Positions 1 to 64,000 of a stretch of DNA of 64,000 nucleotides are shown one piece after another (within the stretch, counting starts at the first letter, position 1; each line of letters opens with the position of its first letter). Under the pieces are notes generated by a model. That model had not been told where the DNA came from, searched no databases, and was given only the letters and a program-made list of their open reading frames with translations. This DNA is from Luteococcus japonicus. Lineage in GTDB: Bacteria; Actinomycetota; Actinomycetes; Propionibacteriales; Propionibacteriaceae. The stretch spans positions 3,286,001 to 3,350,000 of the forward strand of contig NZ_RKHG01000001.1 of the NCBI RefSeq assembly GCF_003752415.1, written 5' to 3'. A program made the position numbers and the translations under genes.

Positions 1-1629
1 TATGACGCGCTGTATGACTCCAAGATCCGACACATCCTGGTCCGTCACGAGCAGGGCGCCGGGCATGCGGCCGAGGGATACGCCGTCGCCACCGGACGCG
101 TGGGCGTCTGCATCGCCACCTCCGGCCCCGGCGCCACCAACTTGGTCACGCCCATCGCTGACGCCTACATGGACTCGGTGCCCATGGTGGCCATCACCGG
201 CCAGGTCAACTCGAACTTCATCGGGACCGATGCCTTCCAGGAGGCCGACATCCGCGGCATCACGATGCCGATCAGCAAGCACAACTTCCTGATCACCCGT
301 ACCGAGGACATCCCCCGGGCGGTCAAGGAGGCCTTCCACATTGCCGAGACCGGCCGACCTGGCCCTGTCCTGGTGGACATCGCCAAGGATGCGCTGGTGG
401 GAAGCGCGCCCTTCGTGTGGCCGTCCGGGATCGACCTGCCCGGCTACAAGCCCACCACCAAGCCCCACAGCCGCCAAGTGCGCGAGGCGGCCAAGATGAT
501 CGCCGAGGCCAAGCGGCCCGTGCTCTACATCGGCGGCGGCGTGATCAAGGCACGCGCGGCCGACGAGCTGGCGCAGCTGGTGAAGGCCACCGGCATCCCC
601 GTCGTCACCACCCTGATGGCCCGTGGCGCCTTCCCGGACAGCCACGAGCTGCACATGGGGATGCCCGGCATGCACGGCAGCGTCTCCGCCGTCGGCGCCA
701 TCCAGCAGTCTGACCTGCTGATCGCCGTCGGCACCCGCTTCGATGACCGCGTCACCGGCCGGCTGGACAGCTTCGCCCCCAAGGCCAAGGTCATCCACGC
801 CGACATCGACCCGGCCGAGATCAGCAAGAACCGGATCGCGGACCTGCCCGTGGTCGGCGACGCCCGCGCCTTCCTGTACGAGCTCAATGCGGCCATGGGC
901 AAGGTCGAGATGCAGGACCTGTCCGGCTGGCACCACAACCTGGCCTCGCTGAAGAAGCGCTACCCGCTCGGCTGGGAGGAGCCCACCGAGGGCCGCCTCA
1001 GCCCGCAGTACGTGATCAAGCGGATAGGTGAGCTCAGCGGACCCGACGCCATCTACGCCTCCGGCGTCGGCCAGCACCAGATGTGGGCCGCGCACTTCCT
1101 GCCGCACGAGAAGCCCGGCAAGTGGCTCAACTCCGGCGGCGCCGGCACCATGGGCTACTGCGTGCCCGCCGCGATGGGCGCCCAGGCCGGCAATCCCGAC
1201 GCTGTGGTCTGGGGGATCGATGGCGACGGCTGCTTCCAGATGACCAACCAGGAACTGGTCACCTGTGCGCTGAACGACATCCCGATCAAGATCGCCGTGA
1301 TCAACAACAATGTGCTGGGCATGGTGCGCCAGTGGCAGACGCTCTTCTTCGACCAGCGCTACTCGCACACGGACCTCAACTCCGAGCGGATCCCGGACTT
1401 CCCGAAGCTGGCCGAGGCGATGGGCTGCGTCGGCCTGCGCGCAGAGACCCCGGAGGAGGTCGACGAGGTGATCAAGAAGGCGCTGAGCATCAACGACGGC
1501 CCCGTCGTGGTGGAATTCGTCGTCGAGAAGGACGCCATGGTGTGGCCGATGGTGGCCGCTGGAACCGGCAATGACGACATCAAGATTGCCCGCGACATGG
1601 CACCCGAATGGGAAGAGGAAGCACTGTGA
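1..1629 (+). CDS. ilvB: Acetolactate synthase large subunit, 5' partial
   Basis: This is the catalytic subunit of acetohydroxyacid synthase, a thiamine-diphosphate enzyme. It condenses two pyruvates for valine and leucine, or pyruvate with 2-oxobutyrate for isoleucine. The reading frame is open from base 1 and begins inside the N-terminal ThDP domain at [28 protein letters not shown]. That segment carries the glutamate that activates the cofactor, so only a short N-terminal piece is missing. The central domain follows, and then the ThDP-binding GDG...NN motif ([14 protein letters not shown]...INNN). The C-terminus [10 protein letters not shown] is complete. The gene overlaps ilvN by 4 nt (GTGA), which implies translational coupling. 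It is the first visible gene of an ilvBNC operon; its promoter and any leader lie outside the window. Confidence 0.97.
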
Positions 1630-2135
1630 CAAGCACCCACACCCTCAGCGTCCTGGTCAGCAATGCCCCCGGTGTGCTGGCTCGCACCGCGGCGCTGTTC
1701 AGCCGCCGCGGCTTCAACATCGCCTCGCTGGCCGTCGGCCCCACCGAGAACGAGTACCTCTCCCGGATGACCGTCGTGGCCGAGGTGGACGACGCCTTCG
1801 TGCTGGAACAGCTCGTGAAGCAGCTCAACAAGCTGATCGAGGTGATCAAGGTCGTCGAGCTGGAGCAGGCCGCCGTCAAGCGTGAGCTGATGCTGGTCAA
1901 GGTCCGTTCCGACATGGGCAATCGCAGTCAGGTCATCGACACCGTCAGTCTGTTCCGTGGGAAGGCCGTCGACGTCGGTCCGGACTCCATTACGGTGGAG
2001 GCCACGGGAAGTCCCGAGAAGCTGCAGGCGATGCTGGAGATGCTGAAGCCCTTCGGCGTGATCGAGCTGGTCCAGTCCGGCCAGGTGGCGCTGGGGCGGG
2101 GCAGCCGCACCATCACCGACAAGGCCCGTCCCTGA
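1626..2135 (+). CDS. ilvN: Acetolactate synthase small (regulatory) subunit
   Basis: This 169-aa regulatory subunit binds IlvB and makes the enzyme sensitive to valine feedback. An N-terminal ACT domain is visible ([33 protein letters not shown]), followed by the second ACT-like half typical of IlvN/IlvH ([31 protein letters not shown]). I chose the GTG at 1626 because it overlaps the ilvB stop in GTGA and gives the normal family N-terminus ([11 protein letters not shown]). An upstream in-frame ATG at 1608 would add six residues inside ilvB. A 60-nt gap with an AAGGAG ribosome site follows before ilvC. Confidence 0.96.
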
Positions 2136-3224
<1,089 letters not shown>

Positions 3225-3304
3225 CGCGCTTCGCCGGGCAAGGCCGGCCGCTGATCTGAGCTGTCGCCACACCCAATTCGTTCCCCGAGCCTGTCGAGGG
3301 GATG

Positions 3305-3335
3305 AGGCCCCTTCCGCGCCACGCGGGAGGGGCCT
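3305..3335 (+). terminator. Terminator hairpin of the ilvBNC operon
   Basis: The 14-bp stem AGGCCCCTTCCGCG pairs with CGCGGGAGGGGCCT (one G-T pair) across a 3-nt CCA loop. It lies 80 nt after the ilvC stop. There is no clear U-tract, as is common in GC-rich actinobacteria. Confidence 0.8.
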
Positions 3336-3345
3336 CGTGCGTCTC

Positions 3346-3380
3346 TTGAAAGACACCCTTGTTCTAGTGACAATAGAACT
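3346..3380 (+). promoter_or_regulatory. Promoter and candidate GntR operator
   Basis: A -35 TTGAAA (3346-3351) and a -10 GACAAT (3369-3374) are separated by 17 bp. The start point predicted 7 bp further on is the A of the ATG at 3381, so the transcript should be leaderless. A perfect inverted repeat GTTCTA-N7-TAGAAC (3361-3379) covers the -10. That is where an autorepressor of the short GntR type would bind to block polymerase. Confidence 0.75.
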
Positions 3381-3731
3381 ATGTTGTGGACCGTGGACCC
3401 GACGTCGCCTACGCCGCTGTTCGAGCAGCTCGCCGCGCAGGTGCGGCGGGCCATTGCTGACCAGAAGCTCACGGCGGGGGAGAGGCTGCCGTCGGCCAAG
3501 GAGCTGGCGGCCTCGCTGGAGATCAACCTGCACACCGTGCTGCGCGCCTACCAGGCCCTGCGCGACGAGGGACTGATCGAGCTGCGTCGCGGCAGGGGGG
3601 CCGTTGTCATTGCGGACGATCCGGGCCTGGTGAACCTGCACCTGATGGCCGACGAGTTGTTGGCCGAGGCCGGGCGGCTGGGCCTGCCGCACGAAAGCGT
3701 CGTCGAACTGCTGGAAGGACGTCGGTCATGA
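3381..3731 (+). CDS. GntR-family transcriptional regulator, YtrA-like
   Basis: This 116-aa protein has an N-terminal winged helix-turn-helix of the GntR family (PLFEQLAAQVRRAIADQKLTAGERLPSAKELAASLEINLHTVLRAYQALRDEGLIELRRGRGAVV). Only a short C-terminal helix pair follows (about residues 78-116), which is typical of the YtrA subfamily. These regulators usually repress their own operon and adjacent membrane or transport genes. The gene overlaps the downstream DUF1648 gene by ATGA, so the two form a two-gene operon. The palindrome over its -10 box fits autoregulation. The inducer cannot be read from the sequence. Confidence 0.9.
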   Translation: MLWTVDPTSPTPLFEQLAAQVRRAIADQKLTAGERLPSAKELAASLEINLHTVLRAYQALRDEGLIELRRGRGAVVIADDPGLVNLHLMADELLAEAGRLGLPHESVVELLEGRRS

Positions 3732-4735
3732 ACGGCACCGCCAACAATGTGGAATTCGTCGACCACCCGCCGGCCCGGGTCTACTGGCTACCCGCGCTGG
3801 TCTGCCTGCTCTGCGCCGCCGGTGGTGCCGCACTGGTGTGGAGCGTGCGAGACCAGCTGCCGGATCCGGTGGCCACCCACTGGGGAGCCGACGGCAGGCC
3901 CGACGGTTTCACCCCGCTGGATCGAGTGGTCTGGACGCATCTGGCGATCACCCTGGGGCTGTCGCTGCCCATGATCGGGCTGGGTGCCGCCCTGAAGCAG
4001 GCCCGCAGCATGGCGCCGGTGACTGCTGGTATGGGCGCCTTCTTGGCGTGTGTCTTCTTTGGCGGCACCTGGACGCAGCGAGGACTGACGACCGAGCAGG
4101 TCGGCGACGAGTGGTGGAGTGCTGCTGTGGGAGCGGTGGCGGCGCTGGTGGTGGGTGCTCTGGTCTGGCTGGCCACGCGTGCCTCGAACGTGGTCGTCCC
4201 GGCCTCGACGGCGCTGCCGGCCGGAGCGCCCACCGTCACCGGCCCCACCAATGGTCGCTTCGCCTGGACCGGGCGGCTTGTCACCGGCAAGGCCGTCTAC
4301 TGGTTCTTCGGCCTGGCCAGCCTGCCGGTGATTGCGCTGGTCGTGCTCTTCGCCGCCCTGGGGAATGTCGGTGGCGCCATCGCCATGGCGGCGACCCTGC
4401 TGGTGGTCGTCGTGTCCTTCCAGATGATGCTCGCCCCGATCACCATCGACTCGCGGGGCCTGCGCACCGCCGGCCCCATCCGCTGGGTCAACATCCCGCT
4501 GGGGACCATCATCTCGGCCGAGGTGGGCCGGACGGTCAGCCCGATGGGTGACTTCGGCGGTTACGGTCTGCGCGGTGCCCTCTTCGACGGCAGTCGTGGT
4601 CTGGTCACGGCCGAGGCGCACACGCTGCTGGTCCACCAGGCCGGCAAGCCGCCGATGTACCTCACCGTCGCCGATCCGGACACCGCGGCGGCCACCCTGA
4701 ACACCCTGCTGCAGCGGCAACGGACGGGTCGATAG
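3728..4735 (+). CDS. DUF1648 domain membrane protein
   Basis: This 335-aa integral membrane protein has an N-terminal DUF1648 segment: a first transmembrane helix, then DPVATHWGADGRPDGF at about residues 46-61 and the next helix LAITLGLSLPMIGLG. About six hydrophobic segments are visible in total, including IALVVLFAALGNVGGAIAMAATLLVVVVSFQMML. A soluble C-terminal part follows (about residues 250-335, SRGLRTAGPIRWVNIPLGTIISAEVG), resembling a PH-like fold. DUF1648 proteins of this kind often sit beside GntR/YtrA regulators, with no settled biochemical role. The start overlaps the regulator stop, so regulator and membrane protein are co-expressed. Confidence 0.85.
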   Translation: MNGTANNVEFVDHPPARVYWLPALVCLLCAAGGAALVWSVRDQLPDPVATHWGADGRPDGFTPLDRVVWTHLAITLGLSLPMIGLGAALKQARSMAPVTAGMGAFLACVFFGGTWTQRGLTTEQVGDEWWSAAVGAVAALVVGALVWLATRASNVVVPASTALPAGAPTVTGPTNGRFAWTGRLVTGKAVYWFFGLASLPVIALVVLFAALGNVGGAIAMAATLLVVVVSFQMMLAPITIDSRGLRTAGPIRWVNIPLGTIISAEVGRTVSPMGDFGGYGLRGALFDGSRGLVTAEAHTLLVHQAGKPPMYLTVADPDTAAATLNTLLQRQRTGR

Positions 4736-4765
4736 ACCAGCGTGCCGGATGGCTAGGGTGGCGGG

Positions 4766-5653
4766 GTGGCACCAGAACTGAGCAGCAACATCACCGACAC
4801 CGCCCTGATCTTCGAGGGCGGCGGCATGCGCGCCGCCTACACCTGTGCGGTGGTGCAGGAGCTGCTGCGCCGGGAGATGTACTTCGATTTCGTGGCCGGC
4901 ATTTCCGCCGGATCCTCCAACAGCCTCAACTACGTGGCACGCGACATCGCCCGCGCCGAGGCGAGCTTCGTCGACATCGCGGAACACCCCGACTTCGGCA
5001 GCTGGCGCACCTGGGTACGCGGCAAGGGAGTCTTCAACTCCGAGTTCATCTACGGACAGACCGGCCTGCCCGGCCAGCCGCTGCCGCTGGACTGGGAGGC
5101 CTTCAAGGCCAATCCCGCCACCCTGAATGTCGGCGGCTTCAATGCTCGCACCGGGGAACATGTGTACTGGACCCAGGATGACATGCCTGACCTGCCCGCC
5201 ATGGCACAGCGGATCCGTGCCTCGTCGACCATGCCCGGGCTGATGCCGATCGTCCAGATCGACGGCGACCCGTGGTGCGACGGGGCACTGGGGCACAGCG
5301 GTGGCATCGCGCTGGACGCGGCCAAGGCCGCCGGGTATGAGAAGTTCTTCGTCGTGCTCACCCGCGAGCCGGGCTATCGCAAGGCCCCGGCGCGGCACCC
5401 GCGGGCCTATGACGTGGTCTTTCGCCGCTACCCGAAGATCGCGCGCGCCCTGCTGGACCGTGCCGAGAACTACAACCGCACCCTCGACGAACTCGCCGAA
5501 CTGGAGCGACGGGGAAGGGCATACGTCTTCCGGCCCACGCACATGAAGATCGCCAACCAGGAGCGCCGGATCGACCGGCTTCGCGAAGCCCATGCCCTGG
5601 GGGATGCTCAGGCGAAGCGCGAGCTTCCGGACTGGGAACGCTTCCTGTCCTGA
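4766..5653 (+). CDS. Patatin-like phospholipase family protein
   Basis: This 295-aa serine lipase/esterase belongs to the patatin family and has a Ser-Asp catalytic dyad. Visible motifs are the oxyanion loop EGGGMRAAY (residues 18-26), the nucleophile motif GISAGSSN (GxSxG, Ser near residue 49) and the aspartate in DGALG (near residue 172). There is no signal peptide, so it is probably cytoplasmic or membrane-associated. The bacterial YjjU-type subfamily fits its length. A -10 like TAGGGT at 4754-4759 lies 6 nt before the GTG start, predicting a leaderless mRNA and supporting this start. The lipid substrate is unknown. Confidence 0.88.
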   Translation: MAPELSSNITDTALIFEGGGMRAAYTCAVVQELLRREMYFDFVAGISAGSSNSLNYVARDIARAEASFVDIAEHPDFGSWRTWVRGKGVFNSEFIYGQTGLPGQPLPLDWEAFKANPATLNVGGFNARTGEHVYWTQDDMPDLPAMAQRIRASSTMPGLMPIVQIDGDPWCDGALGHSGGIALDAAKAAGYEKFFVVLTREPGYRKAPARHPRAYDVVFRRYPKIARALLDRAENYNRTLDELAELERRGRAYVFRPTHMKIANQERRIDRLREAHALGDAQAKRELPDWERFLS

Positions 5654-5669
5654 TCCCTTGCCCGCAGGG

Positions 5670-6236
5670 TCAGCGGCGGACGGCCAGGACCACCGCGAGG
5701 TCCGGTGCGACGGCCACCTCGGTGGAGGCGAAGCGCTCGTCGGTGAGCCAGCTCCGCCGCAGGGTGTCGACGGCCCCGCAGAATTCACGCGGTGGCCACT
5801 CGCTGCTGGGTTCGAAGTCGTCGATCACGACGATGCCGCTGGCTTCCACCAGCTCCCAGGCAAGGTCACGGTCCACGTGCTCGGCGGTCCGGCGATTCAT
5901 GTACAGCAAGGAGAAGGGCGCCCGGGAGCGCAGGGTGTCGCAGCCGCCATCGAGCACCTCGATGTCGCTGCCTTCGAGGGTCTCGCGGGCACGGGCGGCC
6001 CGTTCCGCGTCGCGCTCCACGCAGACGACGTGGGTGTCCGCCCACGCACCGCTGCGCAACCATGCGACGCCTGCTCCGCTGCCGGTCCCGGCCTCGGCGA
6101 CCGTGCCTCGCCGACCCGCGGCCAGCGTCGCCAACAGCCGTCCGGTCTCGTTGCGGGTGGTCTGCAGCCAGCCGGTCACCAAGGACTGGTGCAGGGCCCG
6201 GCTGACCAGTTCGGGAACCACGTCGGGAGTGCTCAC
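5670..6236 (-). CDS. Class I SAM-dependent methyltransferase-like protein
   Basis: This protein of about 188 aa has the Rossmann motif I of class I methyltransferases (GTVAEAGTGSGAGVAWL) and the acidic end of strand beta2 (VVCVERDAERAARA). An O-methyltransferase-like layout follows, with VVIDDFEPSSEWPP near the C-terminus. The acceptor is unknown. I placed the start at the GTG at 6236 (M-STPDVVPELVSRALHQ). An AAGACT hexamer lies 6 nt upstream, and longer in-frame extensions give low-complexity residues. It converges with the patatin gene (16 nt between stops) and diverges from the DUF3152 gene. Confidence 0.72.
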   Translation of the reverse strand: MSTPDVVPELVSRALHQSLVTGWLQTTRNETGRLLATLAAGRRGTVAEAGTGSGAGVAWLRSGAWADTHVVCVERDAERAARARETLEGSDIEVLDGGCDTLRSRAPFSLLYMNRRTAEHVDRDLAWELVEASGIVVIDDFEPSSEWPPREFCGAVDTLRRSWLTDERFASTEVAVAPDLAVVLAVRR

Positions 6237-6350
6237 CGGCACAGTCTTGCAGCCTCTGGCAAGGGTATTTGTGTCGCTCGCAGGGTGAGACCTGCCCACG
6301 GCGGCCCGATCTGCAGCGCACTCCTGCCCTTCAGCCCTAGGCTGGAGGAC

Positions 6351-7211
6351 GTGAGCACGCCAGAGCACCGTCCAGACCGCCCCGCCGTTCGGGTCACGCC
6401 GCGTGGTCTGCGACTCGTCTCCTTGACTGCGATGGCCATGCTGCTGGGCCTGGTGCTCCTGGGGTTGTCGTCGATCATGCGTGGTTGCTCCTCGAAGCCC
6501 GCCGAGGACCAGGCGGTGCCTGCGCCCGCACAGCCACCCTCGGCGACGCCCAGCGCCACACCCAGCCCCAGCGCCACACCCGGCCCCAGCGCCTCACCAA
6601 CCCCCAGTGCCTCGCCCTCCGTGAGTGCCAGCAGCGGCTCCGATGATGACCAACCGGATGCACAGGGGATGAAGCACACCGGACTGACCGGCAAGGGCAC
6701 CTGGCAGACGGCCACGCTGGAGGTCGCGCCGGCCAAGAAGACCGTGGCCGTGCACCGTTATGCCGTGAAGGTGGAGGACGGGACGAAACTCAAGGCCAAT
6801 GACGTGGCCCGCCAGGTCAGCGGTGTCCTCAACGACCCGCGCGGCTGGACCGGCCACCAGGGACACTCCTTCCAGTTGGTCAAGGATGCCTCCACGGCAG
6901 AGTTCACCATCTTCCTGGCTTCGCCAGGCCGCACCCAGAAGATGTGCCCGCTGGACGTGAAGATGACCTGGAGCTGCTGCAGCGGCAACAATGTCCTGCT
7001 CAACACGGACCGGTGGCTCTACATGACCCCCACCTATACGGACCTCACCGCCTACCGTGCCTACATGGTCAACCACGAGGTGGGGCACTTCATCGGCAAG
7101 GACCACGTCGGCTGCCCCGCCAAGGGTCGCAATGCGCCGGTGATGATGCAGCAGAGCAAGCGGATCGACGGCTGCAAGCCCAATCCGTGGCCCACCACGG
7201 ACGGCAAGTAG
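6351..7211 (+). CDS. DUF3152 domain secreted/membrane-anchored protein
   Basis: This 286-aa protein has an N-terminal transmembrane or signal-anchor segment (LVSLTAMAMLLGLVLLGLSSI, residues 21-41). A Ser/Pro/Thr/Ala linker with SAT/PSP repeats follows at about residues 55-95. The C-terminal DUF3152 domain has a metalloprotease-like HEVGHFIGKDHVGCPAKGRNAPVMMQQ motif (HExxH...H). The HExxHxxxxxH signature suggests a zinc-dependent extracellular enzyme, although the family is not biochemically defined. TAGGCT at 6338-6343, 7 nt upstream of the GTG at 6351, sets the start and predicts a leaderless mRNA. In-frame sequence upstream of 6351 lies antisense to the neighbouring methyltransferase and is not part of the protein. 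Confidence 0.87.
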   Translation: MSTPEHRPDRPAVRVTPRGLRLVSLTAMAMLLGLVLLGLSSIMRGCSSKPAEDQAVPAPAQPPSATPSATPSPSATPGPSASPTPSASPSVSASSGSDDDQPDAQGMKHTGLTGKGTWQTATLEVAPAKKTVAVHRYAVKVEDGTKLKANDVARQVSGVLNDPRGWTGHQGHSFQLVKDASTAEFTIFLASPGRTQKMCPLDVKMTWSCCSGNNVLLNTDRWLYMTPTYTDLTAYRAYMVNHEVGHFIGKDHVGCPAKGRNAPVMMQQSKRIDGCKPNPWPTTDGK

Positions 7212-7235
7212 CCCGGCGTGGCACAATGGCCCCAA

Positions 7236-7360
7236 CGTGTTCCGGGGTCGGTGCAAGTCCGAACCGGCGGTGACAGTCCGCGACCCGTCAGCCTCCAGCT
7301 GGCGGTTGACCTGGTGGAATTCCAGGACCGACGGTGAAAGTCCGGATGGGAGGAAACACG
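7236..7360 (+). promoter_or_regulatory. FMN riboswitch (RFN element)
   Basis: The conserved RFN core is visible: CGTGTTCCGGGGTCGGTG at the 5' end, then AACCGGCGGTGACAGTCCGCGACCC, a variable stem (CCTCCAGCTGG), GACCTGGTGGAATTCCAGGACCGACGGTGAAAGTCC split over P4-P5, and the closing GGATGGGAGGAAACACG. The element binds FMN and turns down riboflavin genes, and ribD starts 137 nt downstream. CACAAT at 7222-7227 is a possible -10 placing the start of transcription just before the element. Confidence 0.95.
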
Positions 7361-7497
7361 TGGAGCCGGCGGCTGTCGTCCTGACAGTGCCGATTCCTGG
7401 TCTGGCCGTCGTCTGACGACGTCCAGGGCGAACGCGCATCCGTGCGCGTCCTCGCACACCCCGGTGCACGGCAGTGGTGCCGAAGCAGGGGAGCGAG
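7361..7497 (+). promoter_or_regulatory. Expression platform between riboswitch and ribD
   Basis: These 137 nt link the RFN aptamer to ribD. They contain short complementary GC-rich segments (for example GGCCGTCGTC with GACGACGTCC around 7402-7423 and ACGCGCATCCGTGCGCGT around 7432-7449). These could form alternative hairpins, but there is no U-tract. The ribosome site AGGGGAG lies just before the ATG, so either translational or transcriptional control is possible. Confidence 0.5.
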
Positions 7498-8541
7498 ATG
7501 GACAACAGCAGCCAGTGGGCGCAAGAAGCCGCGGCGATGGAGCGTGCTCTGGAGCTGGCGGCCCTGGGCATCGAAGCCGACCCCAATCCACGCGTCGGCT
7601 GCGTGCTGCTCGACCCAGACGGTCTTCTGGTGGCCGAGGGATGGCACCAGGGCGCGGGCACGCCGCATGCGGAGGCGATGGCCTTGGCGATCGCCGGAGA
7701 ACGGGCTCGTGGCTGCACCGCCGTCGTGACCCTGGAACCGTGCAACCACACCGGCCGCACCGGGCCCTGCGCCAAGGCCCTTGTCGATGCGGGCGTCGCC
7801 CGTGTCGTCTTCGCCCAGTCCGATCCCAACCCCATGGCCGCCGGTGGGGCTGCCACGCTGCGCGCCGCCGGGATCCAGACCGAACCGGGACTGATGGCGG
7901 ACCGGGTCGAAGCACTCAACGCCACGTGGAACCACGTGCTGCGCACCGGACGCCCCTGGGTCACCTGGAAGTTCGCCGGCACCCTTGACGGTCGCAGTGC
8001 CGCCGCCGACGGCAGCTCGCAGTGGATCACCGGCGCGGCCATGCGTCGGGTCATGAATGAGCGCCGGGCACGGTGCGGCGCCGTGGTCGTCGGCACGGGC
8101 ACGGTGAAGGCCGACGACCCCCGGCTCACCGTGCGTGACGAGCAGGACGAGCCCGTGCAGCGCCAGCCGCTGCGCGTCGTCGTCGGGGATTCCCCCGTGC
8201 CCGCCGCGGCACGGGTGCGCGGACGCGACGGTCTCTACCGGCAGCTGCCGGGCGGCGACGCGACGGCGGCACTCGAAGCCCTGGCCTGTGAGGGTATCCA
8301 CCACGTCTGGCTGGAGGGCGGCCCCACCCTCGCGGCGGCCTGGTGGCGGGCCGGAGTCATCGACGAGGTGATCGCCTGTCTGGCTCCTGCCTTGCTGGGT
8401 GCCGGAACTGCCGCGGTTTCGGACCTTGGCATCACCACCATCGCCGACATCAGCCGGCTCCAGCTCATCGACGTCGAACGCCATGGCGACGACGTCGCCC
8501 TCATCCTCAACCGCCCCACTCCCAACTGCAAGGAGAAGTGA
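7498..8541 (+). CDS. ribD: Bifunctional riboflavin deaminase/reductase
   Basis: This 347-aa enzyme catalyses the second and third steps of the GTP branch of riboflavin synthesis: deamination of the pyrimidine and NADPH-dependent reduction of the ribose. The N-terminal deaminase domain has the zinc site HAEAMAL and PCNHTGRTGPC (about residues 55-95). The C-terminal reductase domain begins with PWVTWKFAGTLDGRSAAADGSSQWITG (about residue 150) and ends near 340. The ATG at 7498 is preceded by AGGGGAG; a GTG eight codons upstream is less likely. The gene is directly followed by ribE, with the stop and start codons abutting. Confidence 0.95.
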   Translation: MDNSSQWAQEAAAMERALELAALGIEADPNPRVGCVLLDPDGLLVAEGWHQGAGTPHAEAMALAIAGERARGCTAVVTLEPCNHTGRTGPCAKALVDAGVARVVFAQSDPNPMAAGGAATLRAAGIQTEPGLMADRVEALNATWNHVLRTGRPWVTWKFAGTLDGRSAAADGSSQWITGAAMRRVMNERRARCGAVVVGTGTVKADDPRLTVRDEQDEPVQRQPLRVVVGDSPVPAAARVRGRDGLYRQLPGGDATAALEALACEGIHHVWLEGGPTLAAAWWRAGVIDEVIACLAPALLGAGTAAVSDLGITTIADISRLQLIDVERHGDDVALILNRPTPNCKEK

Positions 8542-9150
8542 ATGTTCACCGGAATCGTCGAGGAACTCGGCAGCGTCCAGTCCATCGAGCACGGCGCGGA
8601 GTCCGCGGTGCTGCGGATTCGTGGCCCCCTGGTGGTCAGCGACGCAATCCCCGGGGCGTCGATCAGCTGCAATGGCGTCTGCCTCACCGTCTTCGAACAC
8701 GACCAGACCAGCTTCAGCGTCGACGTGATGGCCGAGAGCCTACGTCGCTCCTCGCTGGGAGAACTGACGCAAGGCTCGCCGGTGAACCTGGAACGGGCGA
8801 TGGCCGCCACCGGCCGCTTCGGCGGACACGTCGTGCAGGGGCATGTGGACGGCACCGCCCGCATCCTGGCGCGCACGCCGGGCGAACGCTGGGAGCTGGT
8901 GCGCTTCGAGCTCCCCGCAGGTTTGGCGCGCTATGTGGTGGAGAAGGGCTCGATCACCGTCGACGGCGTCTCCCTGACCGTCAGTGCCATCGGCGAGGAC
9001 TTCTTCGAGGTCTCTCTGATCCCCACCACCCTGGAGCTCACCACACTGGGCAGCAAGCAGGTGGGTGACCGGGTGAACCTGGAGGTGGACGTGTTCGCCA
9101 AATATGTCGAGAAGATGCTGGCGGCCAAGGAATCGGAGGAGCAGGAATGA
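8542..9150 (+). CDS. ribE: Riboflavin synthase alpha chain
   Basis: This 202-aa protein performs the final dismutation of two 6,7-dimethyl-8-ribityllumazine molecules to riboflavin. It has the hallmark N-terminus MFTGIVEELG and the two internally repeated lumazine-binding barrels. The first contains ISCNGVCLTVFE and ends in SSLGELTQGSPVNLERAM; the second starts at GGHVVQGHVDGTARI and contains ITVDGVSLTVSAIG. The length is normal for the family. It starts immediately after the ribD stop and overlaps ribBA by ATGA. Confidence 0.96.
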   Translation: MFTGIVEELGSVQSIEHGAESAVLRIRGPLVVSDAIPGASISCNGVCLTVFEHDQTSFSVDVMAESLRRSSLGELTQGSPVNLERAMAATGRFGGHVVQGHVDGTARILARTPGERWELVRFELPAGLARYVVEKGSITVDGVSLTVSAIGEDFFEVSLIPTTLELTTLGSKQVGDRVNLEVDVFAKYVEKMLAAKESEEQE

Positions 9151-10358
9151 ACACCATCGAGGAGGCCCTGGAGGCGATGCGCGAAGGCCGGCCGGTGCTG
9201 GTGCTGGACGACGTGGACCGGGAGAACGAGGGCGACGTGATCGCCGCCGGCCAGACGCTCACCGATGAATGGACCGCGTGGGCGATCCGGCACAGCTCCG
9301 GCTACCTGTGCGCGCCGATGACCAATGAGTGGGCCGATCGGCTGGAGCTGCCGTTGATGGTGGAGGCGAACCAGGACAGCCTGCGCACTGCCTACACCAT
9401 CACCGTGGACGCGGCGCAGGGGACCACGACGGGAATCAGCGCCCATGACCGGGCCACCACCGTGCGGCGGCTGGCCACACCCGATGCCGTCCCGGCCGAT
9501 TTCACCCGGCCTGGCCACGTGGTGCCCTTGCGCGCCCGCGACGGGGGAGTGCTGACCCGTCGAGGCCACACAGAGGCCACCGTGGACCTGTGCCGGCTGG
9601 CCGGGCTGGCCCCGGTCGGGGTGATCGGCGAGCTGGTGCACGATGACGGCACCATGATGCGCACCGACGACGTGCTGTCCCTCGGGGAGAGGGAAGGACT
9701 GCCCGTGGTGACCATCGCCGACCTTGCCGCGTGGCGCCAGCTGCACGACCGGGTGGAAGAGGTGGCTCGCACCTCGGTGCCCACCGAAGCCGGACGCTTC
9801 GAGACGATCGGCTTCCGTGACCTGGTCACGGGCGCCGAGCACATCGCGATGATCAGTCCGCTGGGAATCGGGGGGCGCAACCTGGTGCGGATGCACTCCG
9901 AATGCCTGACCGGTGACGCGCTGGGCTCGCTGCGCTGCGACTGCGGCCCGCAGCTGCGGCGCGCGCAGGAGCTGCTCGGCGCCGAGCCCGGTGTGCTGGT
10001 CTACCTGCGGGGGCACGAGGGCCGCGGCGTCGGTCTGCTGAACAAGCTGCGCGCCTACCACCTGCAGGATGGCGGGGCGGACACCGTCGATGCCCAGACC
10101 CAGCTGGGCCTGCCCGTCGACGACCGCGAGTACGGGGCGGCAGCCGCCATCCTCACCGCCCTGGGAGTCACTGGTATCACCCTGCTCACCAACAATCCGG
10201 ACAAGGCAGAGGCGCTGCGGGCCGCGGGGCTGGAGGTGCTCGGAGTGCGTTCCGGCACCACCGGCGTCGGCGAGGACAACATCAGTTACCTGACCACCAA
10301 ACGAGACCGGATGGGGCACACCTTCCCGGCCAATCTGAAGAATGGAGAACCCGCATGA
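9147..10358 (+). CDS. ribBA: DHBP synthase / GTP cyclohydrolase II fusion
   Basis: This 403-aa bifunctional enzyme makes both riboflavin precursors: 3,4-dihydroxy-2-butanone 4-phosphate from ribulose 5-phosphate (N-terminal) and the pyrimidine from GTP (C-terminal). The N-terminal domain shows [26 protein letters not shown] and [18 protein letters not shown]. The cyclohydrolase domain carries the zinc ligands [21 protein letters not shown] and the [13 protein letters not shown] segment. The start overlaps the ribE stop and the end overlaps ribH, so translation is coupled. Confidence 0.96.
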
Positions 10359-10822
10359 GCGGCGCAGGAGCACCCACCATCATCGTCGACGGCAGCGGCC
10401 TGAAGGTCGCCATCGTCGCGGCGAGCTGGCACACCACCGTGATGGACGGCCTGGTCGACGGGGCCCAGCGTGGCCTGGCCGATGCCGGCGTCACCGACGT
10501 CACCCTGGTGCGCGTGCCGGGCACCTTCGAGCTGGCCGGGGCCTGCTCCGCGCTGGTTGACCACTTCGACGCCCTGGTGGCGCTCGGCGTGGTGATCCGC
10601 GGCGGCACCCCGCACTTCGAGTATGTCTGCGAGGCCGCCACCGTCGGGCTCACCGACGTGTCCGTGCGCACCGGCAAGCCGGTCGGCTTCGGCGTCCTGA
10701 CCTGCGACGACGAGCAGCAGGCGCTGGACCGCGCCGGGCTGGAGGGGTCGAGCGAGGACAAGGGTCACGAGGCCGCCACCGCCGCCGTCGCGACGGTGAT
10801 GTCGCTGCGCGCAGCGCTCTGA
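10355..10822 (+). CDS. ribH: 6,7-dimethyl-8-ribityllumazine synthase
   Basis: This 155-aa subunit belongs to the lumazine synthase shell, which joins the two precursors made by RibD and RibBA. Visible motifs are the substrate site [16 protein letters not shown] (residues 23-38), the PGTFELAGA loop and [14 protein letters not shown]. The last includes the conserved GGTPHF histidine and phosphate-site residues. It is the last gene of the riboswitch-controlled operon, which together with RibD, RibE and RibBA covers the pathway except for the dephosphorylation step. Confidence 0.96.
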
Positions 10823-10860
10823 AGGTGCGCCGGGGGACACGTGGCCCGGGGCCTTGGAAG

Positions 10861-10911
10861 AACAATGTGTGAGTTTGGGGCTCCCCCAGGGATCCAAACT
10901 CACACATTGTT
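10861..10911. repeat. 18-bp perfect inverted repeat between ribH and leuB
   Basis: AACAATGTGTGAGTTTGG (10861-10878) is mirrored exactly by CCAAACTCACACATTGTT (10894-10911) around a 15-nt GC-rich loop. The arms are much more AT-rich than the surroundings. The position between two convergent genes fits a bidirectional terminator, but there is no U-tract and the composition looks foreign. It could also be a palindromic intergenic repeat. Confidence 0.8.
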
Positions 10912-10937
10912 GACGTCAGGCCAAGAGGTGTGGTCCA

Positions 10938-12017
10938 TCAGCCCCTGACGGCGGCGGCGATCGCGTCGCCCACCTCACTGGTGGAGCGCTTGGCGTCGCC
11001 GCGGGCGGCGATGTCCGCCTCCACAGCGGCCTCGATCCGGCGGGCATCCTCCGGGCGGCCCAGGTGGTCCAGCAGCAACACCATGGAGCTGATCGCGGCC
11101 GTCGGGTCCGCGATGCCCTGGCCGGCGATGTCCGGGGCGGAGCCGTGCACGGGCTCGAACATGCTCGGGAAGTCGCCGGTGGTGTTGATGTTGGCGCTGG
11201 CCGCCAGGCCGATGCCGCCGGTGATGGCGCCCGCCTCGTCGGTGAGGATGTCGCCGAACAGGTTGTCGGTGACGATCACGTCGAAGCGCTGCGGGTCGGT
11301 GACCAACATGATGGTGGCGGCATCGACGTGCAGGTAGTCACAGGTCACCTCGGGGTACTCGGTGGAAACCTGTTCGACGATCCGCTTCCACAGCCCGCCT
11401 GCATTGACCAGCACATTGTGCTTGTGCACCAGGGTGAGCTTCTTGCGACGGGCCATGGCGCGCTCGAAGGCGTCGCGAACCACGCGCTCCACGCCGAAGG
11501 CGGTGTTGACGCTCACCTCGGTGGCGATCTCGTGTTCGGTGCCCACGCGCACAGCACCACCGTTGCCGCAGTAGAGGCCCTCGGTGCCCTCGCGCACCAC
11601 GACGAAGTCGATCGGCCCCTGATCCAGCACGGCCGAAGAGAGGGGTGAGGCAGTGCCGGGGTAGTACTTGCTGGGGCGTAGGTTGACGCAGTGGTCGAAC
11701 AGGAAGCGCAGCTTGAGCAGCAGGCCCCGTTCCAGCAGGCCCGACGGGATCTCGGTGGAGCCGGGGGCGGCGCCGACGGCGCCCAGGATGATGGCGTCGC
11801 TGGCCTTGAGTTCCTCGATGGTGGCTTCGGGCAGCACCTCGCCGGTGCGCAGCCAGCGCTCGGCGCCCAGATCGTGCTCGACGAAGGTGAAGGCGTCCTC
11901 GCCGACGGTCGCCTTGAGGACCTTGAGGGCTTCGGTGGTGACCTCGGGGCCGATGCCGTCGCCTCCGATCACGGCGAGGGTGGGGGTCTTCGTAGAGTCA
12001 GGCGTCGCTGCAGTCAT
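10938..12017 (-). CDS. leuB: 3-isopropylmalate dehydrogenase
   Basis: This 359-aa NAD-dependent oxidative decarboxylase makes 4-methyl-2-oxopentanoate for leucine. With citramalate-derived substrates it also makes 2-oxobutyrate. The N-terminal nucleotide/substrate region is [20 protein letters not shown]. Other family signatures are [33 protein letters not shown] and the metal site [15 protein letters not shown]. The ATG at 12017 is preferred because TAGGAT (12025-12030 on this strand) lies exactly 7 nt upstream. The in-frame ATG at 12026 falls inside that hexamer. It is divergent from ilvE across a 76-bp promoter region. Confidence 0.95.
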
Positions 12018-12024
12018 GGCAGCC

Positions 12025-12086
12025 ATCCTAGGACCAAAATCCCATTCCGCGAGACGATTGTCTCAGGATGGGGACCGGTCTAGGCT
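12025..12086. promoter_or_regulatory. Divergent leuB / ilvE promoters
   Basis: Toward ilvE, a -35 TTGTCT (12058-12063), 17-bp spacer and -10 TAGGCT (12081-12086) are followed by 7 nt and the ATG. Toward leuB on the minus strand, TAGGAT (12030-12025) is followed by 7 nt and the ATG. No good -35 is visible for leuB. Both transcripts should be leaderless, so regulation must act at initiation and not through a leader attenuator. Confidence 0.75.
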
Positions 12087-12093
12087 GTTCGCC

Positions 12094-13176
12094 ATGGCAC
12101 TTGAGTTCACCGTCCGCGACGACCAGCAGTACACAGACCAGGCCCGGCTCGACGAGATCTTCGCCAACCCCGGCTTCGGCGACCACTTCACCGACCACAT
12201 GGCCGTCGCGACGTGGACCAAGGAGAAGGATTGGCACGACGCCGGCGTGGTGCGCTACGGCTCCCTGGCCTCCGACCCTGCCAGCGCCGTCTTCCACTAT
12301 GCCCAGGAGATCTTCGAGGGCCTGAAGGCCTATCGGCGTGCCGACGGCTCGGTCTGGCTCTTCCGCCCCGAGGCCAATGGCGAGCGCCTGCGCAATTCCG
12401 CTGCACGGCTGGCGCTGCCGCAGCTGCCTGTGGAGGACTTCGTCGCCGGTGTCCGCGCGCTGGTCGAGGTGGACCAGCGCTGGGTGCCCGGCGGTGCCGA
12501 GCAGAGCCTCTACCTGCGTCCGTTCACCATCGCCAACGAGAACTTCCTGGGCGTGCGGGCCGCGCACACGGCCACCTTCTGCGTGATCGCCTCTCCCGTG
12601 GGGGCCTACTTCAAGGGCGGCGTGAGCGCCGTCGACATCTGGGTCAGCCTGGACTCCTCCCGGGCCGGGGCCGGCGGCACCGGTGCCGCCAAGTGCGGTG
12701 GCAACTACGCCGCGAGCCTCCAGGCCACCAACGAGGCCTATGCCCACGGGTGCAGCCAGGTCCTCTTCCTGGACGCCACCGATCGCAGCCACATCGACGA
12801 GCTCGGCGGCATGAACTTCTTCGTGATCACGCGCGACGGTCAACTCGTGACCCCCGAGTTGACCGGCAACATCCTGCCCGGCATCACCCGCGACTCGATC
12901 CTCACCATGGCTCCCGACATCGGCTTCACGCCCGTCGAGCGCCGGATCACCCTGCAGGAAGTGCTGGACGGGATCGCCGACGGCAGCATCGTCGAGGCCT
13001 TCGCTTGCGGCACCGCGGCCGTCGTCACACCCATCGCCAGCCTCACGGTGCGCGACCAGGTGCATCGTCTGCCCGAGGTGGCCGAGTCGCAGTCGCTGGA
13101 CATCCGCCAGCGCCTGGTCGACATCCAGTACGGCCGCGCGGAGGACCCCTATGGCTGGACCCACAAGGTCTGCTGA
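12094..13176 (+). CDS. ilvE: Branched-chain amino acid aminotransferase
   Basis: This 360-aa PLP enzyme (fold type IV) exchanges amino groups between glutamate and the oxo acids of leucine, isoleucine and valine. The segment FHYAQEIFEGLKAYRRADGSVWLFRPEAN is characteristic. The PLP lysine is in GGTGAAKCGGNYAAS. The PLP-phosphate-binding region GNILPGITRDSIL and the ACGTAAVVTPI motif follow. The ATG at 12094 is fixed by a leaderless promoter (TAGGCT + 7 nt). cimA follows 1 nt after the stop, forming an ilvE-cimA operon. Confidence 0.96.
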   Translation: MALEFTVRDDQQYTDQARLDEIFANPGFGDHFTDHMAVATWTKEKDWHDAGVVRYGSLASDPASAVFHYAQEIFEGLKAYRRADGSVWLFRPEANGERLRNSAARLALPQLPVEDFVAGVRALVEVDQRWVPGGAEQSLYLRPFTIANENFLGVRAAHTATFCVIASPVGAYFKGGVSAVDIWVSLDSSRAGAGGTGAAKCGGNYAASLQATNEAYAHGCSQVLFLDATDRSHIDELGGMNFFVITRDGQLVTPELTGNILPGITRDSILTMAPDIGFTPVERRITLQEVLDGIADGSIVEAFACGTAAVVTPIASLTVRDQVHRLPEVAESQSLDIRQRLVDIQYGRAEDPYGWTHKVC

Positions 13177-13177
13177 C

Positions 13178-14797
13178 ATGGAGATGCCCCTGCCCCCGGA
13201 CAACTTCCACATCCTCGACACCACCCTTCGAGACGGTGCCCAGCAGGAGGGCCTGCGGCTGTCGGTGGCGGACAAGCTCCGCATCGCCGGGCATCTGGAC
13301 GCCCTCGGCGTGACCTTCATCGAGGGCGGCTGGCCGGGCGCCAATCCCAATGACACGGCCTTCTTCGTCGCGGCCGCACAGGAACTCCAACTGGCCAACT
13401 CCCGGTTGGTCGCCTTCGGTTCCACCCGCAAGGCGGGTGGGCGTGCCGCCGACGACCCACTCACCGCGGCTCTGCGCGATGCCGGGACCGACTACGTCTG
13501 CCTCGTCGCCAAGAGCCACGACGCCCACGTCACCCATGCCCTGCGCACCACCCTGGAGGAGAACCTGGCGATGGTGGCCGACACCGTCAGCCACCTCGTG
13601 GAGCACGGCAAGCACGTCTTCGTCGACTGCGAACACTTCTTCGACGGCTACCGGGCCAATCCCGGCTACGCCCTGGAGGTTGTCCGCACGGCCGCCGAGG
13701 CCGGCGCCGAGGTGGTCGTGCTGTGCGACACCAATGGCGGGATGCTGCCCAGCCAGATGGGCGACGTCGTCTCGGCGGCGGGCGCGGTGGGGGTCGACCT
13801 GGGCATCCATTGCCACAACGACACGGGCTGCGCCGTGGCCAACACCATCGCGGCGGTCGAAGCCGGCGCCATGCACATCCAGGGAACCGTCAACGGCTAC
13901 GGGGAACGTACCGGCAACGCCGACCTGACCACGGTGGTGGCCAACCTGCAGCTCAAGTATGGCTGGCCACTGCTCACGGACCAGCAACTGGCCGGTCTCA
14001 CCCACACCTCGCACGCCATTGCCGACATCACCAACCAGGCCCCGCACACCCGCCAGCCCTATGTGGGGCACTCATCCTTTGCGCACAAGGCGGGTCTGCA
14101 CGCGTCGGCCATCAAGGTCGACGCCGACCTGTACCAGCACGTCGACCCGTCGGCCGTGGGCAATGACATGCGGATGCTGATCAGCGACATGGCGGGACGC
14201 GCCAATGTGCAGATCAAGGGCGAACAGCTCGGTTTCGACCTGTCCGACCGAGAACTGGCCGCTCGGATCACGGAGATCATCAAGCGCCGCGAAGCCGATG
14301 GCTACTCCTATGAGGCGGCGGACGCGAGCTTCGAGCTCCTGCTGCGCGACGAGCTGGGGGAACTGGACGCCCCCTTCGGAATTGCGAGCTGGCGGGTGCT
14401 CACCGAACACCGTCCCGGCGATGCCGAGGGCGACACCTATTCCGAGGCGACGGTGAAGCTGGTGGCCCATGATCCCGAGCTCGGGCCCAAGCGGCTGGCC
14501 GTGGTGGGCGAGGGCAATGGCCCCGTCGACGCCCTGGACGATGCCCTCACCCAGGCCCTGGTTCCTGTCTTCGGCCAGGTGGAGCGCTTCAAGCTCGTCG
14601 ACTACCGGGTGAGGATCATGGAGACCGGTGGCACCGATGCCGTCACTCGCACGCTGATCGACATGTCCGATGGTGACCACACCTGGACCACTGTCGGGGT
14701 GGGGGGCAATGTGATCGAGTCCAGCTGGGAGGCACTGTCCGATGCCTACTTCTTCGGCCTCGTGAAGGGCTATGGACGGCCTCAGCCGATCCAGTAG
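13178..14797 (+). CDS. cimA: (R)-citramalate synthase
   Basis: This 539-aa protein is a DRE-TIM acyltransferase related to 2-isopropylmalate synthase. CimA condenses acetyl-CoA and pyruvate to citramalate, the entry to a threonine-independent isoleucine route completed by LeuCD and LeuB. The metal and active-site strand DTTLRDGAQQEG (residues 13-24) and the FIEGGWPGANPND motif are visible. So are the histidine pair IHCHNDTGCAVANT and the NGYGERTGNADL signature. The C-terminal regulatory (LeuA dimer) domain spans about residues 410-535. FIEGGWPGANPND and the ~540-aa size match the citramalate-synthase family (TIGR00977 type) better than LeuA. Annotation as LeuA is the alternative. Confidence 0.9.
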   Translation: MEMPLPPDNFHILDTTLRDGAQQEGLRLSVADKLRIAGHLDALGVTFIEGGWPGANPNDTAFFVAAAQELQLANSRLVAFGSTRKAGGRAADDPLTAALRDAGTDYVCLVAKSHDAHVTHALRTTLEENLAMVADTVSHLVEHGKHVFVDCEHFFDGYRANPGYALEVVRTAAEAGAEVVVLCDTNGGMLPSQMGDVVSAAGAVGVDLGIHCHNDTGCAVANTIAAVEAGAMHIQGTVNGYGERTGNADLTTVVANLQLKYGWPLLTDQQLAGLTHTSHAIADITNQAPHTRQPYVGHSSFAHKAGLHASAIKVDADLYQHVDPSAVGNDMRMLISDMAGRANVQIKGEQLGFDLSDRELAARITEIIKRREADGYSYEAADASFELLLRDELGELDAPFGIASWRVLTEHRPGDAEGDTYSEATVKLVAHDPELGPKRLAVVGEGNGPVDALDDALTQALVPVFGQVERFKLVDYRVRIMETGGTDAVTRTLIDMSDGDHTWTTVGVGGNVIESSWEALSDAYFFGLVKGYGRPQPIQ

Positions 14798-15296
14798 CGC
14801 CGCTTGGGCTTGACCGGCTCGTTCCCCGGGTCTGTCGAGGGTTGCCAGATGTTCTCCAGCACGCCGCCGCACCGCTCGATGGTGCGGGCCGAGGCGATGT
14901 TGTCGTCGTCGCAGGTGACCAGTACCCGGTCCACGCCCAATGCGTTGAGTCGGGTGACGGACTGCCGCAGGATCTCGGTGGCGCACCCGTGGCGGCGAAA
15001 GTCCGGCCCCACGGCATAGCCGATGTGCCCGTCGATGGTGCGCAGGAAGTCGTTGAGCGCGTGCCGGATGGAGACGCGGCCCACGACCTGACCGTCCACC
15101 TCGGCGCGGAGGAAGTCTGCCGGGACTCTGCCCGGCGCCAGATCGATGCCTGCCGCCTCCCGTGCGACGGTTGACGGGAGCTCCCCCCAGCCCCGTCGGC
15201 CAGCAGGAACTCGAAGTCGTCGGCCAGCAGCTGCTCGGGCAGGGCGCGACAGCCCGCCTCGTCGGCGGCGGTCGGTGGGCGAAGGATCAGTTCCAT
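14782..15296 (-). pseudogene. GNAT acetyltransferase, single frameshift
   Basis: The N-terminus MELILRPPTAADEAGCRALPEQLLADDFEFLLADGAG starts at the ATG at 15296. The rest of a GNAT domain is in another frame, from GELPSTVAREAAGIDL to the end: FLRAEVDGQVVGRVSIRHALNDFLRTIDGHIGYAVGPDFRRHGCATEILRQS, with the acetyl-CoA loop, then DDDNIASARTIERCGG. One base is missing in or near a run of six G (forward run of C at 15183-15188), so a frame correction would give about 172 aa. Because it is a homopolymer, either true decay or a sequencing error is possible. A CAGACT hexamer lies 6 nt upstream of the ATG. The substrate is unknown. Confidence 0.75.
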
Positions 15297-15309
15297 CGGC
15301 CCAGTCTGG

Positions 15310-16606
15310 CGCGGCTGGGTGCTGCGCCATGGATTTTTCGCAGTGCTGTCCAAGGTCCCGGCCCTGGGCGACGAGGGAGATGAGCTCCAGGACCATGGCG
15401 TGGCTCTGCTCGAGGCTCGGCAGGGGCAGGAATTCGGCGGCACTGTGGAAGTTGTGCGCGCCGGTGAAGGAGTTGGGAGTCAGCACCCCGTGCTGGCTGA
15501 GCCAGGAGCCATCGGTGCCGCCTCGCATCGCGGTCGGCTTCGGCGTGATGCCGAGCCGCTCCATCGCGGTGAACATCAGGTCCACGGCGGTGCGGTTGGT
15601 CTCGGTCAGGGAGTCGGCGATGTTGGCGTAGGTGTCCATGATGGTCACCTCGACGCGGGCACCGGGGTGCAGGGTCCGCACCCGTTCTGCGGCGCCCAGC
15701 ACCAGGCGCTTGCGCTCGTCGAAGCGCGTCAGGTCATGATCGCGGATGTTGGCATGCAGGGTGGCCGTCGACGGGTTCGCCTCCACTCCGGTCACCCAGA
15801 CGAAACCCTCGGTGCCCTCCGTGTGCCCCGGTGCTTCGCGTCGGTCCAGCTGGGCCACCAGGTCATGCAGCACCAGCACCGGGTTGACCAGCACGCCCTT
15901 CGCGGACATCGGAGGCGCCGAAACCCCCTGCACACGTGCCTCGACGGCGGCCGCGTTGAAGGTCTGCCAGACCACCTCGCCCAGCTCGCAGCAGTCCAGC
16001 GTCCAGGCGAAGGCGACGGGGAAGCGGTCCAGGTCCATGGTGCGCACACCGCGCAGCCCGATCTCCTCGTCTCGTCGGGCACGACCGCTAGGTGGACGTC
16101 ACCGTGCACGGCCGCCGGATCCTGCAGGAGCCGGGCGGCGGCCTCCATCTCCGAGGCGATGGCCGCCTTGTCATCGGCGCCCAGCACGCTGGATCCATCC
16201 GTCACCAGGAGCCGCTGGCCGGCATGGCGTTCGAGTTACGGATGCTCGGCAACGCGGATCCACGCCCGGGACTGCTCGTCCAGACACAGGTCCCCACCGT
16301 GTTGGGAGACGACCCGGGCATGCACCTCGGGGGGAAAGCCCGGCATCGGCGGTGTCCAGGTGCACCACGAAACCCACCGCGGGCACGGTCCCGTGCCCGT
16401 CGGGCAGCCGTGCGGGAATCCGGGCCGTCAGGACCGACGTCTCAGACAGGTGCACGTCGCTGGTTCCGGCGCTGCGCAGTTCGTCGGCCAGGAGCTCGGC
16501 CAACTCGCGTTGTCCGGGGGAACTCGGCACCACGGTGGCCGAGGCATCGGACTGGCTGCTGCTTGCGGCGGAAGAAGCGCTCGGCCAGCGCGTCCTGGAC
16601 GCCCAT
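15310..16606 (-). pseudogene. pepT: Peptidase T (M20B tripeptidase) pseudogene
   Basis: Peptidase T is a zinc tripeptidase; its segments are recognisable here across changing frames. They run VVPSSPGQRELAELLADELRSAG, VGFVVHLDTAD (metal His), PEVHARVVSQHGGD, TDGSSVLGADDKAAIA (metal Asp) and VHLAVVPDE. The long C-terminal part EIGLRGVRTMDLDRFPVAFAWTLDCC...MRGGTDGSWLSQHGVLTPN follows. Visible lesions are a frameshift near 16570 (about 5 nt missing), an extra G near 16340, an in-frame TAA at 16236-16238 where GAA is expected, and a 5-bp tandem duplication (CTCGT CTCGT) at 16066-16075. The stop codon is also lost, so the last frame runs into the GNAT sequence. It begins 4 nt after deoA, as in a former operon. 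The left boundary is approximate. Confidence 0.9.
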
Positions 16607-16610
16607 CGGG

Positions 16611-17906
16611 TCAGCTGATCCGGTCGATCAGCAGGGGCTGGCGGTCCAGTGCCTCGGGACCGATCTCGATGCCGCCCACCAGTGCCTCGCGGGCCCGCGC
16701 GAAGGCATCCGGGGTGTCGGTGTGCAGGGTGAGAAGGGGCTGGCCCTTGACCACGCGGTCACCCGGCTTGGCGTGCATCACCACACCGGCTCCGGCCTGC
16801 ACCGGATCCTCCTTGCGGGCGCGGCCCGCGCCCAGGCGCCAGGCGGCCACGCCGACAGCCATCGCATCCAGAGTGGTCAGGACGCCGTCTGCCTCGGCCA
16901 GGACCTCGTCGGAGTTCTGGGCGACGGGCAGGGTCGCCTCGGGGTCTCCGCCCTGGGCGCGCACCATCCGCTTCCAGACGTCCATCGCGGAACCGTCCTT
17001 GAGCGCCTTCTCGGGGTCGGCATCGCTGCCGGCGGCCTGCAGCATCTCCCTGGCCAGCGCCAGGGTCAGCTCGACGACGTCGGCCGGGCCACCGCCGGCG
17101 AGTACCTCGACGGATTCGGTGACCTCCAGCGCATTGCCGGCCGTCAGGCCCAGCGGAGTGGACATGTCCGTGAGCAGGGCGACGGTGTTCACCTCGGCAG
17201 CCTTGCCGAGTGCCACCATCCTGCTGGCCAGTTCGCGGGCATCATCCAGGTTCTTCATGAAGGCACCGGAGCCCACCTTCACGTCGAGCACCAGGGCGCC
17301 GGTGCCCTCGGCGATCTTCTTGCTCATGATGGAACTGGCGATCAGCGGGATGGCCTCCACGGTGCCGGTGACGTCGCGTAGCGCATAGAGCTTCTTGTCG
17401 GCGCGGGCCAGGCCGTCGCCGGCTGCGCAGATGACGGCACCCACCTCCTCGAGCTGGGCCATCATCTCCTCATTGCTGAGCAGGGCGCGCCAGCCGGGGA
17501 TGGACTCCATCTTGTCCAGGGTGCCGCCGGTGTGTCCCAGGCCGCGGCCCGAGAGTTGGGGGACCGCGACGCCGCAGGCGGCCACGAGCGGGGCCAGGGG
17601 CAGGGTGATCTTGTCTCCCACGCCGCCGGTGGAGTGCTTGTCCGAGGTGGGTCGGCTGAGCGAGGAGAAGTCCAACCGCACGCCGGTGTCGATCATGGAC
17701 TGGGTCCAGGTGGCGAGCTCGCGGTCGTCCAGGCCCCGGAAGAGGACAGCCATGGCCATCGATGACATCTGCTCGTCGGCAACCACACCGTCGGTGTAGG
17801 CATGGATCAGCCAGTCGATCTGCTCGTCGGTGAGTGTTCCGCCGTCGCGCTTGGCGCGGATCAGTTCCACCGCGCTGAATGACCGTGCCTCGAAGTCCTT
17901 GACCAT
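16611..17906 (-). CDS. deoA: Thymidine phosphorylase
   Basis: This 431-aa enzyme reversibly phosphorolyses thymidine or deoxyuridine to the base and deoxyribose 1-phosphate. The alpha domain and the family signature DKHSTGGVGDKITLPLAPLVAACG (about residues 88-111) are present. So are SGRGLGHTGGTLDKMESIPG, the SSIMSKKIAEG motif and VKVGSGAFMKN. The C-terminal pyrimidine nucleoside phosphorylase domain occupies about residues 340-431. TTTACT lies 6 nt upstream of the ATG, fitting a leaderless mRNA. It stands upstream of the dead pepT gene; no deoC or deoB is visible nearby. Confidence 0.95.
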   Translation of the reverse strand: MVKDFEARSFSAVELIRAKRDGGTLTDEQIDWLIHAYTDGVVADEQMSSMAMAVLFRGLDDRELATWTQSMIDTGVRLDFSSLSRPTSDKHSTGGVGDKITLPLAPLVAACGVAVPQLSGRGLGHTGGTLDKMESIPGWRALLSNEEMMAQLEEVGAVICAAGDGLARADKKLYALRDVTGTVEAIPLIASSIMSKKIAEGTGALVLDVKVGSGAFMKNLDDARELASRMVALGKAAEVNTVALLTDMSTPLGLTAGNALEVTESVEVLAGGGPADVVELTLALAREMLQAAGSDADPEKALKDGSAMDVWKRMVRAQGGDPEATLPVAQNSDEVLAEADGVLTTLDAMAVGVAAWRLGAGRARKEDPVQAGAGVVMHAKPGDRVVKGQPLLTLHTDTPDAFARAREALVGGIEIGPEALDRQPLLIDRIS

Positions 17907-17959
17907 GCACCCAGTAAACCAGCACCCGCGGTGCCGGCCCGCGACGGTATCCTCGCCGC

Positions 17960-18784
17960 ATGCGCATTGCTCGATACGCCCTTGCCGGAGGCGAGCCCCA
18001 GTACGGTCTCGTCGAACTCGCCGCCGACGCCGGGGAACACCCCGACACGATCGCGGCCATCACCGGGGACCCGCTGGCCGGCCCCGTCAACTACACCGGC
18101 GAACGCCATCCCTTGGACGACGTACGCCTGCTGGCCCCCGTCATCCCCCGGAGCAAGATCGTGGGCGTGGGCCGCAACTACGCCGCCCACGCCGCGGAGA
18201 TGGGCAATGAGGTTCCTGAGAGCCCGCTGCTCTTCTTCAAGCCCAACACCTCCGTGATCGGTCCCGATGATCCGATCGTGCGCCCGGCGGCCTGCAAGGA
18301 GCTGCACCACGAGGGCGAACTGGCGGTCGTGATCGGCCGGATCTGCAAGCAGGTGCCGGCCGAGCGGGTCTCCGAGGTCATCTTCGGCTACACCGTGGCG
18401 AACGACGTCACCGCGCGTGACCTGCAGGCCAGCGACGGCCAGTGGGCCCGGGCCAAGGGCAGCGACACCTTCTGCCCCCTGGGGCCGTGGATCGTGACGC
18501 ACCTGTCCCTGGAGGAGTCGGCCGACCTGCAGATCACCACCACCGTTGCCGACCAGCGCACTCCAGGCGAGGGCGAGGTCCGCCAGGACGACTCGACCCG
18601 GCTCATGGTGCGGGGTGTCGCCGAGCTGGTCAGCTACATCAGCCAGTTCACCACCCTGCTTCCCGGCGACGTCATCCTCACGGGCACTCCCGCAGGCGTC
18701 GGAGAGATCACGCCCGGCCAGCGCGTGACGGTCAACATCCAGGGCATCGGCGAGCTGGCCAATCCGGTGGTGGACGAGCAGTGA
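17960..18784 (+). CDS. Fumarylacetoacetate hydrolase family protein
   Basis: This 274-aa protein has the FAH C-terminal catalytic fold (about residues 65-270), with a short N-terminal domain. It shows IVGVGRNYAAHAAEMG, LFFKPNTSVIGPDDPIV and the metal ligands in HHEGELAVVIG and YTVANDVTARDLQ. The TGTPAGVG loop is also present. Members act as oxaloacetate decarboxylases or tautomerases, acylpyruvate hydrolases, or aromatic-catabolism hydratases; the substrate cannot be chosen here. TATCCT at 17948-17953, 6 nt before the ATG, predicts a leaderless mRNA. It overlaps the next gene by GTGA. Confidence 0.9.
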   Translation: MRIARYALAGGEPQYGLVELAADAGEHPDTIAAITGDPLAGPVNYTGERHPLDDVRLLAPVIPRSKIVGVGRNYAAHAAEMGNEVPESPLLFFKPNTSVIGPDDPIVRPAACKELHHEGELAVVIGRICKQVPAERVSEVIFGYTVANDVTARDLQASDGQWARAKGSDTFCPLGPWIVTHLSLEESADLQITTTVADQRTPGEGEVRQDDSTRLMVRGVAELVSYISQFTTLLPGDVILTGTPAGVGEITPGQRVTVNIQGIGELANPVVDEQ

Positions 18785-19743
18785 GCCAACGGCCACCCGC
18801 GGGCGTCGACTTCTCCCGGGTGCTGACCGGCTCGGGTCAGTCCGGTCTCCGGGCCGGAGCCGGGGTCATGGTGGCCCTGGTGCTCTTCGGTCTGGCGGTG
18901 CCGTTGGTGGCCCAACTGGTCACCTGGCTCGGCTGGCTCCTGGCCGGCAGCCCCGGTGGCTTCTCCGCCTGGGCCAAGGAGGCGTCGCGCTTCGAGCATC
19001 CGGCGGGCCTGGTGGGTGCCCACCTGGGCTTGGCGTTGTTGACGGTCATCGGCATCGCTCTGGTGCGCTTCCTGCACGGCCGTGATGCGGCCTGGGCCAC
19101 CAGCGTGCAGCCTGGGATGCGCTGGTGCTACCTGCTGTTGTGCCTGCCGGTGGCGGCCGTGGTGCTCAATGCCGTGCTGCTGCTCGGACGCATCGGGCAG
19201 AGCTGGCACCTGGCGCCGCAGGCGCAGATCTGGGTCTGGCTGGTGGCCGTGCTGCTCACCGCACCCCTCCAGGCGGCGGGGGAGGAGTACTTCTTCCGCG
19301 GCTACCTCCTCCAGGCCGCCGGTTCGGTGGGCGACGGGGTGGGACTGCGCCCGGAGCACGTGCGCTGGTTCGCGGTGGTCGTCTCCGCCCTGGTCTTCGC
19401 TTTCTTCCACGGGGTGCAGAACGTGCCGCTCTTCGTGGACCGCTTCGGGTTCGGGCTGCTGGCGGGCGCCCTGGTCATCTGGACCGGCGGCCTCGAGGCG
19501 GGCATTGCCTGCCACGTGGTCAACAACCTGTTTGCCTTTGGCTGGGCGGCCTTCTCCGGTGGGATCGCCCAGGCGCGCGCGCTGCAGGCCATCGGATGGG
19601 CGAATGCCGCCAGCGATCTGGTGGGATTCAGCCTGTTCGCGGCCATCGCCTGGTGGCTCTCGCGCCGGATGAACCTTGCCACCAGCACCCCCAGAGGTCT
19701 CTCCCATGGGCCCGATTTGGCAAGGCAGCACGCGGTCCGGTAG
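18781..19743 (+). CDS. CPBP intramembrane metalloprotease family protein
   Basis: This 320-aa polytopic membrane protein contains the ABI/CPBP (Rce1-like) domain. The first motif is AAGEEYFFRGYLL (EExxxR, about residue 165), the second FFHGVQN (FxxxH-like) and the third HVVNN (HxxxN). About eight hydrophobic helices are visible. Family members process prenylated or small membrane peptides or act in bacteriocin immunity, but the target here is unknown. The GTG at 18781 overlaps the preceding FAH stop (GTGA), so it is translated with that gene; the functional link is not obvious. Confidence 0.88.
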   Translation: MSQRPPAGVDFSRVLTGSGQSGLRAGAGVMVALVLFGLAVPLVAQLVTWLGWLLAGSPGGFSAWAKEASRFEHPAGLVGAHLGLALLTVIGIALVRFLHGRDAAWATSVQPGMRWCYLLLCLPVAAVVLNAVLLLGRIGQSWHLAPQAQIWVWLVAVLLTAPLQAAGEEYFFRGYLLQAAGSVGDGVGLRPEHVRWFAVVVSALVFAFFHGVQNVPLFVDRFGFGLLAGALVIWTGGLEAGIACHVVNNLFAFGWAAFSGGIAQARALQAIGWANAASDLVGFSLFAAIAWWLSRRMNLATSTPRGLSHGPDLARQHAVR

Positions 19744-19786
19744 TGTTCTACCTCGTTGCGCCGCAGAAAAAGCCAAGGCGAAACGA

Positions 19787-19858
19787 AGGGGTATGGGGTA
19801 ATTGGCAGCCCGACGGTTTCTGGTTCCGTTAGTCCAGGTTCGAGTCCTGGTACCCCTG
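19787..19858 (+). tRNA. tRNA-Gln (CTG)
   Basis: The 72-nt cloverleaf has acceptor AGGGGTA/TACCCCT, D-arm GGG-GTAATTGGCAG-CCC and a TTCTGGT loop with anticodon CTG. The T-arm is CCAGG-TTCGAGT-CCTGG. CCA is not encoded. The top anticodon-stem pair (31-39) is a T-T mismatch. Confidence 0.93.
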
Positions 19859-19938
19859 CTGAAAGCAGGATTTGCTGGCAACAGCAGCTTCCACTAGGCT
19901 TTCAACGCTACCGAGGTCGCGCCTCGGAAGCACGCTAG
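19859..19938 (+). other. Spacer between the two tRNA genes
   Basis: This 80-nt spacer contains a small hairpin CCGAGG-TCGCG-CCTCGG just before tRNA-Glu and no promoter I can recognise. It is consistent with co-transcription and processing of both tRNAs. Confidence 0.4.
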
Positions 19939-20014
19939 GGCCCCGTTGTGTAGCGGCCTAGCACGCCGCCCTCTCAAGGCGGTAGCGCGGGTTCGAATCC
20001 CGTCGGGGCTACCA
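19939..20014 (+). tRNA. tRNA-Glu (CTC)
   Basis: The cloverleaf has acceptor GGCCCCG/CGGGGCT (first pair G-U) and anticodon stem GCCGC around the loop CTCTCAA, anticodon CTC. The T-arm is GCGGG-TTCGAAT-CCCGT. The 3' CCA is encoded (20012-20014). Confidence 0.94.
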
Positions 20015-20020
20015 GCAGGA

Positions 20021-20056
20021 AGAAGAACCCGGATCCTCCTGGATCCGGGTTCTTCT
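20021..20056. terminator. Bidirectional terminator, tRNA-Glu / ndgR
   Basis: A 16-bp perfect stem AGAAGAACCCGGATCC / GGATCCGGGTTCTTCT with a TCCT loop lies between the tRNA genes and the convergent ndgR. The outer AGAAGAA/TTCTTCT arms give A- and T-rich flanks in both directions. Confidence 0.82.
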
Positions 20057-20071
20057 GCGTGTGCGGGACTC

Positions 20072-20797
20072 CTACTCGCTGGCGCCGGTGCGGCGCAGCA
20101 CCTCGGACAGCCGCTCGGCGGCCGCCATCACGGCGGGCGCGTGCAGGCGGCCCGGCTGGCGGGTCAACCGCTCGATCGGGCCGGAGACGCTGACGGCCGC
20201 CAGCACCTTGCCGCTGGGGGCGCGTACTGGGGCGGAGACGGATGCGACGCCCGGCTCACGCTCCGCGACGGACTGTGCCCAGCCGCGTCGCCGGACTGTG
20301 GCCAGGGCCACGGCGGAGAAGGCCGACGAGTTGAGGCCGCGCTGCAGCTTGTCGGGCTCGTCCCAGGCCAGCAGCACCTGGGCCGCGGAGCCCGCGGTCA
20401 TGGTCAGCTGCGACCCGACGGGGATGGTGTCGCGCAGACCGGAGGGCCGTTCGGCCACCGCGGCGCAGACGCGGATGTCGCCCTGACGACGGAAGAGTTG
20501 GGCGGATTCGCCCGTGATGTCACGAAGACGCGCCAGAATGGGGCCAGCGGTGGCCAGCAGGCGGTCCTCACCCGCGGCGGCCGCCAGCTCCGTGAGGCGG
20601 GGGCCCAGGACGAAGCGGCCCTGCAGGTCGCGCCCCACGAGGCGGTGGTGCTCCAGGGCGACGGCCAGCCGATGGGCCGTGGGCCGCGCCAGGCCCGTTG
20701 AGCTGACCAGGCCGGCCAGCGTCGTCGGACCGGTCTCCAGCGCGCTCAGTACCAAGGCCGCCTTGTCGAGTACTCCCACACCGCTCTTATCGTCCAT
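20072..20797 (-). CDS. ndgR: IclR-family regulator of leucine genes
   Basis: This 241-aa protein has an N-terminal winged helix ([49 protein letters not shown]). An IclR effector domain follows (about residues 75-235, [36 protein letters not shown]). An IclR gene divergent from leuCD is the conserved place of NdgR/LtbR, which controls leucine and other amino acid genes in actinobacteria. The ATG at 20797 is set by TATTCT 6 nt upstream (leaderless). Upstream in-frame ATGs lie over the leuC promoter. Name by synteny and family. Confidence 0.88.
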
Positions 20798-20803
20798 ACT
20801 CTG

Positions 20804-20844
20804 AGAATAGCGTCTCGTCATTCGATATTCCAGTGCATACTGGA
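20804..20844. promoter_or_regulatory. ndgR promoter and candidate NdgR operator
   Basis: TATTCT (20809-20804, minus strand) is the ndgR -10. Beside it lies a perfect inverted repeat TCCAGT-GCAT-ACTGGA (20829-20844) in the shared ndgR/leuC control region. The repeat covers CATACT (20836-20841), a candidate leuC -10. Its position suits binding by NdgR and control of both directions. Confidence 0.6.
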
Positions 20845-20886
20845 CGGCATCGCCTGAACAGCGTGGATCTCGACGAAGAAGGAGCC

Positions 20887-22284
20887 ATGGGCAAGACACT
20901 GAGCCAGAAGGTGTGGGACGCACACGTCGTACGCAGCCAGGAGGGTGAGCCGGACCTGCTCTTCATCGACCTCCACCTCGTGCACGAGGTCACCAGCCCG
21001 CAGGCCTTCGACGGGCTGCGTCTGGCCGGCCGTCCCGTGCGTCGGCCCGACCTCACCCTGGCCACCGAGGACCACAACACCCCCACGCTGGACATCGACA
21101 AGCCCATCGCGGACCCGGTCTCGCGCCTGCAGGTGGACACCTTGCGCAAGAATGCCGCGGAATTCGGGGTGCCGATCCACTCGCTGGGCAGCAAGGACCA
21201 GGGCGTGGTGCACATCATCGGTCCGCAGCTGGGCCTGACCCAGCCCGGCATGACCATCGTCTGCGGCGACTCGCACACGGCCACCCATGGCGCCTTCGGG
21301 GCCCTGGCCTTCGGTATCGGCACCAGCGAGGTCGAACATGTGCTGGCCACCCAGACGCTTCCGCAGGCAAGCCCCAGGATGATGGCGGTCAACATCAACG
21401 GTGACCTGCCCGAGGGAGTGACCCCCAAGGACGTCGTGCTGGCCCTGATCGCGCAGGTGGGCACCGGCGGTGGGCAGGGCTACATCGTCGAGTACCGCGG
21501 CCGGGCCATCGAGCAGATGTCGATGGAGGGCCGGATGACCATCTGCAACATGTCCATCGAATGGGGAGCGAAGGCGGGCATGGTCGCGCCGGACCAGACC
21601 ACCTTCGACTACCTCAAGGGCCGTCCCAATGCGCCCGAGGACGAGGACTGGGAAGCGGCCGTCGAGTACTGGAAGACCCTGCGCACCGACGACGACGCGG
21701 TCTTCGACGTGCAGGTTGACCTCGACGCCAGCACCCTGACCCCCTTCGTCACGTGGGGCACCAATCCGGGGCAGGGCGCCCCGCTGGCCGGCAATGTCCC
21801 CAACCCGGAGGACTTCACCGATCCCGACGAGCGCCAGGCCGCCAGCCGGGCGCTGGAGTACATGGACCTGACCGCCGGCCAGCCGCTGCGCGAGATCGGC
21901 GTCGACACGGTCTTCCTCGGCTCCTGCACCAATGGCCGGATCGAGGACCTCCGGCTGGCCGCCAGCGTCCTGCAGGGACGCACGGTGGCCGAGGGAGTCC
22001 GGATGCTCGTCGTCCCCGGCTCGGCCCGGGTGCGCCTGGAGGCGGAGACCGAGGGCCTGGACAAGGTCTTCCTGGAGGCGGGGGCTGAATGGCGTGCCGC
22101 CGGATGCTCCATGTGCCTGGGCATGAACCCGGACCAGCTGGCACCGGGGGAGCGCAGTGCCTCCACCAGCAACCGCAACTTCGAGGGCCGGCAGGGCAAG
22201 GGCGGGCGTACCCACCTGGTCAGCCCCGCAGTCGCCGCCGCCACGGCCGTGACCGGCCACCTGTCCGCTCCCGCGGACCTCTGA
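20887..22284 (+). CDS. leuC: 3-isopropylmalate dehydratase large subunit
   Basis: This 465-aa aconitase-type subunit carries the [4Fe-4S] cluster that isomerises 2- to 3-isopropylmalate, and also citramalate to methylmalate in the CimA route. Cluster cysteines are visible in FLGSCTNGR (about residue 345) and CSMCLGMN (about 405). The N-terminus [15 protein letters not shown] and the [28 protein letters not shown] type segment are characteristic. The ATG at 20887 is preceded by AAGAAGGAG, so this mRNA has a leader of some 40 nt, unlike most of its neighbours. leuD follows after 15 nt. Confidence 0.97.
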
Positions 22285-22299
22285 GAGAAGGGCCCCGTC

Positions 22300-22905
22300 A
22301 TGGAGAAGTTCGCCACCCACACCGGCATTGCCGTCCCGCTGCGTCGTTCCAATGTGGACACCGACCAGATCATCCCGGCCGTCTACCTCAAGCGGATCAC
22401 CCGCACCGGTTTCGAGGACGGCCTGTTCAGCGCCTGGCGCAGTGACCCGGACTTCGTGCTGAACAAGCAGCCCTATGACAAGGGATCGGTCCTGGTGGCC
22501 GGCCCGGACTTCGGCACCGGAAGCTCCCGCGAGCACGCCGTCTGGGCACTGCAGAACTACGGCTTCAAGGTGGTCATCGGATCCCGCTTCGGTGACATCT
22601 TCCGCGGAAATGCCGGCAAGGCCGGCCTGCTGGTCGCCACCGTCGGCCAGGATGTCGTCGAGCAGCTGTGGCAGGCGGCCGAGGAGCACCCCGAGGTGCC
22701 CTTCACCGTGGACCTTGCCGCACGCACCATCACCGCGGGCGAGCTGAGCGTCGCATTCCAGATCGACGAGCACACCGCGCACCGGCTGCTCGAGGGTCTG
22801 GATGACATCGGTTCGACCCTGCAGCACGAGGAGGACATCGCCGCCTACGAGGCCGGACGGCCCTCCTTCAAGCCGACGACACTGCCCGTGCGAACCGCCG
22901 GATAG
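22300..22905 (+). CDS. leuD: 3-isopropylmalate dehydratase small subunit
   Basis: This 201-aa swivelling domain of isopropylmalate isomerase works with LeuC. Key segments are the N-terminal [21 protein letters not shown], the substrate-binding [37 protein letters not shown], and the C-terminal [24 protein letters not shown]. The length is normal. AGAAGGG precedes the ATG, and a 14-bp terminator hairpin follows the stop. Confidence 0.97.
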
Positions 22906-22922
22906 TTTTTCGTCGAGACCGC

Positions 22923-22962
22923 CAAAGCGTCCGCTTTTCCTTGCAGGGAAGCGGACGCTTTG
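22923..22962 (+). terminator. leuCD terminator
   Basis: CAAAGCGTCCGCTT (22923-22936) pairs perfectly with AAGCGGACGCTTTG (22949-22962) around a 12-nt loop. It begins 18 nt after the leuD stop and isolates leuCD from the HU gene. Confidence 0.85.
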
Positions 22963-23101
22963 CATTTGCTGAACAAATGGGGCATTTGACCGGGTTTTGG
23001 TGGAAGCGCCCTGATGTTGAACCTAGCTTTGATTCCACGGGATGCACCCATGCATCCCGTCCAGCCGGCTGGGGGGCCGGCGGAACAAGAAAGGCACGTC
23101 C

Positions 23102-23392
23102 GTGAACAAGGCTGAACTCATCGACTCTCTGGCCAAGGCCCATTTCGAGGGCAACAAGGCCGTCGCGACCCGAGCGCTCAACGCGGTCGTCGACACCATC
23201 TCCACCGAAGTTGCCGCCAAGGGCAAGGTCTCCATCACCGGTTTCGGTGTCTTCGAGGTCCTGCACCGCGAGGCCCGCATGGTCCGCAACCCGCGCACCG
23301 GGGAGCGCAAGCAGGCCGAGGCGATGGACATCCCTCGTTTCCGTCCCGGCACGGACCTCAAGAAGCGTGTCGAGGCCGCAGCCAAGAAGTGA
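23102..23392 (+). CDS. hup: DNA-binding protein HU
   Basis: This 96-aa nucleoid protein is of the short (not Lys/Ala-tailed) HU type. MNKAELIDSLAKAHFEGNKAVATRALNAVVDTISTEVAAKGKVSITGFGVFEV is the helical dimer domain. The DNA-binding arm signature is GFGVFEVLHREARMVRNPRTGERKQAEAMDIPRFRPGTDLK. It lacks the long lysine/alanine/proline-rich tail found in mycobacterial and one streptomycete HU. The GTG at 23102 is preceded by AAGAAAGG and gives the family N-terminus. A possible -10 is TAGCTT at 23024-23029. It has its own terminator. Confidence 0.95.
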   Translation: MNKAELIDSLAKAHFEGNKAVATRALNAVVDTISTEVAAKGKVSITGFGVFEVLHREARMVRNPRTGERKQAEAMDIPRFRPGTDLKKRVEAAAKK

Positions 23393-23415
23393 GGCATTGC
23401 GCCGACGCACTTCTC

Positions 23416-23455
23416 AGGGGCGAGACGGATCCGGATGGACCGTCCGCCCCTTTTT
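23416..23455 (+). terminator. hup terminator
   Basis: The stem AGGGGCG-(A)-GACGG / CCGTC-CGCCCCT spans 23416-23451 with an 11-nt loop and is followed by a T-run. It is the most canonical rho-independent terminator in the window. Confidence 0.88.
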
Positions 23456-23470
23456 CGTGCGCGGCCAGAC

Positions 23471-23686
23471 TCAGCTCCGCGGGGTGACCGTCACCGAGAA
23501 GCGCGGCCAGATCGCCTGGGCGTCGTCACCCGTCAGGCCCACCTGCAGCCGCTGGCCCGCGCGCAGGGCCCCCCCCGGGGCCCGATCCGCGGGGATGGTA
23601 CGACGGGTGCCGTCGTCGAGCAGGACCACCAGACCGTCCGGGCTTCGCTCGACGACCGTGGCACCGACCACATCAGGGCTGTTCAT
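23471..23686 (-). CDS. Small hypothetical protein, 71 aa
   Basis: The predicted protein starts MNSPDVVGATVVERSPDGLVVLLDDG and continues with TRRTIPADRAPGGALRAGQRLQVGL. It is rich in alternating hydrophobic residues and turns, suggesting a small beta-barrel (OB- or TRAM-like); I do not recognise the family. No cysteines or membrane segments are present. Support for a real gene is a leaderless promoter pattern: TAGACT at 23699-23694 on this strand, 7 nt before the ATG at 23686. It converges with hup and diverges from the plsC-like gene. Confidence 0.6.
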   Translation of the reverse strand: MNSPDVVGATVVERSPDGLVVLLDDGTRRTIPADRAPGGALRAGQRLQVGLTGDDAQAIWPRFSVTVTPRS

Positions 23687-23785
23687 GGGGGGAAGTCTAG
23701 GGCGCCGCCCGGCGGGCATGGACTAGCGTGAGGGAGCGCCCCCCCAGAGGAGCACCCGGCAGAGGCCCAGCAAGGAGTAGGACAG

Positions 23786-24565
23786 ATGGCAGGCAAGAAC
23801 AGTCCCCAGAGGTCGTCACGGCGACGCGTCGCCCTGCGCGACGGTGAACCCACCTACCGCGTCCTCGGACTTGTCATCCACAGCGTTGACCGTGCCCTCA
23901 CCAGCTACGACTGGCGTGGCCAGGAGCGCATCCCGGCCACCGGTGGTGCCCTGGTGGTGGCGAACCACATCAGCAACTACGACCCGCTGGCGCTGGGCGA
24001 CTTCCTCATCTGGTCCGGGCGGTGGCCGCGCTTCCTGGGCAAGTCGGATCTGTGGAAGGTGCCCGTCGTGCGCTTCTTCGCCAAGGGCTGCCGCCAGATC
24101 CCCGTGGAGCGCAACAGTGCTCGCGCCGTCGACTCCCTGCAGGCGGCCCGCGACGCGCTCGACGAGGGCGAGATGGTCGTGATCTACCCCGAGGGAACCG
24201 TCGGGACCGATCCCGAGGGTTGGCCGATGACCGGACGCACCGGCGCCGCGCGCTTGGCCCTGGACACCCGCTGCCCGGTCATCCCGGTGGGACAGTGGGG
24301 CGCCCAGCAGATCCTGCCCGGCAAGAAGGTGGGCATCCCGAAGTTCTTCCCGCGCCCGACGCTGCGGATGAATGTCGGTGAGCCGCTGGACCTTTCGGAC
24401 CTCTACGACCACCCGGACCGACACCTCGCGGTGCGCGTCGCCACCGAGCGGATGCTGGATGCCATCACCGGCCTGGTGGGGGAACTGCGGGAAGAGCAGC
24501 CCCCGGCCGACCGCTATGACGTACGCAAGAAGGCCCGCGTGCCCAAGGGGCCGAGGACCGTCTGA
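23786..24565 (+). CDS. 1-acyl-sn-glycerol-3-phosphate acyltransferase family
   Basis: This 259-aa PlsC-type acyltransferase is likely to transfer acyl groups to lysophosphatidate or a related lipid at the membrane. The catalytic NHISNYDP (HX4D) is at about residues 56-63. The acceptor motif PVERNSARAVDSL and the YPEGTVGTDPEGWPMTGRTGAARLAL block follow. The basic C-terminal tail (DVRKKARVPKGPRTV) may aid membrane contact. AAGGAG lies upstream of the ATG. In many actinobacteria gpsA separates this gene from ddl; here ddl follows after 40 nt. Confidence 0.9.
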   Translation: MAGKNSPQRSSRRRVALRDGEPTYRVLGLVIHSVDRALTSYDWRGQERIPATGGALVVANHISNYDPLALGDFLIWSGRWPRFLGKSDLWKVPVVRFFAKGCRQIPVERNSARAVDSLQAARDALDEGEMVVIYPEGTVGTDPEGWPMTGRTGAARLALDTRCPVIPVGQWGAQQILPGKKVGIPKFFPRPTLRMNVGEPLDLSDLYDHPDRHLAVRVATERMLDAITGLVGELREEQPPADRYDVRKKARVPKGPRTV

Positions 24566-24605
24566 GGGCCTAGTGTTGGTCCGTCGTATCTGAGTGAGGA
24601 AGAAC

Positions 24606-25760
24606 ATGACCGAGCACGCCGCCACCGCACGCCCCGAAGACCACCCCGGCCAAGGGGACAGGATCCGGGTCGCGGTCGTCTTCGGCGGTCGTTCCGAGGA
24701 GCACCCGGTCAGCTGCTCCACCGCTGCCAGCGTGCTGTCCGCGATCGACCGGGAGCGCTACGAGGTCATCCCGATCGGCATCACCAGGCAGGGTCAGTGG
24801 GTCGTCGTGGACGACGACCCCGAGCCGCTCCGCCTGCGCCCCGGCCAGACGCCCGAGGTGGCGGCCGCGGGTACCGGAGTGATCGTGCCGATGCAGGTGG
24901 GGGACCGCGCACTCAAGACCCTGGAGGCCGGCCAGCCTCCCGCGGTGCTCGGTGACGTGGACGTCGTGCTGCCGCTGGTGCACGGCCCCTTCGGCGAGGA
25001 CGGGACCCTGCAGGGGCTCTTCGAACTGGCCGACATGCGCTACGTGGGCTGCGGTGTGCTGGCCAGCGCGGTGATGATGGACAAGCACTACATGAAAGTG
25101 GTCTTCGAGGCCGCCGGACTTCCCGTCGGCCCCTATCGGGTGATCACCGACCGCCAGTGGCGCAGCGAACCGGACGCGGCGCTGGCCCGGGTCGGCGAGC
25201 TGGAATTCCCCGTCTTCGTGAAGCCCTGCCGCGCGGGTTCCAGCTTCGGCATCACCCGGGTCACCGAGCCCACCGGGCTGCGCGAGGCCATCGAGGAGGC
25301 GCGTCGCCATGACCCCAAGGTGATCGTCGAGCAAGGCATCGTCGGCCGCGAGATCGAGTGCGGTGTGCTGCAGGGGCACGGCACCGACGCCCCGCGGGTC
25401 TCCGAACCAGGCGAGATCGTCGTGGCTGGCGGGCATGACTTCTACGACTTCGACGCCAAGTACCTCGACGGCGCCTCCGTGCAGCTCACCAGCCCCGCCG
25501 AGGTGGATGACCAGGTCAAGGCCAGGGTGCAGCAGGTGGCCCGTGATGCCTTCGAGGCGGCCGGTTGCGAGGGGCTGGCGCGGGTGGACTCCTTCGTCAC
25601 CCCGGACGGTCAGGTCATCCTGAACGAGATCAACACCATGCCCGGTTTCACGCCCAGCTCGATGTTCCCGGTGATGTGGGCCGCGACGGGGCTGGACTAC
25701 CCGAGCCTGGTGGACGACCTGATCACCCTGGCCATGGAGCGTCCCACGGGCCTGCGCTGA
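24606..25760 (+). CDS. ddl: D-alanine--D-alanine ligase
   Basis: This 384-aa ATP-grasp ligase forms the D-Ala-D-Ala end of the peptidoglycan precursor. The N-terminal motif VVFGGRSEEHPVSCSTAASV (about residues 24-43) and LPLVHGPFGEDGTLQGLFEL are typical. The ATP-grasp centre FPVFVKPCRAGSSFGITRV and the metal-site C-terminus ARVDSFVTPDGQVILNEINTMPGFTPSSMFP are also visible. The start is the ATG at 24606 with GAGGAAG before it. TAGTGT at 24571-24576 is a possible -10 giving a leader of about 23 nt. Confidence 0.96.
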   Translation: MTEHAATARPEDHPGQGDRIRVAVVFGGRSEEHPVSCSTAASVLSAIDRERYEVIPIGITRQGQWVVVDDDPEPLRLRPGQTPEVAAAGTGVIVPMQVGDRALKTLEAGQPPAVLGDVDVVLPLVHGPFGEDGTLQGLFELADMRYVGCGVLASAVMMDKHYMKVVFEAAGLPVGPYRVITDRQWRSEPDAALARVGELEFPVFVKPCRAGSSFGITRVTEPTGLREAIEEARRHDPKVIVEQGIVGREIECGVLQGHGTDAPRVSEPGEIVVAGGHDFYDFDAKYLDGASVQLTSPAEVDDQVKARVQQVARDAFEAAGCEGLARVDSFVTPDGQVILNEINTMPGFTPSSMFPVMWAATGLDYPSLVDDLITLAMERPTGLR

Positions 25761-25775
25761 GCGCGGATCGGCGGC

Positions 25776-26009
25776 TCAGTAGCCGACGACGGGGCAGGTC
25801 ACGGTGCGGGTGAGGCCCTCGATGGTCTGGATCTGGGAAGCGACCAGCCGGCCCAGGTCCTCGATGGCGGGTACCTCCACCAGCGCCACCACGTCATAGG
25901 GACCGGTCACCTCGTCGCACTGCACCGTCGTGGGCATGGCCTTGAGGGCCTCGGCAACGTGCGGAATCTTGCCGACACTGGTCTGCACCAGCACATAGGC
26001 CCTCACCAT
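25776..26009 (-). CDS. Lone Lrp/AsnC ligand-binding (RAM) domain protein
   Basis: This 77-aa protein consists only of the alpha-beta RAM domain of Lrp/AsnC regulators (AYVLVQTSVGKIPHVAEALKAM...CDEVTGPYDVVALVEVPAIEDLGRLVASQIQTIEGLTRTVTCPVV). It has no helix-turn-helix. Such stand-alone domains assemble like Lrp cores and may sense amino acids or modulate other regulators. GAAGAGGA lies before the ATG. It is convergent with ddl (15 nt apart) and divergent from thiL, a conserved arrangement in actinobacteria. Confidence 0.88.
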   Translation of the reverse strand: MVRAYVLVQTSVGKIPHVAEALKAMPTTVQCDEVTGPYDVVALVEVPAIEDLGRLVASQIQTIEGLTRTVTCPVVGY

Positions 26010-26038
26010 GGTGTCCTCTTCTCGGTAGCGTGTGGTGC

Positions 26039-27043
26039 ATGGACGCTATCATCGGCAGCGGCACGGGCCCTGCCACCGACCGCACCGCGGATACCCTTGC
26101 CAGCGTCGGAGAGTTCGGCGTTATCGCACAGATCACTCGTGACCTGGTGATGTCGCCGCAGGTCTCCGTGGGCCCTGGGGACGATGCCGCGGTCTTCCTC
26201 GTCGACGGCTCGGCGGTCACCAGCACCGACCTGCTGGTCGAGGGCGTGCACTTCCGCACGGACTGGAGCAGCGCGGAGGAGATCGGGCGCAAGGCCGTCG
26301 CCGTCAACGTGGCGGACCTGGAGGCGATGGGTGCCACGCCGGTGTCGATGGTGATCGGGCTGGGTGCGCCGGGCAGCCTACCGGCCCAGTGGGTGCGCGA
26401 GTTCTCCACCGGGGTCCGGATGGAGGCAGACCGCGCAGGCATCTGCCTGGTGGGCGGCGACACCACCGGAGCCCGGGAGATCACCATCTGCGTCACGGTG
26501 ATCGGCCAGACGGAGGGACGTGCCCCGGTGCTGCGCTCGGGTGCCCGCACCGGTCAGGTGCTTGCGGTCAAGGGACGCCTGGGCTGGGCCGCCGCCGGCC
26601 TCTCGGTGCTGGAACGAGGCTTCCGTTCCCCGCGCGCGGCCGTCGACTCCCAACGCGTCCCACGCGTTCCCTATGGGGCGGGGCGTGAGGCGGCGAGGGC
26701 GGGTGCCACCGCGATGCTCGACGTCTCCGACGGCCTGCTGGCAGACCTGGGACACATCGCCGATGCCAGCCGGGTGGTGATCGACCTGGACAGCGCACGC
26801 TTCGAGATCGACGAGCCGGTCCGAGCCGTTGCCGCGGCGACGGGCCGCGACGCACTGGGGCTCGTGCTCGCCGGGGGAGAGGACCACGCCCTGGCGGCCT
26901 GCTTCGAGGTGGGTAGCGTTCCGGACGGCTGGCAGGTGCTGGGCCGCGTGCGGGATCCGGAGGCCGAGGAGGGGCCCACGGTCCTGGTCGACGGGAAGCA
27001 CTGGGAGGGCAGCGCCGGCTGGGACCACTACCGACGGGGCTGA
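26039..27043 (+). CDS. thiL: Thiamine-monophosphate kinase
   Basis: This 334-aa ATP-dependent kinase makes thiamine diphosphate from thiamine monophosphate, the cofactor of IlvB in this window. It has the AIR synthase/PurM-like fold: VGPGDDAAVFLVDG, TSTDLLVEGVHFRTDWSSAEEIGRKAVAVNVADLEAMGATP and CLVGGDTTGA. MLDVSDGLLADLGHIADAS and LAGGEDHALAACF complete the set. TAGCGT at 26026-26031, 7 nt upstream, selects the ATG at 26039 over an in-frame GTG at 26030 that overlaps the hexamer. Confidence 0.94.
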   Translation: MDAIIGSGTGPATDRTADTLASVGEFGVIAQITRDLVMSPQVSVGPGDDAAVFLVDGSAVTSTDLLVEGVHFRTDWSSAEEIGRKAVAVNVADLEAMGATPVSMVIGLGAPGSLPAQWVREFSTGVRMEADRAGICLVGGDTTGAREITICVTVIGQTEGRAPVLRSGARTGQVLAVKGRLGWAAAGLSVLERGFRSPRAAVDSQRVPRVPYGAGREAARAGATAMLDVSDGLLADLGHIADASRVVIDLDSARFEIDEPVRAVAAATGRDALGLVLAGGEDHALAACFEVGSVPDGWQVLGRVRDPEAEEGPTVLVDGKHWEGSAGWDHYRRG

Positions 27044-27091
27044 CGGCGTGGAGACTTCGGGGCGAACGGGCCATGGATTAGTCTGTGGACC

Positions 27092-29614
27092 ATGGCGACC
27101 CGCGCGTCTTCCCCACCGCGGTCCCGCAACAACGCCCAGTCCAAGACCCGGGCGTCGTCTGGTTCGCGGTCGTCCGGAAGCAAGAAGACCACCAACCGTT
27201 CCGGTTCCAGTCGTGCAACCCGCACGGCTCCTCCACCGCGCCCGAACCCGCTCATCCGCGGGGTCGCGGCGGCATGGCGCGGCACTGCCCAACTGATGGG
27301 GCAGGGTGCTCGCGCCGTCGGCACCCCGGCACCCGATCCCGAGCCGGAACTGCGCCGTGACGGCGTCGGCCTGGCCCTGATCGCCTTCGGCATCCTGGTT
27401 GCCGCCCGGTTCTGGTTCATGATGCCCGGTCCGGTCGGCGGCTGCATCCAGGTGGCCATCGCCACCATCTTCGGCGGACTCAGCTTCGCCGTGCCGCTGC
27501 TCAGTTTTGCCATGGCCTGGCGCACCCTGCGCCATCCCGAGCGCAATGGTGCCAATGGCCGTCAGGTGATGGGCTGGAGCTCCTTCCTGCTCGGTCTGCT
27601 CGGCCTGATGAACATCGCGCACGGCCTGCCTCGTCCCGCGGAACCCGAGCGGATGCGCGCCGCGGGCGGCATCCTGGGATACATCTCCTCCAGCCTGGTG
27701 GCGGACCTGCTGACCGTCTGGGTCGCAGTGCCGCTGCTGGTGCTGCTGATGATGTTCGGCATCGTCGTGATCATCGGCATCCCCCTCTACGAGATGGTGG
27801 ACCGCGTCAACGACGCGCGGGAGGTTGCTGCCGCCCGTCGCGCAGCCCGTCCGCGGCCGGCCCTCGAGTACGGCGTCGACGAGGCCTACGACACCCCGCT
27901 GATCAAGAGGGAGGTTGCCGCCGACACCCGTGCTGACGAGATCTTCGACGTCGATGCCTACGAGCCCAAGGAACTCACCGGGCCGGTGCCCCAGGGTGGC
28001 GCGGCGGAGGCCAAGCCGGTCGTCGCCGGTCTGCCGCCGGAGAAGGCGGAGGCCATGGCCTCCGGGGACATCGAGGTCAACAAGCCCCTGGAGGCTCCCA
28101 ACCACAGCCCCATCCCGCAGCGCGTCGAGCAGCTCACCCTGTCCGGCGACGTCCAGTACGTCCTGCCCGACTCGCAGTTGCTGAAGCCGGGCTCGGTGCC
28201 GAAGGCCCGTTCCGAGGCCTCCGACCAGATCGTGGGCCGCCTCACCGAGGTGCTGAACCAGTTCGAGATCGACGCCCATGTCACCGGTTACACGCGCGGC
28301 CCGACGGTCACCCGCTACGAGGTGGAGCTGGGGAATGCGGTGAAGGTGGAAAAGGTCACCGCACTCAGCAAGAACATCGCCTATGCCGTCGCCTCGCCCG
28401 ATGTGCGCATCCTGTCGCCGATCCCCGGCAAGTCCGCCATCGGCATCGAGATCCCGAACCTGGACAAGGAGATCGTCAGCCTCGGTGACGTGCTGCGCTC
28501 CAACACGGCCCGCAATGACCACAACCCGATGGTGGTGGGTCTGGGCAAGGACGTCGAGGGCGGCTTCGTGATTGCCAACATGGCCAAGATGCCGCACCTG
28601 CTGGTGGCCGGTGCCACCGGTTCCGGCAAGTCCTCCTTCGTGAACGCGATGATCACCTCGATCATGATGCGCGCCACCCCCGACGAGGTCCGCATGCTGC
28701 TGGTGGACCCCAAGCGTGTGGAACTCACCAACTACGAGGGCATTCCGCACCTGGTCACACCCATCATCACCAGCCCCAAGAAGGCCGCCGAGGCCCTGCA
28801 GTGGGTGTGCAAGGAGATGGACCAGCGCTACGACGACCTGGCGGCTTTCGGCTTCCGGCACGTCGACGACTTCAACAAGGCCGTGCGGGCCGGCCAGGTG
28901 CAGCTGCCGCCCGGCAGCGAGCGTGTGTTGTCCCCCTACCCCTACCTCTTGGTGGTGGTCGACGAGCTGGCCGACCTGATGATGGTGGCGCCCCGGGACG
29001 TGGAGGACTCGATCGTCCGCATCACCCAGCTGGCCCGAGCGGCCGGCATCCACCTGATCCTGGCCACCCAGCGTCCGTCGACCGACGTCGTCACCGGCCT
29101 GATCAAGGCCAATGTCCCGTCGCGTCTGGCTTTCGCGACCAGCTCCATGACGGACTCCCGCGTCATCTTGGACCAGCCCGGTGCCGAGAAGCTCGTCGGT
29201 CAGGGCGACGGCCTGTTCCTGCCGATGGGTGCGGGCAAGCCTGTCCGTGTGCAGGGCTCGTGGGTGGGGGAGCAGGAGATCCGCGACGTCGTTGCCGTCG
29301 TCAAGGAACAGCTGCAGCCGCAGTACCGCGAGGACGTCACCGCCGCGGCGAGTGCCAGCAGCAAGGTTGCCGAGGACATCGGTGATGACCTGGAACTGGT
29401 GCTGGACGCCGCCCGGCTGGTGGTGGAACTCCAGCTCGGATCCACCTCGATGCTGCAGCGCAAGCTGCGCGTCGGCTTCGCCAAGGCCGGACGCCTGATG
29501 GACATCCTGGAGACCCGTGGCGTGGTCGGCCCCTCCGAGGGTTCCAAGCCTCGCGAGGTGCTCGTCAAGCCAGACGACCTGGAGGACGTGCTGGCGAACC
29601 TCACTGCCAGCTGA
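27092..29614 (+). CDS. ftsK: DNA translocase FtsK/SpoIIIE
   Basis: This 840-aa septal ATPase pumps chromosome ends during division and activates XerCD. The N-terminus is a basic Ser/Arg-rich tail (1-65). About four transmembrane helices lie between residues 90 and 235. A short linker precedes the alpha-beta motor: [37 protein letters not shown] (Walker A, about residue 510), [13 protein letters not shown] (Walker B) and [24 protein letters not shown]. The C-terminal gamma DNA-recognition domain is [38 protein letters not shown] at 27079-27084 with 7 nt to the ATG predicts a leaderless mRNA. Confidence 0.96.
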
Positions 29615-29635
29615 CTCGTCCGTGCAGCACCCGCC

Positions 29636-29666
29636 GCGCCGCGGCCGCCTCAGGCGGCCGCGGCGC
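29636..29666. terminator. Hairpin between ftsK and the convergent gene
   Basis: A 14-bp perfect stem GCGCCGCGGCCGCC / GGCGGCCGCGGCGC with loop TCA. The loop is the stop codon (TGA) of the minus-strand gene, so the terminator is built into that gene's Ala-rich C-terminus. Confidence 0.75.
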
Positions 29667-30096
29667 TGTCGTCCAGGCGCACGACGCCCGCGGGAGTGGC
29701 CAGGTAGCAGCCCAGGTCCACCACCCCGTTGTCCTGACAGGCCAGGGCCAGGGCCGAGCGCCATCCAAGGTCCCAGTGGGTCTGCACCACCATTCCGCGT
29801 CGCGCCACGGCCAGGGCAAGACCGCCACCGGGGCAGACCTGCCCGACGATCTGGGTCAGCCGGTGGGTCACCTCGTGCTGGCGGACCTGGTCGCAGCCCA
29901 CCGGGATGTCATCGATCATCACCGGTTGTACGAGCCGCAGCTCCTCGTTCGCCAGCAGGGCGAGCAGGCTGCCGGCCTGCCGGTCCGCGTGGCGGACGAA
30001 GAGGTCCACGACGCAGCCCAACAGGTCCGGATCATCCAGGCTGCGCCCGTCCCAGTCGGCGGGCAGGTTCTCGAAATTGTTCTTGTCCTTGTCCAT
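29650..30096 (-). CDS. Hypothetical protein, 148 aa
   Basis: This is a soluble protein of unknown family. The start [65 protein letters not shown] resembles a small domain that binds or regulates. The middle is [66 protein letters not shown]. The mixed alpha/beta pattern and the conserved-looking [23 protein letters not shown] segment suggest a real protein. No catalytic motif is obvious. It lies between ftsK and rimO, convergent with ftsK and divergent from rimO. Confidence 0.75.
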
Positions 30097-30233
30097 GCCC
30101 GGATCCCATCGTCGTCACTGGATCTGGGCAACTGACCCAAAGTGTGGCCTGTGGACAACGGCATCAGGGCCTGGGGCTGTGGAAAACCGGTCATTTCCGC
30201 CAGCCGGTCAACGACAGCGATAATGGGTGGACC

Positions 30234-31712
30234 ATGACTGACACCGCCACGGGCCAGAGCCCGGACCAGCTGACCACAGTGTACCTCGTCACCCTGGGCT
30301 GTGCCCGCAACGAGGTGGACTCCGAGGAGCTCGCGGCCCGGCTGGAGGCTGGTGGCTTCCGCCTGGTCGACGACCCACAGGAGGCCGAGGCCGTGATGGT
30401 CAACACCTGTGGCTTCGTGGAGCAGGCCAAGAAGGACTCGGTGGACACCCTGCTGGCCGCAGCCGACCTCAAGGAACAGGGGTCGGCGAAGGCAGTGGTC
30501 GCCGTGGGCTGCATGGCCGAGCGCTATGGCCAGGAGCTGGCCACCTCCATGCCGGAGGCCGACGCCGTGCTCGGCTTCGACGACTACGCGGATGTCGCCG
30601 AAAAGCTCAACCGGATCATGCATGGCGAACAGCACCAGGCGCATGTCCCCCGGGACCGGCGTAGCCTGCTGCCCCTGACCCCCGTCGCCCGCCGCGAGGC
30701 AGCTTCCGCCGTGTCCGTCCCCGGGCACCACACGGAACGGCCGTCCCTGGCGGACGTGGCGCCCGCCAGCGGCCCCCGGATCCTGCGCCGCCGGCTGGGG
30801 AACAGCCCGTCCGCGCCGCTGAAGCTCGCCTCGGGCTGTGACCGTCGCTGTGCCTTCTGCGCCATCCCCGCCTTCCGCGGCTCCTACCTGTCCCGTACGC
30901 CCGAGGAAGTCCTGGCCGAGGCCCGCTGGCTGGCGGAGCAGGGCGTCAAGGAGGTCTTCCTGGTCAGCGAGAACACCTCCAGCTATGGCAAGGATTTGGG
31001 GGACCTGCGCAGCCTGGAGAAGCTGCTGAAGGACCTGTCCGCCGTCGACGGCCTGGACTGGATCCGGGTCAGCTACCTGCAGCCCGCCGAACTGCGTCCA
31101 TCCCTGGTGGAGGCGATGGTGGGCACGGACAAGGTGGTGCCCTACTTCGACATCAGCTTCCAGCACGCCGCCCCCTCCGTACTGCGGCGGATGCGCCGCT
31201 TCGGTGACCCCGAGAGCTTCCTGAAGCTCATCGAGCAGGTGCGCGAGCACGCCCCCCAGGCAGGCATCCGGTCCAATGTGATCGCCGGCTTCCCCGGTGA
31301 GACCGAGGCCGACGTCCAGACGCTGAAGGACTTCGTCACCGAAGCCCGGCTCGATGTGCTGGGTGTCTTCGGATACTCCGACGAGGAGGGCACCGAGGCC
31401 GCCTCGCTGGATGGCAAGGTGGATCCCGACGAGGTGGAGCGACGCCGCGCCGAGGTGGCGGACCTGGCCACCGAGCTGTGTGACCAGCGCGCGGAGGAGC
31501 GCGTAGGTGAACTCGTCGAGGTCCTGGTGGAGTCGGTGACCGATGACGATGGTGAGCCCGAAGTGATCGGCCGCGCCCGGCACCAGGGGCCAGAGGTGGA
31601 TGGATCCACCCAGCTGGTGGGTATCGAGCCGGCGATCGGTGACCTGGTCAAGGCCACCGTCGTCGACAGCCTGGGAGTCGACCTGGTGGCCGAGGTCCGG
31701 CCACGAGGCTGA
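30234..31712 (+). CDS. rimO: Ribosomal protein S12 methylthiotransferase
   Basis: This 492-aa radical-SAM enzyme adds a methylthio group to the conserved Asp of ribosomal protein S12. The N-terminal UPF0004 domain with cluster cysteines ([46 protein letters not shown]) is visible. The radical-SAM motif [15 protein letters not shown] follows at about residue 200, and a C-terminal TRAM domain at about 425-490. A 50-residue insertion ([17 protein letters not shown]...) precedes the SAM core. The -10 TAATGG/GATAAT at 30219-30226 lies 7-9 nt before the ATG. pgsA follows after 60 nt. Confidence 0.93.
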
Positions 31713-31772
31713 CCGGGGCACTATCGTGGCCGGTGAGGTCACCTTCCCCACCACGACCACCCGAGGAGAACC

Positions 31773-32393
31773 ATGACGTCCGCCGCACCGGCAGGCAAGG
31801 CCCCCAGCCAGTGGAATGTCCCCAACGTCCTGACGGGCGTGCGGATGTTGCTGGTCCCCGTCTTCGCCTGGATGCTGCTGAGCCACCCACACGAGTTCGA
31901 CTGGCGGCTGTGGACCACCGTGGTCTTCTGCATCGCCATCGCGACGGACTTCGTGGACGGGAAGATCGCCCGCAAGTACAACCTGGTGACCAATTTCGGG
32001 AAGCTGTGGGACCCGATTGCGGACAAGGCACTGACCGGTATGGCCTTCGTCGGGCTCAGCATCCTGGGCGAGCTGCAGTGGTGGGTGACCATCATCATCC
32101 TGATACGGGAGTGGGGGATCACCATCCTGCGCTGGGGAATCATGAAGTATGGCGTGATGGCGGCCAACCAGGGCGGCAAACTCAAGACCTTCACCCAGTC
32201 CTTGGCTCTGGTGCTCTACCTGATGTGGCTGCCGAAGCTTCCTGAGGTCTTGCAGTGGCTTGCCTGGGGTCTGATGGGTGCCGCCTTCGTGCTCACCGTC
32301 CTGACCGGCCTCGACTACCTGCGGGAGGCCGCCAGGCTGCGCCGCGAAGCCCTGGCGCGCTGGGCCGCCGAGGGACACCCCGGACGGCCGTGA
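31773..32393 (+). CDS. pgsA: CDP-diacylglycerol--glycerol-3-phosphate phosphatidyltransferase
   Basis: This 206-aa membrane enzyme commits CDP-diacylglycerol to phosphatidylglycerol and cardiolipin. The CDP-alcohol phosphotransferase motif D-x2-DG-x2-AR-x8-G-x3-D-x3-D is fully present (DFVDGKIARKYNLVTNFGKLWDPIADK, about residues 69-95). Around five transmembrane helices are visible. GAGGAGA lies before the ATG. The rimO-pgsA-cinA-clgR order matches other actinobacteria. It overlaps cinA by GTGA. Confidence 0.94.
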   Translation: MTSAAPAGKAPSQWNVPNVLTGVRMLLVPVFAWMLLSHPHEFDWRLWTTVVFCIAIATDFVDGKIARKYNLVTNFGKLWDPIADKALTGMAFVGLSILGELQWWVTIIILIREWGITILRWGIMKYGVMAANQGGKLKTFTQSLALVLYLMWLPKLPEVLQWLAWGLMGAAFVLTVLTGLDYLREAARLRREALARWAAEGHPGRP

Positions 32394-32896
32394 ACGCCTG
32401 CCAGAATGGCGTCGAGGCGGAGCTCCACTCCCTGTGCGCCGAACTCGTCGCCGAGCTGGGCCGACGCGGGCTGACGCTGGGTACCTGCGAGTCGCTGACC
32501 GGTGGCGGTCTTGCCGCCGCGCTGACCTCGGTGCCCGGAGCCTCGAGGGTCTTTCGCGGTGGCCTGGTCACCTATGCCAGTGACCTCAAGTCCTCCCTCG
32601 TCGGAGTGGATGCGACGCTGGTTGCCCGCGAGGGCGTGATCAACGAGGCCACCGCCCGCCAGATGGCCGATGGGGCATCGCGTGCCCTGGGTGTGGACGT
32701 GGCCCTGTCGTGCACCGGGGTTGCGGGACCGGACCCTCAGGACGGTCAGCCTCCCGGGGTGGTCTGGGCGGGCTTGCGCATGCCCGACGGGCGGGTCCTC
32801 ACCGAGCGCCTCGATCTGACGGGAGACCGAGCGACAATTCGGCAGTTGACCGTGTTTGCTTGCCTCCGCCTTGCACGTGAATGGGTGTGTTCCTGA
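32390..32896 (+). CDS. cinA: CinA C-terminal domain, nicotinamide-nucleotide amidase
   Basis: This 168-aa protein equals the C-terminal (PncC) domain of CinA, which deamidates NMN to NaMN in the pyridine nucleotide cycle. The motifs TLGTCESLTGGGLAAALTSVPGASRVFRGGLVTYASDLKSSLVGV, ATARQMADGASRALGVDVALSCTGVAGPD and GVVWAGL are characteristic. The N-terminal molybdopterin-like domain of full CinA is absent, as usual in actinobacteria. The GTG at 32390 overlaps the pgsA stop. Confidence 0.92.
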   Translation: MNACQNGVEAELHSLCAELVAELGRRGLTLGTCESLTGGGLAAALTSVPGASRVFRGGLVTYASDLKSSLVGVDATLVAREGVINEATARQMADGASRALGVDVALSCTGVAGPDPQDGQPPGVVWAGLRMPDGRVLTERLDLTGDRATIRQLTVFACLRLAREWVCS

Positions 32897-33095
32897 CCGG
32901 CTTGCCCATGTCATCATGGAGTTGTTCCGTTTTCCCCATGCTCTTTCTTCCCACCCGGAAGTGGGTTTATTTCGCCAAAAGCTGTACATCGACTGAACCG
33001 GCGGGACAGGAAGGGAATGGAATGAGGAAGCTTGGGTGTTGTAGATGCCGTGACCGCGCCAAGATGGCGAGGACTGTCGAGGAAGTGGGTACCCC

Positions 33096-33362
33096 GTGAA
33101 GTCTGTCCTGGTTCGAGAAGTCATCGGGGAAACCCTGCGCGAGCAGCGCTTTGCGCAGGGGCGCACACTGCGGGAGGTCTCGATGGCCGCTCGGGTGAGC
33201 CTTGGTTACCTGTCCGAGGTTGAGCGCGGTCAGAAGGAAGCCTCCAGCGAGCTGTTGAGCTCCATCTGCCAAGCCCTCGAGGTGCCGCTGTCCGTGATCC
33301 TTGGCATCGTCAGCCAGAAGCTGGCCGCCGCGGAGCGTGCCCGCGTCAAGGTGGCTGCGTGA
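33096..33362 (+). CDS. clgR: XRE-family regulator ClgR
   Basis: This 88-aa helix-turn-helix regulator fits ClgR, the activator of clp protease genes and other stress genes in actinobacteria. The start [64 protein letters not shown] is the conserved DNA-binding domain. ClgR is normally a Clp substrate with a C-terminal Ala-Ala degron; here the protein ends VKVAA, which fits. The 200-nt upstream region (32897-33095) is AT-richer than its surroundings and probably holds its own promoter; I could not define boxes. The GTG start has no strong ribosome site. Confidence 0.88.
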
Positions 33363-33398
33363 GGCAGTGAACGTCCCCTTGTCCTGATTTTCGTCAAT

Positions 33399-33433
33399 CC
33401 GGCCCCGTGCTGCCCCCGGCAGCTCGGGGCCGG
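33399..33433. terminator. Bidirectional terminator clgR / DeoR gene
   Basis: CCGGCCCCG-T-GCTGCC pairs with GGCAGC-T-CGGGGCCGG around a CCC loop: 15 bp with a single T-T mismatch. It lies between two convergent genes. Confidence 0.8.
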
Positions 33434-33453
33434 TTGCTTCTGCGGCGAGGCTC

Positions 33454-34257
33454 TCAGACGGGGGCGTCGATGGTGACGACGTGCACCTGGATGCCGTGCT
33501 GCCGGATGCGCTCGAGCTCCGCGGAGTCCGCGGTCGAGTCGGTCACCAGGACATCGATCTCGTCCAGTCGGGCCAGGCGCGCCAGCGTCACCTGTCCGAC
33601 CTTCGAGCCGTCCGCGACGGCAATGACGCACTGTGCCCGCTCGATCATCGTGTGATTGGTGTTGGCCTCGATCTCGTCGTGCGTGGTCAACCCGCCACTG
33701 ACACTGACTCCATCGGATCCGACGATGGCAGTCCCGACATTGATCTGCCGGAAGGTGGCCTCGGCCAGGTTGCCCACCAACTCCAGGGAATTCGGCCGCA
33801 GGACTCCTCCCGCGATCAGCACTCTGGACTGGCCCTGGCCGGCCGCCTCCAGAGCAAGGCCGACGGAATTGGTGATGATCGTCAGGTCCTCGCGTTGACG
33901 CAGGGCGCGCAGGACCTCGGTCGTGGTGGTGCCGCCGGTCAGGGCAATGGCGTGCCGCCCCGGGGGGACCAGTCCCGCGACCAGCTGGGCAATGGCGCGC
34001 TTGGAGGCGCGGTGCCATCCGTCGCGCAGGCTCACCGGCAATTCGTGCGCGGCGCCCAGGCTCCGGACGCCTCCGTGCGTGCGGGAGAGCAGGCCCTGAG
34101 CCGCAAGGCTCGCGACATCCCGCCGGATGGTTGCCGGGGAGACGTCGAGCAGGGTGGACAGCTCAGCGAGTTGCAGCGATCCGTGCTCGGCGAGCGCCGC
34201 GAGGATCGCGACCATCCGGTCTGAGCGCTTGGCCGAAGGCATGGCGTCGGAGGTCAT
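33454..34257 (-). CDS. DeoR-family transcriptional regulator
   Basis: This 267-aa regulator has an N-terminal DeoR helix-turn-helix (RMVAILAALAEHGSLQLAELSTLLDVSPATIRRDVASLAAQGLLSRTHGGV). The sugar-phosphate-sensing DeoRC domain (about residues 80-260) carries LTGGTTTTEVLRAL and VADGSKVGQVTLARLARLDEIDVLVTDS. Such proteins usually repress carbohydrate or nucleoside operons and respond to a phosphorylated sugar. No sugar gene adjoins it, so the target is elsewhere or is deoA or the epimerase gene at a distance. A GAAGGA ribosome site selects the ATG at 34257. A palindrome upstream suggests autoregulation. Confidence 0.88.
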   Translation of the reverse strand: MTSDAMPSAKRSDRMVAILAALAEHGSLQLAELSTLLDVSPATIRRDVASLAAQGLLSRTHGGVRSLGAAHELPVSLRDGWHRASKRAIAQLVAGLVPPGRHAIALTGGTTTTEVLRALRQREDLTIITNSVGLALEAAGQGQSRVLIAGGVLRPNSLELVGNLAEATFRQINVGTAIVGSDGVSVSGGLTTHDEIEANTNHTMIERAQCVIAVADGSKVGQVTLARLARLDEIDVLVTDSTADSAELERIRQHGIQVHVVTIDAPV

Positions 34258-34280
34258 GGTGGTCCTTCGGATCTGCGGTG

Positions 34281-34296
34281 GTGAGCGTTTGCTCAC
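34281..34296 (-). promoter_or_regulatory. Palindrome upstream of the DeoR gene, likely operator
   Basis: Perfect inverted repeat GTGAGC-GTTT-GCTCAC, 24 nt upstream of the DeoR-family start. On the minus strand it follows TATGAT and CATAGT hexamers that could be -10 boxes, so binding would block transcription. Confidence 0.6.
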
Positions 34297-34305
34297 TATG
34301 GCTGA

Positions 34306-37300
34306 TCATACTGCGCGATTGACGCGCAACTTGAAGCCCTGTGGGGTCATGACGAAGCCCGCTCCCTCAAGCGCGGGGGCCAGCTCCCTCATCCGGAGCG
34401 CGGGCGTCCCGTTCACCTTCTCGATGCCGAGGGTCCCCATGGCGGCCCGGGAGACGCCGCTGGCCAGGACGCGGAGCGCGTCCGCCAACCGGTCCTCGGT
34501 CCCTCCGAAGGTCACCATGGTCCGCGCACCCCGCTCCAGGTAGAGCGCGGGGCCTTCATGGTCGAGCACCGTCAATGCCCCCGCCTTTCGTGCCGGGCGT
34601 GGCCCGTCGCTCTCCGGCCAGGGCAGCGCTGCGCCATATGGATTGGCCGGATCACAGGCGGCGAGCAGTACCGGGCTTGCCGGCGCGACATCCTCGCGCA
34701 GCCGGTCGACGGCGCCGGGCAGGGCGAACTGGGCGGCGCCCAGCCCCTCGACGAAGTAGCCACGGCGCGTCACACCGGTCTCCTCGAGTGCCAGCAGCAC
34801 CCGGTAGGCCTCTGAGAAGTTGGTTCCCAGCGCCTCGGTCAGCACGCTGCCCCGGGTCAGGACGCCATAGCGGCCGAGCTGCAGCGACATCTCCGCCAGG
34901 CGTCGTTCGGTGCCGTCCGGGAGGGTCGGGCGCACGGCGGCCCAGCGCCCGCCCGTCGTGACCGGCCGGACCGGACGCCCGGGACGCAGGGTTGCCCGAC
35001 GCCCGGGCGGCGCGGGGGTTCGGTGCTTCAGGGCGCCTCGGCCGCTGAGCTGGCGCAGCGGAGCCATGCCGTCGCAATGCGCCAGCCCCGCCCACACCAG
35101 TTCCCAGAGCGCATCCTCGGTGGCGGCCTGGCTGGATCCCTCGGGAACCAGGTCCGTCAGGTGCCAGGCGCCTCCGCCGTGCAGACGCTCCAGCACGGTG
35201 CGGGCCAACTCGCCCAGCTCCTCCTCGGGGTCCGGACTGGGCAGCACCACATCGGAGGGCCACAGCTGCACCCAGCCGTCATTGCGGCCGATCGCGCCGC
35301 GTCCGGTCCAGACCACCTCTGAGTTGGCCAGCAGCTCGTCGAGCATCGACGGCCGGTAGTCGGCCACCCGGGCCGGAAGCACGACGGTCTCCAGCATCGA
35401 GGCGGGGACGGGATAACCCGCCAGGTTCTCCACGGCGGCCAGCACCGCCTCCAGCCCGTCCGCCGGCCTGTCGACCTCCTGCCATGCCAGCAGGTGACGC
35501 GCGAACTGACACTGGTCCACGGCCTCCACCTCGGCGCGCAGGGCCGCAAGTGTCCGGCGACGGACCAGCGCCAAGGTCTGGCGGCGCATCACCTGGCTCC
35601 GGCCGGCGCCGAAGTCACCCTCCACGATGTCCTGTGCGGCCAGCAGCGTCGTCACCAGGCCCTGGTCGAGCCCGTAGCGTGCGGCCAGCTGGGCAGCATC
35701 GACCACGACGTGACTTGCAAGCCAACGCGTCACCAGTCGGGACAGTGCCTCGTCGGGGGAACTCGTTCCACTGGGAACCGCCAACCCGGCGGGAGTGGGG
35801 ATGCCCAGCGCGTCGCGGAGGACCGCGAAGTCGTCGGCGACCGCCAACACGTCCCGCCCGGCAATTCGGCAGCGCCCGACGCGCCCCGCGGCCTCGAGCT
35901 CCGCCAGCCACGATGACGGGTCCTCGGTGGAGCGCTCGCGGCACTCGTCGGCCGTCAGGGGGCCAATGGTGCGGATGACATCCCACAGCTGTTCCGCCGA
36001 CCTGGCTTGGCGTTCCACCTCCAGATGCTGGAGTTCGCGCTCGAGGTCCGCGATGACGTCCTCGTCCAGAACCTGCTGGGCCCCCTCATGCCCCAGCAGC
36101 TCGGCCAGCAGCGCCGGGTCCAGGCTGAGGGCCGCCAGTTTGCGTTCCGCCAGCGGCTGGTCCCCGTCGTAGATGAACTCGCCCACGTAGCCGAACAGCA
36201 GGCTGCGGGCCAGGGGAGAGGCCTCCTGCGTCTCCACCTCCACCAGCCGCACGCGACGGCTGGCGATCCCGCGGAGCAGTTCCGTGAGGGCGGGCAGGTC
36301 GAAGACGTCCTCCAGGCATTCCCGCATCGTCTCCAGGATGATCGGGAAGTCGGGGTAGTTGCTGGCCACGGCGAGCAGCTGGGCCGAGCGCATCCGCTGT
36401 TGCCACAAGGGAGTGCGCCGTCCCGGGTCACGACGGGGAAGCAGCAGGGCGCGGGCTGCGCACTCGCGGAAGCGCGAGGCGAACAGTGCCGAGCCGAAGA
36501 CCTGCTCGGTGACCAGCCCGGACACCTCGTCGGGATCCACCAGAACCAGGTCCAGCCCGGGTGGTGTGGACTCGACATCCGGGATGCGCAGCACGATGCC
36601 GTCATTGCTGGCGCTGGCCTGCGCCTCGACGCCGTAGCGCTCCCTGGCGCGGGCCTCCACCACCAGCGCCCACGGTTGCAGGACCGCCGTGCCGAGGCTC
36701 GAGTGGACACAGACCCGCCAGTCGCCCAGTTCGTCACGGAAGCGTTCCACGAGGATGGTCGAGGAGTCGGGAACCGTGCCGGTGGCCTCACGCTGCTCGG
36801 ACACCAGGGCCCGAAGATTGCGTCGGCCGGCCTCGTCCAGACCGGCTTCGCGGAGCACTTCCTCGCCCTTTTCACCGTCACCGGTGACGGCGCCGACGAA
36901 GTCGCCCATCGCCAGCCCGAGCTCCGCCGGACGGCTGGGGGAGTCTCCCCGCCAGAAGGGAAGCCGGCCCGGCTGGCCCGGAGCCGGAGTGACCAGCACC
37001 TGGTTGGGGGTGATCTCGTGGATCCGCCACGACGTGGTGCCCAGGGTGAACACGTCGCCGACGCGGGACTCGTAGACCATCTCCTCGTCGAGCTCGCCCA
37101 CTCGGCGCCCTGCTTCGTGCTTGCCGCTGGCGTTGCCCTCACCGACGAGGAAGACCCCGAACAGCCCGCGATCAGGGATGGTGCCACCGGAAGTGGACAC
37201 CAGGCGTCGTGCTCCCGGACGTCCTTGGACCGTGCCAGCGGCCCGGTCCCAGACCAGCCGGGGCCTCAGCTCGGCGAAGTCCTCGCTGGGATAACGGCCG

Positions 37301-38829
37301 CTGAGCATGTCCAGCACCGCTTCGAAGGCCGAACGCGGCAGTTCCCGGAAGGGGTCCGCGCGGCGCACCAGGCCCCACAGGTCCTCCACTGGGTGCCGGG
37401 TCTCAACGCAGATGCTGACCAACTGCTGGGCCAGCACGTCCAGCGGGTTGCGCAGGCGGTGCACGCTCTCGATCCGGCCCTCCTTCATCCGTGTGGACAC
37501 CACGGCGGACTCCACCAGGTCTCCCCGGTGGGTGGGCAGGATCACGCCATGGCTGACGGCGCCCACTTGGTGGCCCGCGCGCCCGATCCGTTGCAGACCG
37601 CTGGCGACCGAGGGGGGTGAGGAGACCTGGATGACCAGGTCAACCGCGCCCATGTCGATGCCCAGCTCGAGTGAACTGGTTGCCACCACGCAGGGCAGGC
37701 GACCCCCCTTGAGGTCCGCCTCGATCTCCGCACGACGCTGTTTGCTGACCGATCCGTGGTGCGCCCGGGCAACCACCGGAACCTGGCTCCCGTCATTGCC
37801 GGCGCTGGCGCCGGACTGTGCCATCACCTGGGCCGGTGGCAGGCCGGGCGGGGAGGCTGCCTCGTCGGTGGCCAGGCGCCGCGCATGCAGGTCATTGAGG
37901 TGGCTGGTGAGGCGTTCGGCCACTCGCCGGGAGTTGACGAAGCAGATGGTGGAGCGGTGCTGGTCCACCAGCTGGAGGATCCGGTCCTCCAAGAAGGGCC
38001 AGATGGAGTTGGAGACCGGCGCATCCGGATCATCGGGGTCCTGCCCTGGGGGATTGGACAGGTCGGTCATGTCCTCCAGGGGCACCTCCACGTCCAGCTG
38101 CCAGGTCTTGGCGGACGGGGGCGCCACCACGCTGACCGGGCGGTCCCCTCCGAGGAAGGCGGCAACGGCCTCCGGGGGACGGACCGTCGCCGACAGACCG
38201 ATCCGTTGGGCCTCGCCCGGAACGGTACGCAGGGCGTCGAGGCGTTCGAGACTGAGTGCGAGGTGTGCGCCGCGCTTGGTGCCGGCCAGGGCGTGCACCT
38301 CGTCGACAATGACCGTCTCCACCTGGTCCAGGGTCCCCGCCACCTGGCTGGACAGCATCAGGAAGAGGGACTCGGGAGTGGTGATGAGGATGTCCGGGGG
38401 ATTGGTCAACAGGCGACGCCGGTCCGCGGCCGGGGTGTCGCCCGAGCGGACTGCGATCCGCGCGTCCACCTCTGGCAGACCGAGGCGATGTGCGGCCAGC
38501 TGGATCCCGCGAAGCGGGGCGCGCAGGTTGCGCTCGACATCCACGGCCAATGCCTTGAGCGGGGAGATGTAGACCACCCGAACCTTGCGCTCGCCCGTGG
38601 GGACGGCCTGCGGCGTGCTCGCGAGCCGGTCCAGACTGTGCAGGAAGGCTGCCAGGGTCTTGCCTGAGCCGGTGGGGGCGATGGTCAGGCAGTGGCGTCC
38701 CTTGGCGATGGCGGACCAGGTGGCTGCCTGGGCGGGGGTTGGGGCGGTGAAGACATCGCCGAACCAGGCGCGGGTGGCCTCGCCGAAGGCCGCCAGGGGC
38801 TCGGTCTGCATGGTGGCGTCCTGTCTCAT
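34306..38829 (-). CDS. lhr: Lhr-family ATP-dependent helicase
   Basis: This 1507-aa superfamily 2 DNA helicase (large helicase-related) is linked to repair. It translocates 3'-5' on single-stranded DNA. The N-terminal RecA pair has Q-motif TPAQAATW, Walker A APTGSGKTLAA (about residue 45), DEVH box VIVDEVHAL and LSATVRPPEAV. HHGSVSKQRRAEIEADLKGGRLPCVVATSSLELGID and QRIGRAGHQVG complete the helicase core. Winged helix, Lhr-specific and long C-terminal domains follow. The ATG at 38829 is chosen because CACAAT (38842-38837) is 7 nt upstream. It is divergent from the DUF3046 gene. Confidence 0.94.
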   Translation of the reverse strand: MRQDATMQTEPLAAFGEATRAWFGDVFTAPTPAQAATWSAIAKGRHCLTIAPTGSGKTLAAFLHSLDRLASTPQAVPTGERKVRVVYISPLKALAVDVERNLRAPLRGIQLAAHRLGLPEVDARIAVRSGDTPAADRRRLLTNPPDILITTPESLFLMLSSQVAGTLDQVETVIVDEVHALAGTKRGAHLALSLERLDALRTVPGEAQRIGLSATVRPPEAVAAFLGGDRPVSVVAPPSAKTWQLDVEVPLEDMTDLSNPPGQDPDDPDAPVSNSIWPFLEDRILQLVDQHRSTICFVNSRRVAERLTSHLNDLHARRLATDEAASPPGLPPAQVMAQSGASAGNDGSQVPVVARAHHGSVSKQRRAEIEADLKGGRLPCVVATSSLELGIDMGAVDLVIQVSSPPSVASGLQRIGRAGHQVGAVSHGVILPTHRGDLVESAVVSTRMKEGRIESVHRLRNPLDVLAQQLVSICVETRHPVEDLWGLVRRADPFRELPRSAFEAVLDMLSGRYPSEDFAELRPRLVWDRAAGTVQGRPGARRLVSTSGGTIPDRGLFGVFLVGEGNASGKHEAGRRVGELDEEMVYESRVGDVFTLGTTSWRIHEITPNQVLVTPAPGQPGRLPFWRGDSPSRPAELGLAMGDFVGAVTGDGEKGEEVLREAGLDEAGRRNLRALVSEQREATGTVPDSSTILVERFRDELGDWRVCVHSSLGTAVLQPWALVVEARARERYGVEAQASASNDGIVLRIPDVESTPPGLDLVLVDPDEVSGLVTEQVFGSALFASRFRECAARALLLPRRDPGRRTPLWQQRMRSAQLLAVASNYPDFPIILETMRECLEDVFDLPALTELLRGIASRRVRLVEVETQEASPLARSLLFGYVGEFIYDGDQPLAERKLAALSLDPALLAELLGHEGAQQVLDEDVIADLERELQHLEVERQARSAEQLWDVIRTIGPLTADECRERSTEDPSSWLAELEAAGRVGRCRIAGRDVLAVADDFAVLRDALGIPTPAGLAVPSGTSSPDEALSRLVTRWLASHVVVDAAQLAARYGLDQGLVTTLLAAQDIVEGDFGAGRSQVMRRQTLALVRRRTLAALRAEVEAVDQCQFARHLLAWQEVDRPADGLEAVLAAVENLAGYPVPASMLETVVLPARVADYRPSMLDELLANSEVVWTGRGAIGRNDGWVQLWPSDVVLPSPDPEEELGELARTVLERLHGGGAWHLTDLVPEGSSQAATEDALWELVWAGLAHCDGMAPLRQLSGRGALKHRTPAPPGRRATLRPGRPVRPVTTGGRWAAVRPTLPDGTERRLAEMSLQLGRYGVLTRGSVLTEALGTNFSEAYRVLLALEETGVTRRGYFVEGLGAAQFALPGAVDRLREDVAPASPVLLAACDPANPYGAALPWPESDGPRPARKAGALTVLDHEGPALYLERGARTMVTFGGTEDRLADALRVLASGVSRAAMGTLGIEKVNGTPALRMRELAPALEGAGFVMTPQGFKLRVNRAV

Positions 38830-38894
38830 GCCAGCCATTGTGGCGCGCGCCACTGACAGAATTCGTCCGCCTCGGCAGCGGGTAGGGTGCTGGG

Positions 38895-39089
38895 GTGAGT
38901 GAGACCGAGCTGTGGCGGCGGATGGCCGAGCACCTGCCCGACGGCAGACTCGAGTTGTGGGCCGATTCCATCGTGCTCTCGGAGCTCGGGGGATGCACCG
39001 TGACGGAGGCCATCGCGGCCGGACTGCCCTTCGCCAGGATCTGGCGCGCCGTCTGGGAGATGCTCGAATTGCCGGAACGTTACCGCTGA
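38895..39089 (+). CDS. DUF3046 small protein upstream of recA
   Basis: This 64-aa protein (M-SETELWRRMAEHLPDGRLELWADSIVLSELGG, then CTVTEAIAAGLPFARIWRAVWEMLELPERYR) matches the DUF3046 family. It is almost always located just before recA in actinobacteria and its function is unknown. The GTG at 38895 has TAGGGT (38883-38888) 6 nt upstream, so the mRNA should be leaderless. It has its own promoter, separate from the SOS promoter of recA. Confidence 0.88.
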   Translation: MSETELWRRMAEHLPDGRLELWADSIVLSELGGCTVTEAIAAGLPFARIWRAVWEMLELPERYR

Positions 39090-39115
39090 CCCTGCGGGAC
39101 ACGCCGCGCGCGCAT

Positions 39116-39145
39116 TTGATTCCATTCGAACACTCGTTCTACTAT
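39116..39145 (+). promoter_or_regulatory. recA promoter with SOS box
   Basis: The -35 TTGATT (39116-39121), 18-bp spacer and -10 TACTAT (39140-39145) enclose the SOS box TCGAACACTCGTTCTA (39126-39141; consensus TCGAAC-N4-GTTCGA, 11 of 12 positions). LexA binding would cover the promoter core. About 175 nt of leader follow before the recA ATG. Confidence 0.88.
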
Positions 39146-39327
39146 TGTCCTGTTCTTGAGCCACTCACTCGCCGTCGGGGAAACCTGAGAGTCCGTCCAC
39201 AGGCCGACTTTTCCACAGCGGAGGGTTGGTCGTGAAAAATTGTCAGAGGCGATTTCTAGAGTCTCAGGTGTTGGTTCGACGACAAACGCTCACCGGGGCA
39301 GTCCCGGTCAAGGAAGGAAGGCCGTTC

Positions 39328-40383
39328 ATGGCTGTCGCAGATCGTCAGAAGGCCCTCGAGGCCGCGCTCGCCCAGATCGAGAAGGCTCACGGCAAGGGGA
39401 CCGTGATGCGCCTCGGGGAGGAGACGCGCCTGCCCATCGGCTTCATCCCCACCGGCTCGGTGGCGCTGGACGTCGCCCTGGGTATTGGCGGCCTGCCCCG
39501 CGGTCGCGTCGTGGAGATCTACGGCCCGGAGTCCAGCGGCAAGACGACGGTGGCACTGCACGCCATCGCCAATGCCCAGAAGGCCGGTGGCATCTGCGCC
39601 TTCATCGACGCCGAGCACGCCCTCGACCCCGATTACGCGCAGAAGCTGGGCGTGGACACCGACGAGTTGCTGGTCAGCCAGCCTGACAACGGTGAGCAGG
39701 CCCTGGAGATTGCCGACATGCTGGTGCGCTCCGGTGCCCTGGCCCTGATCGTCATCGACTCCGTGGCGGCACTGACCCCGCGCGCCGAGATCGAGGGCGA
39801 GATGGGTGACAACCACGTCGGCCTGCAGGCACGCCTGATGAGCCAGGCCCTGCGCAAGATGACCGGCGCCCTGAGCCAGTCCGGTACCAGCGCCATCTTC
39901 ATCAACCAGCTCCGCGAGAAGATCGGTGTCATGTTCGGCTCGCCGGAGACCACCACCGGTGGCAAGGCCCTCAAGTTCTACTCCTCGGTGCGCCTCGACG
40001 TGCGTCGCATCGAGACCCTCAAGGACGGCACCGACGCGGTGGGCAACCGCACCCGCGTCAAGGTCGTCAAGAACAAGGTGGCCCCGCCCTTCAAGCAGGC
40101 CGAGTTCGACATCATCTACGGCGAGGGCATCAGCCGTGAGGGCAGCCTGATCGACATGGGCGTGGAGCACGGCATCATCCGCAAGGCCGGTGCCTGGTTC
40201 ACCTACGGCACCGACCAGCTCGGTCAGGGCAAGGAGAATGCCCGCACCTTCCTCAAGAACCACCCCGAGGTGGCCGAGGAGTTGGAGGGCAAGATCCTCA
40301 CCGCACTGGGCCTGGGTGACCTGCCCACCGAGGAAGAGGTGCCCGAGGGCATCGATCCCAAGACCGGCGAGATCGCCTTCTGA
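39328..40383 (+). CDS. recA: Recombinase RecA
   Basis: This 351-aa protein performs strand exchange and triggers LexA self-cleavage. Walker [13 protein letters not shown] lies at about residues 66-77. The catalytic Glu region [10 protein letters not shown], Walker [11 protein letters not shown], loop L1 ([25 protein letters not shown]) and loop L2 ([28 protein letters not shown]) are all present. No intein interrupts it. GGAAGGAAGG precedes the ATG at 39328. It is followed 2 nt later by recX. Confidence 0.98.
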
Positions 40384-40385
40384 GG

Positions 40386-40931
40386 ATGGCCTTCCAGCAG
40401 CGGCGTCGCCGTCGGCCTGCGCAGGAAGCCCCTGCCCAGGCCGACGGCCCCGACGCCAACCCCATGGATGTGGCCCGTGAGATCGCGTTGCGCCGGCTCA
40501 CCCTGCGAGACCATTCCCGCCAGGAACTTGACGAGGCACTGGCAGCCAAGGAGGTCCCGGAGGACGTCCGTGAGGCGCTACTGGCACGTTTCGAGGAGCT
40601 GGGGCTGGTCAATGACCAGAACTTTGCCGAGCAGTGGACCCGGGCCCGTCGCTCGTCACGCAAGCTTTCGCGTGCTGCTGTTCGACGGGAGCTGCAGGCC
40701 AAGGGCATCGATCGAGATCTGATCGACGAGACGTTGGAGCCCATCGACCACGAGAGCGAGGTGGAGCTTGCCACCGAGCTGGCGCGCAAGAAGTGGCGCA
40801 GCGTGCACTCCCTGCCTCGCGAGGTGGCCTACCGCCGGATGGCAGGAACCCTGGCCCGCAAGGGCTACTCCTCCTCGGTGGTGACCCAGGTGCTGCGCGA
40901 GGTGGTGCAGGCGGAGCCCGAAGAGTTCTGA
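40386..40931 (+). CDS. recX: RecA regulator RecX
   Basis: This 181-aa protein restrains RecA filaments. A basic, disordered N-terminus (MAFQQRRRRRPAQEAPAQ) precedes three RecX three-helix repeats. These are AREIALRRLTLRDHSRQELDEALAAKEVPEDVREALLARFEELGLVND, FAEQWTRARRSSRKLSRAAVRRELQAKGIDRDLIDETL and ELARKKWRSVHSL...MAGTLARKGYSSSVVTQVL. The ATG lies 2 nt after the recA stop with no separate ribosome site, so expression is coupled to recA. Confidence 0.94.
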   Translation: MAFQQRRRRRPAQEAPAQADGPDANPMDVAREIALRRLTLRDHSRQELDEALAAKEVPEDVREALLARFEELGLVNDQNFAEQWTRARRSSRKLSRAAVRRELQAKGIDRDLIDETLEPIDHESEVELATELARKKWRSVHSLPREVAYRRMAGTLARKGYSSSVVTQVLREVVQAEPEEF

Positions 40932-40965
40932 GGGTCCTTGCGCTAGCCTCGGGGCGGAGGAAAAC

Positions 40966-42615
40966 ATGACCCTGGTGATGTGGATCGTCGTGGCAACGAG
41001 CTGGCTGGCGCTGGCCGTGCTCGGCGTCGGACTGTTCGTCGTGCTGCGACGGGCGAACCAAGCGGCTCCGGCCGTCCCCGTCGTCGATGAGGCGGCGGTG
41101 GAGGCCAGGGTCGCGACAGCGGTGGCCGAACGCGATGAGCAACTGCGGGAACGGGCTGCCCAGTTGGAGGTCCTTGACCAGCGGGTCAACGCGATGGGTG
41201 CCCAGCTCGAGGAGCGCCGCGCCGACCAGACGGCAGCCGAGAACCACGCGCAACAGGAACGGGCCGAGCTGCGTGAGCTGCGTACCCAACTGGAGTCCCG
41301 CGAACGACGCCTGGAGGAACGTGAGGAGCGGTTGCTGGCCGAGAGCAAGAGCCTCGAGGCCCGGTCCAATCAGCTGGTGGAGCTGCGCAACCAGGCCCAG
41401 CAATTGCGTCAGGACGCCGAGGCAGATGTCGCTGCCAGTCGCGAGACGGCCGAGCAGGACCGCCAGCAGGCCGCCCAGGAGCTGCAGCGAGTCGCGGGAC
41501 TGGACCATGACCAGGCGCGACAGGAGGTCCTGGCGAGGGTCGAGCACGAGGCACGCCTGGAGTCGACGGCCCTGGCGCGGGACATCGAGCAGACCGCGAC
41601 CCGCGAGGCAGAGTCGCGTGCCCGGGGGATCATCGTGACAGCCATCCAACGCCTCGCTGCCGAGCAGACCTCGGAGTCGGTCGTCAGTACCCTCGACCTT
41701 CCCAGCGACGAGATGAAGGGCCGGATCATCGGCCGTGAGGGCCGCAACATCCGCCACTTCGAGCAGGTCACCGGTGTCAACGTGATGATCGACGACACCC
41801 CCGGATCGGTCCTGCTCAGCTGCTTCGACCCCGTGCGCCGCGAGGTCGGACGCCTCACCCTCGAGGAACTGGTCGCCGACGGTCGTATCCACCCGGCGCG
41901 GATCGAAGAGGTTCATGAACGATCCCAGGCACGGATCGAGCAGCGCATCCTGCGTGCGGCCGAGGATGCCCTTGCCGAGGTGGGCATCTCGGACCTGGAC
42001 CCGGCCCTGGTGCCGATCGTCGGTGCCTTGCGCTACCGCACCAGCTATGGTCAGAACGTGCTGCGCCACCTCGTGGAGTGCGCACACATTGCGGGCATGA
42101 TGGCAGCCGAGCTGGGGCTGGACGTGGCCAACTGCAAGCGCGCGGCCTTCCTGCACGACATCGGCAAGGCCCTGACCCATGAGGTGGAGGGGACCCACGC
42201 CATGATCGGTGCGGAACTGGCCCGCCGGCATGGGGAGAGCCCGGACATCGTCCATGCCATTGAGGCCCACCACAACGAGGTGGAGCCCACCACCGTGGAG
42301 GCCGTCCTCACCCAGGCCGCCGACGCCATCTCCGGATCACGGCCGGGAGCCCGCCGTGAGTCCCTGGAGGCCTATGTGCAGCGGCTCGACCGTCTGGAGG
42401 AGATTGCCGCCGCACATGACGGCGTGGACAAGGTCTTCGCGATGCAGGCCGGCCGGGAGGTCCGCGTGATGGTCCGCCCCGAGGTCGTGGATGACGTGGC
42501 ATCGCATGCCATGGCACGAAAGATCGCGCACCAGATCGAGGCCGAATTGACCTATCCGGGCCAGATCCGGGTCACCGTTGTGCGCGAGTCGAGGGCGAGC
42601 GAGGTCGCCCACTGA
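40966..42615 (+). CDS. rny: Ribonuclease Y
   Basis: This 549-aa membrane-anchored endoribonuclease starts mRNA decay. It has an N-terminal transmembrane helix (residues 3-27) and a long Gln/Glu/Arg-rich coiled coil (about 40-215). The KH domain is [32 protein letters not shown]. The HD domain has [50 protein letters not shown] precedes the ATG and TAGCCT (40944-40949) is a likely -10. It is convergent with the frameshifted ABC gene, overlapping its repaired end by 44 nt. Confidence 0.95.
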
Positions 42616-43334
42616 GGAAGGCACGTGCTCGCTCGGTGGCCGGGTGGGCGAAGAAGTCGGCGGGGCTGCCCTCTTCGACGACGCGCCCCTCGTCCATGAA
42701 GACCACCCGGTGCGCGGCCCCGGCGGGCGAAGGTCATCTCGTGGGTGACCACCAGCATGGTCATCCCGTCCTGGGCCAGTCCGAGCATCACCTCCAGGAC
42801 CTCCTGGACCATCTCGGGGTCGAGGGCGCTGGTGGGTTCGTCGAAGAGGATCACCTTCGGGTCCATTGCGAGGGCTCGGGCAATGGCGACGCGTTGTTGC
42901 TGACCGCCGGACAGCTGGGAGGGGTGCTTGTCGGCCTGGCTCCGGACGCCGACCCGGTCCAGCAGGGCCAGGGCACGGTCCGCGGCATCGTCGGGAGCCA
43001 GCCCCCGCACGCGCACCGGGCCCAGCGTTACGTTCTCCAGCACGGTCTTGTGCGCGAACAGGTTGAAGGATTGGAAGACCATCGCGACGTCGGCGCGCAG
43101 CCGGGCAAGCTCGGCGCCGGTGGTGGGCAGGGGAGTCCCGTCGATGCGGATCTCGCCCGCGTCGATCCCCTCCAAGGCATTGATGGTGCGGCACAGGGTG
43201 GACTTGCCGGAGCCGGAGGGGCCCAGCAGGACCACCACCTCGCCACGCATCACATCCAGATCGATGCCGCGCAGGACGTGCAGGTCCCCGAAGTGCTTCT
43301 CGACGCCGCGCAACCGGACCAGTGGCTCAGACAT
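42572..43334 (-). pseudogene. Polar amino acid ABC transporter ATPase, frameshifted
   Basis: The first part is a normal GlnQ/ArtP-like ATPase: [28 protein letters not shown], Walker [11 protein letters not shown]-loop FQSFNLFAH, signature [16 protein letters not shown], Walker [15 protein letters not shown] and the H-loop VVTHEM. After MTFARR the frame changes. The expected tail [37 protein letters not shown] continues in the +1 frame to a stop at 42572. One extra G in the run CGGGGCC (forward 42718-42721) explains it. No permease or binding protein gene is adjacent. It overlaps the end of the epimerase gene by 8 nt. Real decay or a sequencing error are both possible. Confidence 0.85.
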
Positions 43335-44238
43335 CGAGGACCTCGTGGCGCAGCCCCCAGCGGCAGGTGACGGTCTCGCCCGGGGCCAACAGCACCAGAT
43401 CCGCGTGGGTGGGGCCGTCATTGAAGGCATCGGGGCCGACCGTCATCGGCTCCACGGCGACGCTCGCGCGGTCGCCGGGGGTGTAGACCTGCACCCAGCC
43501 CATGGTCTGGTCACCCCACACCACCGTGCGGCTCGATCCGGCGCTCAGCGAGGCCTCCCAGCGGCCCTCGGCCAGGCGCGGGGCGGTGAAGGCGGTGTCC
43601 AGTTCCAGTGCGTCGAGCGCGCCGTCATGGCGACGGTCGAAGGGGGTGCCCGCCACATCCCTCAGCCCGACGGGCAGCAGGCGCCCGTCGACCTCGAGTC
43701 GGGAGGCGAAGGGCAGGAAGAGCGAGCACTGGTCGACGCCGGCGCTGCCGTCCGGCGGCAGCAGATAGGGGTGCGCGGCGTATCCGAAGGGGGCGGCCGT
43801 GGTGCCCAGATTGCGCGCAGTGACCTCGATGCCCAGCCCGGCCGCGGACAGTTGGTGCGTGACCAGCAGCTCCAGGGTGCCCGGCCAGCCCTGCTCGGGC
43901 TCGAGCAGCAGGCGTTGAGTGAGGTGGTCCTCACCCAGCTCGACGAGGGTCCACATCCGGTCCCGGACCAGCCCATGGATGGCATTGCCGCGTTCGGGTT
44001 CGTTGACCTCGAGCTGGTGCTCGGTCCCGTCCAGCTGCCACTTCCCGTTGCGGATCCGGTTGGGCCAGGGCATCAGCTGCTGGCCCTGGCAGCCGTCGGG
44101 AAGCTGGATCTCGTCGAAGGTGGTGACCACGTCGGTGCCAGCCACGCGGTAGGCGCGAAGGCCGGCGCCCATCTCGGTGATGGTGGCCCGCTGGTCACCA
44201 AGGGTGAGGGTGTACTGGGCTCCGGTGGGTGCATTCAT
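43327..44238 (-). CDS. Aldose 1-epimerase family protein
   Basis: This 303-aa galactose-mutarotase-like beta-sandwich enzyme (GalM/YihR type) interconverts anomers of aldohexoses. Visible segments are [14 protein letters not shown], the active-site histidines in NAIHGLVRD and [12 protein letters not shown], and a C-terminal [15 protein letters not shown] with the catalytic Glu. TAGGCT (44251-44246, minus strand) is 7 nt before the ATG at 44238. Its first three bases are the stop codon of the upstream membrane gene. The ABC ATPase gene follows with an 8-nt overlap. The exact sugar is unknown. Confidence 0.88.
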
Positions 44239-44248
44239 GGCATTCAGC

Positions 44249-44830
44249 CTAGGACGTCCGGTTGGCGCGGCGCAGGCTGACCAGCGCGGCCGCCAGACAC
44301 CCGCCCAGTGTGCCCAGCGCCAGGTCGCCCAGCGTGTCGGTGTAGGCCGTGCCCAGCTCGGTGCCGAAGCGGATGAATGTGGCCCATTCACCCACCTCCC
44401 AGACGATCGCCAGCAGCGCTCCGGCGCCGGCGATGGCCAGCGCCACCAGCCCGCGAGGGGCGCGCCTTTCGGCGTCGAGCAGCAGCCCCAGACCGCTCAG
44501 CAGCAGGAACCAGTTGAGGAAGTGGCACAGGTCGTCGAACCAGAGCACCCGGTCGTAGAGGTCCAGTGTGTTGCCGCTGACGTCGACCAGGAAGGGCAAC
44601 ATGACCAGCGCGAAGGCTGGCCACGGGGCGGGGGCGGGGGAGCGTCGGTGCCGGCAGAACCAGATGGCCGGCACCAGGCACATCAGCAGGGGGTAGGCGA
44701 CCAGTCGGGCCCCGAAGGCCTTGCCGGAGAACTGCGGCAGGTGGGGTGCCAGCACCGCCAGGGCCAGCTGGGCGGTCGTCGCCACCAAGATTGCCACGGC
44801 GATCCAGACCGGTCGCTTCGAACATGTCAT
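44249..44830 (-). CDS. DUF2238/YjdF-like membrane protein
   Basis: This 193-aa integral membrane protein has about five to six transmembrane helices ([100 protein letters not shown]). The polar D-x-[11 protein letters not shown] and WEVGEWATF...YTDTLGDL motifs resemble the YjdF/DUF2238 family, whose role is unknown. CAATGT (44842-44837) lies 6 nt upstream of the ATG. It diverges from miaB. Confidence 0.72.
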
Positions 44831-44963
44831 CCGGTCACATTGCCACCAGAACCAGCGCAGGTTGAAGCGCCGCGCCCCAGCCTCCTCGACGAAGGGTTGC
44901 GTGGCTGGCGGGCCCTTCTGCGATTCGGGGGGACGCGGCACGGCAATCTACAGTTGTCCCACC

Positions 44964-46487
44964 ATGTCGAATGCCCAAGCCTCCGCCGCAGTCCAGACCG
45001 CTCCGCGTACCTATCAGGTCATCACCTACGGCTGCCAGATGAATGTCCACGACTCCGAGCGCATCTCGGGCCTGCTCGAAGGTGCGGGACTCGTACGCAG
45101 CGAGGTCGAGGTGGCCGACGAGGGTGGGCCCGACGTCGTGGTCTTCAACACCTGCGCGGTCCGTGAGAATGCCGACAACCGCCTCTACGGGACGCTGGGC
45201 CACATGGCGGCCGTCAAGCGCACCCGGCCGGGGATGCAGATCGCCGTAGGTGGCTGCATGGCGCAGAAGGACCGTGACGTGATCGTCGGCAAGGCGCCCT
45301 GGGTCGACGTGGTCTTCGGCACCCACAATGTCGGCAAGCTGCCCATCCTGCTGGAGCGGGCCCGCGTCGAGCAGGCCAGCCAGGTGGAGATCGCCGAGGC
45401 GCTGGAGAACTTCCCCTCCAACCTGCCGACCCGCCGCGAGTCGCCCTATTCGGCGTGGGTGAGCATCAGCGTGGGCTGCAACAACACCTGCACCTTCTGC
45501 ATCGTGCCGCAGCTGCGGGGCAAGGAGACCGACCGTCGCCCCGGCGACATCCTCGCCGAGATCCAGGCGCTGGTCGACGAGGGCGTGCAGGAGGTCACCC
45601 TGCTGGGCCAGAACGTGAACACCTATGGTGTGGAGTTCGGCGACCGCGGTGCCTTCGCCAAGCTGCTGCGTGCCTGCGGTGGGATCGACGGGTTGGAGCG
45701 GGTGCGCTTCACCAGCCCGCACCCGGCGAGCTTCACCAGCGACGTGATCGACGCGATGGCCGAGACCCCCAATGTGATGCCAAGCCTGCACATGCCGCTG
45801 CAGTCCGGCTCGGACAAGGTGCTGCGCGAGATGCGTCGCAGCTACCGCAGCGAGAAGTTCCTGCGCATCCTCGACGAGGTGCGCGAGAAGATCCCGCACG
45901 CCGCCATCACCACCGACATCATCGTGGGCTTCCCGGGAGAGACCGATGAGGACTTCGAGGAGACGATGCGGGTCACCGAGCTGGCCCGGTTCAGTGCCGC
46001 CTTCACCTTCCAGTACTCGATCCGGCCCGGCACCCCGGCCGGCGTGATGGACAACCAGGTGCCCAAGGCCGTCGTGCAGGAACGCTATGAGCGCCTGCTG
46101 GAACTGGTGAACCGCACCGCCTGGGAGGAGAACCAGAAGCTGGAGGGCACCGAGGTGGAGGTGATGTTCGCCGCCGGTGAGGGCAAGAAGGATGCCGAGA
46201 CCCACCGGATGAGCGGGCGCGCCCGGGACAACCGCCTGGTGCACGTCGCGGTGCCCGCGGAACCGGAGCTGCGGCCCCGCCCCGGTGACATCGCCACCAC
46301 GGTGATCAGCCACGCCGCGCCGCACCACCTCAATGCCGATGGTGGGATCACCAACCTGCGGCGGACGCGCGGCGGCGACGCCTGGCAGGCACGCCACGAG
46401 GCCCCGCCCACGCCGGCCGGGGTGAGTCTGGGCATGCCGTCGGTCGGCCAGCCGAAGGCCTGCCCCGTCCTGCGTCCGGTGTCGTGA
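44964..46487 (+). CDS. miaB: tRNA-2-methylthio-N6-dimethylallyladenosine synthase
   Basis: This 507-aa radical-SAM methylthiotransferase modifies i6A37 of tRNAs reading UNN codons, the product of MiaA encoded downstream. The UPF0004 domain ([46 protein letters not shown]), radical-SAM motif [22 protein letters not shown] (about residue 170) and a C-terminal TRAM domain are present. TACAGT (44949-44954), 9 nt before the ATG, is a possible -10, so any leader would be 1-3 nt. The C-terminus carries a short Pro-rich tail. Confidence 0.95.
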
Positions 46488-46500
46488 CCGGACCACCGGC

Positions 46501-46713
46501 TCAGAGGTTGCCGGTCTCGTCCTTCAGGAAGTCCTGACCCTGGTCAACCTTGTCGGCGTACTTGGCGTCGGTCTTGCCGTCGACGAAGTCGCCGGCCTTG
46601 TCGATGCCCTGGTCCACCTGGGCCTCGTGGCTGTTGGCGGCGTCGCGAGCCTTGTTGGCGAGGCTTCCCTCGCCGCCGTTGATGACTTCCTTGACCTTGT
46701 CAAAGATTCCCAT
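46501..46713 (-). CDS. MT0933-like antitoxin family protein
   Basis: This 70-aa highly charged protein, MGIFDKVKEVINGGEGSLANKARDAANSHEAQVDQGIDKAGDFVDGKTDAKYADKVDQGQDFLKDETGNL, resembles the MT0933/Rv0909 antitoxin family (PF14013). It is mostly amphipathic helix and has no cysteines. No toxin gene adjoins it, and such proteins are also common as free-standing stress proteins. CAGGAG precedes the ATG at 46713. It is convergent with miaB and divergent from miaA. Confidence 0.75.
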   Translation of the reverse strand: MGIFDKVKEVINGGEGSLANKARDAANSHEAQVDQGIDKAGDFVDGKTDAKYADKVDQGQDFLKDETGNL

Positions 46714-46879
46714 GCGAAACTCCTGACGTGGGGGACCACGCCCCTGTGGGGAGATCCTTTGTCCATGGTGGGCAGAGGCAGAGGCAGGGGCATTCGGCAG
46801 TTTTTGGTGCCGCATTGTGCTCGTGGCGCAATGCCTCCCCGACTTGGGTCAGGGACGCAGCGCCCCGCACAATGGCGAA

Positions 46880-47851
46880 GTGAACCTTCCGCTGGTCGTC
46901 ATCAACGGCCCCACCGCGTCCGGCAAGTCCAGCCTCGCCATCGAGGTGGCCCTGGAACTGGTCCGACGCGGCCAACCGGCAGAGATCGTCAACACGGACT
47001 CGATGTTGGTCTACCGGGGGATGGACATCGGCACTGCCAAACCGACGCCGGCCGAGCTGGCGCTGGTGCCGCACCATCTCGTCGACGTCGCGGAGATGAC
47101 CGAGGCCGCGTCGGTGGCTGACTTCCAGACCCGTGCCCGGGTCACGATCGAGGAATTGCGCGGCAGGACAGTGGTGCCGGTGCTGGTGGGCGGATCGGCG
47201 CTCTACGTGCACGCCATCCTGGACGAGTTCTCCTTTCCCGGCACGGATCCCGAGGTGCGGGCCCGGTGGGAGGCCCGGTTGGCCGAGGTTGGTCCCGAGG
47301 CCCTCCATGCGGAGCTTGCGTCCAGGGACCCCGCCGCGGCGGCGGGGATCCTGCCCGGCAATGGACGACGCATCGTGCGTGCCCTGGAGGTGCTGGAGTT
47401 GACGGGCGGCTTCACGCCGCAGCTGCCCGAGTGGAGCTATGCGCTGGCCGACGTGCTGCAGTTCGGTCTGCACCTGGAACGCGAGCAGATGGACCGGCGG
47501 ATCGACGAGCGGGTGGACCAGATGTGGGCTGACGGGTTGGTCGACGAGGTGCGGCGCCTGGTGCCCCTGGGGCTGCGTGACGGCCTGACGGCCTCCCGGG
47601 CCCTTGGCTATCGCCAGGTACTGCAATTCCTCGACGGGGAGCTCACGGAAGGGGAGGCGATGGAACGCACCAAGAGTGGCACCCGACGTCTTGCCCGCAA
47701 GCAGTTGGGCTGGTTCCGTCGTGATCCCCGGATCGTCTGGTTGCCGGCGGGTGACCCGGCCAATGTGGAGACCATCGTGCGCGCCACGCTGGAACACGAA
47801 TGTGGACCGGACGGTCCGGAGGGTGGCCGAGTCGCTAGCGTTGCCCCATGA
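46880..47851 (+). CDS. miaA: tRNA dimethylallyltransferase
   Basis: This 323-aa enzyme transfers dimethylallyl to A37 of tRNAs, giving i6A for MiaB. P-loop NGPTASGKSSLAIEVA (residues 9-24), NTDSMLVYRGMDIGTAKPT, PHHLVDV, VPVLVGGSALYVHAILD and the C-terminal ALGYRQVLQFLDGEL...RLARKQLGWFRRD are characteristic. The GTG at 46880 follows CACAAT (46868-46873) by 6 nt, so this start is preferred over upstream in-frame codons. It overlaps dapF by ATGA. Confidence 0.95.
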   Translation: MNLPLVVINGPTASGKSSLAIEVALELVRRGQPAEIVNTDSMLVYRGMDIGTAKPTPAELALVPHHLVDVAEMTEAASVADFQTRARVTIEELRGRTVVPVLVGGSALYVHAILDEFSFPGTDPEVRARWEARLAEVGPEALHAELASRDPAAAAGILPGNGRRIVRALEVLELTGGFTPQLPEWSYALADVLQFGLHLEREQMDRRIDERVDQMWADGLVDEVRRLVPLGLRDGLTASRALGYRQVLQFLDGELTEGEAMERTKSGTRRLARKQLGWFRRDPRIVWLPAGDPANVETIVRATLEHECGPDGPEGGRVASVAP

Positions 47852-48702
47852 GGAAGTGGACCTTCGCCAAGGGGCATGGCACCAAGAACGACTTCGTCAT
47901 CGTGCGGGACCGACATGGCACGGTGCGCATCGATGATGCCGATGTGCGCTTCCTGTGCGATCGTCACGCCGGCATCGGCGGCGACGGCCTGCTGCGGGTC
48001 ACCAAGGCGAGCTCCATCCCCGAGTGGGAGGGCGACCCGGACCTGTGGTTCATGGACTACCGCAATGCCGACGGTTCCATCGCCGAGATGTGCGGCAACG
48101 GTCTGCGCGTCTTCGTGCGCTACCTGATGGAGGAGGGGTTGGCCTCGGGCGAGTCCATCCCCGTCGCCACCCGTGCCGGGCTGCGCACCGTGCAACCGCT
48201 GATCGACGGCCGGTTGCGCTGCGGCATGGGTCCGGTGCGCCTGGCTGACGAACCGGTGACCGTGACCATCGAGATCCCGCACCTCGGACCGCAGGGGAGC
48301 TGGCAGGCCACCGCGGTCGACGTCGGCAATCCCCATGCCGTCTGCTTCCTGGAGGACAGCGACGTCTCCCTGGTCGAGCTGGACCTGGGTCGGGAACCCA
48401 TCTGGACGCCCGCCGACCGGTTCCCTGCGGGCACGAACATCGAGTTCGTCGAGGTCATCGACGAGCGGCACATCTCCATGCGGGTGCACGAGCGGGGCGC
48501 GGGCGAGACGTTGAGCTGCGGCACCGGCACCGTGGCCGCCGCCCATGCCTACGCCCGCCGCGCCGGACTGGTCGACGGCGAGGTGCGCGTCGACGTTCCT
48601 GGGGGCTGGGTGGTGGTCGGGCTGGGGGAGCAGGAGGCGACCCTGACCGGCCCCGCCGTGATCGTGGCGCGGGGCGAGACCTGGTTGCCGGACAACCTGT
48701 GA
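47848..48702 (+). CDS. dapF: Diaminopimelate epimerase
   Basis: This 284-aa PLP-independent racemase converts LL- to meso-diaminopimelate for peptidoglycan and lysine. The two active-site cysteines are in MCGNGLRVFVRYL (about residue 80) and SCGTGTVAAAHAYARR (about 223). GIGGDGLLRV and VDVGNPHAVCF are family motifs. Although the ATG overlaps the miaA stop, a separate TAGCGT (47836-47841) sits 6 nt upstream within miaA. dapF may therefore also have its own leaderless promoter. Confidence 0.95.
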   Translation: MRKWTFAKGHGTKNDFVIVRDRHGTVRIDDADVRFLCDRHAGIGGDGLLRVTKASSIPEWEGDPDLWFMDYRNADGSIAEMCGNGLRVFVRYLMEEGLASGESIPVATRAGLRTVQPLIDGRLRCGMGPVRLADEPVTVTIEIPHLGPQGSWQATAVDVGNPHAVCFLEDSDVSLVELDLGREPIWTPADRFPAGTNIEFVEVIDERHISMRVHERGAGETLSCGTGTVAAAHAYARRAGLVDGEVRVDVPGGWVVVGLGEQEATLTGPAVIVARGETWLPDNL

Positions 48703-48756
48703 GGGCTGCTCGGGCAGTGGCGCACGGATAACCATTGGCGTGATGGCTGTGCGGGT

Positions 48757-48768
48757 GACAAGCTTGTC
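48757..48768. promoter_or_regulatory. 12-bp palindrome before hflX
   Basis: GACAAGCTTGTC is a perfect palindrome ending 5 nt before the hflX ATG. There is no ribosome site there, so it may be a protein-binding site or part of the promoter. Confidence 0.45.
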
Positions 48769-48773
48769 CAACG

Positions 48774-50276
48774 ATGACTCCACGCCGATACCCTGACCCC
48801 ACGCCCGAGCCCGACGACTTCGACGACCTCTACGAGGACGCCGACGATGCGGACCTCGATCCCGACGGCGAGGACCCCGAAGCCCTGGTCGACGACTACG
48901 ACCGCGACGGGCTGCAGTTGGACCTTGCCGAGCGGCTGTCGCTCAAGCGCGTCGCCGGCATGTCCACCCAGGTGGAGGACATCAGCGAGGTCGAGTACAG
49001 AGACCTGCAGCTGGAACGCGTGGTGCTGATCAGCGTCTGGACCGGCGGCTCCGAGCAGGACGCAGAGAATGCGATGACCGAGCTGAAGGCTCTGGCCGAG
49101 ACCGCCGGAGCCCAGGTGCTCGAAGGGCTGATCCAGCGTCGCAAGTCGCCCGACCCCGCCACCTACATCGGCCGCGGCAAGGTCGACGAACTACGCGAGG
49201 TGGTGGTGGCCACCGGTGCCGACACCGTGATCTGCGACGGCGAGCTCCAGCCCGCACAGCTGCGCAATCTCGAGGACAAGGTGAAGGTGAAGGTCATCGA
49301 CCGCACCGCCCTGATCCTGGACATCTTCGCCCAGCATGCCAAGAGCGTCGAGGGCAAGACCCAGGTGGAGCTGGCCCAGCTGCAGTACCTGCGCCAGCGG
49401 CTGCGTGGCTGGGGCGGCAACCTGTCCCGCCAGGCCGGTGGCCGGGCGGCGGGAGGCGCCGGAATCGGCGGCCGTGGCCCCGGTGAGACGAAGATCGAGA
49501 CGGATCGTCGTCGGATCAACACCCGCGTCGCGATCCTCCGCAAGCGGATGCGCGACCTGGACGCCACGCGTGAGAACAAGCGGGCGGACCGCAAACGCAA
49601 CCGGATCCCGTCGATCGCGATCGTCGGCTACACCAATGCCGGGAAGTCGTCGCTGCTGAATCGGCTCACTGATGCCGGAGTGCTGGTGGAGGACGCCCTG
49701 TTCGCGACGCTCGACCCGACCACCCGCCGTCACACCACGCCCGACGGCCGGGTGTACACCCTGACCGACACCGTCGGCTTCGTGCGTCACCTGCCGCACG
49801 ACCTGGTGGAGAGCTTCAAGTCCACCCTGGAGGAGTCGGCGCAGGCCAACCTCCTGCTGCACGTGGTGGACGGTTCCGATGCGGACCCGGTCGGCCAGAT
49901 CCAGGCCGTGCGCACCGTGCTGAATGACATCGATGCCGGGGACGTGCCCGAGCAGCTGGTGATCAACAAGACCGACCAGGCCAGCACCGAGGCGCTGTAT
50001 GCGCTGCGCACCCAGTTCCCGGAGGCCATCTTCGTCTCCGCTCGAACCGGTCAGGGCGTCGACCAGCTGCGGGCCGTGGCGGAGAGTCGGCTGCCCAGCC
50101 CGGAGATCAGCGTCGACGTGCTGATCCCCTACGAGCGCGGTGACCTGATGGACAAGATCCACAAGCATGGCCAGCTGATCACCCTGGAGCACACCGGGGA
50201 GGGGACCCGGGTGGTGGCACGCGTGCACCCCGAGCTGGGTGGTGAGCTGAAGCCCTTCCAGGTCACCACCGGGTAG
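48774..50276 (+). CDS. hflX: GTPase HflX
   Basis: This 500-aa GTPase binds 50S/70S ribosomes and rescues or splits them under stress. An acidic Asp/Glu-rich N-terminal extension (about residues 1-45) precedes the HflX subdomain (RRKSPDPATYIGRGKVDELREVV...TQVELAQLQYLRQRLRGWGGNLSRQAGG, then the glycine-rich GPGETKIETDRRRI). The G domain has GYTNAGKSSLLN (G1), DPTTRRH, DTVGFVRHLPHDLVESF (G3) and NKTD (G4). Its TAG stop forms the first three bases of the next gene's -10 hexamer. Confidence 0.95.
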   Translation: MTPRRYPDPTPEPDDFDDLYEDADDADLDPDGEDPEALVDDYDRDGLQLDLAERLSLKRVAGMSTQVEDISEVEYRDLQLERVVLISVWTGGSEQDAENAMTELKALAETAGAQVLEGLIQRRKSPDPATYIGRGKVDELREVVVATGADTVICDGELQPAQLRNLEDKVKVKVIDRTALILDIFAQHAKSVEGKTQVELAQLQYLRQRLRGWGGNLSRQAGGRAAGGAGIGGRGPGETKIETDRRRINTRVAILRKRMRDLDATRENKRADRKRNRIPSIAIVGYTNAGKSSLLNRLTDAGVLVEDALFATLDPTTRRHTTPDGRVYTLTDTVGFVRHLPHDLVESFKSTLEESAQANLLLHVVDGSDADPVGQIQAVRTVLNDIDAGDVPEQLVINKTDQASTEALYALRTQFPEAIFVSARTGQGVDQLRAVAESRLPSPEISVDVLIPYERGDLMDKIHKHGQLITLEHTGEGTRVVARVHPELGGELKPFQVTTG

Positions 50277-50285
50277 GCTTGCTCG

Positions 50286-52340
50286 GTGCCCGACGCCGAG
50301 AAGACCCCATCCGAGAAGACCGCTGGTCAGCACAGTTCGTCGGACGTGCTGGCGGCGGCCGTCGAAGTGATCGGCGGCACTCCGCGCGAGGGCCAGCAGC
50401 GGATGGCCAAGGCGATCGAGCAGGCGATCGAGACCGGCGAGCACCTGATCGTTCAGGCCGGCACCGGTACCGGAAAGTCCCTCGGCTACCTGGCGCCGGC
50501 CCTGCTGCACGTGCAGGGCAGCAAGCAGCGCATCGTGGTCGCCACGGCGACCCTGGCGCTGCAGGCGCAGCTGGCCAGTTCCGACATCCCCAATGCGCTC
50601 AAGGCCGTCGCCAAGGTCACCGGCCGGGAACCTTCGCACGCCATCCTCAAGGGCCGTACGAACTACGCCTGCCTTCTGAAGACCCGCGACGGCATCGTCG
50701 ATGACCAGGACACCCTGCTCGGCGGGGCCGACCTGGCCGCCAACCTCAAGGAGTCGAAGGCCGACGTCGAGTCCGTGCTGGGCGCCGAGGTCCTGATGCT
50801 GCGGGACTGGGCCGAGGAACAGCTCAAGGCCAAGGGTCTGGCGGACCGGGACGACGCCCCCACCCACAGCCCGCGCGCGTGGGGGCTGGTCTCTATGCCG
50901 GTGCGCGAGTGTCTGGGCGTGCAGCGCTGTCCCTATGGCAGTGAGTGCTTCGTCGAGTCCTCCCGGGAGAAGGCGCGCGGATCCAGTCTGGTGGTCACCA
51001 ACCACGCACTGCTGGCCATCGACGCCATGCACGGTGGTACGGCGCTGCCGGAACACGACATCGTGATCATCGACGAGGCGCACGAGCTGGTCAGCCGGGT
51101 CACCGGCGCCGCCAGCGACGAGTTGAGCCCTCAGACCGTCGAACGCGTGGCCAAGCGCGCCCTGCCGTGGCTCAGCGATGACCTGGGCCTGGAATTCCTG
51201 GAGTGTGGCGACATCCTGGCCGCAGCCCTGGAGGACTCGGAGCTGACCCGGATCACCGCGCCGTGCTCCGCCACCACGGCCTTCGAGACCATCCGCGACG
51301 TGAGCCGCCGCGTGGTCACCGGCCTGGGCAGCAAAGGGGAGAAGGGCAAGAAGGACGTCGACCCCGAGCAGCAGCAGGCGGCGAGCGCCGTCAAGGAGGT
51401 CTTCGACATCGCCGAGCGGATGGCGGCGCTGGGGACCAATGACGTCGTGTGGGTGAGTGAGCGTGAGCGCTTCGGACGCCAGGCGCAGGTTGCGCCCCTG
51501 AGCGTCGCCGGGCTGATGCGTGAGCGCGTGCTGGGGGAGGCGACGACGATCCTCACCTCCGCCACCCTCAAGATCGGTGGGGACTTCAACCAGGTGGCCG
51601 GCCAGATCGGTCTGCGCAAGAGCGACCGGCTGGAGGGCGAGCGGCATGACCCGGACAATCGGCTTGCCTGGCGGGCACTCGACGTGGGCACCCCCTTCAC
51701 CTACGCGAAGCAGGGCATCCTGTACTGCGCGACGAGTCTGCCCAATCCCCGGCGCGAGGGGATCACCCAGGAGGCGCTGGCGGAGATCGCGGAGCTGGTC
51801 TGGGCGGCGGGTGGCCGCACCCTGGGCCTGTTCGCCTCGCAGAAGTCCGCGGAGGTGGCGGCGGCGCACGTGCGCAAGCAGCTGCCGAAGATGACGATCC
51901 TGTGCCAGGGGGACGCGCAGCTCTCGGATCTGACCAAGCGTTTCATCGCCGAACCGGAGGTCTGCCTGTTCGGAACCGTCAGCCTCTGGCAGGGCATCGA
52001 CGTGCCCGGAGAGACCTGCGAACTGGTGATCATCGACAAGATCCCCTTCCCTCGTCCCGACGATCCGCTGATGCAGGCCCGCCAGCAGGCCGTGGTGGAT
52101 GCCGGTGGCAATGGGTTCATGGCGGTGGCCGCCACCCATGCTGGCCTGCTGATGGCCCAAGGGGCCGGGCGCCTGATCCGTCGCGTCACGGACAAGGGGG
52201 TGGTGGCGGTGCTGGACGCGCGGCTGGTCAAGGCCCGCTACGGCGGCTTCCTGCGGGCCTCGATGCCGGACTTCTGGATGACCCAAGACCGTGAGGTGGC
52301 CGTGCAGGCGCTGCGTCGGCTGCAGGAGGGCCGGGGCTGA
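50286..52340 (+). CDS. DinG/YoaA-like ATP-dependent DNA helicase
   Basis: This 684-aa iron-sulfur superfamily 2 helicase of the XPD/DinG type is probably involved in repair or R-loop removal. Walker A is VQAGTGTGKSLGYL (about residue 60). Four cluster cysteines are visible (YACLLKTR, CLGVQRCPYGSECF). The DEAH box is IVIIDEAHELVSR. C-terminal motifs include LFASQKSAEVAAAHV, LFGTVSLWQGIDVPGE and QGAGRLIRRVTDKGVVAVLDAR. TAGGCT (50274-50279), 6 nt before the GTG at 50286, predicts a leaderless mRNA. It overlaps the next gene by 1 nt. Confidence 0.92.
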   Translation: MPDAEKTPSEKTAGQHSSSDVLAAAVEVIGGTPREGQQRMAKAIEQAIETGEHLIVQAGTGTGKSLGYLAPALLHVQGSKQRIVVATATLALQAQLASSDIPNALKAVAKVTGREPSHAILKGRTNYACLLKTRDGIVDDQDTLLGGADLAANLKESKADVESVLGAEVLMLRDWAEEQLKAKGLADRDDAPTHSPRAWGLVSMPVRECLGVQRCPYGSECFVESSREKARGSSLVVTNHALLAIDAMHGGTALPEHDIVIIDEAHELVSRVTGAASDELSPQTVERVAKRALPWLSDDLGLEFLECGDILAAALEDSELTRITAPCSATTAFETIRDVSRRVVTGLGSKGEKGKKDVDPEQQQAASAVKEVFDIAERMAALGTNDVVWVSERERFGRQAQVAPLSVAGLMRERVLGEATTILTSATLKIGGDFNQVAGQIGLRKSDRLEGERHDPDNRLAWRALDVGTPFTYAKQGILYCATSLPNPRREGITQEALAEIAELVWAAGGRTLGLFASQKSAEVAAAHVRKQLPKMTILCQGDAQLSDLTKRFIAEPEVCLFGTVSLWQGIDVPGETCELVIIDKIPFPRPDDPLMQARQQAVVDAGGNGFMAVAATHAGLLMAQGAGRLIRRVTDKGVVAVLDARLVKARYGGFLRASMPDFWMTQDREVAVQALRRLQEGRG

Positions 52341-53023
52341 TGGAGGAGTTGCCCCACGGCAGCCACTTCCAGCGTCTGGACCAGGCTCGCGTGCGCCGCT
52401 CCACCGCCGAGCTCCAGACGTGGATCCGGGATCGTTTTCCCGACCGCACCCTGTGGGAGGTCTGCGGGGAGCTGGGGGCCCTAGTGGACGAGGTGGCACT
52501 GCGCGACGGGCTGAACCAGCGCAGGATCCGCGCCGCTCGGATGCTCTCCCGGCTCGCGGTGGTGCTGGTGGTGGCCTTCCTCACGGGAACCGTCGGGCTG
52601 GCCGTGCTGGACCTGGTGCGGGGAGGCCAGTTCCAGGCGGTCGACTTCCTGCCATTGCTGGAGACCATCATCAACACCTCCGTCTTCGGCGGCTTGGCGG
52701 TGCTCTTCCTGCTGGCCGTCCCGGAGCGGATGGAGCGGGCCCGGATCCTGCGGGTGCTGCACCGGCTGCGCTCGCTGGCGCACGTGATCGACATGCACCA
52801 GCTGACCAAGATCCCGGGGCGCGACGAACTGGCCTCCGCCGATCTGGGGGCCTATCTGGAGCAGTGCTCGGAGATGCTGTCGCTGGTGGGCAAGACAGCC
52901 GCCCTGTTCGCAGAGGACACCACCGACGGCGATGTCCTGGATGCGGTGGAGGGCATCGAGGCGCTGACCTCCGACATGGCCCGCAAGGTGTGGCAGAAGA
53001 TCGCCATCATCCAGCCGGACTGA
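52340..53023 (+). CDS. Two-TM membrane protein, unknown
   Basis: This 227-aa protein has two central transmembrane helices (LAVVLVVAFLTGTVGLAVLDLV, about residues 74-95, and LLETIINTSVFGGLAVLFLLAV, about 113-134). They are flanked by helical cytoplasmic parts; ARILRVLHRLRSLAHVIDMHQLTKIPGRD looks like a basic coiled segment. I do not recognise the function. The ATG at 52340 shares its A with the stop of the helicase gene, so it is co-translated and may assist that helicase or simply be co-expressed. Confidence 0.85.
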   Translation: MEELPHGSHFQRLDQARVRRSTAELQTWIRDRFPDRTLWEVCGELGALVDEVALRDGLNQRRIRAARMLSRLAVVLVVAFLTGTVGLAVLDLVRGGQFQAVDFLPLLETIINTSVFGGLAVLFLLAVPERMERARILRVLHRLRSLAHVIDMHQLTKIPGRDELASADLGAYLEQCSEMLSLVGKTAALFAEDTTDGDVLDAVEGIEALTSDMARKVWQKIAIIQPD

Positions 53024-53033
53024 CCAGCCCGGT

Positions 53034-53831
53034 TCACACCTTGCGCAGGACGGCGACGACCTTGCCCAGGATCCTGGCGTGGTTGCCGTCGATCGGGGAG
53101 TAGGCCTCGTTGTGGGGCATCAGCCAGACCTGGCCCGGTGTCTTCTTCAGCGTCTTGACGGTGGCCTCGTCGTCGAGCAGCGCGGCCACGATCTCGCCAT
53201 TGTTGGCGTCGGCCTGCTGGCGCACCACCACCCAGTCGCCGTCGCAGATGGCCGCATCGACCATCGAGTCGCCATGGACCTCCAACATGAAGATGGTGCC
53301 CTCACCCACCAACTGCTTGGGCAGGGCGAAGACGTCCTCCACATGCTCCTCGGCGAGGATCGGACCACCGGCGGCGATCCTGCCGACCATCGGTACGTTC
53401 ACGGCACTCGGTAGGGCATCACGGATGCCGGTGATGTCGGCCGGCTCGGAGGTCTCGGGGACCGGCTTGGCCTTGGGCTTCAGGGAGTCCGGGAGGTGCA
53501 GTTCCATGGCGCGGGGTTGGCCGTGCACCCGTCGGATGTACCCGCGATTCTCCAGCTGCTTGAGCTGGTGGGCGACGCTGGACGAGCTGGCGAGGCCGGA
53601 GGCATCGCAGATCTCACGGATGGTGGGCGGATAGCCGCGCTGGGCGAAGGAGTCCCGGATGATCTCCAGGATGCGACGCTGGCGCGGGGTCAGTCCATCG
53701 GGATCCGCGGGGCCGTCCGGGAGCGCCTTGAGCCGTCCCCGTCCCGCCAGCTCGCGGCGCACCTGCTCATTGCTGGGCCGGCCCACCGGACGCTTGCCCT
53801 GGGGGCTGTTCTTCTCGTTCCCTGTCGCCAT
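53034..53831 (-). CDS. lexA: SOS repressor LexA
   Basis: This 265-aa repressor cleaves itself when RecA is active. The N-terminal winged helix ([55 protein letters not shown]) is followed by the cleavage site RIAAGGPI (Ala-Gly). The catalytic Ser is in [16 protein letters not shown] and the Lys in [10 protein letters not shown]. About 45 residues ([35 protein letters not shown]...) precede the usual start. The leaderless promoter (TTGAAT-17-TAGGCT, then 6 nt to the ATG) supports the long form. Confidence 0.95.
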
Positions 53832-53837
53832 GGGGCA

Positions 53838-53878
53838 AGCCTAGTGCCCGGAGGCGTTCGATTCAAACATCTGTTCGA
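53838..53878 (-). promoter_or_regulatory. lexA promoter and SOS box
   Basis: On the minus strand the -35 TTGAAT (53866-53861) is separated by 17 bp from the -10 TAGGCT (53843-53838), 6 nt before the lexA ATG. The SOS box TCAAACATCTGTTCGA (53863-53878, forward reading) overlaps the -35, so LexA represses its own gene. Confidence 0.85.
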
Positions 53879-53999
53879 GGTTGTGGGGTGGCATTTGCGG
53901 GTGCTCCGGAGGTCTGTTCACAAAAAATGTCAGAGGCACCTGTTTGACTCATCATGACCTCGAACCGCGGGTGTCGACCATCGGCCGACACGCCATCAT

Positions 54000-54063
54000 T
54001 CGAATGGATGTTTGATTGGAGCGGGGAGGGGCGCTAGTGTTGAGGCATCGAACACCTGTTCGA
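54000..54063 (+). promoter_or_regulatory. SOS promoter with two LexA boxes
   Basis: The -35 TTGATT (54012-54017) and -10 TAGTGT (54035-54040) have 17-bp spacing. A perfect SOS box TCGAACACCTGTTCGA (54048-54063) covers the start region. A second, near-consensus box TCGAATGGATGTTTGA (54000-54015) overlaps the -35. Two boxes imply tight repression and strong induction. Confidence 0.85.
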
Positions 54064-54113
54064 CGAGCGGATGGCTCGCCGGCGGGATTTCGCCCAAGAA
54101 GCAAGGAGCAACC

Positions 54114-54500
54114 ATGAGTGCATCGCTGATCGCCAAGGCCAATGCCGTCACCCCGGCCAAGGTCCGCCGCCGCGTGCGTGAGCAGCAGCTGCGTGGCCCG
54201 CAGGCACGTCCGGTGCGGTTGACCGCGCCGGGCGGGCGTCCGCTGCAGCCGGTGGCTCCCGGTGGACACGGCGCCCCGGTCGAGCTGGTCTGGGGGTCCG
54301 ACGCGCGGGGGCGCGCCGCACGCCCGGCCAGCGGTCAGGTCCAGCTCACTGATCGCGGGATCCTCGCGGTCGTCGTGCTGTTGGGGCTGATCGTGGTCGC
54401 CACCGTGTCCGTGGGCGTGGTGCGATTTCTGGGGGTCAGCGATGCCCCCCTGGAGGAGGCGCCCACCGGCGGTACCGCCGTCGTCGCCCTGCGGAACTGA
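54114..54500 (+). CDS. SOS-controlled small membrane protein at the chiZ/divS locus
   Basis: This 128-aa protein has a basic N-terminal region (AKVRRRVREQQLRGPQARPVRLTAPGG) and a Pro/Gly/Ala-rich linker. One transmembrane helix (RGILAVVVLLGLIVVATVSVGVVRFLG, about residues 82-108) and a short outside tail (SDAPLEEAPTGGTAVVALRN) follow. The place between lexA and nrdR is where other actinobacteria carry SOS-induced division inhibitors (Rv2719c/ChiZ, DivS). A LysM domain, usual in that group, is missing. AAGGAG precedes the ATG. The predicted role, halting division after DNA damage, is an inference from position and regulation. Confidence 0.8.
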   Translation: MSASLIAKANAVTPAKVRRRVREQQLRGPQARPVRLTAPGGRPLQPVAPGGHGAPVELVWGSDARGRAARPASGQVQLTDRGILAVVVLLGLIVVATVSVGVVRFLGVSDAPLEEAPTGGTAVVALRN

Positions 54501-54508
54501 CACGAAGG

Positions 54509-54544
54509 ATGAAGACCTCGACCCTTGGGGGTCGAGGCCTTCAT
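54509..54544. terminator. Bidirectional terminator after the SOS gene
   Basis: ATGAAG-A-CCTCGACCC pairs with GGGTCGAGG-C-CTTCAT around TTGG: 15 bp with one A-C mismatch. It lies between two convergent genes. Confidence 0.8.
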
Positions 54545-54566
54545 GCTGTGTGCCGTGGGGTTCAGC

Positions 54567-55319
54567 TCACTTGGTGTCGATCACCAGGGTGTTGCAGATC
54601 TTGTCAGCGAAGGTCTGGCGACGGGAGTCCCACAGCGGGAAGAGGTAGCCGATCAGGCAGGAGATGGTGTCCAGGATGTGCGCGATCTGGCGCAGGAAGG
54701 CCTTCCCTGCGCCCACGGGCTGGCCGGTGTCGGCATTCACCAGCTGGATGCCCAGCACCTGGCGTCCCAACGAGACGCCGGTCTTGCCGTCCTTGAAGAC
54801 CATGTTCCAGATGAACCACGCGAAGCCCACGACCAGCAGGATGAAGCCCAGGGTGGGGTTGGTGCCGACCCTCTCGGTCTTGCTCGCGTAGTCATAACCG
54901 CCAATCATCGGGTCCGTGATCCGGTTGATGATGGTGATGGGCGCCCAGTCGATCAGGTGGCTGCCCACGCGCTTGATCCACGAGGTCAGCGCAGGGGTGG
55001 GGCCGTAGGCCATCTGGCCATAGCCGGGCTGCCCGTTACCCTGCTGGGCATAGGGATTGGCCATTGCGTTCGGGTCCTGCGCGGCCGGCTGCCCGTACTG
55101 GGGCTGGCCGTAGGGATCGGCGGCGGGCTGCTGGGGCTGGCCGTACTGGGGCTGGCCGTAGGGATCGGCGGCGGGCTGCTGGGGCTGGCCGTACTGGGGC
55201 TGGCCGTAGGGATCAGCAGCGGGCTGTCCCTGCACCGGCTGCTGGCCAAAGGGCTGCTCGGGGCTGGAGTTCTGCGGGCCCCACGGGTTCTCGGGGGTCT
55301 TCTCGGGCGGGTTCGTCAC
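54567..55319 (-). CDS. RDD-family membrane protein with PYGQPQYGQ repeats
   Basis: This 250-aa protein has a low-complexity N-terminus built from 16-residue units ([16 protein letters not shown], three copies). A C-terminal RDD domain follows, with three transmembrane helices: [41 protein letters not shown], and [35 protein letters not shown]. The conserved Arg and Asp of the domain are in [10 protein letters not shown] and [12 protein letters not shown] proteins have diverse, poorly known roles in transport. The GTG at 55319 has GGAGA upstream; an earlier in-frame ATG at 55382 lacks support. Confidence 0.88.
55093..55222. repeat. 48-bp in-frame tandem repeats
   Basis: Unit 1 (55093-55140) and unit 2 (55141-55188) are identical over 48 bp. 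Unit 3 starts at 55189 and diverges after about 25 bp. They encode the PYGQPQYGQ repeats of the RDD protein and could change copy number by slippage. Confidence 0.85.
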
Positions 55320-55454
55320 GGCAATTCTCCAATTCTGGTCAGGATGCGTCTCGAATGCTAGGGGTGCAGGGGTTCGCCTCATCGGTGGCGCGCCCAGTGG
55401 AGGTGGACTCTTCAGACCTCGGAAAGGGGACGGTCCAGCGGCACAATGGGTTCC

Positions 55455-55865
55455 ATGGAACCAACCGCGAACGCGCCGACGGACTTCGATCCGCGTCGTG
55501 GGCTCCGGGGGCTCGCGCTGCTGGGGCTGGTGGGCCTGGGCCAGATTTCACTGGTCTTCGTGCTCGGGCGTGGCGTCGCCTGCCCGTTGCGCGAGGCCAC
55601 CGGCCTCCTGTGCCCGATCTGTGGCACCACGACGGCGGTACGCCACCTTCTCCAGGGGGACGTGGGGGCTGCGTGGGGCGCCAACCCGTTCACGATGCTG
55701 ATCGCCCTGGCCCTGGCCCTGTGCGCCGTCTGTTGGCTCGTCGAGGTGGCTGGTGGGCCCGCCACTCGTCCGCCACGGCGCCTGCGGCCGCTCACCTTCG
55801 AACGCGTGAGCCTGGCGATGGCGGGGCCGGCGGTGCTCTTCGCCATCCTGCGCAACCTGCTCTGA
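55455..55865 (+). CDS. DUF2752 membrane protein
   Basis: This 136-aa protein has three transmembrane helices ([56 protein letters not shown]). The DUF2752 motif [27 protein letters not shown] has paired cysteines that could bind metal; its function is not known. CACAAT (55442-55447), 7 nt before the ATG at 55455, supports this start over the GTG at 55446 that overlaps the hexamer. Confidence 0.85.
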
Positions 55866-55945
55866 TCTGATCGCGGGCTGCCACTCGACACGCCGCGGAA
55901 GCGCGACTTCGTGGAGTTTGATTTTGGGGTCCGCGCGGCCTACGG

Positions 55946-55993
55946 TATCCATATCTAGTGGTTGCAGACATGTGATTAACCCACAGCTAGTGG
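55946..55993 (+). promoter_or_regulatory. Two NrdR-type boxes upstream of nrdR-nrdJ
   Basis: Box 1 is CCATATCTAGTGG (55949-55961) and box 2 is CCACAGCTAGTGG (55981-55993), both near-palindromes like the NrdR consensus. They are 32 bp apart, about three helical turns, as in known NrdR operators. The flanks also share CTAGTGGTTG as a direct repeat. This predicts negative autoregulation and repression of nrdJ by NrdR. Confidence 0.75.
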
Positions 55994-56076
55994 TTGAAGC
56001 ACATATTACCGCCACTTGTCCATTTCATCGACGACGCCTGCGCGGTGCCTCGTCGTGTGCTCGAAAGGAGGTTGGC

Positions 56077-56544
56077 ATGCATTGTCCGTTCTGCCGCAAT
56101 GCCGACTCCCGTGTGCTGGACTCGCGCGCCACTGACGACGGCTGCAGCATTCGTCGTCGCCGCCAGTGCCCCGCCTGCGAGCGTCGCTTCACCACCATCG
56201 AACAGGTGCAGCTGTCCGTGCTGAAGAAGTCCGGCGTTGCCGAGCCCTTCAACCGGGACAAGGTCATCTCCGGCGTACGCAAGGCCTGCAAGGGTCGGCC
56301 GGTCAGCGAGGCCGACCTGGCCCGGCTGGGCCAGCGCGTCGAGGAGACCCTGCGCGCCAGCGGCATGGGTGAGGTTCCCACCGACGAGGTGGGCATCGCC
56401 ATCCTCGAGCCCTTGCGCGAACTGGACCAGGTGGCCTACCTGCGCTTCGCCAGTGTCTACAAGCACTACCAGGGCGTCGAGGACTTCGAGGAGGAGATCC
56501 GGCGCCTGCGCGCGCCGTCCGCCGAGTCCACCGCCAGCCACTGA
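56077..56544 (+). CDS. nrdR: Ribonucleotide reductase repressor NrdR
   Basis: This 155-aa regulator senses ATP/dATP. The zinc ribbon ([40 protein letters not shown]) precedes an ATP-cone domain ([51 protein letters not shown]...). AAAGGAGGT, a full anti-16S match, precedes the ATG at 56077. The two boxes upstream and the downstream nrdJ fit its role. Confidence 0.96.
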
Positions 56545-56610
56545 ACCTTGCGAACGGGAGAGACCCCGGCCGCCTTCTGTTGAGAACACCCCCGAAGAGA
56601 GAGTCGAAGC

Positions 56611-59511
56611 ATGACCGAAACCACCAGGACCTCACGTCGCCAGCCCAAGAAGACTGCCGGCCTGACCATCGAGCGGGTCTTCTCCACTGAGGGCGTGCAC
56701 CCCTATGACGAGGTCACCTGGGAGAAGCGGGACGTCGTCCAGACCAACTGGAAGACCGGTGAGAACGTCTTCGAGCAGAATGACGTGGAGTTCCCGGACT
56801 TCTGGAGCCTGAATGCCACCACCATCGTCACCACGAAGTACTTCCGTGGGGCCCTGGGCACCCCGCAGCGTGAGACCGGCCTCAAGCAGCTGATCGATCG
56901 GGTCGTGAACACCTACTCGAAGGCCGGCCTGGACAACGGCTACTTCGTGAGTGACAAGGATGCCCAGGTCTTCGAGGACGAGCTGCGCTGGATGCTGCTG
57001 CACCAGTACTTCAGCTTCAACTCCCCGGTCTGGTTCAACGTCGGCACCTCGAGCCCGCAGCAGGTCAGTGCGTGCTTCATCCTCTCCGTCGACGACTCGA
57101 TGGACTCCATCCTGAACTGGTACAAGGAGGAGGGCTTCATCTTCAAGGGCGGCTCCGGTGCCGGCCTGAACCTCTCCCGGATCCGTTCCTCCAAGGAGCT
57201 GCTCAGCTCCGGCGGAACCGCCTCCGGCCCCGTCTCCTTCATGCGTGGCGCCGATGCGAGCGCTGGAACCATCAAGTCCGGTGGCGCCACTCGTCGCGCC
57301 GCCAAGATGGTCGTGCTGGACGTCGACCACCCCGACATCGTCGAGTTCATCGAGACCAAGGCGCGTGAGGAGGACAAGATCCGCGCCCTGCGTGATGCAG
57401 GCTTCGACATGGACCTGAGCGGCAAGGACATCACCAGCGTCCAGTACCAGAACGCGAACAACTCCGTGCGAGTCAGCGACGAATTCATGTCGGCCGTCGA
57501 GAACGACACCATGTTCGGCCTCAAGGCCCGCGGCGACGGCCACGTGATCGAGGAGGTCAAGGCCACCGAGCTCTTCGGCAAGATGGCCACCGCCGCATGG
57601 GAGTGCGCCGATCCCGGTATCCAGTACAACGACACCATCAATGACTGGCACACCAACCCGAACTCCGGGCCGATCACCGCGTCGAACCCGTGCAGCGAGT
57701 ACATGAGCCTGGACAACTCGTCCTGCAACCTGGCCAGCCTCAACCTGCTGAAGTTCCTCGACGAGGACGACATCTTCGACGTCGAGCGCTTCACCAAGGC
57801 CGTCGAGCTGATCATCACTGCGATGGACATCAGCATCTGCTTCGCGGACTTCCCGACCGAGGCGATCGGCGACACCACCCGCAAGTTCCGCCAGCTGGGC
57901 ATCGGCTACGCCAACCTGGGCGCGCTGCTCATGGCGCTGGGCCTGGGCTATGACTCCGAGGGTGGCCGCAAGCTGGCCGCCGCCATCACCTCGCTGATGA
58001 CCGGTACCTCCTACCGTCGTAGCGCAGAGCTTGCCGCGGTCGTCGGCCCCTACGCCGGGTACGCGGCCAATGCCGAGCCGCACCAGCGCGTCATGCGCAA
58101 GCACCAGGCCGCGAGCGATGCCCTCAAGCCGCTGCACACCAATGACTCCGTGGTGGCCAAGGCCGCCAACGAGCAGTGGGCCCAGGTCGTCGAGCTCGGT
58201 GCCGTCAACGGCTTCCGCAACGCACAGGCCTCCGTGCTGGCCCCCACCGGCACCATCGGCTTCATGATGGACTGCGACACCACCGGCGTGGAGCCCGACT
58301 TCAGCCTGGTCAAGTTCAAGAAGCTGGTCGGCGGCAGCTCCATGCAGATCGTCAACCAGACCATCCCGCGTGCCTTGAAGAACCTGGGCTACGGCGCCGA
58401 CGAGATCGAGAAGATCGTCGCCTTCATCGCTGATCACGGCCACGTCATCGACGCCCCGGCCCTGAAGAAGGAGCACTACGAGGTCTTCGACTGCGCCATG
58501 GGCGCCCGGGCCATCCAGCCCATGGGCCACGTACGGATGATGGCGGCCGTCCAGCCCTTCCTGTCCGGCGCGATCAGCAAGACGGTGAACCTGCCCGAGA
58601 CGGCCACCGTCGAGGAGATCGCCGACGTCTACATGCAGGGCTGGAAGTTCGGCCTCAAGGCACTGGCCGTCTACCGCGACAACTGCAAGGTGGGCCAGCC
58701 ACTGTCCGACGGCAAGAAGGGTGACGGCAAGAAGGTCGCCGACGACGCCGCCGCGACAGCTGCCGCCGCGGCCGCTCCGGCTCCCGAGGTGCGGGTGGAG
58801 TACCGCCCGCGTCGACGTCGCCTGCCCAAGAGCCGCGATGGCCGCACCACCAGCTTCTCGGTGGCCGGCGCCGAGGGCTACATGACCTCCAGCAAGTACG
58901 AGGACGGTCAGCTCGGTGAGGTCTTCCTCAAGCTCGGCAAGCAGGGTTCGACCCTGGCCGGTGTGATGGACGCCTTCTCGATCGCGATCTCCATCGCCCT
59001 GCAGTACGGCGTGCCGCTGGAGACCTATGTCCAGAAGTTCACCAACCAGAAGTTCGAGCCCGCCGGCATGACCGACGATCCGGACATCCGCATCGCCCAG
59101 TCGATCATGGACTACATCTTCCGCCGCCTGGCGCTGGACTACCTGTCCTTCGACGAGCGTTCGGAACTGGGCATCTACACCTCGGCCGAGCGTGCCCGCT
59201 ATGTCGAGACCGGTTCCTACATCAGCGAGGAGGACGAGGCCGAGATGCCCGAGTCCGAGTCGCTGAAGAATGATGCCGGCGATGACCTGCGTGTCGACGA
59301 GGGCGGCCCCGTCCAGCCGTCGCTGATCCAGGCCAGCCCGAAGGTGGAGCAGGAGACGGTGGGCAGCGCCCACACCACCACCGAGATGATGGAGGGCCTG
59401 ACCGGGCACGCCATCGACGCACCGCTGTGCATGACCTGCGGCACGAAGATGCGTCCGAGCGGCTCCTGCTATGTCTGCGAGGGTTGCGGCTCCACCAGCG
59501 GCTGCAGCTGA
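56611..59511 (+). CDS. nrdJ: Adenosylcobalamin-dependent ribonucleotide reductase (class II)
   Basis: This 966-aa vitamin B12-dependent reductase makes dNTPs and works with or without oxygen. Visible parts are YFSFNSPVWFNVG near the N-terminus and the active-site region GASAGTIKSGGATRRAAKMVVLD (here ADASAGTIK...). The catalytic-loop NPCSEYMSLDNSSCNLASLNLL and LAPTGTIGFMMDCDTTGVEPDF follow. After a Lys/Ala-rich linker (about 705-735) come a TSCPD domain and a redox cysteine tail (CMTCGTKMRPSGSCYVCEGCGSTSGCS). The ATG is 66 nt after nrdR, in the same operon. Confidence 0.96.
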   Translation: MTETTRTSRRQPKKTAGLTIERVFSTEGVHPYDEVTWEKRDVVQTNWKTGENVFEQNDVEFPDFWSLNATTIVTTKYFRGALGTPQRETGLKQLIDRVVNTYSKAGLDNGYFVSDKDAQVFEDELRWMLLHQYFSFNSPVWFNVGTSSPQQVSACFILSVDDSMDSILNWYKEEGFIFKGGSGAGLNLSRIRSSKELLSSGGTASGPVSFMRGADASAGTIKSGGATRRAAKMVVLDVDHPDIVEFIETKAREEDKIRALRDAGFDMDLSGKDITSVQYQNANNSVRVSDEFMSAVENDTMFGLKARGDGHVIEEVKATELFGKMATAAWECADPGIQYNDTINDWHTNPNSGPITASNPCSEYMSLDNSSCNLASLNLLKFLDEDDIFDVERFTKAVELIITAMDISICFADFPTEAIGDTTRKFRQLGIGYANLGALLMALGLGYDSEGGRKLAAAITSLMTGTSYRRSAELAAVVGPYAGYAANAEPHQRVMRKHQAASDALKPLHTNDSVVAKAANEQWAQVVELGAVNGFRNAQASVLAPTGTIGFMMDCDTTGVEPDFSLVKFKKLVGGSSMQIVNQTIPRALKNLGYGADEIEKIVAFIADHGHVIDAPALKKEHYEVFDCAMGARAIQPMGHVRMMAAVQPFLSGAISKTVNLPETATVEEIADVYMQGWKFGLKALAVYRDNCKVGQPLSDGKKGDGKKVADDAAATAAAAAAPAPEVRVEYRPRRRRLPKSRDGRTTSFSVAGAEGYMTSSKYEDGQLGEVFLKLGKQGSTLAGVMDAFSIAISIALQYGVPLETYVQKFTNQKFEPAGMTDDPDIRIAQSIMDYIFRRLALDYLSFDERSELGIYTSAERARYVETGSYISEEDEAEMPESESLKNDAGDDLRVDEGGPVQPSLIQASPKVEQETVGSAHTTTEMMEGLTGHAIDAPLCMTCGTKMRPSGSCYVCEGCGSTSGCS

Positions 59512-59526
59512 TCGCCACTCCTGACC

Positions 59527-59567
59527 GCCGACGGCGGCGTACCCACCCCGGGTACGCCGCCGTCGGC
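59527..59567 (+). terminator. nrdR-nrdJ terminator
   Basis: The 18-bp perfect stem GCCGACGGCGGCGTACCC / GGGTACGCCGCCGTCGGC has a 5-nt loop and no U-tract. It starts 16 nt after the nrdJ stop. Confidence 0.85.
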
Positions 59568-59628
59568 GTCCTAGGGTAGTTTCAACCTCAACTGTCACCT
59601 GCTTGCCTGACCCCCCAAGGAGATCCGC

Positions 59629-60219
59629 ATGAACCGCAGCACCCGACCGCTGGCCCTCGCCGCTGCCGCCCTGATGCTCTTCGGTGGGTGCTCCGCAGGC
59701 AGCACCCAGAGCACACCCGCCGCCCCCAGTTCCAGTGCCGGGGGAGCGGGTGTCCTCGACCGGCTCGGCGTGCAGGGCAAGGATGCCGTCGCGACGATCG
59801 ACGCCCTGGACCGATCCACCGATCCGCGGCCCATCGAGGGCCTTCAGGCCTCGGTCAAGGCGGACCGGCTGGTGATCACCGATGACGCGGGGGAGCGCAG
59901 CCTGCCGATCCCGGCGGACAAGTTCTACCTGTCCATCGCGCCCTATCTGCAGACCACGCACGACTGCTTCGCCCACAGCCTGTCCGGTTGCCAGGGCGAA
60001 CAGGTGGACAAGGAGATGCACATCACCATCGTGGACGGGGCCGGCAAGAAGCTCGTGGACAAGGACGTCACCACGGCCGGCAACGGCTTCGTCGGCCTCT
60101 GGCTGCCGCGCGACACCAGCGGCAGCGTGACCGCGACGATGGGGGACAAGTCCGGAACCGTGCCCTTCAGCACGGGCGCCGACAGCCCCACCTGCCTCAC
60201 TACCCTGCGCATGAACTGA
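59629..60219 (+). CDS. CueP-family copper-binding lipoprotein
   Basis: This 196-aa protein has a lipobox signal (LALAAAALMLFGGC-SAGS; lipidated Cys at residue 21) and a Ser/Ala linker. A CueP domain follows: PIPADKFYLSIAPYLQTTHDCFAHSLSGCQGEQVDKEM, then GNGFVGLWLPRDTSGSVTATMG and STGADSPTCLTTLRM at the end. The three cysteines (HDCFAHSLSGC and PTCLTT) match the copper site of CueP, which in enterics holds periplasmic copper. AAGGAG precedes the ATG; TAGGGT (59572-59577) is a possible -10. No other copper gene is adjacent. Confidence 0.87.
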   Translation: MNRSTRPLALAAAALMLFGGCSAGSTQSTPAAPSSSAGGAGVLDRLGVQGKDAVATIDALDRSTDPRPIEGLQASVKADRLVITDDAGERSLPIPADKFYLSIAPYLQTTHDCFAHSLSGCQGEQVDKEMHITIVDGAGKKLVDKDVTTAGNGFVGLWLPRDTSGSVTATMGDKSGTVPFSTGADSPTCLTTLRMN

Positions 60220-60259
60220 ACCCACCCCGGGCACGCTCCGCGGGGAGTAGCCTCGCTCC

Positions 60260-62032
60260 ATGGAGGGCAGGCAACCGGCGTGGGCGCGGGTGCTGCCCGG
60301 ACTCGACGTCCTGGCGCACTACCGGCGCGAATGGCTGCGCGGCGACGTGCTGGGCGGGATCACCGTGGCCGCCTACCTCGTGCCCCAGGTGATGGCCTAT
60401 GCCGTCGTCGCCGGACTGCCGCCGGTCGCGGGCCTGTGGGCGAGCGGCGTGCCCCTGGTGGTCTACGCACTCATGGGGTCCTCCCGGCAGTTGTCGGTCG
60501 GGCCGGAGTCCACCACGGCCCTGATGACTGCTGCGGGCGTCGCGGCGCTGGCCGGTCAGGGGGCGGGGCACCCACCCGACGAGCTTGCCGCCGCGCTGGC
60601 CTTCGCGGTCGGTCTGGTCTGTCTGGCCGGATACCTGCTGCGCCTCGGCTTCCTGGCTGCCCTGCTCAGCCGCCCAGTGCTGGTGGGCTACATGAGCGGC
60701 GTCGCCGTGATGATGATCACCTCCCAGCTGGGCAAGGTCTCCCGCCTCGGCGTGCAGGGAGAGCGCCCGGACCAGGAGATCTGGTGGTGGATCACCCACC
60801 TCGGCAGTGCACATCGCCCGACCCTGGCCCTGGCGCTGCTGGTGCTGGTCCTGCTCTTCGCCGCCCGGCGCCTGCTCCCCACCTGGCCCGGACCACTGCT
60901 GGTCATGGTGGCCGCGGCCCTCGTGGTGTGGCTCGCCGACCTGCAGGCCCACGGGATCCGCACCATCGGAGCGGTGCCGGCCGGCCTGCCTCGCGCCGCC
61001 CTGCCGAGCCCCGACGGCCTGCCCTGGGGGCACTTGTTCGCCGCGGCTCTGGGCATCGCCCTGGTGGGCTATTCGGACAATGTGCTCACGGCTCGCGCCT
61101 TCGCGGCCCGTCACCGACAGGACGTGGATGCCAACCAGGAATTCCTGGCGCTGGGCCTTGCCAACCTAGCCACCGCAGCCACGGGCGGCTTCCCCGTCTC
61201 CAGCTCTGGCAGCCGCACCGTCCTGGCGGACTCGATGGGCGCGCGCAGCCAGCTGCACAGCCTGGTCAGCGCCGTGATGCTGTTGGTGGTGATGTTCTGG
61301 CTCGCGCCCCTGTTGGCCTGGTTCCCGGCGGCCGCGCTAGGGGCGGTGGTGGTCTACGCCGCCATCCGGCTCGTGGACGTCGCCGAGTGGCGACGGGTGG
61401 CGCGCTTTCGGCGCAGTGAACTGGTGCTGGCATTGGTGACAACCATGTCCGTGCTGGGCTTCGGTGTCCTGAACGGGATCGGGGTGGCAATCGTGCTCAG
61501 CCTCCTGGACCTCCTGCGTCGCCTGGCCCATCCCAATGACGGGGTGCTCGGGGAGGTTCCGGGGATGGCCGGCATGCACGACGTGCGGGACTACGAGGCC
61601 GCCCGGCAGATCCCGGGCCTGGTGGTCTATCGCTACGATTCTCCGCTCTTCTTCGCCAATGCCGATGACTTCGCCCACCGGGCCCAGCGGGCCGCCGAGA
61701 GGGCGCCGCAACCCGTCCACTGGTTCCTGCTCAATGCCGAGGCCAATGTGGTGGTGGACCTGACCGCCGTCGACGAACTGGACCAGTTGCGGGAGCGGCT
61801 GGAGGCTCGCGGCATCGTCTTCGCTATGGCCCGCGTCAAGCAGGACCTGTTCGACCAGCTGGAGCGCGCCGGCTTCGTGGAGAAGGTGGGCCCCGGCCAC
61901 GTCTTCCCGACATTGCCGACGGCCGTCGCGGGCTATCGCGAATGGCTGGCCGCCAGCGGACGGTTGGCGGCCCAGGCCAACAGCGCGGAACCCACCCAGA
62001 CGCCGAGCACGCCCAGCGAGGAGCGTGGCTGA
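60260..62032 (+). CDS. SulP-family anion transporter with STAS domain
   Basis: This 590-aa inorganic anion carrier (sulfate, bicarbonate or similar) has about 12 transmembrane segments to residue 430. The N-terminal signature is ITVAAYLVPQVMAYAVVAGLPPVAGLWASGVPLVVYALMGSSRQLSVGPESTTALM, and GFPVSSSGSRTVLADSMGARSQL lies in the core. A STAS domain covers about 455-560 (LVVYRYDSPLFFANADDFAHRA...LNAEANVVVDLTAVDEL). The substrate is not clear. TAGCCT (60248-60253), 6 nt before the ATG, predicts a leaderless mRNA. Its last 100 nt overlap the convergent acyltransferase gene. Confidence 0.92.
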   Translation: MEGRQPAWARVLPGLDVLAHYRREWLRGDVLGGITVAAYLVPQVMAYAVVAGLPPVAGLWASGVPLVVYALMGSSRQLSVGPESTTALMTAAGVAALAGQGAGHPPDELAAALAFAVGLVCLAGYLLRLGFLAALLSRPVLVGYMSGVAVMMITSQLGKVSRLGVQGERPDQEIWWWITHLGSAHRPTLALALLVLVLLFAARRLLPTWPGPLLVMVAAALVVWLADLQAHGIRTIGAVPAGLPRAALPSPDGLPWGHLFAAALGIALVGYSDNVLTARAFAARHRQDVDANQEFLALGLANLATAATGGFPVSSSGSRTVLADSMGARSQLHSLVSAVMLLVVMFWLAPLLAWFPAAALGAVVVYAAIRLVDVAEWRRVARFRRSELVLALVTTMSVLGFGVLNGIGVAIVLSLLDLLRRLAHPNDGVLGEVPGMAGMHDVRDYEAARQIPGLVVYRYDSPLFFANADDFAHRAQRAAERAPQPVHWFLLNAEANVVVDLTAVDELDQLRERLEARGIVFAMARVKQDLFDQLERAGFVEKVGPGHVFPTLPTAVAGYREWLAASGRLAAQANSAEPTQTPSTPSEERG

Positions 62033-63240
62033 TCCGGGTGGATGACCAGCCCGTGGCGCCACACGCCCACCAGGCTGAGGCTGAGGACCAGCAGGGCCAG
62101 GACCGCGACCGGACCATTCTGCGCCGGGCCCAGCGGTGGGATCATGCGCAGGTTGAGCCGGGCGACCGCGGGCACCACGATGGCAATCAGCACCAGGGCC
62201 ACCACCGGGGTGAAGGCGGGGAAAGTGGTCACCGTCACCAGTGACGGCCACACCGTGCCCAGCCCGATCCCGATGCCGAAGGCCGCGACGACACACGGCA
62301 TGTGCCACAGGTAGGTGGTCATCAGCAGGGCATTGACCACCTCCATGGCCCGGCGGACCCCGGGGCGCTCCAGCACGACCAGCCGTCGCCCGGACAGGAG
62401 GCCCAGGACCCCGGTCTGCGCCAGGGCCAGCCAGGCCATCGCCACGGTGGGAGGTTGCAGGTTGGAGACCCACCGGGATCCCATGCCCAGCGCCGGCACC
62501 GGCCAACCGCCCATCGCCCCGAAGCGCAGGTGGAGCAGCAGCACGATGGCCGTGGTGCCCGCGGCCACGGCGGCGGCAGCGTGCCAGCGGGGGCCGGTGC
62601 GCAGGAAGCCCCGCTGGTGGGCTATGCCGATCTGGTGGCAGGCCAACCACACGAAGGCCAGGTTCCAGTACCGGTGGTCCAGCACGCCGGTGGTGATGGT
62701 CCACACGTCCACGGCCGTGGCGGCCCCGAACATCACCATGGGCACCAGCCACCACCACCGGTCGTGGAGCCACACCAGGGCGGGGGCCAGCAGGACCACC
62801 AGCAGGTAGCTGACCAGGAACCAGAGCAGTTTGGTGAGGTTGTGGCTGATGGTCACCGCATCCTCGAGGTGGCCCAGCCAAGCGGCCCCCGTGCTGGGGA
62901 TCGCGAAGAAGGTGATGAAGACCGTGGTGGGGCCGATCAGTCGTCGTCCACGGTTGGCGTAGTAGTGCGCCAGACCGGTGCCACGCTGCCGCATCTTGTC
63001 CACCACCAGCGCATGGGCGAAGCCGCCCGCGACGAAGAACAAGGGCATCACCATCAGCAGCCAGGAGCCGTACCAGCCCCACGGCCCCAGCTCCATGGTA
63101 CGGGCCTGCCAGCCTGTCTCGGTCCGCCCGACCCGCCACGGGCCGGCGTGGAAGCCCACCACCATGCAGACGGCAAGAGCGCGAGCCGCGTCGATCAGCA
63201 GCTCGCGCTCGGTGCCGGTGGGCGGTGCATCGGGGCTCAC
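61933..63240 (-). CDS. Acyltransferase-3 family membrane protein
   Basis: This 435-aa polytopic protein has about 10 transmembrane helices. The N-terminus RELLIDAARALAVCMVVGFHAGPW resembles the acyltransferase-3 signature with its conserved His. The R-x10-H spacing is present (RALAVCMVVGFH) and a later motif FFVAGGFAHALVV follows. Members O-acylate sugars or lipids of the cell envelope; the acceptor is unknown. TACCCT (63252-63247, minus strand), 6 nt before the GTG at 63240, supports the start. The 3' end overlaps sulP by 100 nt antisense. Confidence 0.85.
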   Translation of the reverse strand: MSPDAPPTGTERELLIDAARALAVCMVVGFHAGPWRVGRTETGWQARTMELGPWGWYGSWLLMVMPLFFVAGGFAHALVVDKMRQRGTGLAHYYANRGRRLIGPTTVFITFFAIPSTGAAWLGHLEDAVTISHNLTKLLWFLVSYLLVVLLAPALVWLHDRWWWLVPMVMFGAATAVDVWTITTGVLDHRYWNLAFVWLACHQIGIAHQRGFLRTGPRWHAAAAVAAGTTAIVLLLHLRFGAMGGWPVPALGMGSRWVSNLQPPTVAMAWLALAQTGVLGLLSGRRLVVLERPGVRRAMEVVNALLMTTYLWHMPCVVAAFGIGIGLGTVWPSLVTVTTFPAFTPVVALVLIAIVVPAVARLNLRMIPPLGPAQNGPVAVLALLVLSLSLVGVWRHGLVIHPDQPRSSLGVLGVWVGSALLAWAANRPLAASHSR

Positions 63241-63264
63241 CCGTTCAGGGTAGGGCCCCTCGGT

Positions 63265-63786
63265 TCAGCCCTGGGTGTTCTCCGTGGCCTGGGTGGGGCG
63301 CTGTCCCAGCTCCTGGTCGAGCCGCAACAGGCCTGGGCCGTCGTCATTGATCATCCTGATCCGGCCGATGATCTCGCTGACGGTGGCCTCCTCCTCGAGC
63401 TGCTCCCCGATGAACCAGCTGAGCAGGGGGCGGGAGTCCAGGTCCCCGGCGGCATCGCCCTCCCGGTACAGGTTGCGGATGGACTCGGAGACCTTCTGCT
63501 CGTGCTCCAGTGCAGCGGTGAAGACATCGAGCGGCGTCATCGTCTGCTGGGCCTTCGGTGCGCTGATGGCTCCGATGCGTGGATGGTTGTCCCGGTCCAG
63601 CAGGTGGTCTATGAACTTGTTGGCGTGCACGATCTCCTCGTCGGCCTGGTGGCGCAGCCAGGCGGCCATGCCCGGCAGGTCCTGGGCGTCGACCTCGATG
63701 GCCAGCTGGCGGTAGACGGTGGAGGCCTCCAGTTCGAGGGTGATCTGGTCGTTGAACAGCTTCTCGAGTTCATTGGACATCTTCAT
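63265..63786 (-). CDS. Ferritin
   Basis: This 173-aa non-haem ferritin stores iron. The four-helix fold begins MKMSNELEKLFNDQITLELEASTVYRQLAIEVDAQDLPGMAAWLRHQADEEIVHANKFIDHLLDR. Ferroxidase ligands are visible as E in LELEASTVY, E and H in ADEEIVHANK, and E residues in ALEHEQKVSESI and EQLEEEATVSEII. The CAGGCT hexamer (6 nt before the ATG at 63786) supports this start; an ATG two codons later is possible. It lies just upstream of the acyltransferase gene on the same strand, separated by 24 nt and the latter's -10. Confidence 0.92.
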   Translation of the reverse strand: MKMSNELEKLFNDQITLELEASTVYRQLAIEVDAQDLPGMAAWLRHQADEEIVHANKFIDHLLDRDNHPRIGAISAPKAQQTMTPLDVFTAALEHEQKVSESIRNLYREGDAAGDLDSRPLLSWFIGEQLEEEATVSEIIGRIRMINDDGPGLLRLDQELGQRPTQATENTQG

Positions 63787-63919
63787 GGGTCCAGCCTGCA
63801 ACGGCGCAGGGCCAGGGAAAAGGAATTTGGCCAAGGGCGAACTGGCGATGGGGCGAGGCGGCGGGGCCCATGGTGGTCATGGTCCGCAAGCCCCGCGGTG
63901 GCCGCCTAGGGTTGGAAGG

Positions 63920-64000
63920 GTGACGGCCGTTCTGGGGGGATTCTTCGCGATCTGGGCCGTCGTGGCCGTGGGCATGCTGTTGGCCCACCTGCGCATCCTC
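63920..64000 (+). CDS. AEC-type transporter, 3' partial
   Basis: Only the first 27 codons are visible: M-TAVLGGFFAIWAVVAVGMLLAHLRIL, a strong first transmembrane helix. The pattern FAIWAVVAVGMLLAHLRIL resembles the start of auxin-efflux-carrier family permeases. TAGGGT (63907-63912), 7 nt before the GTG, supports a leaderless start. Identification is tentative because the gene runs off the window. Confidence 0.5.
   Translation, partial: MTAVLGGFFAIWAVVAVGMLLAHLRIL

Follow-up and report, generated by a model that had tools for sequence, protein, structure and literature searches.

The locus described here lies in a 64,000-nucleotide stretch of the Luteococcus japonicus genome, called the window below. 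A small gene runs divergently from lexA, with SOS boxes in the DNA between the two. Beyond the far end of lexA lie hflX and dinG, and past the small gene come an RDD gene, a DUF2752 gene, nrdR, and a gene for a B12-type ribonucleotide reductase (window ORFs, identified with Pfam). The RDD gene beside the small gene carries tandem repeats of a Pro/Gln/Tyr-rich stretch (window 55080-55250). The features of the locus, in window coordinates, are as follows.

53034-53831, minus strand: lexA, the divergent neighbor (LexA DNA-binding domain PF01726, E 4.5e-24; S24 peptidase PF00717, E 3.4e-33)
53863-53878: lexA's own SOS box, TCAAACATCTGTTCGA, 11/12
54000-54015: upstream SOS box of the small gene, TCGAATGGATGTTTGA, 10/12, overlapping the -35
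54012-54017, plus strand: putative -35, TTGATT, read by eye
54035-54040, plus strand: putative -10, TAGTGT, read by eye, after a 17-nt spacer and 7 bp before the perfect box
54048-54063: perfect SOS box, TCGAACACCTGTTCGA, 12/12, at about the transcription start
54103-54108, plus strand: ribosome-binding site, AAGGAG, read by eye
54114-54500, plus strand: the small gene, 128 aa, with one hydrophobic segment, no LysM, and no Pfam family
54114-54344, plus strand: codons for residues 1-77, the N-terminal region, with 13 Arg/Lys versus 3 Asp/Glu, Pro/Gly-rich, predicted disordered (pLDDT 52-69 except in the last block)
54345-54359, plus strand: LTDRG codons (residues 78-82), a conserved motif where the helix begins
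54351-54440, plus strand: helix codons (residues 80-109), hydrophobic core at about 83-103
54426-54452, plus strand: FLGVSDAPL codons (residues 105-113), a conserved motif predicted to lie just outside the membrane

The initial annotation of this DNA, made from the sequence alone, described the product of the small gene as a 128-aa single-pass protein, and this is borne out: there is one hydrophobic segment, and AlphaFold2, given a 32-row alignment, predicts one confident helix at residues 80-109 (block pLDDT 94-99), with the remainder at low confidence. By the positive-inside rule, the charge of the N-terminal region suggests that this part is cytoplasmic and that the protein is oriented N-in/C-out. 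The range first assigned to the feature, 53838-54500, does cover the small gene and its boxes, but it also takes in the box and leader of lexA itself.

The promoter region was likewise read correctly at the outset as having one perfect and one near-perfect SOS box around a promoter, since the 12/12 and 10/12 boxes flank a plausible one, TTGATT-17-TAGTGT. A strict sigma-70 consensus scan found no promoter for the small gene. Among relatives, 48 matches to TANNNT fall 6-13 bp before the downstream box, versus 15 over the rest of the 60-bp stretch, and because of this concentration we regard a promoter between the boxes as well supported. LexA on both boxes would be expected to cover the -35 and the start region. 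Genome-wide, SOS boxes were scored by pattern only, and this search returned just two 12/12 sites in the 3.45-Mb genome, one of which is the box of the small gene. The other (L001:1501-1516; G000:C1:2971148) immediately precedes a DUF6504 gene (Pfam E 8.9e-15). Seven sites with at most two mismatches occur in the window, compared with a mean of 1.75 when the entire window is dinucleotide-shuffled (0 of 100 shuffles reached seven), and three of the seven fall in the 280-bp stretch between lexA and the small gene. A lexA-side box of 10-11/12, a short distance upstream of lexA, recurs in most relatives. An 11/12 box (window 39126-39141) also lies upstream of recA (ORF 39226-40383, plus strand), so that three SOS core genes, namely lexA, recA, and the small gene, lie within ~15 kb of one another.

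We used genomes of the same family, Propionibacteriaceae, to which the named relatives belong, to ask how far this arrangement extends. lexA was located in 136 of 149 family genomes with completeness of at least 90%, and 110 lexA loci were read. At each locus a script chose an ORF divergent from lexA that has a hydrophobic segment. Such a single-pass ORF (median 121.5 aa), resembling the small gene and preceded within 150 bp by an SOS box of at least 10/12, is present at 92 of the 110 loci, although the script favors helix and motif, and single assignments may therefore be wrong. The main box is a 12/12 match in 60 of these 92 relatives, and a second box is found 38-60 bp upstream of it in 49. 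Several of the remaining loci are interrupted by a contig end or have an extra intervening gene. At four loci (L004, L005, L018, and L026) the small gene is separated from lexA by another gene, yet it keeps a box pair 42-56 bp apart; the pair travels with the small gene away from lexA, which shows that the SOS control is a property of the small gene itself.

Two genera depart from the usual pattern at lexA itself. No LexA was detected by PF01726 in four genomes of genus g2 (G001, G002, G004, and G005). In at least two of these, G004 (L350:931-1294) and G002 (L357:1067-1367), a small single-helix ORF sits between dinG and nrdR, and no SOS boxes were found for either ORF. Another regulator may have taken over in this genus, or the protein may have a role beyond SOS; because a single-helix ORF persists there without LexA or SOS boxes, the gene may act outside SOS. 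In genus g9 (L334-L340) LexA is mostly strongly diverged, with DNA-binding domain E-values of 1e-6 to 1e-9 and 3.6e-4 in one genome, and nrdR is a near neighbor of the diverged lexA in at least G060, G062, and G066.

The most distinctive property of the protein is the absence of a LysM domain, which the initial annotation had reported and which both Pfam and a profile from neighboring families confirm. No Pfam family matches the 128-aa protein at E ≤ 1, NCBIfam returns nothing for it, and Pfam finds no LysM among the 32 relatives; as positive controls, it confirmed LysM in six examples outside Propionibacteriaceae. For a further search in six frames, 70 lexA-linked proteins from other families were combined into a LysM profile, which matches 0 of the 110 Propionibacteriaceae lexA loci and 124 of 175 other loci, every mycobacterial one included. 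Additional Propionibacteriaceae account for most of the 175 that do not match; the others are some Nocardioidaceae and further loci, partly with short flanks. Hence, the absence is real, but it is a trait fixed across Propionibacteriaceae and not an oddity of the Luteococcus genome. Among the other actinobacterial families sampled, most have a LysM protein with LTRRG before its helix encoded divergently from lexA. The accompanying assumption that LysM is usual at this locus in mycobacteria and corynebacteria needs a small correction: in corynebacteria it is not universal, as DivS has no LysM (PMC6851548).

A LysM domain hidden by a frameshift or in a neighboring ORF is ruled out by the empty six-frame search of the 110 family loci. 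The genome does have LysM genes elsewhere (at 1.10, 1.56, 2.12, and 2.18 Mb), and none of them is near an SOS box with one mismatch or fewer. In a LexA tree made by a quick method, which is a rough guide only, the LysM state is strongly clustered; several Nocardioidaceae loci on it show no LysM within a short flank, and two Demequina rows fall inside Propionibacteriaceae, probably as a long-branch artefact.

What the family has kept can be seen by comparing its proteins with each other and with the LysM proteins. LTxRG stands directly before the helix in 64 of 70 LysM proteins outside Propionibacteriaceae, and it is present in 46 of the 92 Propionibacteriaceae proteins, versus 0.13 expected from shuffling. 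About a third of Propionibacteriaceae (the Tessaracoccus-type and some others) have diverged from it. Proteins of the Tessaracoccus-type genus g4 (L088, L090, L095, L099, L104, and L111) lack LTxRG and share another conserved C-terminus, ...DPAxxYVxGDPAWAHV, suggesting a second sub-type inside Propionibacteriaceae. Both groups have a basic N-terminal region, with a median net charge of +8 in the Propionibacteriaceae proteins and +6 in the LysM proteins. An alignment of orthologs, proposed at the outset as a way to find conserved residues of the helix, did so: in 32 closer relatives, selected because they resemble the window protein, the helix start has an invariant T79 and R81, and G82 is at least 90% conserved. 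After the helix, FLxVSxxP is the consensus of the same 32 relatives, and the pattern is found in 26 of the 92.

Several known systems resemble this protein in part. ChiZ (Rv2719c, Mycobacterium tuberculosis) and the other actinobacterial lexA-linked LysM proteins are divergent from lexA, have an SOS box, and combine a basic disordered N-terminus with one N-in/C-out helix and a C-terminal LysM. The small gene agrees with them in its divergent position at the lexA-nrdR locus, in its predicted LexA sites (12/12 and 10/12), and, by prediction, in having a basic, disordered N-terminus ahead of a single transmembrane helix; LTRRG before the helix in the LysM proteins of most families corresponds to its LTDRG. 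It differs in having no LysM, a tail of ~20 residues instead of ~65-80, and the outer motif FLxVSxxP instead. Having no LysM, it is classed here as a LysM-less variant and not as a full ChiZ-type member. For ChiZ, filamentation and a mislocalized FtsZ ring are reported to need no more than the helix and the disordered N-terminal part; ChiZ is also reported to contact FtsQ and FtsI (PMC7355643), and its LysM is apparently not needed, according to a review (PMC3989709). YneA of Bacillus subtilis is also a lexA-linked single-pass SOS division inhibitor but has a LysM, which is essential for inhibition, while its helix binds FtsW TM7 and localizes the protein (PMC13396833). DivS (Corynebacterium glutamicum), likened here by description only, is actinobacterial, lexA-linked, and SOS-induced, with a single helix and no LysM (PMC6851548, PMC3989709). 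SosA (Staphylococcus aureus) adjoins lexA, has an SOS box, is single-pass without LysM, and needs conserved membrane-proximal outer residues (PMC6851548). Compared by layout, SosA differs in its length (77 aa), its very short N-terminal part (helix at 10-30) without a long basic disordered tail, and its phylum; the resemblance is one of working only. Judged by these layouts, the 128-aa protein is a ChiZ inner half joined to a short, SosA-like outer half. SidA (Caulobacter crescentus), for which we claim no homology, is likewise a minimal membrane protein induced by SOS that inhibits the divisome; it is proteobacterial and much shorter.

We consider it likely, from these comparisons, that the small gene encodes an SOS-induced division inhibitor and is a LysM-less member of the ChiZ-type lexA-linked lineage. 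The main alternative is that the SOS-induced membrane protein protects or remodels the envelope or aids repair, for instance by altering membrane or wall synthesis generally, and does not block division. Direct support for the small gene covers SOS control and topology only, and the LysM on which inhibition by YneA depends is gone, so that its loss could mean loss of activity. However, division inhibitors recur at this locus in other Gram-positives, and it is the filamentation-causing part of ChiZ to which the conserved motif and helix correspond; we judge the alternative unlikely.

A second alternative, under which the protein would still be a division inhibitor, concerns its descent: an unrelated small membrane inhibitor may have replaced the ChiZ-type gene and converged on its topology, as with SosA and DivS relative to ChiZ. 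Inhibitors known at lexA loci share little sequence (PMC6851548), and the window protein alone has no match to the helix profile of the LysM group (-4.3 bits). This result, and the lack of LTxRG in mycobacterial ChiZ relatives, make homology an inference at the level of the family only. At that level, hhalign places the helix-region profiles of the two groups in the same register (70.8%, E 3.8e-5, a single comparison), LTxRG occupies an equal place relative to the helix far more often than shuffling predicts, and a single domain loss, in the ancestor of one family, is the simpler account. The argument for homology to ChiZ comes from where the gene lies, from the motif, and from a profile match of moderate strength, and replacement seems quite unlikely. 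A degenerate leftover, having lost LysM and its function and retaining only a LexA-controlled promoter and a reading frame, would fit the low conservation (mean column identity of 27% in the 32 relatives) and variable tails, but is very improbable given that most Propionibacteriaceae genera retain both the reading frame and the SOS boxes, that T79 and R81 are invariant, that the outer motif is conserved, and that the box pair follows the gene after rearrangement.

The case for a LysM-less division inhibitor draws on the lexA-nrdR position, the box pair with its promoter, recurrence at 92 of 110 loci, LTxRG, the in-register profiles, the basic N-terminus, and the published work on ChiZ, YneA, and SosA. 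In undamaged cells, LexA dimers on the two boxes would keep the gene off. Upon DNA damage, RecA-stimulated cleavage of LexA would allow the protein to be made and inserted N-in/C-out. Its basic Pro/Arg-rich tail and LTDRG-capped helix would then dock on the septal synthase complex FtsW/FtsI/FtsQ, as ChiZ and YneA suggest, and the outer motif FLxVSxxPL would restrain septal wall synthesis until repair is done, like the membrane-proximal outer part of SosA. We propose this division of labor, with docking by the helix and inhibition through the outer motif, because the inner half is ChiZ-like and the outer half SosA-like. The lineage would have lost its LysM anchor in Propionibacteriaceae, leaving the basic disordered tail, the helix, and a short outer tail. 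The initial proposal, an SOS division-inhibitor locus whose protein may work through its helix, fits both the comparative data and what is reported for the ChiZ N-terminus and helix (PMC7355643); its suggestion of new biology needs narrowing, as DivS and SosA are already LysM-less inhibitors beside lexA (PMC6851548) and this kind of inhibitor is therefore known. A more specific idea, that this is a minimal kind of inhibitor in which the LTxRG helix cap and the nine-residue FLxVSxxPL replace LysM in switching off the septal wall synthase, is one we put forward tentatively, as possible but short of probable.

Neither the form present in Propionibacteriaceae nor its two motifs and double-box promoter appear to have been described in the literature searched. 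No paper treating LexA, the SOS box, and cell division together for Propionibacterium was found there, which is weak evidence of novelty. Accounts of whether LysM is the active part of ChiZ/YneA-type inhibitors differ, as it is essential in YneA and reported dispensable in ChiZ. A whole family that has dropped LysM while keeping SOS control, the helix, and two short motifs provides a direct test and marks residues to mutate. If true, the minimal-inhibitor reading would be a natural experiment in which targeting and inhibition, as carried out by the ChiZ lineage, are assigned to separate parts. Propionibacteriaceae include skin, dairy, and environmental actinobacteria, for which the literature searched gives no description of a DNA-damage checkpoint; the small lexA-side protein is probably the cell-division brake of this family.
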